Of a stretch of DNA of 40,645 nt, positions 1-40,645 are shown piece after piece; the first letter of the stretch is position 1, and the number at the start of each line of letters is the position of its first letter. A program made the position numbers and the translations under genes. The stretch covers positions 1 to 40,645 of the forward strand of contig JACPPN010000396.1 in assembly GCA_016190995.1 (NCBI GenBank), written 5' to 3'. This DNA is from Acidobacteriota bacterium (GTDB lineage: Bacteria; Acidobacteriota; Vicinamibacteria; Vicinamibacterales; JACPPN01). The notes under the pieces were generated by a model. The model did not search any database, was not told the DNA's origin, and worked only from the letters and a program-made list of their open reading frames with translations.

Positions 1-201
1 AGGCTCATGACAGAAAACTTGCTTCATCTGTCACCGTTCCGGCCTTAGGAGATGTCTGGGGACTCGTCCGGGAATAGCCGTGCCATCTGGCCACCGAGGC
101 ATCCCGGTTGCACCCCACCGCGCAACGCACGCGCGGCGGAGGGCCCGCATTGCGGCGTGGCAACGACACTGCGACCCGGCGGGACAGCTCCTTGCCGCCC
201 G

Positions 202-1371
202 TCACGCTCGCGGCCGCGCGCCGGCCCGACTCAACGAGCGCAGTTTCTCGGCAACGCGCGGCAGGACATCCAGGACTCGGTCGATTTCCTCTCCGCTGTT
301 ACCGAGCCCGAGACTGAATCGAATCGAGTTCTGCGTCCGGTGCGCCGGCAGACCCATGGCGCGCAGCACGTGCGACGGCTCCAGCGTGCCCGATGAGCAC
401 GCCGACCCTGTCGACACCGCAATCCCCTCGAGGTCGAGCGCAATCAGCAGCGACTCCGCCTCGATGGCGTCGAAGCTGATGTTCGTGGTGTTCGGCACGC
501 GCGGCTCCCTCGCCCCGTTCACCACGGTTCCCTGCACCCGGTCGAGGACGCCCTCTTCGAGCCGGTCGCGCAGCGCCGCGACACGCTCCCCCTCCTGCGG
601 CATCTTGTCACGCGCGCGCCGGGCAGCCACTCCGAGCCCGACGATGCCCGGGACGTTCTCCGTGCCCGCTCGGCGGTTCCGCTCGTGACGGCCGCCGGTA
701 AGGATCGCGTTCATCCGCGTTCCGCGCCTGATCCACAGCACCCCCACGCCCTTTGGCGCGTTGAACTTGTGACCCGACAGCGACAACAAGTCCACCTCGA
801 GTGCGCGGATGTCGACGGCGATCTTTGCGACCGACTGCACGGCATCGGTGTGAAAAATGGCGCCGTGTTCGTGCGCAATTCTGGCGAGCTCCGCGACGGG
901 TTGAATGGTTCCGATTTCGTTGTTCGCGTGCATGACGGAGACGACCGCCACGTCGCTTCCAATCCGGCGCCGGAGCGCGTCTGGATCCACGAGACCGGTG
1001 GCGTCGACGGGCAGGATCGTGGTTTTCCAGCCACGCCGCGCGAGCGCCTTGAGGGTGTTGAGCACGGCTTCGTGCTCAATCGCGCTCGCGATGATGTGAC
1101 GCCTTCCGGTCGGCTCGACCGCCTCGGCGGCGCCCCGAATCGCAAAATTGTCCGCTTCGGTGCCGCCGCTCGTGAACACAACCTCGGACGGCTCGGCGCC
1201 GATCAGACCGGCAACCGCCGACCGCGCGTCGTCGAGCGCCGTCTTGGCGCGCTGGCCGAATTGATGGACGCTGGACGGGTTGCCGAAGTCATCCCGCAGC
1301 GTCGCCGCAACGGCGTCTGCTACGACCGGATCGACCGGCGTCGTGGCGTTGTGATCCAGATAGGTGCGCAC
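202..1371 (-). CDS. iscS: Cysteine desulfurase (IscS/NifS family)
   Basis: MRTYLDHNATTPVDP N-terminus, SGGTEADNFAI, PLP-lysine region SLSGHKFNAPKG, catalytic Cys loop STGSACSSGTLEPSHVL. Confidence 0.95.
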   Translation of the reverse strand: MRTYLDHNATTPVDPVVADAVAATLRDDFGNPSSVHQFGQRAKTALDDARSAVAGLIGAEPSEVVFTSGGTEADNFAIRGAAEAVEPTGRRHIIASAIEHEAVLNTLKALARRGWKTTILPVDATGLVDPDALRRRIGSDVAVVSVMHANNEIGTIQPVAELARIAHEHGAIFHTDAVQSVAKIAVDIRALEVDLLSLSGHKFNAPKGVGVLWIRRGTRMNAILTGGRHERNRRAGTENVPGIVGLGVAARRARDKMPQEGERVAALRDRLEEGVLDRVQGTVVNGAREPRVPNTTNISFDAIEAESLLIALDLEGIAVSTGSACSSGTLEPSHVLRAMGLPAHRTQNSIRFSLGLGNSGEEIDRVLDVLPRVAEKLRSLSRAGARPRA

Positions 1372-1484
1372 GATTGAACCCGTCTTCGCCTCCGGCGGCT
1401 GGCCGCCGACCTCGGCGGTGCAGATTCGGGGGAGGCCTCGCCTTGAATCATAACATTGCCCCTAACCCTCAGCAATAAAAGGAC

Positions 1485-1513
1485 TAGACAACCTTCGACG
1501 GGTTCCGTATACT
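1485..1513 (+). promoter_or_regulatory. Putative sigma70-type promoter upstream of bactofilin
   Basis: TAGACA (1485-1490), 17-nt spacer, TATACT (1508-1513). Confidence 0.5.
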
Positions 1514-1586
1514 AGCCCGATCTGCAACCGTTTTCCCCCAGGCTCAAGCAAGTCTCGCCCTTTCGCCGACAAGTTGGAGACCTGAC

Positions 1587-2096
1587 ATGTGGAAGAGGGA
1601 CGAAGGAGTGCGGCCGACAGGAGCCAGCGGCTCGCTGCCGGGAAGCACCTCGGTCGGCAGCGACATCACGGCCAGAGGCAATCACGAGCCAAGCCGTCAC
1701 CTGGAGAGAGACACTGTGAATATTGGCAAATCCGTTGTCATCAAGGGCGAGCTGAGCGGTAGCGAGGATCTCGTCATTGAAGGTCAGGTCGAAGGCAAGA
1801 TCGAGCTGCGGCAGAACGTGCTGACGATCGGCCCGAACGGCAAGATCAAGGCGCAGGTGTTCGCAAAGTCCATCATCGTGCTCGGCGAGGTCGTCGGAAA
1901 CATCACCGCAAGCGAAAAGGTGGACATCCGGGAGAACGGATCGGTCGAAGGCGATCTGGTTTCACCCCGCGTGGCCATTGCCGAAGGCGCACACTTCCGA
2001 GGTAGCATCGACATGCAGCGCTCTCCCGCGCGGCCCGGCGCGGAGACGAAGCCTGAAGGGAAGGCTGCGGCGGCGGCCTCGGCGCCGCGCGCGTAG
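1587..2096 (+). CDS. Bactofilin (polymer-forming cytoskeletal protein)
   Basis: NIGKSVVIKGELSGSEDLVIEGQVEGKIEL...LTIGPNGKIKAQVFAKSIIVLGEVVGNITASEKVDIRENGSVEGDLVSPRVAIAEGAHFRGSIDM beta-helical bactofilin pattern. Confidence 0.92.
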   Translation: MWKRDEGVRPTGASGSLPGSTSVGSDITARGNHEPSRHLERDTVNIGKSVVIKGELSGSEDLVIEGQVEGKIELRQNVLTIGPNGKIKAQVFAKSIIVLGEVVGNITASEKVDIRENGSVEGDLVSPRVAIAEGAHFRGSIDMQRSPARPGAETKPEGKAAAAASAPRA

Positions 2097-2140
2097 CGGG
2101 GATCGGTCACCCTGCAATTTCACGTCGCTGGAGTCATCGA

Positions 2141-2842
2141 GTGCCCGGCGAAAGCACCGTCCGAACAATCACGGGTCTGCTGCGAAAAGGCGTACGCCGT
2201 GAGGGTCTTCCGTTCGCGGCCGCGAGCGCACACGGGCGTGAGGCGGACGCGCCGTTTCACACCAAGGCCTTCCGCAAGTTCCTCTCGGCGGTGGCCGCCC
2301 GCGAATCTCCGGTCCTGGTCGACCTGGGTCCGGTGGTTGGGTCGAACGTCTCGTACATCGGCGAGCGTCTCGGTTGCAAGATCTTCGTCGAGGATTTGTA
2401 CGCGGATCTGGAAGGACACGTCCGGCAGGGCCGCGCTGCCGCCTTCGGGGAGTTTCTCAAAGGACGACTGACGCAGGCCGACGGCAGCGTCGACGGCATC
2501 CTCTGCTGGGACTTTTTCGACTATCTCGACCGGCAGGCGGCGGCGGCCCTGGCGCGGGAGTTGACGCGGCTGCTGGCGCCGGGCGGCGCGCTGCTCGGGT
2601 TCTTTGCGACCGTCGGGCAGCCGCGACCCTTCTATACGAAGTACGCCATCGTCAACGATCGGGAGATGCGGCCTCGGCCGTACGCGGCGACGCGCGGCCG
2701 GCAGCCGGTCTGGCTGAACCGCGACATCATCCGGATGTTCGATCGCCTGCTGGTATCCGACTCGTTCCTGCTGCAGGTGAGCATCCGCGAGATTCTATTC
2801 CGCAAGCCGTCGACGACGACGGCGGCTCGTCCCGGCGCGTGA
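2141..2842 (+). CDS. Class I SAM-dependent methyltransferase-like protein
   Basis: VLVDLGPVVGSNVSYIGERLGCKIFVEDL (motif I-like), DGILCWDFFDYLD, LLAPGGALLGFF; GTG start. Confidence 0.6.
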   Translation: MPGESTVRTITGLLRKGVRREGLPFAAASAHGREADAPFHTKAFRKFLSAVAARESPVLVDLGPVVGSNVSYIGERLGCKIFVEDLYADLEGHVRQGRAAAFGEFLKGRLTQADGSVDGILCWDFFDYLDRQAAAALARELTRLLAPGGALLGFFATVGQPRPFYTKYAIVNDREMRPRPYAATRGRQPVWLNRDIIRMFDRLLVSDSFLLQVSIREILFRKPSTTTAARPGA

Positions 2843-2943
2843 GCGACCAGGCGCGCGCGCGTAGAGTGCTGCTCTCACACTTGCCCTCCATCACGTGAGC
2901 CCGGGTCTTCGATCGTGGTGGCGCCTCAGCGCGGGGGTGCTGA

Positions 2944-3735
2944 ATGGCTCGAGCGGTCGTCGGACTCCTCACCGACTTCGGCACACGCGATCACTACGTG
3001 GGCACGATCAAGGCGGTGATTGTGGGGATCTGCCCCGACGTCACGTTGATTGACATCACCCACGACATTCCGCCACACGACGTCCTGTCTGCTTCGCTCG
3101 AGCTCGCCGCCACCTACCGCTATTTTCCAGGCGGCAGCGTCTTTCTCGTCGTTGTCGATCCTGGCGTCGGGTCCGGGCGGCGGGCCATTGCGATGGAAGC
3201 GGGGGACTATCGGTACGTCGCGCCCGACAACGGCGTCTTGACGGCGGTCTGCCGGGAGGCACCGCCGAAGCGGGTGGTGGAATTGACGGAGCGGCGATAC
3301 GCCCGCCCGACGGTCAGTCGTACGTTCGAGGGACGCGACAGGTTTGCGCCGGCGGCCGCGTGGCTCGCGAAAGGTATTCAGCTCTCCGCGTTCGGCCGGA
3401 CGGTCGTCGATTATCAGCTCCTGGACCTGCCTGCACCGGACATCGGCGCGGACGCCATCGTGGGGACCGTCCTGCGCGTCGATCGGTTCGGCAATCTGGT
3501 CACGAACATCGATCGCAAGAGCTTCGAGCGGCTCGCGCAATCGGGCGGCATCCAGATTCGGGCCGGCGATCATCAGATCGCCCGTCTCGTGGCGACCTAC
3601 GCCGAAATGGCGGACGGAGAGGCGTGCGCGCTGTTCGGGAGCAGCGACCACCTCGAGATCGCGGTCAACTCCGCCAGCGCGGCGGAGCGCCTGGGGCTGG
3701 CGCGCGGCGCTCACGTCATCGTCACCCGCGCCTGA
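2944..3735 (+). CDS. SAM hydrolase / SAM hydroxide adenosyltransferase family (DUF62)
   Basis: VVGLLTDFGTRDHYVGTIKAVI, DITHDIPPHD, VVDPGVGSGRRAIA, APDNGVLT, VDRFGNLVTNI. Confidence 0.9.
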   Translation: MARAVVGLLTDFGTRDHYVGTIKAVIVGICPDVTLIDITHDIPPHDVLSASLELAATYRYFPGGSVFLVVVDPGVGSGRRAIAMEAGDYRYVAPDNGVLTAVCREAPPKRVVELTERRYARPTVSRTFEGRDRFAPAAAWLAKGIQLSAFGRTVVDYQLLDLPAPDIGADAIVGTVLRVDRFGNLVTNIDRKSFERLAQSGGIQIRAGDHQIARLVATYAEMADGEACALFGSSDHLEIAVNSASAAERLGLARGAHVIVTRA

Positions 3736-3900
3736 TCGCGTTCGCGTCGAGCGTGCGGCCGGACGCTCGTACACGCGCCCTCCGGCGCGCTGGCCCGTGC
3801 CAGATGCGTGTGCTAGCATTTGGTCCTTTGTTTCAGTGCCGTCGGACCTTTCCGACGCGCGTCACACCTTCGTACGGCCAGTCACGCGGACGGACCTGCC

Positions 3901-5121
3901 ATGATCGACTTCGAATTCACCGACGAACAACGCCTGCTCGAGCGGAGCGTGCGCGAGTGGGCGGCACGGGAGGTGGCGCCGCGCATTCACGATCTCGACC
4001 GCGAGCACCGGTTCGACTCGAGTGTGCTGCCGCAGATGGCCTCGCTCGGACTGCTCGGCATCTCGGTGCCGACCGAGTACGGCGGCGCCGGGATGGACTA
4101 CATCAGCCTCGGACTCGCGAGCGAGGAGCTCGAATACGTCGACACGTCGCTGCGCGTCATCATGTCGGTGCACGCCGGGCTCAACTGTCTATCGCTCGTC
4201 ACGTGGGGTAACGAGGACCAGAAGCGCCGGTATCTGGTGCCGCAGGCGCAAGGGGCGAAGATTGCCACCTACGGTCTGACGGAGCCAGCAGCCGGCAGCG
4301 ACGTGCGCGGGATTCAGACGGTCGCGATCAAGAAAGGGGACACCTACTACCTCACCGGCGAGAAGATGTGGATTTCGCTCGCCGACGTCGCGGACAACTT
4401 TCTGGTGTTCGCCTGGACGGATCTCGAGAAGAAAACAGAGCGGGACACGAGCGGACTGAGCGCCTTCATCGTCGAGCGCGCGTACCCCGGATTCTCGAGC
4501 GGCAGCCTGAAGGAGAAGTGGGGCATTCTCGCCGGCAACACGGGGTTCTTCAAGATGGACGACGTCCCGGTCCCCGAAGCGAACCTCCTGGGGCGACCGG
4601 GCGAGGGCTTCAAGATCGCGATGTTCGCGCTCGACCAGGGCCGTTTCACAGTGGCGGCCGGCGCGACCGGTCTCATCCGGGCCTGCCGCGACGCCAGCGT
4701 CAAGTACGCCAAGGAGCGCAAGACGTTCGGCGTCGAGATCGCGCAGCACCAGCTCGTGAAGGAAATGATCGCGCAGATGGAGTCCGACTATCACGCATCG
4801 CGCCTGCTGTGGCTCCGCGCCGGCTGGCTGAAGAATCAGGGGCGGCGAAACACGCGCGAGACGTCGCTGGCGAAATGGTTCGCGAGTGTGGCGTCCGAGC
4901 GCGCCGCCGGCGACGCCGTCCAGATCCATGGCGCCAACGGATATTCGGACGAGTATCCGGTCGGCCGCTACTATCGCAACTGCAAGGGCGCGGTCATCTA
5001 CGAGGGCACGCGTGAGATCCACAAGTTGATGCAGGCCGATTACGTCCTCGGCTCTCGCGTGGACCGGGCGCTCCGGTGCGAGCTCCCCGCGTACGAGCCC
5101 GGCGTGAAGAGCCAAGGGTGA
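3901..5121 (+). CDS. Acyl-CoA dehydrogenase
   Basis: [96 protein letters not shown] at 3901 favoured over ORF start 3820. Confidence 0.93.
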
Positions 5122-5132
5122 GGAGAACAGGC

Positions 5133-6119
5133 ATGGACGCGGATCTGTCGCTGGAATTCCTGCGGGTTGTCGAGCAAGCGGCGATTGCCGCCGCGCACAC
5201 GATGGGCCAGGGGGATCGACATCATTCCGATCAGGTGGCGGTCGAAGCCATGCGCCAGTGCCTCGATTCGGTGCCCATCGACGGAACGATCGTCATCGGC
5301 GAAGGCGAGCGGGACGAGGCCCCGATGCTGTACATCGGCGAAAAGGTCGGCCGGGCCACGAAGGGCCGAGGCGCGTCGGCCGATCCACAGATCGACATTG
5401 CGGTCGATCCGCTGGAAGGCACGAACCTCTGCGCCACCGGATCGCCGAACGCGATTGCCGTGCTCGCCGCATCCGACCGCGGTGGGCTGCTTCACGCGCC
5501 GGACATCTACATGGAGAAGCTCGTTGTCGGTCCCAGCTCGAGAGACGCCGTCAGTCTCGACGCGCCGGTCGCCGACAACCTCAAGGCGATCGCGCAGTGC
5601 CTGGATCGCAGCGTCGACGATCTCGTCGTCATCGTCCTGGATCGACCCCGGCACCAGCAGCTCATCGAGGACATCCGTGCGACGGGCGCCCGGATCCGGC
5701 TGATCCCGGACGGCGACTTGTCGGCGGGAATTTCGGCCGCCGTGGTCGGCACCGGTGTACACGCCGTGATGGGAACCGGGGGCGCGCCGGAGGGCGTCCT
5801 GACGGCCGCAGCGATGCGCTGCCTCAACGGGGAGATCTTCGCACGCCTGGTCGTCGACAAGCCGGAACACGAAGCGCGGTGTCGCGCGATGGGGATCACG
5901 GACATCAAGCGAGTCTACACGTCGGCGGATCTCGCGTCGGCCGAATCGATTATCTTCGCCGCGACCGGCGTCACCGACGGGACCCTGATGCGAGGTGTGC
6001 GATTCTTCGGCGACGGCACCCGCACCAGCTCGGTCATCATGCAGACCAACCCGCATCGCATCCGGTTCGTCGACAGCATCCACGTCAACGAGGATCGCGA
6101 GGTCAAGATTCGATTCTGA
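5133..6119 (+). CDS. glpX: Class II fructose-1,6-bisphosphatase
   Basis: [75 protein letters not shown]. Confidence 0.95.
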
Positions 6120-6162
6120 TCGACTCGAATCCGCCTCGCGCCACGCCTGACGGTCTCACGTC

Positions 6163-7395
6163 GTGGTCTCGATGAACGACCCGGTCCCCAGCTGGCGGAG
6201 CAACCAGTTTGCCGTCACCGCGGCCAGCTTCCTCGGCTTCATGAGCTTTACGCTCGTGATGCCGTTCCTCCCTCTGTACTTCCGTGAGCTTGGCGTCACC
6301 GACGTTGGCGAGATCGCCCGGTGGTCGGGCCTCAGTCTGGGGGTGACGCCGGCCATCTCCGCGCTCCTCGCGCCCGTCTGGGGGCGGCTCGGCGATCGCT
6401 TCGGTCTGAAGATCATGGTCGAGCGATCGCTCTTGAGTTTTGTTCTCGTGATGGCAGCGACTGGGTTCGTCACCGAGGCCTGGCATGTCCTGGCCCTTCG
6501 CGCCGTGCATGGCCTGTTCGCCGGATATGGCGCTCTCGCCCTCACGATGGCGGCCAAGTCGGCACCGAGGAATCGAGTCGCGTCCGCGATCGGGATCGTT
6601 CAAACTGCCCAGCGCCTTGGTCCCGCCATCGGTCCCGTGATCGGGGGCATCATTGCGGGGCTGGTCGGTCTACGACGCGCGTTCCTGGTCGCCGCAGCAT
6701 TCTACGGCGTCGCGTTCCTGCTGGTCGTGGTGATGTATCGCGAGTCGAAGAGCGACGCTCGCGTCCCGGCGCACGCCAGCGGCCGCGTCACGTTCCGCAA
6801 CATTCTCGCGTTCGAGAATTTCGTCCTGCTGCTAGCCCTCGTCTTCGGGATTCAGTTCATTGACCGATCGCTTGGTCCGATTCTGCCGCTTTTCGTCGCC
6901 CAGGTCGGCGCGTCCCTGGATCGGGTACCGCTCCTTTCGGGCATCGTGTTCTCCCTCGCGGCAGGATCAGCGGCCCTCGGCCACCATCTGGCCGGACGCC
7001 TGCTGCAGCGCCTGCCGGCGCGCACCGTCATCATGGGCGCCGCAATCACCGGTGCAGGCGCGGCCGCGGTGTTCGCGGGTGCGCCCAGCGTAGCCTGGCT
7101 GATGGCAGCCACTCCGCCTTTCGGCATCGCGATGGGCGTCGCCATGACCACCGCCTATACGGCGGCCAGCGTGGTCGTTCCCGCCAGCGCGCACGCAACG
7201 GCGTTCGGGATTCTCACGAGCGCTTCGATGGTCGGTCTCGCGCTCAGCCCGGTCATCAGCGGCTTCCTTGCCGCGAGCAGCATCCGGACCGTGTTCTTTT
7301 TGGACAGCCTCGGATTGCTCTTTCTCGCCGGGCTCGTGTCGCGGGTGATGGTGGGGCGCGCGGCCAAGACCGAGGCACCGGTCGTGCTCGAATGA
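6163..7395 (+). CDS. MFS transporter
   Basis: Twelve-TM-like hydrophobic profile, APVWGRLGDRFGLKIMVERS MFS motif A; ATG at 6172 is an alternative start. Confidence 0.85.
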   Translation: MVSMNDPVPSWRSNQFAVTAASFLGFMSFTLVMPFLPLYFRELGVTDVGEIARWSGLSLGVTPAISALLAPVWGRLGDRFGLKIMVERSLLSFVLVMAATGFVTEAWHVLALRAVHGLFAGYGALALTMAAKSAPRNRVASAIGIVQTAQRLGPAIGPVIGGIIAGLVGLRRAFLVAAAFYGVAFLLVVVMYRESKSDARVPAHASGRVTFRNILAFENFVLLLALVFGIQFIDRSLGPILPLFVAQVGASLDRVPLLSGIVFSLAAGSAALGHHLAGRLLQRLPARTVIMGAAITGAGAAAVFAGAPSVAWLMAATPPFGIAMGVAMTTAYTAASVVVPASAHATAFGILTSASMVGLALSPVISGFLAASSIRTVFFLDSLGLLFLAGLVSRVMVGRAAKTEAPVVLE

Positions 7396-7508
7396 GGACG
7401 TCTCACTCGTCAACCGTCAGTCTTTTGTGCTTCCGGCGTCGGAAGGGGCGCTTCGTCTTGTCCTCATGGACGCCGCCCCGCTGACGCGGCAGCGGCACGC
7501 GCGGACGC

Positions 7509-8771
7509 CTAGCCTTCGACTTCTTCCGGCGGGCCGGCAATTGTTTCCTCCACCATCGCAGACGCCGCACGGCCGCGCGGGAAACTGAGGCGCAAGAGCG
7601 GCGGCGTGATCATCGTTGTCACGAGGACCATGATGACTGACGCGGAGAAGACATCGCGGGAGATGATGCCGTTGTCGAGCCCGTAACCCGCCACAATCAG
7701 GCCGACCTCTCCACGCGAGATCATGCCCAACCCGACGCGTGTGGCCTCGCGGTTGTTGAACCCGGACAATCGCGCGAACAGCCCGCAGCCGAGCGCCTTC
7801 GTGACGACGGCGACGAGCACGAGGGTAACCGCGAAAAGGGCGTGCTCGCCGAGCTCCCGGCCGTTCGCCTCCAGCCCGATGCTGACAAAGAACACCGGCA
7901 CGAGCATCGAATACGTGAGCGGATGGATCCCCCGGTCGATTTCTTCCTTGTAAGGCGTTTGCGCGAAGAGCACGCCGGCGAGATATGATCCGGTAATCGC
8001 TGCGACCCCCCCCACGTACTCCGCGGCCCATGCGTACAGGAATGCCACGGCAAGGACAATGGCCAGGACGCCCTGGCTGACCTCGAGGTGTCGTGTCCGG
8101 CGGACGAGGGCCCCCAGGAACCTGCCTGCCCAGATCGCGACGATGAAGTACACAGCCATCCGGACGGCGATCCATGCAACTTGGCTGAGATCGCCCGTCG
8201 CGCGGGTGAGCGCGACGACGACCGACAGCAGAATGATCCCCATCACGTCATCGATCACCGCGGCGCCGAGAATCGTCGATCCTTCCTTGGATCTGAGGGC
8301 ACCGATCTCCAGCAGCGTCTGCGCCGAGATGCTGACGCTTGTCGCGGTCAGGATGGTGCCGATGAAGATACCTTGCCACAGCATCGGCAGCCCGAAGTAG
8401 CTGGCGGTCAGCGCGCCGAAAGTGAGGGGCAGCGCGACGCCTCCCGCGGCGGCCCAGAACGCGACCTTGCCAACGCGCCGCATCTCAGTGATGTCCGTTT
8501 CCATCCCGGCAATGAACATCAGCAGAATGACGCCGATGTGGGCGAGATCGCGCATCACGTTGAGCAGCGGCTCGCCCGCGCCGTGTGCGGTGGCGACGGG
8601 CTGGAAGACCGGCCATCCGAGAACGTCGAGGAGGGTCGGGCCCAGCAGAAGGCCCGCGAGGATCTCGCCGAAAACCGCGGGCTGGCCGATTCGATTCGCG
8701 CCGGCGCCTGCCAGCTTGGCCGCGGGAATGACGAGGCAGAGCAGGAAAAGAAGCTGCAGTGGATGGGTCAT
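7509..8771 (-). CDS. Cation:proton antiporter (CPA2/Kef-type)
   Basis: GQPAVFGEILAGLLLGPTLL, ILLMFIAGMETD, GAAVIDDVMGIILLSVVVAL, GMISRGEVGLIVAGYG; start MTHPLQLLFLL favoured over 8804. Confidence 0.9.
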   Translation of the reverse strand: MTHPLQLLFLLCLVIPAAKLAGAGANRIGQPAVFGEILAGLLLGPTLLDVLGWPVFQPVATAHGAGEPLLNVMRDLAHIGVILLMFIAGMETDITEMRRVGKVAFWAAAGGVALPLTFGALTASYFGLPMLWQGIFIGTILTATSVSISAQTLLEIGALRSKEGSTILGAAVIDDVMGIILLSVVVALTRATGDLSQVAWIAVRMAVYFIVAIWAGRFLGALVRRTRHLEVSQGVLAIVLAVAFLYAWAAEYVGGVAAITGSYLAGVLFAQTPYKEEIDRGIHPLTYSMLVPVFFVSIGLEANGRELGEHALFAVTLVLVAVVTKALGCGLFARLSGFNNREATRVGLGMISRGEVGLIVAGYGLDNGIISRDVFSASVIMVLVTTMITPPLLRLSFPRGRAASAMVEETIAGPPEEVEG

Positions 8772-8831
8772 AATGTCGACAGATCGCGCTCGCCGGACGT
8801 CCACGCGCCGGCCACTTGCCGGCTCATTGTT

Positions 8832-9464
8832 ATGGCGACACGCCTCTTGGTCAATCCTGACGCGCCGGAACAGCCGGCGCTCGAGCGCGCGGCTCGCGCG
8901 ATCGCGTCCGGAGCCGTCGTGGCATATCCCACTGATACACTCTATGGCCTGGCCGTGGATCCGCGATCAGCCGAGGCGATCCACCGCCTGTTTCGTCTGA
9001 AGGGACGTGATCCGAAGCTGCCGATTCCATTGATTGCCTCCGGCACCGAGCAAGTTGAAACGTTCGCGGGAACGCTCGGCCCCGTCGCCCGGGTGCTGGC
9101 GAGTCGATGCTGGCCCGGTCCGTTGACGCTCGTCGTCGCCGCGTCGCCGCGGATCATCCCCGAGATACAGGCCGGGACATGCACGGTCGCGATACGGGTG
9201 CCCGCGCACGCGGTCGCGCGGGGCCTCGCGAAGATGGTGGGACATCCGATCACGGCCACGAGCGCGAACCGGTCGGCCGAGCCGGCCGCAAGCTCGGCGG
9301 ACGAGGTCGACGAAACGTTGGGGAGCGCGGTCGATCTCATTCTCGATGCCGGCGCGACCCGTGGCGGTCTGCCCTCGACCATCGTCGACGTCACCGGCGA
9401 CGGCGCCCGTCTCGTTCGCGCCGGCGCGGTGCCCTGGGCGCGCGTGTTAGAATTCCTGCGTTAG
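8832..9464 (+). CDS. tsaC: L-threonylcarbamoyladenylate synthase (Sua5/YrdC/YwlC family)
   Basis: AIASGAVVAYPTDTLYGLAVDP, LFRLKGRDPKLPIPLI, RCWPGPLTLVV, TSANRSAEPAASS, GGLPSTIVDV. Confidence 0.93.
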   Translation: MATRLLVNPDAPEQPALERAARAIASGAVVAYPTDTLYGLAVDPRSAEAIHRLFRLKGRDPKLPIPLIASGTEQVETFAGTLGPVARVLASRCWPGPLTLVVAASPRIIPEIQAGTCTVAIRVPAHAVARGLAKMVGHPITATSANRSAEPAASSADEVDETLGSAVDLILDAGATRGGLPSTIVDVTGDGARLVRAGAVPWARVLEFLR

Positions 9465-9516
9465 ACTCGCCTTGCAGAACATTCCTCTCCGGCCGCTCGC
9501 TCGCTACTTCTAGACC

Positions 9517-10830
9517 ATGGCAGTTCGGACGTCGCGAGGCTACCAGCAAGAGAAGGATGAACGAGCGGCGCTTGTCGGCCTGATAGGCGGCGCCCGGTCG
9601 GGCGGCGTGCCCGAACACGCGCTGGACGAACTCGCGGGCCTGGCCACCGCGGCTGGTGCGCTCGTGGTCCTCCGGGTGCTTCAAGATCGAGCCAAACCGA
9701 ATCCCGCGACGTTTCTCGGCAAAGGAAAAGTCAGCGAGCTCGCGGCTGCCTGCAGCGACGCCGGTATCGATGTCGTCATCTTCGACAACGAGTTGACGCC
9801 GGCGCAGCGCCGCAATCTCGAAGAGGCGCTGGGGCGAAAGGTGCTCGATCGTACTCAGCTCATCCTCGACATCTTCGCGCAACGGGCGCGAACAGCCGAA
9901 GGGAAGCTGCAGGTCGAGCTGGCGCAACTCAAGTACCTCCTGCCACGGCTCGTCGGCCTGGGGCTCGAGCTGTCACGTCTGGGCGGAGGGATCGGAACAC
10001 GGGGGCCGGGCGAGACGAAGCTCGAGACAGACCGGCGCCGGATTCGCCAGCGCATCAGCACCCTGGCGCGCCAGATTGAGGCCGTCCGGCGGCGCCGCGC
10101 GCATCTGCGCGAGCGCCGAAAGAAGACGGCGCTGCCGGTCATTGCGCTGGTCGGCTACACGAACGCGGGCAAGACGACCGTCTTCAACCGTCTGACGCGC
10201 GAGCGGGCGGAGGCGTCCGACGCGCTGTTCGTGACGCTGGATCCGCTGCTGCGCAAGGTCCGTCTGCCGGACGCCCGCGAGATGCTCCTGTCAGACACCG
10301 TGGGTTTCATCGATCGCCTCCCGCATGCCCTCGTGGCCGCGTTTCATGCGACGCTCGAGGAAGTCGTCGAAGCGGATCTGCTGTTGCACGTCATTTCTGC
10401 CTCGAGCCCGGATCGGGAGGCTCAGGCGGCGGCCGTCCGGCGCGTGCTCGAGGAGGTCGGAGCACCGGGCGTACCGGTCATCGATGCATTCAACAAATGC
10501 GACGCGATCGAAGCTGCGGAGGCCCGACGTGTGCGCGCGCAGCATCCCGCGTCCGCCTGCATCTCCGCGCGCACCGGGGAAGGGGTCGAGGAGCTGCGAG
10601 AGATGATTGCGGATCGTCTCGCCCTCGACACGCGGCGTGTGACGTTTGAATTCGACGGTTCGAACGAGGCCGATCGCGCCCGGGTCGCCGCCCTGTATCG
10701 GCGCGCTCGCGTCGTCCGGCACCTGGCGGTGGACGGGCGCATCTCGATCGACGCCGACGTGCCGCGGCGGCTTCTCGATCGGCTCGAGTCCAGCACCCGG
10801 ACGCGGCAGCGCCCGCGCGTGATCGGTTGA
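9517..10830 (+). CDS. hflX: GTPase HflX
   Basis: ATFLGKGKVSELA, FDNELTPAQRRNLEEALGRKVLDRTQLILDIFAQRARTAEGKLQVELAQLKYLLPRL, GGGIGTRGPGETKLE, GYTNAGKTTVFN. Confidence 0.96.
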   Translation: MAVRTSRGYQQEKDERAALVGLIGGARSGGVPEHALDELAGLATAAGALVVLRVLQDRAKPNPATFLGKGKVSELAAACSDAGIDVVIFDNELTPAQRRNLEEALGRKVLDRTQLILDIFAQRARTAEGKLQVELAQLKYLLPRLVGLGLELSRLGGGIGTRGPGETKLETDRRRIRQRISTLARQIEAVRRRRAHLRERRKKTALPVIALVGYTNAGKTTVFNRLTRERAEASDALFVTLDPLLRKVRLPDAREMLLSDTVGFIDRLPHALVAAFHATLEEVVEADLLLHVISASSPDREAQAAAVRRVLEEVGAPGVPVIDAFNKCDAIEAAEARRVRAQHPASACISARTGEGVEELREMIADRLALDTRRVTFEFDGSNEADRARVAALYRRARVVRHLAVDGRISIDADVPRRLLDRLESSTRTRQRPRVIG

Positions 10831-10842
10831 GGCTCCTGAGGA

Positions 10843-12288
10843 ATGAGCACGTCACGCTCGTGGGCGACACTGGTCCTGCTTGCGGCGGCCGCGTTGGCGG
10901 GCGTGTCAGCCTGTGCTCCGAGAATGGCGCCGCCGCCCGCCGTGACGGTTCCGAAATATCCGGAGTTCCTTTTTCCGTTCCCGCCGCAGGCGTTCGCCGC
11001 CAACACGCGCGCGACGACCGATCTTGCGCGCGCGTGGCAGTACCTGCAGGGCGGAGATCTCAGGACCGCCGAGCGGGTCCTCGGCGGAATCGCGAAGAAA
11101 ACGCCGACCTTCTACCCCGCCGACGCCGCGTTGGGATACGTGCAGCTCGCGCGTCGCGACTTCAGGGGTGCGCTCGGGCGGTTCGATCGTGTGCTGGGCG
11201 CGCTGCCGGGGTACGTTCCCGCCCTCGTCGGGCGGGCCGAAACGCTGCTCGGGGCGGGGCGAAAGGACGAGGCGCTCGTCGCGTTCGAAGCGGCGGTCGT
11301 CGCCGATCCGTCACTCGACGGCATCAGGCGCCGCATCGATGTGCTTCGGTTCGAAGGGGTGCAGGACAACCTCGCTCTCGCTCGCCGCGCGGCCGACGAA
11401 GGCCGCACGCAGGAGGCGCGGCAGGCGTACGGGCGTGCGATTGCCGCGTCCCCCGACAGCTCGTTTCTGTACCGCGAGCTGGCACAGGTCGAGCTCGCGG
11501 CGGCCGACGGGGAGGCGGCGCTTCAGCATGCCCGCAAAGCCGTCGAGCTCGATCCTTACGACGCGCGAGCATTGGTGCTGATCGCGGAAATCGCGGAAGG
11601 GCGTGGGGACTTTCAGACGGCGCTCGACACGTACCAGAAGGCCACGTCGCTTGATCCGGCGCTGAAGGTCGGGGACAGGATGGAAGCGCTCAAGGAGCGG
11701 CTGCTCGTCACCAGCCTGCCGGCCCAGTTCCGTGCCATTCCGGATTCAGCGTCCGTCACGCGCGGCGAGCTCGCCGCGCTCATCGGCGTGCGCGTTCCGG
11801 AACTGCTGAATGTGACGGGGCGCCGGGAAGCGGTGCTCATCACGGATGCGCGCAGTCACTGGGCCGCTGAATGGATCATGGCTGTGGCCCGCGCCGGCGT
11901 GATGGAGGTGTATCCCAATCACACGTTCCAGCCCAATGCGCTCGTCCGCCGAGGAGACCTGGGCCACGCCATGTCACGACTCCTCAACATGATCGCGGCC
12001 CGGGATCCGGATCTGGCGCGCGGATGGGAGCGCGCGGGCACGCGGTTTTCGGATCTCGGTCCCGGGCACCTCAGTTTTCCCGCCGCCTCGCGCGCTGTCG
12101 CCTCCGGCGTGATGACGCCGCTCGGGGGCAACACGTTTCAACTGCGGCGCGCCGTGACCGGCGCGGAAGCCGTGGACGCCGTCGCGAAGCTTCAGATGCT
12201 CGCCTTGAAATCTCGCCGGCCCGGCCAGCTCGACGAAGAGAGGCTTCGATCGATGAGCTTCGAGGCGAGCGTGATGGGTGCGCCATGA
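10843..12288 (+). CDS. TPR-repeat lipoprotein with C-terminal SLH-like repeats
   Basis: Lipobox-like VSAC; TPR-like helices (ALQHARKAVELDPYDARAL); SLH-like DARSHWAAEWIMAVARAGVMEVYPNHTFQPNALVRRGDLG and RFSDLGPGHLSFPAASRAVASGVM. Confidence 0.8.
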   Translation: MSTSRSWATLVLLAAAALAGVSACAPRMAPPPAVTVPKYPEFLFPFPPQAFAANTRATTDLARAWQYLQGGDLRTAERVLGGIAKKTPTFYPADAALGYVQLARRDFRGALGRFDRVLGALPGYVPALVGRAETLLGAGRKDEALVAFEAAVVADPSLDGIRRRIDVLRFEGVQDNLALARRAADEGRTQEARQAYGRAIAASPDSSFLYRELAQVELAAADGEAALQHARKAVELDPYDARALVLIAEIAEGRGDFQTALDTYQKATSLDPALKVGDRMEALKERLLVTSLPAQFRAIPDSASVTRGELAALIGVRVPELLNVTGRREAVLITDARSHWAAEWIMAVARAGVMEVYPNHTFQPNALVRRGDLGHAMSRLLNMIAARDPDLARGWERAGTRFSDLGPGHLSFPAASRAVASGVMTPLGGNTFQLRRAVTGAEAVDAVAKLQMLALKSRRPGQLDEERLRSMSFEASVMGAP

Positions 12289-12842
12289 CCGCTCTGACAC
12301 CGGCCAACCAGCTGACGCTGCTGCGCATCCTGATCGTGCCGATCCTCGTGATTCTCGTCGTGTACGAGGAGTTCGGGTGGGCCCTTGCGGCCTTTATTGT
12401 CGCCGGCGTCACCGACGGCCTGGACGGATTGATTGCGAGACGATCGGGTCAGAAAACGGATCTCGGTGCTTGGCTCGATCCAATGGCGGACAAGCTCCTG
12501 CTCGTCTCCACCTTCATGGTCCTGACGATTCCGAACCTCGGGCTGACGAATCGCCTGCCGATCTGGCTGACCGTGCTGGTGATCAGTCGTGATGTCGTGA
12601 TCGTCCTGACGGTGGCGATCGTCAATCTGGCGGTGGGGCGGCGGATCTTCCGCCCGTCCATCTACGGCAAGGCGGCGACCGTCATCTACATCCTGACGGT
12701 CGGAGTCGTGCTCCTGTTCAACTATCTTCGCCGCACGTCGATCTTCGTCGACGTGTGCGTGTACGCGTCGCTGGCGATCACGATCGTGTCCAGCTTCCAC
12801 TACATCGCTCACGCCACGCGGATTGCCAACACCAGCGCGTAG
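12285..12842 (+). CDS. pgsA: CDP-alcohol phosphatidyltransferase (phosphatidylglycerophosphate synthase-like)
   Basis: NQLTLLRILIVPI, VTDGLDGLIARRSGQKTDLGAWLDPMADKLLLVS matches DGx2ARx8Gx3Dx3D; ATGA overlap with the preceding gene. Confidence 0.92.
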   Translation: MTALTPANQLTLLRILIVPILVILVVYEEFGWALAAFIVAGVTDGLDGLIARRSGQKTDLGAWLDPMADKLLLVSTFMVLTIPNLGLTNRLPIWLTVLVISRDVVIVLTVAIVNLAVGRRIFRPSIYGKAATVIYILTVGVVLLFNYLRRTSIFVDVCVYASLAITIVSSFHYIAHATRIANTSA

Positions 12843-12856
12843 GCCCGGGCGGCCAT

Positions 12857-13798
12857 CTACGGCTGCACGAGCTTTCGCCTGAAGTAGGCGATCGTCTGCG
12901 CGAGGCCCTGCTCGAGCGACACGTTCGGCTCCCAGTCGAGCAGCGTGCGCGCGCGCGTGATGTCCGGCTGTCGCACTTTGGGGTCGTCGGTCGGAAGGGG
13001 ACGATAGCCGAGCTGGCTGTCCGAGCCGGTCATCCGCAGGATCGTGCGGGCGATCTCCTCGATCGTCATCTCGTGGGGATTGCCGATGTTGACCGGGTCG
13101 TTCAGATCGGCATGCATCAGGCGCACGATGCCGTCGACCAGGTCGCTGATGTAGCAGAAGCTCCGCGTCTGCTGGCCGCTGCCGAAAATGGTGAGCTCTT
13201 CGCCGGCGAGCGCCTGCGAAATGAAGGTTGGCACGGCGCGGCCGTCGTTGATGCGCATGCGCGGCCCATACGTATTGAAGATCCTTACGATCTTCGTGTC
13301 GAGGCCGTGGTAGCGGTGATACGCGACGGTCATGGCCTCCGCGAACCGCTTCGCCTCGTCGTACACGCCGCGCGGACCAATCGGATTCACGTTGCCCCAG
13401 TACGTCTCGCGCTGCGGGTGCTCGAGCGGGTCCCCGTACACCTCGGAGGTCGAGGCCAGCACGAACGTGGCATTCTTCGCCTTCGCCAGCCCGAGGGCCT
13501 TGTGCGTGCCGAGCGCACCCACCTTCAGGGTGGGGATGGGGAGCTCGAGGTAGTCGATCGGGCTCGCCGGGCTCGCCCAATGCAGGACGAAATCGACGGG
13601 CCCGTCGATGGAGATGTAGTTGGTGACGTCGTGCTTGATGAACAGGAAATCGCGATTGACCAGGTGGGCGATGTTCGCCGTGTCGCCGGTGAGCAGATTG
13701 TCGATCCCGATCACTTCGAAGCCACGATCGAGGAGGGTGTCGGCGAGATGTGATCCGATGAATCCTGCGGCCCCGGTGATGACGACACGTGGTTTCAT
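12857..13798 (-). CDS. UDP-glucuronate decarboxylase (UDP-xylose synthase)-like SDR
   Basis: [117 protein letters not shown], typical of UXS. Confidence 0.92.
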
Positions 13799-13852
13799 AG
13801 TGCTTGGCCAGAAGGCAGGCGTGGCGACGTCAGGCGCACCCGACGCGCGGGG

Positions 13853-15292
13853 TCAGTACGCATGTTTCTGGAAGAATCCCTTGACGAGGGTCAGCCAGAT
13901 GATTTTCAGGTCGAGAGCGACCGACCAGTTCTCGATGTAGTACAGGTCGTACTCGATGCGCTTCTCGATCGATGTGTTGCCACGCCACCCGTTGACCTGC
14001 GCCCATCCGGTCATGCCCGATTTCACCTTGTGGCGCAGCATGTAGTGTGGGAATCGCTGCCGGAACTGCTCGACGAAGAAGGGGCGCTCGGGCCGGGGGC
14101 CTACGAGCGACATGTTCCCCTTGAGCACGTTCCAGAGCTGCGGCAGCTCGTCGAGGTTCGATCGGCGCAGAATCCGGCCGAAGCGCGTGCGTCGGGGATC
14201 ATCTTCGCGCGCCCAGATGGGGCCGGTCTCGCGCTCCGCCTCGTGGTGCATCGATCGGAACTTGTGCACGATGAAGGGCTGGCCGTCGAGGCCCATGCGC
14301 TCCTGCCGGTAGAAGACCGGCCCGGGAGACGTGAGTCGGATGGCGATCGCGATGAGCGCGAAGGGAACGGCGAGAACGAGCAGCGCCACGGTGGAGATCG
14401 CCGCATCGAGCACGCGCTTGACGCCGCTGTTGAACGCGTTGAGCGGCACGTCGTGGATGTTGATGATCGGAATGCCGTCGAGGTCCTCGATCCGCGCCCG
14501 CAAGGCGATGAACTGCAGGAGATCGGGAACCACGCGGACGTCGACGTATTCGCGGCTGGCGGCCTCGATCACGCCGAGCATCTTCACGTGCTCCTCGAGC
14601 GGGAGCGCCACATACAACTGGTCCACGTTCTCCCGTTGAAAGATCTCCGCCGCCTCCTCCAGCGTGCCGAGGAGCGGCAGGCCGCGGTATCCGAGATGAT
14701 CGCCGCCGGCGCGATCGTCGATGAAGCCGAGGATCTTGAATCCCAGCTCGCGGTGTTCGATGACCTTGTCAACGACGAGCCGGCCGAGCTCCCCCGCGCC
14801 TGCAATGACGACGCGCTTGAGCCCGATCCCGGCGCGCCAGCGTCGCTCGAGCGCCTGACGGATCAGCTCGCGGGAGGAGTAGGTGAGCGCGACGTTCAGC
14901 AGCAGGAAGAGCGCCCACACGACCTGCGATACTTCGTACGCCCCGCGGTCTTTGAGCGCGTCGCTGACGTAATAGGTCTGGAAATACAGGGTGCTGATGA
15001 GCCCCAGGACCACCGCCAGGATGCTGCCGACGAATACCGCGAAGAAATCGTCGACGCGCGACCGGCCGCGCCGCAGCTTGTACATCCCCTGGATCTGATA
15101 CGCCAAGGGCACGAGCACGCCGATGAAGGGCAGGACGTTGACGTACTGGCCGAACGGTGGATATCCCTTCGTGACTGGGATCAGCCCGCTCTCGAACCGG
15201 ATCAGATAGGCAAGCACGAACGCCGCCATCCCGAGCAGGCTGTCGGAGATCACGTAGAACGCGACGAGCACCCGGTTGTACCGTCTCACCAT
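13853..15292 (-). CDS. Undecaprenyl-phosphate glycosyl-1-phosphate transferase (WcaJ/EpsL-like)
   Basis: N-terminal TM segments, CoA-binding-like domain VVIAGAGELGRLVVDKVIE, C-terminal sugar transferase KRVLDAAIST...FRSMHHEAE...RILRRSNLDELPQLWNVLKGNMSLVGPRPERP...KRIEYDLYYIENWS. Confidence 0.95.
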   Translation of the reverse strand: MVRRYNRVLVAFYVISDSLLGMAAFVLAYLIRFESGLIPVTKGYPPFGQYVNVLPFIGVLVPLAYQIQGMYKLRRGRSRVDDFFAVFVGSILAVVLGLISTLYFQTYYVSDALKDRGAYEVSQVVWALFLLLNVALTYSSRELIRQALERRWRAGIGLKRVVIAGAGELGRLVVDKVIEHRELGFKILGFIDDRAGGDHLGYRGLPLLGTLEEAAEIFQRENVDQLYVALPLEEHVKMLGVIEAASREYVDVRVVPDLLQFIALRARIEDLDGIPIINIHDVPLNAFNSGVKRVLDAAISTVALLVLAVPFALIAIAIRLTSPGPVFYRQERMGLDGQPFIVHKFRSMHHEAERETGPIWAREDDPRRTRFGRILRRSNLDELPQLWNVLKGNMSLVGPRPERPFFVEQFRQRFPHYMLRHKVKSGMTGWAQVNGWRGNTSIEKRIEYDLYYIENWSVALDLKIIWLTLVKGFFQKHAY

Positions 15293-16542
15293 CGCGAGGC
15301 GTCTCGAGGCGCGCTCATCAGATCGTCGACCTGCCGGGCCATCTCCTGCCGAAAGCGCTCGCGCGAAAACGCCAGCGCATGGGTCCTGAGGACCCCGGGC
15401 TCGAAGGGTTGGCGCTGAACGCGGACCAGGGCATCAGCGAAGCTTTGGACGGAGTCCTCCGAGACAAGAATGCCGGTGACCTCGTCGATCACGGTTTCGA
15501 GCGCGCCACCTCGTCCGAGGGCAACGACCGGACGGCCGCAAGCCTGCGCCTCGACCGGCGCAATCCCGAAATCCTCTTCGCCGGGCAGGAGCAGCGCGAT
15601 GGCGCCTCGATACAGGTCCCGGATCTGATCCGCCGACTGCGGCCCCACGAACGTCACTGAACCATCGGCGATGGCCGCGAGGCGCTCGAGCTCCGGGCCA
15701 TCACCGGCAATCCGCAGCGGCACGTTCACCAGGCGGCAGGCCTCGATAGCGGTCTCAATTCGCTTGTAGGGAACCAGCGCCGAGACGACAAGGAAGTACG
15801 TACCGCGCTCGGACCGATCGAGGTGGAAAAACCCTGTGTCTACTGGTGGATACACGACCGAGGACACGCGATTATAGTATCGGTGGATCCGCTGCGCAAC
15901 ATACCGGGAGTTGGCGAGAAAGCGGTCGACGCGCGCGGCCGTCGCACGATCCCATCGGGCAATGGGCGCCATGACCCACCGGAGCGCTGTGCTCCCCAGT
16001 CGGCCCATCCGCTCGGGCCCGAAGTAGGCGTCGAACTGATCCCAGCCGTACCGCATCGGGGTGTGGCAGTAGCACAGATGGCGCGCGCGCCCGGGCGCTA
16101 GCGCCGCCTTCGCCGCACAGTGACTGGTGCTGATCACGAGGTCGAACCGGTCCAGATCGAACTGCTCGATGGCGAATGGGAAAAACGGCAGCATCTGGCG
16201 GTAGTAGCGGGTAGCGAGCGGAAGATACTGGATGATCGATCGGTGCACCGGACGGCCTTCAATGGTTGGCGACGCCATGCCGGGCACGTGTACCAGCGTG
16301 AAAAGCTCCGCCTGCGGCCAAAGCTCGCACAACACCTCCAGCACTTTCTCTCCGCCGCGCATGCCGGTGAGCCAATCGTGCACGAGCGCGACGCGCCAGC
16401 GAGGCGCGGCGAGCGCCCCGGCGACTGCAGGCGCGCCGGACGCCGAATCAGGCCCTGGCGGCGCATCGGCAGGGTGCTCGTCGAAGGGCAGCGCGATCTT
16501 CTGCCTCGCACCACGCCGCCGCTCTGCCGCGCCTCCCGCCAT
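15286..16542 (-). CDS. Glycosyltransferase (GT4-like)
   Basis: VALVHDWLTGMRGGEKVLEVLCELWP, GTYFLVVSALVPYKRIETAIEAC, LLLPGEEDFGIAPVEAQACGRPVVALGRGGALETVI; start MAGGAAERR at 16542 favoured over 17346. Confidence 0.92.
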   Translation of the reverse strand: MAGGAAERRRGARQKIALPFDEHPADAPPGPDSASGAPAVAGALAAPRWRVALVHDWLTGMRGGEKVLEVLCELWPQAELFTLVHVPGMASPTIEGRPVHRSIIQYLPLATRYYRQMLPFFPFAIEQFDLDRFDLVISTSHCAAKAALAPGRARHLCYCHTPMRYGWDQFDAYFGPERMGRLGSTALRWVMAPIARWDRATAARVDRFLANSRYVAQRIHRYYNRVSSVVYPPVDTGFFHLDRSERGTYFLVVSALVPYKRIETAIEACRLVNVPLRIAGDGPELERLAAIADGSVTFVGPQSADQIRDLYRGAIALLLPGEEDFGIAPVEAQACGRPVVALGRGGALETVIDEVTGILVSEDSVQSFADALVRVQRQPFEPGVLRTHALAFSRERFRQEMARQVDDLMSAPRDASRW

Positions 16543-16547
16543 GTGGA

Positions 16548-17660
<1,113 letters not shown>

Positions 17661-17727
17661 GGTGTGTGGGGGCCGACACGTGCTCCGCCGGGGGCGAAGC
17701 AAACGGGTCATAAGTACAAGGCGTAGC

Positions 17728-18576
17728 TTAACATGCGGACGAAGGCGCGTCCGATGGGCGCTGGGTTGGCAGCTTGCCGGTTGCGCGCAGATACAGGCGC
17801 AGGAGGGGCATCCAGTGCGGGCGGTGCTTCCGATAGAACGCGAGCTGGCTCTCGCGATACGCGACGCGTACTCGATCCGGCGCCGTCGCGACGGATCGCC
17901 CGCGCAGATGACCGACCTCGGCAGCCGGCGTGAACAGGACGAGTCGTCCGCGGGCCCGGATCGCCGCGCAGAAATCCACGTCCTCGTTGTACATGAAATA
18001 CCGCTCGTCGAGCAGCCTCACCGCTTCCGCATCCTTGCGCCAGACGAGGAGGCAGGCGCCGCTCACCCAGTCGGTGAAGCGCGCCCGCGCAGTCGCTCGC
18101 GCGACATATCGCTCCGCCAGACGACTGCCGCTGTGGTAGAGACGCATCAGCAGGCTTCGACCGAGCTCGGTGAAGGGGCCAATCATGGCGCCAAACGACA
18201 GCTCCGGGCGCCCGTTCGCGTCGAGCAGGCGTGGTCCCGCGACCGCGGCTCGCGGGGCCGCGGCCAGCGCGTTCGCCAGTCGATCGACCGCGCCCGGCGG
18301 CGCAATCGTGTCGCTGTTGAGGAGCAGGATGAGGTCGCTCTCCGTGGCCCGGATTCCCAGGTTGTTTGCGCGCGCGAACCCGAGGTTTCCGCCGGCCTCG
18401 ATGACGCGCACATCGGGCCACCGCGTCTTCACCATGCCGACGCTGCCGTCGGCAGACGCGTTGTCCACCACGAGAATATCGTGCGCGACCGCGGGTGCTG
18501 GCGCGTGAAGCGAGTGCAAGCACCGGTCGAGCTCGTCGCGGACGTTGTAGCTGACGATGATGATCGCGAGCGTCAT
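17728..18576 (-). CDS. GT2-family glycosyltransferase (rhamnosyltransferase-like)
   Basis: LAIIIVSYNVRDELDRCLHSL, DILVVDNASADGSVGMV, NLGFARANNLGIRATESDLILLLNSDT, YFMYNEDVDFCAAIRARG. Confidence 0.92.
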   Translation of the reverse strand: MTLAIIIVSYNVRDELDRCLHSLHAPAPAVAHDILVVDNASADGSVGMVKTRWPDVRVIEAGGNLGFARANNLGIRATESDLILLLNSDTIAPPGAVDRLANALAAAPRAAVAGPRLLDANGRPELSFGAMIGPFTELGRSLLMRLYHSGSRLAERYVARATARARFTDWVSGACLLVWRKDAEAVRLLDERYFMYNEDVDFCAAIRARGRLVLFTPAAEVGHLRGRSVATAPDRVRVAYRESQLAFYRKHRPHWMPLLRLYLRATGKLPTQRPSDAPSSAC

Positions 18577-19661
18577 GAGGAAGCCCGCCGGATGGACGTG
18601 ACGGCCCGAAGCGTCTCATCGGCCGCGCGCCCCCACGAATACGTCGAGAGCACCGCCCGGGCGTTTGCGCGCAACCGGGCTCTCAGGGCCGCATCATGCA
18701 TGGCGCTTTCGAGCGCACGGGCGGTGCCTTCCAGATCGCCCCGCTCGACGAAGAGGGCCGCATCACCGCACGTTTCCCGAGCGACCGGCGTATCCAGCAT
18801 CACGACCGGCACCCCTGCGCTCAGCGCTTCGAGCGGCGTAAAGCCAAACCCTTCGTATTCGGACAGGAAGACGAAAACCGCCGCCCGCGCGTAGAGATCG
18901 TTGAGCACTGACGAGTCGACATACGAGTAAAGCGTGACCCGCTCGCCCACACCCGCATCTCGAGCCATGGCGTCGAGATCCTGGTGCGGGACCGTGCGGT
19001 TCTCGCCCGCGATGGCGAGCCGCGCCTCCGGACGCCGCCGGGCCAGGAGCGCAAACGCCCGAATCAGATCCGGAACCCCTCGTCGATTGAAGATCGAGCC
19101 CGCAAAGAGCACGAGCGGTTCCGCCAGGGCTGTCGTCGGGGCGACTGCGGTCGTCACGCCGGGGTAAACAACCCGCACCTTTGCAGGAGCGATTGCAAGG
19201 TGCGTCACGATTTCCTGTTTGGAGAACTCAGTGTCGGTGAGGACGATCGCGGCCGCACGCGCCGAGGCTCCCGTCAGCCACCGACGTCGCAGTCCTTCCC
19301 GCCGCGTGAACCACTCGGGATGCGCGGCGAACGAGACGTCATGGACCGTAAGAGCGATGGGAACGCGCAGCCGCAGCGGCGCGGAGTAGCCGGGTGCAAA
19401 GAACACGTCGAGCGAGTCGTGCTCGGCCGCACGGCGGAGCGCCGTCTGTTCCCAGAGCGTCCCACCGGACCCTTCAATCGGCCGCAAGCCCAGTCGTTCG
19501 GAGGTCGTCATGTCCGGAGGTGGTAGCGTCGGCCCGTAGAGCAGGAATTCGTGCGCGGCCGCTTCCGGCATCACCTTCCATTCACGCAGCAGCGCATCAA
19601 GATAGCGGCCGACGCCCGTTGGTCGACCGGCGAGCTCGCGCGCATCGATGCCGATCCTCAT
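18573..19661 (-). CDS. Glycosyltransferase (GT4-like)
   Basis: MRIGIDARELAGRPTGVGRYLDALL, LVLFAGSIFNRRGVPDLIRAF, VFVFLSEYEGFGFTPLEALSAGVPVVMLDTPVARETCGDAALFV. Confidence 0.92.
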   Translation of the reverse strand: MRIGIDARELAGRPTGVGRYLDALLREWKVMPEAAAHEFLLYGPTLPPPDMTTSERLGLRPIEGSGGTLWEQTALRRAAEHDSLDVFFAPGYSAPLRLRVPIALTVHDVSFAAHPEWFTRREGLRRRWLTGASARAAAIVLTDTEFSKQEIVTHLAIAPAKVRVVYPGVTTAVAPTTALAEPLVLFAGSIFNRRGVPDLIRAFALLARRRPEARLAIAGENRTVPHQDLDAMARDAGVGERVTLYSYVDSSVLNDLYARAAVFVFLSEYEGFGFTPLEALSAGVPVVMLDTPVARETCGDAALFVERGDLEGTARALESAMHDAALRARLRANARAVLSTYSWGRAADETLRAVTSIRRASS

Positions 19662-20842
19662 GAGCGACCCGGCATGTGTACCTTCGACTCCTGACGAGCG
19701 GCCCCCGCGCCGGCTTTTCGCCTCCGTTCGTCGACCGCCAGCGCGTACGCCTCGAGCGCCGCCTTCGCCGACCTCTCCCATGAAAACTGCTTTGCCTGCA
19801 GGATGCCTCGGGCCGCAGAGGCATCCGCCAGCGCGTCATCATCGAGCATCCGTTCGATCGTGGACGCGAGCTCTTCCTCATCGTCCGGGTCGAAGAGCAG
19901 GCCGGCGTCATCGACGACCTCGGGAAGCGCGCCGCGTGACGAGGCCAGGACCGGCACCCCGATGGTCATTGCCTCGAGGGCCGGCAAGCCGAATCCTTCG
20001 TCATGCGAGGGAATGACGACGAGGGATGCGCCTGAGTAGATCGAGTAGCGCTGATCGTCGGGCACATACCCGAGAAACCGGATGTGGCCTTGTAGCGGCG
20101 GCCGACAAGCGGAGGCAGCCCACTGCTGGGCCTCGGGGGCGAATCCTCCCGCCAACACGAGGTCCGGCATCGAGTGACGCTTTGCCAGCAGGCGTTCATA
20201 GGCAGCGAGCAGGACGCCGATGTTCTTACGGGCCTCAATCGTTCCGACAAACAAAATGTACCCGCCATGGCCGGCTGGGCCGCGGGGAGGCCAGTCGGGC
20301 GCTCCCGGTGGGCACACAGCGAGTCGATGTGCTGGCACGCCGAGCTCTCGTTCCACTTCCGATGCGACGTGGCGCGAGGGAACCATGACAAGGTCTGCCC
20401 GCCTGGCGTGTTGTCGCGCGAGAAGCGGATAGTCGCGCCGGATCTCCGCGCGCGTCCGCTCGGGGTGGCGAAGGAAGTCCAGGTCGTGGACGGTTACCAC
20501 CTGCGCCGCTCGTCGAGCCGGCATCAGCAGGGGGTGGAGTGAATGAACGACGTCGAACCGGCCGCCGGCAACCAGCTCCGCCGGCGGCCAGCCCACCCGA
20601 TGCCAGAGGAAGTTCAACAGGCGAACCGGGATTCTCCGATCAATGACGGCAACGTGTGGGCCGAAAAAGGGTGGGCGGTCCCTCCAGGAGCTGGAGAAGA
20701 GGCTTATCGAGTCACGACCATCCGCCGCGGAGGGCAATGACTGTGAGACTAACTGACCGAGCGCCAGCGCAAGGTGATGGACGTACTCACCAACTCCGGT
20801 CCGCTGGCGGAGAGCCGGACGGTAATCGATGAGGATGCGCAC
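19658..20842 (-). CDS. Glycosyltransferase (GT4-like)
   Basis: RILIDYRPALRQRTGVGEYVHHLA, YILFVGTIEARKNIGVLLAAYE, LVVIPSHDEGFGLPALEAMTIGVPVLASSRGALPEVVDDAGLLFDP; GTG start. Confidence 0.92.
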   Translation of the reverse strand: MRILIDYRPALRQRTGVGEYVHHLALALGQLVSQSLPSAADGRDSISLFSSSWRDRPPFFGPHVAVIDRRIPVRLLNFLWHRVGWPPAELVAGGRFDVVHSLHPLLMPARRAAQVVTVHDLDFLRHPERTRAEIRRDYPLLARQHARRADLVMVPSRHVASEVERELGVPAHRLAVCPPGAPDWPPRGPAGHGGYILFVGTIEARKNIGVLLAAYERLLAKRHSMPDLVLAGGFAPEAQQWAASACRPPLQGHIRFLGYVPDDQRYSIYSGASLVVIPSHDEGFGLPALEAMTIGVPVLASSRGALPEVVDDAGLLFDPDDEEELASTIERMLDDDALADASAARGILQAKQFSWERSAKAALEAYALAVDERRRKAGAGAARQESKVHMPGRS

Positions 20843-21008
20843 GCTTGCAAGTCCGAAGGCTCGACGGTCAGGCGCATCCTAGCATACCCGCCCGGAGTGC
20901 GCGACGCTCCCAACCCCTTGTCCTTCAGTAGATTGACCGTTCTTCTCGTCTCATGGTACCGTTAGGGGTTTTTCAACCACCCGGTCGGGGTTGAGGAGTT
21001 GGAACAGG

Positions 21009-22307
21009 ATGAGAATCGCGGTCATAGGCACCGGGTACGTCGGTCTGGTGGTCGGCGCGTGCCTGGCTGAAAACGGAAACGACATCATCTGCGTCGACAA
21101 AGACGAGGCGAAGATCCGGGCTTTGCAACGCGGCAAGATGCCGATCTACGAGCCCGGCTTGGAAGAGCTGGTCCAGCGCAATCGGCACGAGAACCGGCTC
21201 ACCTTTACGACGGCGCTGGGTAAGGCGGTGCGCGCCGCCGAAGTCATCTTCATCGCGGTGGGGACGCCGGCGGACGAGGATGGATCGGCGGACCTTCAGC
21301 ACGTCCTCGGCGTCGCACGCGACATCGCCCGCGCGATGAACGGCTACAAGGTCATCGTCAACAAGAGCACGGTGCCCGTCGGCACGGCGGACCGGGTGCG
21401 CGAGGTCGTGCGGCGCGAGACGACCCACCCGTTCAGCGTGGTGAGCAACCCGGAGTTCTTGAAGCAGGGCGCGGCTATAGACGACTTCATGAAGCCGGAC
21501 CGCGTCGTCATCGGGGCCGAAGATCCGCGGTCAGCCGCGCTCCTGACCGAGCTGTACGCTCCGTTCACGCGCACCGGCGCCCCGATTATGGTGATGGACT
21601 GCGCGAGCGCCGAGCTGAGCAAGTACGCTGCCAACGCAATGCTGGCGACGCGCATCTCATTCATGAACGAGATGGCCAGCGTGTGCGAGCTCGTTGGCGC
21701 CGACGTCGATCAGGTCCGGAAGGCGATTGCCTCGGACACGCGAATCGGACATTCGTTCCTGTTCCCCGGCGTTGGCTACGGTGGCAGCTGCTTCCCCAAA
21801 GACGTCAAGGCGCTCATCAGGTTCTCGAAGGACAGATCGTACGAGTGCCGCATCCTCCAGGCGGTTGAAGCGGTCAATGAAGGGCAGAAGAGGCGACTGG
21901 TCGAAAAGATGCGCGCGCACTTCGACTCCTTGGAGGACAAGACGATTGCGATCTGGGGCCTGGCTTTTAAGCCGAAAACCGACGACATGCGCGAGGCGCC
22001 CGCTATCCCGGTCATCAACGCGCTGCTGGCGGCGGGCGCGAAGGTCCAGGCGTACGATCCGGAGGCGGAGGGAGTCGCGCGAACGATCTGGGGCGACCGG
22101 CTGCGGTTTGCCGACAAGAGCTACGAAGCGTTGACGGGCGCCGACGCGCTGGCGATCGTCACGGAGTGGCACGAATTTCGTGAGCCGGACTTCGCGAAGA
22201 TGCGGAAGCTGATGCGGCAGCCGATCATCTTCGATGGTCGCAATAACTACAAGCCGGAGCAGATGCGCGCGCAGGGTTTTACCTATCTGTCGATCGGGAG
22301 AAAGTAG
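21009..22307 (+). CDS. ugd: UDP-glucose 6-dehydrogenase
   Basis: MRIAVIGTGYVGLVVGACLAENG, GTPADEDGSADL, NPEFLKQGAAIDDFMKPDRVVIG, SFLFPGVGYGGSCFPKDVKAL, GLAFKPKTDDMREAP. Confidence 0.96.
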   Translation: MRIAVIGTGYVGLVVGACLAENGNDIICVDKDEAKIRALQRGKMPIYEPGLEELVQRNRHENRLTFTTALGKAVRAAEVIFIAVGTPADEDGSADLQHVLGVARDIARAMNGYKVIVNKSTVPVGTADRVREVVRRETTHPFSVVSNPEFLKQGAAIDDFMKPDRVVIGAEDPRSAALLTELYAPFTRTGAPIMVMDCASAELSKYAANAMLATRISFMNEMASVCELVGADVDQVRKAIASDTRIGHSFLFPGVGYGGSCFPKDVKALIRFSKDRSYECRILQAVEAVNEGQKRRLVEKMRAHFDSLEDKTIAIWGLAFKPKTDDMREAPAIPVINALLAAGAKVQAYDPEAEGVARTIWGDRLRFADKSYEALTGADALAIVTEWHEFREPDFAKMRKLMRQPIIFDGRNNYKPEQMRAQGFTYLSIGRK

Positions 22308-22308
22308 T

Positions 22309-23307
22309 CTGGCGACGGTGCTCGTCACCGGCGGTGCCGGCTATATTGGCAGTCACACCGTCAAGGCGCTCGGCGCGGCAGGTCACCACGTCATCGTCTT
22401 CGACAATTTTTCGGCAGGCCACGCGCAGGCGATTCGCCGGGCGGCGGTCGTCGTGGGCGACGTTTGCGACGGGGACGCCGTGTATCGGGCGCTCGTGGAG
22501 CACCGCGTCACGGCGGTCCTGCACTTCGCGGCGTGGCTGTCGGTGGCGGACTCGGTGCGGGATCCCGCCGGGTACTACGCGAACAACGTCGGAGGCGCCC
22601 TGAGCGTGCTTGGCGCGATGGCGCGCGCGTCGGTTCGAGTGCTCGTCTTCTCGTCGACCGCGGCCGTCTACGGCCGGCCGGTCGAAACGCCAATCTCCGA
22701 GGACCATCCAACGCAGCCGATCAACCCGTACGGCGAGACGAAGCTTGCCGTCGAACGCGCTCTGCCGTACTTCTGTCGCGCGTACGGGCTCGAGGCAACC
22801 TCGTTGCGATACTTCAACGCGGCGGGAGCCGATCCCGACGGAACGCTGGGGGAAGATCACCGACCCGAGATTCATCTGATTCCGCGCGCAATCGAGGCCG
22901 CGCTGGGCGGTCCGGCGCTCGACGTGTTTGGCGAAGACTACGACACACCGGACGGTACGTGTCTTCGCGACTACGTCCACGTCAGCGATGTGGCGGACGC
23001 GCACGTCCTCGCTCTGGGGGCGCGGAACGAGCCGGCCTCAGTCATGGTCTTCAACGTCGGGAATGCCCGACCACATTCGGTGCGGGAGGTCATTGCTGTC
23101 GTGGAGCGCGTCGCTCGCCGGCCGGTGCCCTGGCGGGGCGCGCCGCGGCGCGCAGGCGATCCGGCGGTGCTGTATGCCTCGAACGCCAAGATCTCGCGGG
23201 AACTCGGCTGGACGCCGCGTTTCGCGGATCTGGAGAGCATGGTCGAGACGGCGTGGCGCTGGCGGCGCGATCACCCGCACGGCTACCAGAACGGATCGGC
23301 CTCTTGA
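22309..23307 (+). CDS. galE: UDP-glucose 4-epimerase
   Basis: (L/M)ATVLVTGGAGYIGSHTVKAL, FSSTAAVYGRPVETPISEDHPTQPINPYGETKLAVER, SLRYFNAAGADPDGTLGEDH; start probably CTG at 22309 or GTG at 22318. Confidence 0.93.
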   Translation: MATVLVTGGAGYIGSHTVKALGAAGHHVIVFDNFSAGHAQAIRRAAVVVGDVCDGDAVYRALVEHRVTAVLHFAAWLSVADSVRDPAGYYANNVGGALSVLGAMARASVRVLVFSSTAAVYGRPVETPISEDHPTQPINPYGETKLAVERALPYFCRAYGLEATSLRYFNAAGADPDGTLGEDHRPEIHLIPRAIEAALGGPALDVFGEDYDTPDGTCLRDYVHVSDVADAHVLALGARNEPASVMVFNVGNARPHSVREVIAVVERVARRPVPWRGAPRRAGDPAVLYASNAKISRELGWTPRFADLESMVETAWRWRRDHPHGYQNGSAS

Positions 23308-24020
23308 GCGCGCAGCGTGCCCGCGAGCCCCTCGACAATCCGCTGCTGTCTGTCGTCATGCCCGTGTTCAACGAGTGTGAGACGATCGAGGACATCATCC
23401 GGCGCGTCCTGGCGGTGCCGCTGCGGATCGAGCTCGTCGTCGTCGACGATGGATCGACGGATGGGACGCGGGAGACGCTCGTCAGGCTGAACGAGGCGCC
23501 GCGATTCAAGCTGGTGCTTCAGCCGCAGAACCAGGGCAAGGGCGCCGCGCTCCGCCGAGGCCTTCAGGAGATCACCGGCGACATCGTCGTGATCCAGGAT
23601 GCGGACCTGGAGTACTCTCCAGAGGAATATCCGCAGCTCATCGAGCTCATCTGCCAGGGCCGGGCGGACGTCGTGTTCGGATCGCGGTTCCTTGGCCGGC
23701 ACCGGGCGTTCCTCTTCTCCCACTATGCGGGCAACCGGTTCCTGACGTTTCTCACCAACGTGCTCTACAACACGATGCTGAGCGACATGGAAACCTGCTA
23801 CAAAGTGATGCGCCGCGGGGTGATCCAGTCGATGCGGCTGCGGTCGAACGGCTTCGAGATCGAGCCCGAGCTCACCGCGAAGATTTTCAAGCGAGGGTAC
23901 CGCGTCTACGAAATCCCCATCACCTACGATGGGCGTGGCTACGAAGAAGGCAAGAAGATCACCTGGCGTGACGGGTTGCGCGCGCTCTGGGCGCTCCTCA
24001 AGTACCGATTCATCGAGTGA
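23304..24020 (+). CDS. GT2-family glycosyltransferase (dolichyl-phosphate mannosyltransferase-like)
   Basis: LSVVMPVFNECETIEDIIRRVL, LVVVDDGSTDGTRETL, NQGKGAALRRGLQEITGDIVVIQDADLEYSPEEYPQLI, DMETCYKVMRR; TTG start in a TTGA overlap. Confidence 0.92.
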   Translation: MSAQRAREPLDNPLLSVVMPVFNECETIEDIIRRVLAVPLRIELVVVDDGSTDGTRETLVRLNEAPRFKLVLQPQNQGKGAALRRGLQEITGDIVVIQDADLEYSPEEYPQLIELICQGRADVVFGSRFLGRHRAFLFSHYAGNRFLTFLTNVLYNTMLSDMETCYKVMRRGVIQSMRLRSNGFEIEPELTAKIFKRGYRVYEIPITYDGRGYEEGKKITWRDGLRALWALLKYRFIE

Positions 24021-25774
24021 ATCCCTACCTTCGGCTGCTTCGTTACGCGCGTCCGTACCGGATCCGCTTTGCCCTAGCGATCGCCGCCATGCTGATGTAC
24101 GCGGGCGCGGATGCCGGCCTCGCGTACATGATCAAGCCCATCATCGACGAGGTGCTGCGCCATCGCGAGCGACTGGGGATGGTGGCGACCTTCATCGTGA
24201 CGTTCTATGTCATGAAAGGGCTCGGGGCGTACTTCTCCGGCTTTCTGATGACCGATGTCGGACAGCGCGTCGTGAGGGATCTGCGGAACGAGCTGTTCCA
24301 TCACACGATCGGCCAGTCGGCGGGATTCTTCGCGCGCCGGACGACCGGGCAGTTGATGTCGCGCATCATGAACGACGTCAGCCAGGTCCAGCATGCCGTG
24401 TCGGAGACCGTCGGCGACCTGCTGCGCGAATCGCTGGCGCTCGTCGGCTACTCGGCGCTGCTCTACTACTACGACGCGCGGCTCGCGCTCGTCTGCATGA
24501 CGGGGGCGCCGCTCATCCTGTATCCGCTGGTGCGGCTGGGGCAGCGGATCCGGCGGACCACGCGGCGAAGCCAGGAACAGCTCGAGTACCTCTCGCACCT
24601 AACCGCGGAGGCCTTCACCGGCCATCGCATTGTCAAGGCGTTTGGCAGCGAGCGGCGGGAGGCAGAGCGGTTCGGCCGCGCGACGCATCAGCTGTACCGC
24701 ACGAACATGAAGGTGACGAGCGCGCTGGCCGCGCTTCCGCCCCTGATGGAGCTCCTAGGCGGCTTCGGCATCATCGCGGCGCTGTGGTACGGCACGCGAC
24801 AGATCGCCACGGGCGGTCTCACGCCCGGGGAGTTCGTCGCATTCATCTTCGCGGCGTTCATGATGTACGGACCGGTCAAGAAGCTGAGCCGTGTCAACGC
24901 CAGCCTGCAGCAGGCACGCGCGGCCGCCGATCGTATTTTCGAGATCCTCGATCTCCACACCGAGGTCCACGATCGACCGGGGGCTGTCCCGCTCGCGCCG
25001 CTCAGCGACGTCATCGAGTTCCGAAGCGTCGGGTTCCGCTATCAGGATGGCGGCCGCCATCCCATTCTTCGTAACGTCTCGTTCAGGGTCGGGGCGGGCC
25101 AGATGGTCGCCATCGTCGGGCTGAGCGGCGCGGGCAAGACGACGCTCGTGAACCTCATTCCACGGTTCTACGACGTGACCGAGGGTTCAATTTCGATCGA
25201 TGGCACCGACATCCGCGCCGTGACGCTCAGCTCGCTGCGCGCCCAGTTCGGGATGGTGACGCAGGAGACGGTGCTGTGCGTCGACACGATCGCCAACAAC
25301 ATCGCGTACGGATCGCCGTCGGCCTCGCTCGCCGAAATCGAGGGGGCGGCGCGCGCCGCACATGCCGACGAGTTCGTCCAGGTGCTGCCGGAATGCTATC
25401 GCACCCGGATCGGCGAGCGGGGGCAGCGGCTATCGGGCGGCCAGCGTCAGCGGCTTGCGATTGCGCGGGCGCTCCTCAAGAACTCGCCGATTCTCATTCT
25501 CGACGAAGCGACCTCGTCACTCGACGCCGAGTCGGAGCTGCTCGTTCAGGATGCACTCGCAAACCTGATGCTCAATCGAACCTCCTTCGTGATCGCGCAT
25601 CGGCTCTCGACGGTGCGCCGGGCGGACGCTATCATCGTCCTCGAGCGGGGGTCGGTTGTGGAAATCGGCCGGCACGAGGAGCTGCTGGCGAGGTCAGGCG
25701 GCGTCTACGCGAAGCTGTACGCCCTGCAACTGTTGGGCGCCGATCAGGTGGAGGTCAACCCGCACCCGTCATGA
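24017..25774 (+). CDS. ABC transporter, MsbA-like fused permease/ATPase
   Basis: N-terminal TM domain; Walker A VGLSGAGKTTL, signature LSGGQRQRLAIARALLKNSPILILDEATSSLDAESE, AHRLSTVRRAD; GTG start in a GTGA overlap. Confidence 0.94.
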   Translation: MNPYLRLLRYARPYRIRFALAIAAMLMYAGADAGLAYMIKPIIDEVLRHRERLGMVATFIVTFYVMKGLGAYFSGFLMTDVGQRVVRDLRNELFHHTIGQSAGFFARRTTGQLMSRIMNDVSQVQHAVSETVGDLLRESLALVGYSALLYYYDARLALVCMTGAPLILYPLVRLGQRIRRTTRRSQEQLEYLSHLTAEAFTGHRIVKAFGSERREAERFGRATHQLYRTNMKVTSALAALPPLMELLGGFGIIAALWYGTRQIATGGLTPGEFVAFIFAAFMMYGPVKKLSRVNASLQQARAAADRIFEILDLHTEVHDRPGAVPLAPLSDVIEFRSVGFRYQDGGRHPILRNVSFRVGAGQMVAIVGLSGAGKTTLVNLIPRFYDVTEGSISIDGTDIRAVTLSSLRAQFGMVTQETVLCVDTIANNIAYGSPSASLAEIEGAARAAHADEFVQVLPECYRTRIGERGQRLSGGQRQRLAIARALLKNSPILILDEATSSLDAESELLVQDALANLMLNRTSFVIAHRLSTVRRADAIIVLERGSVVEIGRHEELLARSGGVYAKLYALQLLGADQVEVNPHPS

Positions 25775-26664
25775 TCAAGTCGATGACCGGCTTCGCGTCG
25801 CTCACGCGCGAGCACGACCTCGCGACGATTGGGGTCACCGTGAGGGCCGTGAACCATCGATACCTGGACCTGCAGGTGCGGGTCCCTCCGGTGGTCGGCG
25901 AGTCGGAGGCCGCCATTCGATCGCAGGTGCAGCGGCACCTGGCGCGCGGACGGGTCGAAATCGGGCTGTCGATCCAGCTTCGAGGGCCCGGCGCCGTGGA
26001 CGTGGATTTGAACGAATCGCTCGTCAACGCGCTGGGATCAGCGCTCAATCGCGCACGCGAGGCGGGGCTGGTCACGGGCGGCCTCACGGCCGGGGACCTC
26101 CTGCGGTTCCCGCAAGCGCTCGCGTTTCGCGAGCGGCCCGCGGTGCTCGAGGAGCCCGATCAGGCGCATCTCCGCGAGCTCATCACCCAGGCGGTGGAGC
26201 AGGTGCTCGAGGATCTCGATGCGATGCGTGCCCGCGAAGGCGGATATCTGCGCTCGGACCTCGAGGCCCGTCGGGCGATCTTGGGCGAGCTGATGGCCGA
26301 GATCGAGTCGGCCGCGACAGAGGGCGCGGCGAATCTCCGCGTCAGGCTCGACGCACGCGTTTCTGAGCTGGCGCTCGACGCGCGGATCGAGCCGACGTTG
26401 ATCGCGCAGGAAATCGTGCGCGTCGTCTCCCGCTCGGACATCAGCGAAGAGACGGCGCGGTTCAAGGCACATCTCGACCACTGGACGACGCTCACCGACT
26501 CGCGCGAGCCGTGCGGACGCAAGCTCGATTTCCTGCTGCAGGAGATGAATCGGGAGGTGAACACCATCGGCGCCAAAGCCGAAGGCGTGCGAGTCTCGGC
26601 GCTCATCGTCGCCACCAAGGCGGAATTGGAGAAGATGCGCGAGCAGGTGCAGAATGTCGAGTGA
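25771..26664 (+). CDS. yicC: YicC family protein
   Basis: MIKSMTGFASLTRE, VRAVNHRYLDLQVRVP, ETARFKAHLDHW, CGRKLDFLLQEMNREVNTIGAKA. Confidence 0.94.
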   Translation: MIKSMTGFASLTREHDLATIGVTVRAVNHRYLDLQVRVPPVVGESEAAIRSQVQRHLARGRVEIGLSIQLRGPGAVDVDLNESLVNALGSALNRAREAGLVTGGLTAGDLLRFPQALAFRERPAVLEEPDQAHLRELITQAVEQVLEDLDAMRAREGGYLRSDLEARRAILGELMAEIESAATEGAANLRVRLDARVSELALDARIEPTLIAQEIVRVVSRSDISEETARFKAHLDHWTTLTDSREPCGRKLDFLLQEMNREVNTIGAKAEGVRVSALIVATKAELEKMREQVQNVE

Positions 26665-26679
26665 CGCGGTCGGGATGCG

Positions 26680-27315
26680 ATGAGAGGCCTGCTGTTCGTC
26701 GTGTCGGCCCCCTCAGGAACCGGAAAAACGACCCTCGTCGAACGCCTCGTCGAGATCGTCCCCAATCTCACGATGTCGCGCTCGTACACGAGCCGGGCAG
26801 CGCGTGAGGGCGAAGCCGACGGGGTCGACTATAATTTCATCAACCGCCAGCGCTTCGAGGAGATGATCCACTGCGGCGAGTTTCTCGAGTGGGCGGACGT
26901 CTTCGGCAATCTCTACGGCACCTGTCTCTCGGACACCGAGCGGCATCTCGAGGCGGGCCGCGATCTCGTCCTCGTGATTGACGTCCAGGGCGCCCGGCAG
27001 GTGCGGCGGCAGGGACGGGAGAGGATCGCGATTTTCGTGCTGCCGCCCTCGCCTGACATCCTCGAGCGGCGGCTGCGCGGGCGCAGCAAGGATTCGGAGG
27101 AGGCGATTCGTCGGCGCCTGGCCGTCGCCCGCCAGGAAATCACGGCCTTCGAAGAGTACGACTACGTGGTGGTGAACGACGAATTCGACGCCTGCGTCGA
27201 ACGCCTGGGCGCGATTGTGCTGGCCGAGCGCGCCCGGCTTGCCGTGGCCCGTCGGCCGGCCGAGGAGATCGTCGAGCGGTTTCGCGCGGCGCCAGCCACC
27301 GACGTGACCCGGTAG
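26680..27315 (+). CDS. gmk: Guanylate kinase
   Basis: LLFVVSAPSGTGKTTLVERL, SRSYTSRAAREGEADGVDYNFI, FLEWADVFGNLYGT, VLVIDVQGARQVR. Confidence 0.96.
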   Translation: MRGLLFVVSAPSGTGKTTLVERLVEIVPNLTMSRSYTSRAAREGEADGVDYNFINRQRFEEMIHCGEFLEWADVFGNLYGTCLSDTERHLEAGRDLVLVIDVQGARQVRRQGRERIAIFVLPPSPDILERRLRGRSKDSEEAIRRRLAVARQEITAFEEYDYVVVNDEFDACVERLGAIVLAERARLAVARRPAEEIVERFRAAPATDVTR

Positions 27316-27343
27316 ATGTCACGACACATGGATCGGTCGTTCA

Positions 27344-27565
27344 ATGCTCTCGGCAATCGTGGTTATCGAAAGGAAGGTGAACGTGATTGATCGCAGTCAG
27401 CTGTCCAATGCTTTCGAGTTCGTAACCGTGGCGAGCGCGCGCGCGAAGCAGTTGCTGCGCGGATGTACCCCGCGCGTGGAGAGCACGGCGAAACCGGTGC
27501 GTACCGCGCAGCGCGAGGTCATCACGGGCCGCGTCCGCAAGGTGGAAGAAGAACCGAGCCGGTAG
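27344..27565 (+). CDS. rpoZ: RNA polymerase omega subunit
   Basis: DRSQLSNAFEFVTVASARAKQLLRGCTPRVE; position between gmk and coaBC; start may be an internal GTG near 27377. Confidence 0.85.
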   Translation: MLSAIVVIERKVNVIDRSQLSNAFEFVTVASARAKQLLRGCTPRVESTAKPVRTAQREVITGRVRKVEEEPSR

Positions 27566-27585
27566 CGAAGACCCGAAGGGAAACG

Positions 27586-28803
27586 ATGGCCCTTGTTGCC
27601 CTTGGTGTGACGGGCGGGATTGGCGCCTACAAGGCCGTGGAGGTGGCGCGGGGGCTGCAGCAGCGCGGCCACGACATCGTCGCGATCATGACTCGCTCGG
27701 CACGCCGGTTCGTGGGGCCGGTGACGTTCGAGGCGATCACGCGCCGTTCCGTGATCACCGATCAGTTCGCGCGCGGCCTGAACGCCAACGTCGAGCACAT
27801 CGCCATCGCGTCCGACATCGCACTGTTGCTCGTCGCGCCCGCCACCGCCAACATCATCGGGAAATTCGCCAGCGGGATCGCGGACGATTTTCTGTCTTCC
27901 CTCTACCTCGCCACCCGCGCGCCCGTCCTGATGGCGCCGGCGATGAACTCGAACATGCTCGCGCACGAGGCGGTCCGGCACAATCTCGAGGTGCTCGCCG
28001 CCCGCGGCGTGAGGTTCGTGGAACCCGGGGAGGGCTTTCTCGCCTGCGGCTGGATCGGCAGGGGGCGTCTGGCGGAACCGGACGATGTGGTCGAGGCCGC
28101 CCATGCCCTGCTGCGTTCGGCCCGCACGCTTGCAGGTCGGACGGTCCTGGTCACCGCGGGACCAACGTACGAGGACATCGATCCGGTGAGGTACGTCGGT
28201 AACCGATCGAGCGGTCGGATGGGATTCGCCGTGGCGGCGGAAGCCATGCGGCGCGGTGCCAGCACCATCCTGGTCACGGGCCCAACGGCGATCGACCCGC
28301 CCCCGGGTGTCGAGGTCGTTCGTGTCCGGAGCGCCGTGGAGATGCGCGATGCGGTCATGACACGCGCCTCGTCGGCCGACGCTATTGTGATGGCTGCCGC
28401 GGTTGCCGATTACGCACCGGAGAGCGGTGCGCAAGCCCGGAAGATCGAGAAGCAGCAGGATCGCCTGACACTCTCCCTGGTTCGGACGCCGGATATTCTG
28501 GCGGAGCTGGGCCGGCGCCGCGGGGGAGCCGCGACACCTGTTCTCGTCGGCTTTGCGGCGGAAACGGGCGACCTGCTGACGAAGGCCCGCGCCAAACGCC
28601 GCGCGAAGCACGTCGACGTCATGGTCGCCAACGATGTCTCCCGCGAAGATGCAGGTTTCGACGCGACCACCAACGCGGTAACGATCATCGGCCCCGACGG
28701 TGAACAGGAGGTGCCGTTGAGCTCGAAAACGCACGTGGCGTCGGTCATGCTCGATCAGATCGAATCGCTTCTCGCCTCGAAGGCACATGCGGCGCCGGCA
28801 TGA
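27586..28803 (+). CDS. coaBC: Bifunctional phosphopantothenoylcysteine decarboxylase / phosphopantothenate-cysteine ligase
   Basis: [77 protein letters not shown]. Confidence 0.95.
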
Positions 28804-29540
28804 ACACGCGCGAAGAGCTGGCGGCGCATCTGGCGCTCTACGCGGAGCTTGGGGTCGCCGGCATCAGCCGTGATCGCACGTGGCGGACACGCGCGGACAC
28901 CGGCGGCCAGATCGAGTCAGGGCAGCCCGAGGGCGCGGCTGCCGAGACCATGGGTCCGTTGACGCCCAGCGCGTCGCCCGATGGGCTGGTGTCCGTGCGC
29001 GAGGATTTGGGCGACTGCACGCGCTGCAAGCTGCACCGGCTCGGCCGTCGTCAGATCGTCTTTGGCGTGGGGAATCCCAAGGCGGAGCTGATGTTCGTCG
29101 GCGAGGCGCCAGGGCAGGACGAAGACGTTCAAGGCATTCCGTTCGTGGGCCGCGCCGGGCAGCTGCTGACGAAGATCATCGAGGCCATTCAGCTGCGACG
29201 CGGCGATGTGTACATCGCGAACGTGATCAAGTGCCGCCCGCCGCAGAACCGGAATCCCGAGCCGGACGAAGTCGCCTCCTGCCAGCCGTTCCTCTTCGCG
29301 CAGATTGACGCCATCAGGCCGAAAGTCATCGTGGCGCTCGGGACATTTGCCGCCCGCGCGCTGCTCGAAACCGACGATCCGATTTCACGACTTCGCGGTC
29401 GCGTGTACGATTATCGCGGCGCCAAGCTCATCGCCACATTTCACCCCGCCTTTCTCCTTCGCAGCCCGGAGCGGAAGCGAGACGTCTGGGAGGACATGAA
29501 GGTTGTCCGCGATCTGCTGCGCAGGGAAGGCAGCGCGTGA
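28800..29540 (+). CDS. Type 4 (Fe-S) uracil-DNA glycosylase
   Basis: [84 protein letters not shown] overlap with coaBC. Confidence 0.93.
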
Positions 29541-29544
29541 GGGC

Positions 29545-32121
29545 GTGTCCCGCCTCGTAGCTATCGCCATTCCCGTTCCGTCGCTGGGTCCCCTGACCTA
29601 TCGGATTCCGCAGGGCTTCGACGTTCCCCGTCGCGGTACTCGTGTGCTCGTACCGCTCGGAACGCGCGTGATGACCGGAATCGTCCTCGATTCTCATGAC
29701 GTTGCTCCAGTCCGCGATCGGGCCCCGGAGTCTGGCGAGACCGTCAAGGACGTGATCGACGTGCTCGATGAGGAACCATTCCTTCCTGGTGACGTGCTCG
29801 ATCTGGCGTTGTGGACCGCGGATTACTACCTCTGCGCGCCCGGGGAGGCAATCGCCGCGGCGATGCCGCCCTTCGCGTGGATTGAGAGCGAGCGTCGGAT
29901 TTCCATCACGCCTGCCGGCAGTGAGAGGGCGAACCTTGGCGAGCCGGGCGGCATTCGGGGTGCCATTCTCGAAGTACTGAGGCGGCGCGAAAGCCTGTCC
30001 GCATCGGGCGTTGCGAATGCCGTCGCGACGCCGCAACAGAAGCGGCGTGGCGGTGTGGCAGTCGTTCCCCGGCTGCATTGGGCGATTCGATCGCTCGAAG
30101 ATGCCGGCTGGATTTCGGTCGAGCGATCCCTGAAGGGGACGACCGCGGCTTTCAAGACATGTCGAATCGCCAGGCTGACAGCCGGTGGCCATGAAATGAC
30201 CGCACCTGACGGCAACGACGAGAGTGGGGCGGAGGTGGGCGGCGCCGCAGAAGACCACGAGAATCGGTTGCGGAACCGCGCGAGCCGACGCCTGACGCCG
30301 CGGCAACGCGGGGCGCTCGACATCCTGCGCGGCGCCCCGGAGGGCGTCCCGCTCTCCGCGCTCGCCGAGCAGGGCTACTCGCCGGATACCGTGGACCGCC
30401 TTGCAGCCCGTGGTCTCGTCCTCATCGAGCGAGCAAAGGTCGAACGCGACCCCTTCGGCGCATCCGGCGCCGCCTGGCGTCTGAATTCCTCGGCCTCGAA
30501 TCGCGGCTCGCTGGTGCTCACCACCGAACAGCAGGCAGCCCTCAAGCGCTTGATACTGGCATTGGCGCGGCGGACGTTTCACGTCGCGCTGCTTCATGGC
30601 GTTACGGGAAGCGGCAAGACGGAGCTCTACCTGCGGCTGGCGCAAGCCGCGCGGGCACGCGGTGATGCTGTCCTCGTCCTGGTTCCTGAGATTGCCCTGA
30701 CGCCCGCCGTTGTAACCGTCTTTCGCGACGCCTTTGGAGAGGATGTGGCGGTGCAACACAGCGGTCTCTCCGACGGCGAGCGGCACGATCAATGGCAACG
30801 CGTCCGGCGCGGCGAGGTGCACATCGTCATCGGCACGCGGTCCGCCGTGTTTGCACCGCTCGGGTCGCTGGGCTTGGTGATCGTCGATGAGGAGCACGAT
30901 GCATCCTACAAGCAGGAGGAGAATCCGAGGTATCACGGGCGCGATGTGGCCGTCATGCGCGCCAAGGCGGCGGGCGCGCTCGTCGTCCTGGGCTCCGCGA
31001 CACCATCGCTCGAGAGCTACCAGAATGCGCTGCGGGGGCGCTACGAACTGACCGTGCTCGAGCGGCGCGTGCTCGATCGTCCCCTGCCGTCGGTTCAAAT
31101 CGTCAACATGCGTGAGGAGTATGCGGCGGCTGGCCCCGACCTCGTCCTGAGTCGAGCCTTGGAAGCTGCGCTTGGCCAACAGCTCGAACGAGGCGAGCAG
31201 GCGCTGGTGCTCCTCAATCGGCGTGGTTTCGCGACCTCCGTGTTCTGTCGCCAGTGCGGTGGCACGAGCGAGTGCCCGAACTGCAGTGTCAGCCTCGTCG
31301 TCCATCGGGCCGCGCGACGCGCGACGTGCCACTATTGCAACTATTCGACCTCGATCCCGAGGACATGTCCGGTATGCGCGGGTCCCTACCTCGAACAAAT
31401 CGGATTCGGAACCGAGCGGGTACAGGCCGAGTTGGAAGCGCGGTTTCCCGGGGCGCGCGTCTCGAGGTTGGATCGGGACGTCATCCGACGTCGCGGGGCT
31501 GCGATTGCTTTGCTGCGGCGATTCGCGGCGCGCGAGGTGGACGTCCTCGTCGGTACGCAGATGATTGCGAAGGGACACGACTTCCCGGGGGTGACGCTCG
31601 TCGGGGTCATCTCGGCCGACGTGGGGCTCGGGCTGGCGGACTTCCGCGCTGCCGAACGTACGTTTCAGCTGCTCACGCAGGTGATCGGCCGCGCCGGACG
31701 GGGTGAGCTACCCGGCGGGGCCATCGTCCAGACGCTCTACCCGGAGCATTACGGCATCCGGCACGCTTACCACCAGGACTACCGCGCATTTTTTGAAGAA
31801 GAAATGCGATTTCGAGCCGCCATGCGATACCCGCCGCTCGTCGCCCTGGTCAACGCTATCGTCCGCAACCGCACACCGGGCGACGCGCTCCACTCCGCCA
31901 ATCAGCTCGTTCATGCGCTTCGCGCCGAGAAGTCGTCATTTCGTGTGCTCGGGCCCGCGCCCGCCCCTTTGCCGCGCCTGCGCGGCGAATATCGCGCCCA
32001 ACTGTTCGTGAAGGGGACGAGGCGGGCCGCGATGCGCTCGGCGCTGCGCCAGGCTCTGGCGGACGAACGAGAACTCGCGCGCCGTGTCACAATTGACGTC
32101 GATCCGCTCTCCGTTCTGTAA
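29545..32121 (+). CDS. priA: Primosomal protein N' (replication restart helicase PriA)
   Basis: GVTGSGKTELYLRLA, VDEEHDASYKQEENPRYHGRDVAVMRA, zinc region CRQCGGTSECPNCSVSLVVH...CHYC..CPVC, GTERVQAELEARFPGARVSRLDRD; GTG 29545 probable start. Confidence 0.94.
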   Translation: MSRLVAIAIPVPSLGPLTYRIPQGFDVPRRGTRVLVPLGTRVMTGIVLDSHDVAPVRDRAPESGETVKDVIDVLDEEPFLPGDVLDLALWTADYYLCAPGEAIAAAMPPFAWIESERRISITPAGSERANLGEPGGIRGAILEVLRRRESLSASGVANAVATPQQKRRGGVAVVPRLHWAIRSLEDAGWISVERSLKGTTAAFKTCRIARLTAGGHEMTAPDGNDESGAEVGGAAEDHENRLRNRASRRLTPRQRGALDILRGAPEGVPLSALAEQGYSPDTVDRLAARGLVLIERAKVERDPFGASGAAWRLNSSASNRGSLVLTTEQQAALKRLILALARRTFHVALLHGVTGSGKTELYLRLAQAARARGDAVLVLVPEIALTPAVVTVFRDAFGEDVAVQHSGLSDGERHDQWQRVRRGEVHIVIGTRSAVFAPLGSLGLVIVDEEHDASYKQEENPRYHGRDVAVMRAKAAGALVVLGSATPSLESYQNALRGRYELTVLERRVLDRPLPSVQIVNMREEYAAAGPDLVLSRALEAALGQQLERGEQALVLLNRRGFATSVFCRQCGGTSECPNCSVSLVVHRAARRATCHYCNYSTSIPRTCPVCAGPYLEQIGFGTERVQAELEARFPGARVSRLDRDVIRRRGAAIALLRRFAAREVDVLVGTQMIAKGHDFPGVTLVGVISADVGLGLADFRAAERTFQLLTQVIGRAGRGELPGGAIVQTLYPEHYGIRHAYHQDYRAFFEEEMRFRAAMRYPPLVALVNAIVRNRTPGDALHSANQLVHALRAEKSSFRVLGPAPAPLPRLRGEYRAQLFVKGTRRAAMRSALRQALADERELARRVTIDVDPLSVL

Positions 32122-32133
32122 GGCCGGCGTGGG

Positions 32134-33138
32134 CTACGGCGCCTTGAGCAGATCCGCGGGTTCGATGGGCGTTGGCGTGAAGCAGATGACGAAGATGACG
32201 AGAGCCGCAAACGCAAGCCATCGCCTGGCCGCATCGAGGGGAACTTCTTCATCCAGTGTGCGGGGATGGCGCGGGCCGAACGCAAAGAGCATCACGACCA
32301 TCAAGGCCGTCCAGACAATCCAGCTGTACGAGAAGTAGGTGAGCAGAACCGCAATTCCCACCGTGGCAATCGTCACGTTGGTGGATCGACGTCCGAGGAC
32401 TGCGTACGAGATGTGACCGCCATCGAGCTGCCCAATCGGAAAGAGGTTCAGCGCCGTCGCGAGCAGGCCGAACCAGGCGGCGAAGGCGACTGGATGCAGG
32501 CTGAGCGAGTGGGTCTCCGGTGTCGCACCCCAGACGATCCAGCTGGCGAACTTGAGCAGGAGCGGCTCGCCGAGTGACAGCATCCCGGACAGCTCCGCCG
32601 GCAGCGGCGTCATGCGCGACACGCGAACGCCGAAGAAAAGCGCCGGAATGGCAATAAGAAACCCGGCGATTGGACCCGCAATACCGATGTCGAAGAGCAT
32701 GCGCTTGCTGGGAATCGGCTCGCGTATGCGGATGAACGCGCCGAACGTTCCAAACAGCAAGATGGGGGGGGCTGGAATGAAGTACGGCAACGATGCGTCG
32801 ACGCGGTAGTAACGGCACGCGAAATAGTGCCCGAGCTCGTGTGCCCCGAGAATGGCGAGTACCGTGCCGCTGTACCACAGGCCGCGCACCAGCAACTCCC
32901 AGCCGGTGATGCGAATGGCCTCACGTCCCAGATCGGAGACGAACGAGGCATAGTGAAGGCCGCCGACGAGCGTCGTGCTTCCGATCGTTGCCAGCAGGAG
33001 CAGGACGTGGAGCCAGACGCGATCCCGATACTTGCGGGCGCTGGGCAGCCGGGCGGGCGGCCAGCGCTCGGCCGCAGGTTCGCCGAAGTGCGGAGATTCC
33101 ACGGAGGGGGGCGACGAGTATGCTGGATCAGATGGCAA
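32134..33138 (-). CDS. Site-2 protease family (M50) membrane metalloprotease
   Basis: ILGAHELGHYFACRYYRVDASLPYFIP (HExxH), NLFPIGQLDGGHI, multiple TM segments. Confidence 0.9.
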   Translation of the reverse strand: MPSDPAYSSPPSVESPHFGEPAAERWPPARLPSARKYRDRVWLHVLLLLATIGSTTLVGGLHYASFVSDLGREAIRITGWELLVRGLWYSGTVLAILGAHELGHYFACRYYRVDASLPYFIPAPPILLFGTFGAFIRIREPIPSKRMLFDIGIAGPIAGFLIAIPALFFGVRVSRMTPLPAELSGMLSLGEPLLLKFASWIVWGATPETHSLSLHPVAFAAWFGLLATALNLFPIGQLDGGHISYAVLGRRSTNVTIATVGIAVLLTYFSYSWIVWTALMVVMLFAFGPRHPRTLDEEVPLDAARRWLAFAALVIFVICFTPTPIEPADLLKAP

Positions 33139-33155
33139 TGAGGCCTTGCGGGGCG

Positions 33156-33434
33156 TCAGCTCCCGATGTTCTGCAGGTCCTTCCCGGGCTTGAAGCGGAT
33201 GGTGCGACCTGGTGGGATACGAACTTCCTTGCCGGTTCGCGGGTTACGGCCGATCCCTCGTTTCCGTGGCTTGACCTGGAAGACGCCAAACCCGCGGAGC
33301 TCGATTCGCTCGCCGCGTTGCATCGACAGGCGCATCGCATCGAAGACCGCGTCAACCGCCACCTCGGCCTTGACCTTCGTGATGTCGGCGATCTTCGAGA
33401 CCTCGTTGACGATGTCGACCTTGATCTTGGTTAG
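33156..33434 (-). CDS. HU/IHF-family DNA-binding protein; 5' boundary drawn at the CTA aligned with the usual Met of HU
   Basis: (L)TKIKVDIVNEVSKIADITKVKAEVAVDAVFDAMRLSMQRGERIELRGFGVFQVKPRKRGIGRNPRTGKEVRIPPGRTIRFKPGKDL; in-frame TAG two codons upstream of the CTA. Confidence 0.85.
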   Translation of the reverse strand, partial: LTKIKVDIVNEVSKIADITKVKAEVAVDAVFDAMRLSMQRGERIELRGFGVFQVKPRKRGIGRNPRTGKEVRIPPGRTIRFKPGKDLQNIGS

Positions 33435-33456
33435 GCGCTCCTAGATTTGTCTAACT

Positions 33457-33485
33457 ATCATAGATAGCGTCACTTACGCTGTCAA
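33457..33485 (-). promoter_or_regulatory. Strong sigma70-like promoter for the HU/IHF gene
   Basis: On the minus strand TTGACA (33480-33485), 17-nt spacer, TATGAT (33457-33462), then AGGAG Shine-Dalgarno (33438-33442). Confidence 0.75.
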
Positions 33486-33525
33486 CCCTATTCGTAACTG
33501 TCGTTTGAAGTCGCTCGTTTTGAGG

Positions 33526-34908
33526 ATGTCCAAGCACCGTCAGGCTCGCCCGACCGTTGTTCTTGTCGGCCGGCCCAACGTTGGGAAGTCGACCCTCTTC
33601 AATCGCATCACCTCGACGCGCCGCGCCATCGTCAACGCCGCGCCTGGGACGACGCGTGACGTGATCGCGCACGAGGCTGAGTGGCGGGGCGTCGGTTTCA
33701 TGCTCGTGGATACCGGCGGCATGTTCGGTGCGAGCGAGGATCCCCTCCACGACCTCGTCGTGGAGCACGGCCGGCGCGCCATCGGGTCGGCAGACCTCAT
33801 CGTGTTCCTCGTCGATGGCCGCGAGGGCCTGGTGTCGGGCGACGAGGAAATCGCCCACGCAGTCAGGCATGAGGGCGTCCCCGTCGTGCTGGCAGTCAAC
33901 AAGACGGACGATCGAAGGGCGCGGGATCGCGCCTTGGAGTTCTACCAGTTCGGGTTCGACCCGGTCGTCGAGATTGCCGCGGAGCACGGCCAGGGCGTGG
34001 GCGATCTGCTCGATGAGGTCATCGCGCAGCTGCCGAGGCGCGCCGACCTGCGGACGCCGGCGGAGGGTGACGAACGAGAGAGTGCGCCGGCAGAAATCGC
34101 CGTTGCCATCGTCGGGCGTCCTAACGTCGGCAAATCGTCATTGGTCAACCAGCTGCTGAAGGAAGAGCGTGTGATGGTGAGCGACATGCCCGGGACGACG
34201 CGCGATGCCGTCGACGCGCTGTTGCGGTGGCACCGGCGGACGTTTCGAATTGTCGACACTGCGGGGATTCGGCGGGCCGGGCGCGTCGGGCAATCGGGCC
34301 AGGTCGAGGCAGTCAGCGTTCTGGTGGCCCGGCGCGCCATCGCGCGCGCGGACGTCGCGGTGCTCGTAATCGATGCGAACGAAGGCGCGACCGACCAGGA
34401 CGGTGCCATTGCGGGGGAGGCCGAACGGGTGGGTTGCGGGATCATCATCGCGGTCAACAAATGGGACCTCGTCCGGGGCCGGGGCCAGGAATTCGTGAAG
34501 CGATTCGATGAGGAGCTGCGGCGGCAGCTGAAATTCCTGGAGTACGCGCCGTTGCTCCACATTTCAGCCAGGACCGGCGAGCGTACACCGAAGCTGCTCG
34601 AAGCCATCGACAGGGTCGCCGCGGCGCGCACCCGCCGCGTGGCCACGGGCGAGCTCAACCGGTTCATCGAAGCCGTGACGGCCAGGCATCCGCCGGCGAG
34701 CCCGGGCCTGCGCGAGGTTCGAATTCTCTATGCAGCCCAAACGGGAATTGAGCCCCCGACCTTCGTCCTCTTCACTAACGTCGCGACGAGGCTTCATTTT
34801 TCATACGAGCGCTTTCTCATCAATCGCCTGCGCGAGGCGTTTGGTTTCGAGGGCACACCAATCCGGCTCGAGGTCCGGCGCCGGGCCGGAAGCCGCAAGG
34901 CGCAGTGA
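33526..34908 (+). CDS. der: Ribosome biogenesis GTPase Der (EngA)
   Basis: Two G domains: VVLVGRPNVGKSTLFNRI and VAIVGRPNVGKSSLVNQLL; two DxxG motifs; C-terminal KH-like domain; ATG 33526 or TTG 33505. Confidence 0.96.
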   Translation: MSKHRQARPTVVLVGRPNVGKSTLFNRITSTRRAIVNAAPGTTRDVIAHEAEWRGVGFMLVDTGGMFGASEDPLHDLVVEHGRRAIGSADLIVFLVDGREGLVSGDEEIAHAVRHEGVPVVLAVNKTDDRRARDRALEFYQFGFDPVVEIAAEHGQGVGDLLDEVIAQLPRRADLRTPAEGDERESAPAEIAVAIVGRPNVGKSSLVNQLLKEERVMVSDMPGTTRDAVDALLRWHRRTFRIVDTAGIRRAGRVGQSGQVEAVSVLVARRAIARADVAVLVIDANEGATDQDGAIAGEAERVGCGIIIAVNKWDLVRGRGQEFVKRFDEELRRQLKFLEYAPLLHISARTGERTPKLLEAIDRVAAARTRRVATGELNRFIEAVTARHPPASPGLREVRILYAAQTGIEPPTFVLFTNVATRLHFSYERFLINRLREAFGFEGTPIRLEVRRRAGSRKAQ

Positions 34909-34923
34909 TATACTGGCGGATCG

Positions 34924-35439
34924 ATGCCCTCGACACCTGCCGAGATACCCAAGCGGGCATTGTTCAAGGCCTCGGAAGTCTGCGAGATCGCGAAGATTCA
35001 GCCGTTCATCCTGCGTTCGTGGGAGACTGAGTTTCCGGATCTCGGAGTGGGACGCGGCGCCGATGTGTCCCGCGTCTACCGCCGATCCGACGTCGAGCGG
35101 GTTCTCCGCATCAAGCATCTGCTCTTCGTCGAAGGCCTGACGCTCGCGGGCGTGCGGCGGCGGCTCGGCGAAGGCAAGTCTGAGGACTCCGCCGAGGAGC
35201 TTCCGGCAATCGAAGACGTGTTGCGCAAGGAAGTGCGCACGCGTCTGGGTGACGTGACCAGAGGGCTCCGGAGTATTCTCGAGCTGCTGTCGCGCGGCGG
35301 CGGTTCGAAGTCCGTCGAGGGGTCGCCGCTGTTCACGCTTCACGTGAGACAAACGCGGCGGACGTCGGCAGCGGCGCCCCGGAAGCCAAGCCCTCACCCA
35401 GGTCGGACGTCGAAAGCAGGGCACCGCAAGCGGGCATGA
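34924..35439 (+). CDS. MerR-family transcriptional regulator
   Basis: FKASEVCEIAKIQPFILRSWETEFPDLG...RVYRRSDVERVLRIKHLLFVEGLTLAGVRRRL. Confidence 0.9.
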   Translation: MPSTPAEIPKRALFKASEVCEIAKIQPFILRSWETEFPDLGVGRGADVSRVYRRSDVERVLRIKHLLFVEGLTLAGVRRRLGEGKSEDSAEELPAIEDVLRKEVRTRLGDVTRGLRSILELLSRGGGSKSVEGSPLFTLHVRQTRRTSAAAPRKPSPHPGRTSKAGHRKRA

Positions 35440-35462
35440 GGGGCCAGGTGATCGACGAATGT

Positions 35463-35540
35463 CGGGATGTAGCGCAGCCTGGATAGCGCACCAGACTGGG
35501 GGTCTGGGGGTCGTGGGTTCGAATCCCACCATCCCGACCA
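35463..35540 (+). tRNA. tRNA-Pro (anticodon GGG), CCA encoded
   Basis: Acceptor cgggatg/catcccg, anticodon stem ccaga/tctgg with loop CTGGGGG, T arm gtggg TTCGAAT cccac, terminal A-CCA. Confidence 0.95.
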
Positions 35541-35554
35541 ATCTAATCGGGGTA

Positions 35555-35581
35555 AACGGCCCAGCTGTCAGCCGGGCCGTT
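35555..35581. other. Stem-loop just downstream of tRNA-Pro, terminator-like but without a clear T-tract
   Basis: AACGGCCC (35555-35562) ... GGGCCGTT (35574-35581). Confidence 0.45.
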
Positions 35582-35727
35582 GCTTATAGGCACACTGTAG
35601 GCACATCAGCTTCGGAGCCCAACTGGCCAGATCCGGCGCAGACGGGGGGCAGTTGACCCGGCCGGGTAGCCCCAGCGGCTACTCAGGTCAAGAAACGGTC
35701 CTGTTCATAACCTCGCCTATAGCCGTA

Positions 35728-35756
35728 TTGACATTGACTTTAGATATATCTAAACT
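35728..35756 (+). promoter_or_regulatory. Putative promoter with a 16-bp perfect palindromic operator
   Basis: TTGACA (35728-35733), 17-nt spacer, TAAACT (35751-35756); TTTAGATATATCTAAA (35739-35754) is its own reverse complement. Confidence 0.65.
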
Positions 35757-35768
35757 GGGATTCTGTGC

Positions 35769-36263
35769 ATGGCCGTAGAGACGTACACGGTCGTCAGGAT
35801 CCCCAGCCCGAGGGAGTCCAAGCATCGCGGATTGGCTTACTTAACGTGCGACCAGGACGAGGACATCGACGCCGGTTCGATCATCGTTCCGCTAAGCACG
35901 GTGCCGGACAGGAATGAACGGCGGCAGTTGTGGTCGCGGTTTGACTTCTGGATCGACGGAGGCCACAACGACCAGTATTTTCATGGCTGGCCTAGCGAAC
36001 CACAGTACAAGAACTGCTTCGTTTTCAAGTGGAAACGGTTACGGCAACGTCATCGACTGTATGGATTCTTGTGTCATCCGACGCCACAGCGGAACAAGCG
36101 TTTCCAGTTGTGTGTTCTTGTCTCACACCGCACAAAAAACGAGTTGCACACAGACCCGATAGAAAAGGGGCGAGCCGAGGCTCTGCGAGTCAATCAAGCT
36201 GTAACGGCAGCAATCAGTGTTGCGTTTCCGGACACTCAAAAGGGCAACATATGGCTGAATTGA
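35769..36263 (+). CDS. Candidate RelE/HigB (Gp49-like) toxin or uncharacterised protein
   Basis: C-terminal block HRLYGFLCHPTPQRNKRFQLCVLVSHRTKNELHTDPIEKGRAEALR resembles the Gp49/HigB pattern; toxin-first position before an XRE gene. Confidence 0.5.
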   Translation: MAVETYTVVRIPSPRESKHRGLAYLTCDQDEDIDAGSIIVPLSTVPDRNERRQLWSRFDFWIDGGHNDQYFHGWPSEPQYKNCFVFKWKRLRQRHRLYGFLCHPTPQRNKRFQLCVLVSHRTKNELHTDPIEKGRAEALRVNQAVTAAISVAFPDTQKGNIWLN

Positions 36264-36814
36264 AAGGGCACTGGACAAATCGCGACGCAGACGACTTCCT
36301 GTACCGGATCGCGTTCGACTTCGTCAATCAACTGGAGAAGGCGCTCGAGACCGAGCAGGTGAGTCAGGCTCGTCTGGCGAAGAGGCTTGGAGTGACCGAA
36401 GGGCGCGTTTCGCAGGTTCTCAACAATCCCGGGAACCTCACGCTGAAGAAGGTCGTGCAGTATGCGCGTGCGATCGGACGCAAGGTATCGATTGTGGCCT
36501 ACGACGACCGCGATGGCGGCAACAAAATGGGACCAATCAACTCTGAGATCTTTGCGGCATGCTGGGACAGAGTTGGCAGGCCCCGAGACTTCTTCGACTT
36601 GCATGCCAGCAACGCAACGGCACCGAACTTCGGCATCGCGTTTGGTTCTGGTCGGAGCCTTCGGATTCACACGTACCCCGATCAGGCCGCGACCGTTGCG
36701 GACGCTCGCGAGCGCAGGGATGTCGGACCTGGAGCGGTCGAACATGAAGCAGCGAGCGGACGGAACCCCGAAAGACTCTTGGAGACGTCATGGGAGAGTA
36801 CCGTCAATGGCTGA
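36251..36814 (+). CDS. XRE-family HTH protein (candidate HigA-like antitoxin/autorepressor) with C-terminal extension
   Basis: VSQARLAKRLGVTEGRVSQVLNNPGNLTLKKVVQYARAIGRKVSIVAYDD HTH pattern; 13-bp overlap with the upstream gene. Confidence 0.8.
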   Translation: MAELKGHWTNRDADDFLYRIAFDFVNQLEKALETEQVSQARLAKRLGVTEGRVSQVLNNPGNLTLKKVVQYARAIGRKVSIVAYDDRDGGNKMGPINSEIFAACWDRVGRPRDFFDLHASNATAPNFGIAFGSGRSLRIHTYPDQAATVADARERRDVGPGAVEHEAASGRNPERLLETSWESTVNG

Positions 36815-37100
36815 GCCTACTCAAATCGTCTTTAGCCACAAGGAAGTTACAACGGCCCTCATCAAGCAACAGGGTATCCATGAGGGCATTTGGGGCATTC
36901 ACGTTAAGTTCGGACTCAGGGCCACGAATGTTGGCACGACGGACGCCGACATACTCCCTGCTGCGGTCGTTCCCATCATCGAGATAGGCCTTCAGAAATT
37001 CGATACCGAGAACAACTTGTCCGTTGATGCCGCCAAGGTGAATCCCAAACCGGCACTCGCCAAGCAGAGTAGAAAGAGCAAGGCCACGCCGCTTACTTAA
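36807..37100 (+). CDS. Small uncharacterised protein (97 aa), third gene of the coupled module
   Basis: MAEPTQIVFSHKEVTTALIKQQGIHEGIWGIHVKFGLRATNVGTTDADILPAAVVPIIEIGLQKF...; ATG overlaps the XRE stop by 8 bp. Confidence 0.65.
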   Translation: MAEPTQIVFSHKEVTTALIKQQGIHEGIWGIHVKFGLRATNVGTTDADILPAAVVPIIEIGLQKFDTENNLSVDAAKVNPKPALAKQSRKSKATPLT

Positions 37101-37270
37101 AGGCCACACATTAGGCGATACGCGGAGGCGGGCCGAACGGCTGGTGGCGCTCCGCCTCTCACCCCGTCCGGCAGCGCGATCGGGCCGGGTAAGTCTACGC
37201 CGTGCGTTTTTCGGCTGTCGCGCAGCCTCATACTGGTATGAACCGGTATGACGACAGGTGTCAGCGTGGT

Positions 37271-37299
37271 AAACGAGCGGAATTATTCCGTTCGTTTTT
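37271..37299 (+). terminator. Rho-independent terminator
   Basis: AAACGAGCGGAA-TTA-TTCCGTTCGTTT stem (one G-U wobble) running into TTTTT. Confidence 0.65.
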
Positions 37300-37509
37300 G
37301 GCCCGGCTCGCCTTGGCGCGACAACTCCCGCAGCAAAACCGACAATCCGCCCGCTCTGGCGCGCGATCGTCCCTCTGCCCGCGCATGAGACACGGGGCCT
37401 CTCGTGACCGTCCGATGGACTGGCCACCTCCGTCAATTCGTTGCCCTCTTGACAACGGGTCGATAATCAGGACCGGTGACTCCCCTCCCTCCACGAAAAG
37501 GAGGGCACA

Positions 37510-38160
37510 ATGCGGCTCCGACCGGTAGTCGTAACATTCGGACTCGCCCTCGCGCTCGTGGGGTGCAGCAAGGATAGCAAGACGCCAACCGCGCCGAGCA
37601 ACCCGACTGCGCCCTCCACGCCGACAGCACCGACGATTCAATCACTTCGCATCACGGCGCCGTCCTCATTGGAAGCGGGGAAGACCGCGCAGCTCACCGC
37701 CGCAACTGTCATGAGCGATGCCAGCAGCGTCACCGTCTCTCCGAGCAGTGTCCAGTGGCAGTCATCAAATACCGTCGTCGCAGCGATCTCTGCATCCGGC
37801 CTACTGACGGCACTCCAAGCAGGCATCGTTGATGTGCGCGGCACGTATCAGCAGTGGACCTCGAATGCGGCCACCGTCACCGTAACTACACCACCGCCGC
37901 CGTGGACGAAAAGCGGTGTCGGGAACGATGTATTCGACATGCCGACGTCGGTATCCCGGGTGCGAATCGTCGGCACCTACACCGCCTACTGCTCAAACTT
38001 CATCGTGCGCATCGGCGGGCGCCTGACCGTCAACGAGATCCTCGGGACGTGTCCGGTCGGAATCGGTCCGAGGTATGAGGGCGTGCATCTGACCAGTGGC
38101 GACGTCACCGAGATCACGAATTCCAGCGGCGTCTCGTGGTCCTTCACCGAAGTCCGTTGA
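37510..38160 (+). CDS. Lipoprotein with Pro/Thr-rich linker and BIG2/Ig-like domain
   Basis: LALVGCSK lipobox; TPTAPSNPTAPSTPTAPT linker; LRITAPSSLEAGKTAQLTA...VQWQSSNTVVAAISASGLLTALQAGIVDVRGTY. Confidence 0.75.
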   Translation: MRLRPVVVTFGLALALVGCSKDSKTPTAPSNPTAPSTPTAPTIQSLRITAPSSLEAGKTAQLTAATVMSDASSVTVSPSSVQWQSSNTVVAAISASGLLTALQAGIVDVRGTYQQWTSNAATVTVTTPPPPWTKSGVGNDVFDMPTSVSRVRIVGTYTAYCSNFIVRIGGRLTVNEILGTCPVGIGPRYEGVHLTSGDVTEITNSSGVSWSFTEVR

Positions 38161-38237
38161 ACGGCATCGCCGACGATCCGGGCTTCCGAGTGATTCTCGG
38201 CGTCAGCGCCGATCCCGTGGCGTTGCGCATCCCGCCC

Positions 38238-38768
38238 CTAGTGTGGTGTCCCAGCTAATTCTTTACAACGGCGTACCTTGTCAAGGATGACGTCCGCGGT
38301 GGCTCTCCAGATGAACGGTTTGGGTTGCTCGTTCCAGGTGGCCAGCCAGTGATAGATGGCGCGCTCAAGCTCCTCGACGCTGCGAAAGGTGCCGCGGCGA
38401 ATCATCCGCTCCGTGAGGAGGCCGAACCAGCGCTCGACCTGATTCACCCAGGAGCTGCTGGTGGGGGTGAAATGCAAGTGAAAGCGCTGACGCTTCTTCG
38501 GCTTGAGCCAGCGGGCCACCGCCGCACTCTTGTGCGTGCCGTAGTTGTCCACGATGAGGTGAATCTCCAGATCGGGGGGCACCGCCCGTTCCAACTCCGT
38601 CAGGAAGCGGACGAATTCCCGGCCGCGGTGACGAGGGAGGCAACTGCCAATGACCTTCCCGTTGAGAATGTTGAACGCGGCAAACAGCGTGGTCGTCCCG
38701 TGCCGCTTGTAGTCGTGTGTTTGCCGTTCGGGCAAGCCGGGGCGTAACGGCAAAATGGGGGCGGTGCG
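38238..38768 (-). pseudogene. IS630-family transposase, C-terminal DDE part only
   Basis: THDYKRHGTTTLFAAFNILNGKVIGSCLPRHRGREFVRFLTELE, IHLIVDNYGTHKSAAVARWL, HFTPTSSSWVNQVERWFGLLTERMIRRG; N-terminal HTH portion absent. Confidence 0.85.
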
Positions 38769-38983
38769 TGGGCTTACCGGCGCGTGATTGTCGCAGCGGC
38801 GAGCGCTCTCATCATCTTGTTCCATAGACTGGTGGCTCGTGGCGAGCAGCGCGCTCTGGATATGGGCCTTTCGGTCCTGCTCGCCGCCTTCAGCTACCAC
38901 GACTGGCTGGCGCGTGAAACGGGCCGGCGGCTCCGGGACCAGTTCAAGACCCGCACCTGGCGCATAAAGGTGAGGGCTTACCC

Positions 38984-39217
38984 ATGGAACCCCGCATTAC
39001 GATCGACCCCGGCGTCCACCTTGCCAAGCCCTGCGTCGCGGGCACTCGAATCCCCGTCGAGGCTGTCATCGAGCTGATCGAGGGCGGTCTCTCGTTCGAT
39101 CAGATCCGGAAGGACTACTATCCGGACCTCACGGAGGAGGACCTGAGGGCGTGCGTTCGCTTTGCCCGGAAGGTGCTGGCGGCCGAGGAGATCCACCTGA
39201 GCCCCTCCGCGTCGTGA
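38984..39217 (+). CDS. DUF433 domain protein (antitoxin-like)
   Basis: ITIDPGVHLAKPCVAGTRIPVEAVIELIEGGLSFDQIRKDYYPDLTEEDLRACVRFA. Confidence 0.9.
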   Translation: MEPRITIDPGVHLAKPCVAGTRIPVEAVIELIEGGLSFDQIRKDYYPDLTEEDLRACVRFARKVLAAEEIHLSPSAS

Positions 39218-39579
39218 GATTTCTCCTCGACCAGGATGTGTACGAGTTGACGGCCCGCCTGCTGATCCAGTCCGGATGCGACGTCCTGCGGGTGCGGGAT
39301 CTCGGATTATCCCGAGCTGACGATGTGACCCTCCTGAGGGCTGCCCGGGAACGGGGCTGCGTCCTGGTGACCCGTGACCGGGATTATGGCTACCTGGTCT
39401 TCGTCGAGGCCGTGCAATGGGGTGTGATCTACCTGCGCATCGCGCCAGCGACGGTCGAGGCCGTGCACACTGAGCTCGAGCGCTTGCTGCGAGAGCAGCC
39501 GTTTGACAGGCTGAAGCGGGCGTTCACGGTTGTGGAGCCGGGCCGGTACCGGATCCGGAGTCTGTGTCATGACGCGTGA
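39214..39579 (+). CDS. DUF5615 PIN-like protein (toxin-like)
   Basis: VRFLLDQDVYELTARLLIQSGCDVLRVRDLGLSRADDVTLLRAARERGCVLVTRDRDYGYLVF; GTG start in a GTGA overlap with the DUF433 stop. Confidence 0.88.
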   Translation: MRFLLDQDVYELTARLLIQSGCDVLRVRDLGLSRADDVTLLRAARERGCVLVTRDRDYGYLVFVEAVQWGVIYLRIAPATVEAVHTELERLLREQPFDRLKRAFTVVEPGRYRIRSLCHDA

Positions 39580-39685
39580 GACGATGGCCTCCGTGCTCCG
39601 TGGTCGGCAGCCCCGCAGTCCGTGGTCGCGTAGTCCGGGGAAGGCCCCCGAGCCATGACTGCGGCGATCACGGCTTGGGTGCGAC

Positions 39686-39808
39686 GCGGCGGAACGCTGG
39701 CTGCGGCGTCATCCTCTGGTGCGCTTCCACGACACGTCGGCGCACGCCTCCTGGGTCAATCTCATCGAGTGCTTCTTCAGGATCCTCGGCAAGCAGGGAC
39801 TCACACAG
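39686..39808 (+). pseudogene. Second IS630-like transposase remnant (DDE C-terminal fragment)
   Basis: In-frame ERWLRRHPLVRFHDTSAHASWVNLIECFFRILGKQGLTQ, resembling the HASWLNQIE-type IS630 motif. Confidence 0.7.
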
Positions 39809-39910
39809 CTTCTCGGCGAGCTTGTTCGGACCAGAAATCCACCATCAACTGCTCGACGCTGCGGAACGTGTAAGGTGCTTCGGCACCCTTGAAATGCCGG
39901 TGATCGCCCT

Positions 39911-40087
39911 TTAGGGCATGATGGGCCGGACCTGTGTGGCCGGCATCTCGACGAGGATATCTGCATCGATCGACGCCCGCGGCTCTCCGCTGAACGAGCT
40001 GGCGAGCGATCCGCCGACGGTATAGGGAACCCGGCACGCGTCGAGGGCTGCGGTCACGAGAAGGGCGATGCTGATCGGATCGGTCAC
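39911..40087 (-). pseudogene. Truncated nucleotidyltransferase-like protein (58 aa N-terminal piece)
   Basis: VTDPISIALLVTAALDACRVPYTVGGSLASSFSGEPRASIDADILVEM (GGSLAS...DADILV); stops after 58 aa. Confidence 0.65.
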
Positions 40088-40365
40088 GACGCGGGACGCC
40101 CGAGCCGTCGATCGAGGTCGGGGTAGGCCTCTCGGGCCAATGTCGGTCCGAGCGTGAGCAGGGCGAATAGAGGTACAAGCTCGTGGTCGGGCGCGTCGGA
40201 GTAGCGCGCACGCAGGCCGGCGAGGGTCAGGGTTCTGGCGGCCTGGGAGGCACCGGTGACAAGCCGGGCGATCTCCGTCGTAGAGAGCGAGCGCCACCGC
40301 CGAACCTGGAACGCTTCGGCCTCGCGAGAGGTGTCGCGGGAAAGCACCGCCCGTTCCGAGGGCAT
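40084..40365 (-). CDS. Small protein paired with the nucleotidyltransferase fragment (antitoxin-like partner)
   Basis: MPSERAVLSRDTSREAEAFQVRRWRSLSTTEIARLVTGASQAARTLTLAGLRARYSDAPDHELVPLFALLTLG; GTGA overlap with the downstream gene. Confidence 0.6.
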   Translation of the reverse strand: MPSERAVLSRDTSREAEAFQVRRWRSLSTTEIARLVTGASQAARTLTLAGLRARYSDAPDHELVPLFALLTLGPTLAREAYPDLDRRLGRPAS

Positions 40366-40468
40366 GACCGGATTATAGATGCGGTCGTGTGTTTCCTGCT
40401 AGTTTTCAAGTCCCGCTCCAAATCCTCAAGATCGTGCTGGGCCGGCACTTTCCTGCTCCTCACATAAT

Positions 40469-40579
40469 CCTGAGAAGCTGGAGTACGACCTGTATTACGT
40501 GAAGCATCGGTCGCTGCTGTTCGACCTGTCGATTCTGGCGCGAACGGTGGGGACGGTGGCGGGGTTGAAGGGGCGCTGA
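40469..40579 (+). pseudogene. C-terminal remnant of a bacterial sugar transferase
   Basis: PEKLEYDLYYVKHRSLLFDLSILARTVGTVAGLKGR followed by TGA; matches the conserved C-terminus of polyprenyl-P sugar transferases (compare KRIEYDLYYIENWSVALDLKIIWLTL in the 13853-15292 product). Confidence 0.75.
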
Positions 40580-40586
40580 CGCGAGC

Positions 40587-40641
40587 AATGCACAATGCAC
40601 AATGCACAATGCACAATGCACAATGCACAATGCACAATGCA
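40587..40641. repeat. Heptanucleotide tandem repeat (AATGCAC), seven full copies plus one partial
   Basis: Perfect AATGCAC units from 40587 to 40635, then AATGCA; read directly from sequence. Confidence 0.97.
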
Positions 40642-40645
40642 GAGA

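Follow-up and report, generated by a model that had tools for sequence, protein, structure and literature searches.

Toxin-antitoxin-chaperone (TAC) systems, in which a HigBA, HicAB or MqsRA pair is joined by a SecB-like chaperone, as in HigBA1-Rv1957 of M. tuberculosis and in CmdTAC, are known with chaperones of the SecB family. In TAC a short C-terminal extension of the antitoxin confers dependence on the SecB-like chaperone and is transferable, and the antitoxins are of the HigA, HicB and MqsA types (PMC5105189). In CmdTAC the chaperone senses a phage capsid protein (PMC11618068). Here we describe a three-gene operon in a stretch of acidobacteriotal DNA of 40,645 nucleotides, the whole of which we call the window, that may be a tripartite toxin-antitoxin (TA) system working in a similar way with an unrelated third protein.

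The first open reading frame, P1 (35769-36263, 164 aa), is a candidate toxin to which no family could be assigned; P2 (36251-36814, 187 aa) is an XRE protein and the candidate antitoxin and repressor; and P3 (36807-37100, 97 aa), the third component, is an open reading frame of a new family. All three are on the + strand, and the overlaps are 13 bp between P1 and P2 and 8 bp between P2 and P3. On the same strand a promoter-operator (35728-35756) precedes P1. It has a -35 element TTGACA at 35728-35733 and a -10 element TAAACT with its last base at 35756, together a 10/12 match to a sigma-70-type promoter, and the perfect 16-bp palindrome TTTAGATATATCTAAA (35739-35754) is placed between the two and overlaps TAAACT. 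Because the -10 element ends 12 bp 5' of the P1 ATG, the mRNA leader is probably very short. A tRNA-Pro(ggg) gene lies 5' of the module at 35463-35540. The overlapping same-strand frames, the palindromic promoter before the first of them and the upstream tRNA gene had all been reported in a preliminary description made from the sequence alone, and all were recovered, the frames exactly at 35769-37100.

Each of the four P1-XRE loci that we found carries the pattern TTGAC-N6-TTTAG-N6-CTAAA without a mismatch, once per locus and immediately 5' of P1. The pattern was absent from all other loci retrieved at that stage, has a single occurrence across the whole source assembly, and gave zero matches in about 200,000 shuffles. 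Among the four loci the 27-bp promoter-operator block has 67-78% identity, and the 100 bp 5' of it are 22-30% alike, which is background. The HTH region of P2 is as conserved as the operator (GRVSQ-LN-PGNL). The conserved palindrome is thus a predicted operator in the XRE protein's own promoter, and the exact sharing of this element together with an equally conserved P2 HTH is the strongest sign that P2 may be autoregulatory. Judged from such comparisons, the three-gene module is more than a chance arrangement, since P1, P2 and P3 are 31-60% identical in unlinked genomes, the differences among module relatives are concentrated at codon position 3, and the palindrome and -35 element are exact in four loci in which other upstream DNA is at background.

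The order P1-XRE-P3 is also that of a phage-like element in a second genome of the phylum (G203), where an integrase, judged by eye to be tyrosine-recombinase-like, lies on one side of the triplet and a tail-fibre-like gene on the other. It is found again on the IMG/VR contig IMGVR_UViG_3300012232_000437 (L018), where P1 (3996-4499), XRE (4484-5029) and P3 (5001-5300) overlap and an endolysin gene is near. The three genes form overlapping frames behind one promoter, conserved in G203 and L018, with the putative toxin first, and the co-occurrence of the 97-aa family with the XRE gene, proposed as a check in the preliminary description, is borne out. These phage or prophage locations make it plausible that the module has a role in defence, whether carried by phages or otherwise mobile. 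The module has a GC content of 53-59%, as against 66% in the neighbouring der and merR-like genes, which suggests that it was acquired from elsewhere. Downstream, the 3' end of the tRNA-Pro gene is not repeated in an att-like manner, and no integrase was seen near the module in the window.

The window contains further genes downstream of the module. These include a DDE_3 (IS630-type) transposase gene (38241-38900) and an apparent second transposase fragment (39576-39966); the segments 38415-38454 and 39748-39787 resemble each other imperfectly in inverted orientation. A DUF433 gene (38984-39217) and, after it, a DUF5615 PIN-like gene located within 39151-39579 make up a second TA-like pair about 2 kb downstream of the module. 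A tandem CAATGCA-type 7/14-bp repeat occupies the very end of the contig (40586-40641).

P1 has no match in Pfam, NCBIfam, PADLOC or PHROGs, and its relatives have no Pfam match even at E 10 (four members tested). The earlier proposal that it is a HigB/Gp49/RelE homologue was not upheld: neither PF05973 nor any related toxin family in Pfam matched it, and comparison by hhalign with 17 Gp49 domains from the phylum gave a probability of 0.1%. An AlphaFold2 model from an alignment of four sequences is of low confidence (mean pLDDT 53), and a fold search with it gave no usable match and none to RelE, the matches being meaningless. The model places elements in the order beta (20-25), alpha (48-62), beta (84-90), beta (93-101), beta (113-120) and alpha (130-140), an order like that of RelE-type toxins, which is a suggestive likeness in a low-confidence model. 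The position of P1 and this rough predicted order are compatible with a RelE-like toxin and prove nothing. The relatives of P1, in G203, L018 and L021, are 31-47% identical to it, making four P1 loci with the source. Beyond the source genome the phylum samples gave G203 and a dubious match (L016), which is weak, has eight internal stops and was disregarded. A tblastn search of plasmids and phages gave no match, viral searches with P1 or P2 alignments gave no P1 locus other than L018, and a P1 alignment of two rows, searched against genome contigs, recovered a single locus, L021.

That the second protein has an XRE HTH, as first described, is confirmed by an HTH_3 match at E 1.8e-6 (28.3 bits against a curated cut-off of 23). 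Its nearest solved relatives are HipB antitoxins. P2 has four relatives at 44-45% identity, and at E <= 1e-12 in the phylum sample it is limited to the same two genomes as P1. From about residue 89, 3' of the HTH, P2 has a C-terminal extension (36515-36811, + strand). Its proximal part, roughly 30 residues, is conserved, with the block GPI..EIF..CW...P.DF, while the distal part is a variable, low-charge tail in which S, T, N, Q, G and P are abundant. XREs linked to P1 have 92-103 aa after the HTH. We compared 16 Gp49-XRE pairs of the phylum; the HTH is followed by 2-25 aa in the 15 pairs for which no such third gene was recognised, and by 69 aa in the one with DUF3467 (L093). XRE tails overall are therefore 69-103 aa with a third gene and 2-25 aa without, a correlation resting on one Gp49 locus and one four-member XRE family whose members are not independent. 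HicBs linked to P3 also reach well past the HicB domain; the set of HicB controls is small and mixed. By tail length, the extension is one that the two-gene relatives compared here do not have; its correlation with a third gene fits what a TAC-like mechanism predicts and is not proof of one.

P3 has no match in Pfam, NCBIfam, PADLOC or PHROGs, its relatives have no significant match in Pfam or PHROGs, and a tblastn search of plasmids and phages gave none. Its AlphaFold2 model is confident (mean pLDDT 85), with a helix at 11-22 followed by five short strands, and matches neither the PDB (best E 1.2, SecB not matched) nor a viral structure library (best E 0.08). SecB is absent from P3 in Pfam and NCBIfam searches as well, so that sequence and predicted fold both set it apart from the SecB-family third gene of TAC, in agreement with the first impression of a third component that is not SecB and has no recognised family. 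There is no profile match to DUF3467 (PF11950; hhalign 0.2%), and kinship to DUF3467, Gp49, HicA or HicB was rejected by hhalign.

In samples of the phylum P3 was found in 5/297 and then 7/396 genomes. A P3 relative lies directly 3' of a HicA-HicB pair in five genomes (G266, G075, G040, G340 and G319), forming the three-gene operons L010, L011, L013, L027 and L028. HicB is confirmed by Pfam in G266, G075 and G040; the HicA match exceeds the cut-off in G040 and is weak in the other two, and the pairs in G340 and G319 were identified from similarity and the order of the genes. Two further relatives stand alone on viral contigs with no TA pair, one near a terminase large subunit gene (L019:4953-5252) and one near a portal protein gene (L020:2072-2428). 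In a tree of P3 the XRE-linked copies form one group in 0/200 bootstrap trees, and for this reason P3 seems to be a third gene that has been exchanged between antitoxin classes, although the tree does not formally contradict a single origin of these copies.

A different protein takes the third slot elsewhere. In L021, from a Candidatus Solibacter MAG, P1-XRE is followed by DUF3467 (E 2.9e-7) in place of P3, and in L093:1423-2600 (genome G028) Gp49 (E 1.1e-15), XRE and DUF3467 (E 1.3e-11) are in operon order. These two operons indicate that DUF3467 can stand third behind either P1-XRE or a genuine Gp49-XRE pair, a parallel in which P1 would hold the position that a known toxin has in L093. Otherwise DUF3467 is solitary and mostly single-copy (113/199 genomes). 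A general link of this domain to TA loci was rejected: L021 and L093 are the only cases, and 50 other loci are without TA genes of the types tested. DUF3467 is widespread, was named once, in a single paper, in the open-access library searched for it, and gains a functional context in two loci.

These data describe a real, conserved, mobile three-gene operon, the simplest reading of which is a TAC-like tripartite TA system. Whether it works like a SecB-dependent TAC with an unrelated third protein we consider evenly balanced. In such a mechanism P1 would be the toxin and P2 the antitoxin, which alone or with P1 would repress the operon by binding TTTAG-N6-CTAAA at its promoter. On its own, P2 would be unstable or slow-folding because of its long low-charge tail, and P3 would keep P2 functional by binding either this tail or the conserved block that precedes it. 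If P3 were titrated or lost, for example to a phage protein, P2 would be degraded and P1 freed. The triplet kept in G203 and L018, the operator exact in four loci, the P3 relatives after HicAB, DUF3467 in the third slot, the XRE tail lengths and the apparent exchange of P3 in the tree all argue for this, as do the published TAC systems, which have HigBA or HicAB layouts and C-terminal antitoxin extensions as here (PMC5105189). Against it are a P1 without detectable homology to any toxin, a predicted P3 fold that is not SecB, P3 relatives without a TA pair in phage contigs, tail cases that are few and not independent, and the number of P1 loci, four. Of the tripartite module proposed in the preliminary description, a TA-like operon with conserved linkage and an operator is supported, and P1 as HigB/Gp49 is not.

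Compatible with the TAC-like reading, and tentatively possible, is that P1 is a highly diverged HigB/Gp49 (RelE-fold) mRNA interferase and the locus a HigBA system with an extra gene. The toxin-first, XRE-second order, the beta-alpha-beta-beta-beta-alpha order of the low-confidence model and Gp49 in the equivalent slot of L093 point this way; the hhalign value against Gp49, the lack of any Pfam match at E 10 in four members, and a model at pLDDT 53 with no RelE match point away from it. Another explanation, which we think rather unlikely, concerns P3: P1-XRE would be a two-component pair, and P3 a sensor, co-repressor or second antitoxin contacting the toxin or the DNA. P3 is small, has no chaperone-like fold match and has relatives that stand alone beside genes for phage terminase and portal proteins, all of which would suit a general role in binding or sensing. 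However, the toxins that P3 accompanies (HicA and P1) are of unrelated classes, as are the two DNA-binding antitoxins, and long antitoxin tails occur where there is a third gene, so that the tail as a target fits better.

The module may also be no TA system at all, and instead an autoregulated accessory operon (moron) of a phage or mobile element, in which the XRE controls P1, and P1 and P3 act in host takeover or in the virion. The G203 copy between integrase and tail-fibre genes, the L018 copy near an endolysin gene, the low GC content and a P1 that resembles no toxin would suit this. It is nevertheless improbable in view of the tie of P3 to canonical HicAB pairs in five genomes, the DUF3467 replacement common to P1-XRE and Gp49-XRE, and overlapping genes with an operator over the promoter, which are typical of TA loci.

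Going further along the TAC-like reading, we speculate that the unrelated XRE and HicB antitoxins both depend on chaperones of a kind that is small, distinct from SecB and new in fold, with P3 as its founding member, that DUF3467 is a second class with solitary and TA-recruited forms as in SecB, and that phage structural proteins are the toxin-releasing trigger, the last because P3 relatives lie in phage head operons. All of this together is somewhat unlikely. If true, it would mean that antitoxins came to depend on a third protein on more than one occasion, with a different family and fold; the candidates offered are P3, TA-linked DUF3467 and the unannotated candidate toxin family P1.

Because P3 is not SecB and P1 gives no toxin profile match, we file the module as a member of neither TAC nor Gp49/HigB. 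With HigBA and Gp49-XRE pairs it shares a gene in the toxin position first, an overlapping XRE second and a palindromic predicted operator over the promoter, but P1 has no Gp49/RelE profile likeness, the XRE tail is long and there is an extra third gene. DUF3467 (PF11950) is likewise a protein of about 100 aa found in the third slot (L021, L093), although it has no profile likeness to P3 and is usually solitary. The HicAB-P3 operons have a homologous P3 immediately after the antitoxin, whereas their toxin HicA and antitoxin HicB (RHH) are unrelated to P1 and XRE. Unlike the third component of TAC, P3 is about 97 aa with no likeness to SecB in sequence or fold, and the candidate toxin matches no family searched, in a comparison read from sequence only. 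Like TAC, the module has the order toxin (putative), antitoxin and third gene, a phage association, a third component common to XRE-type and HicB-type antitoxins, and an extra C-terminal extension of the antitoxin.
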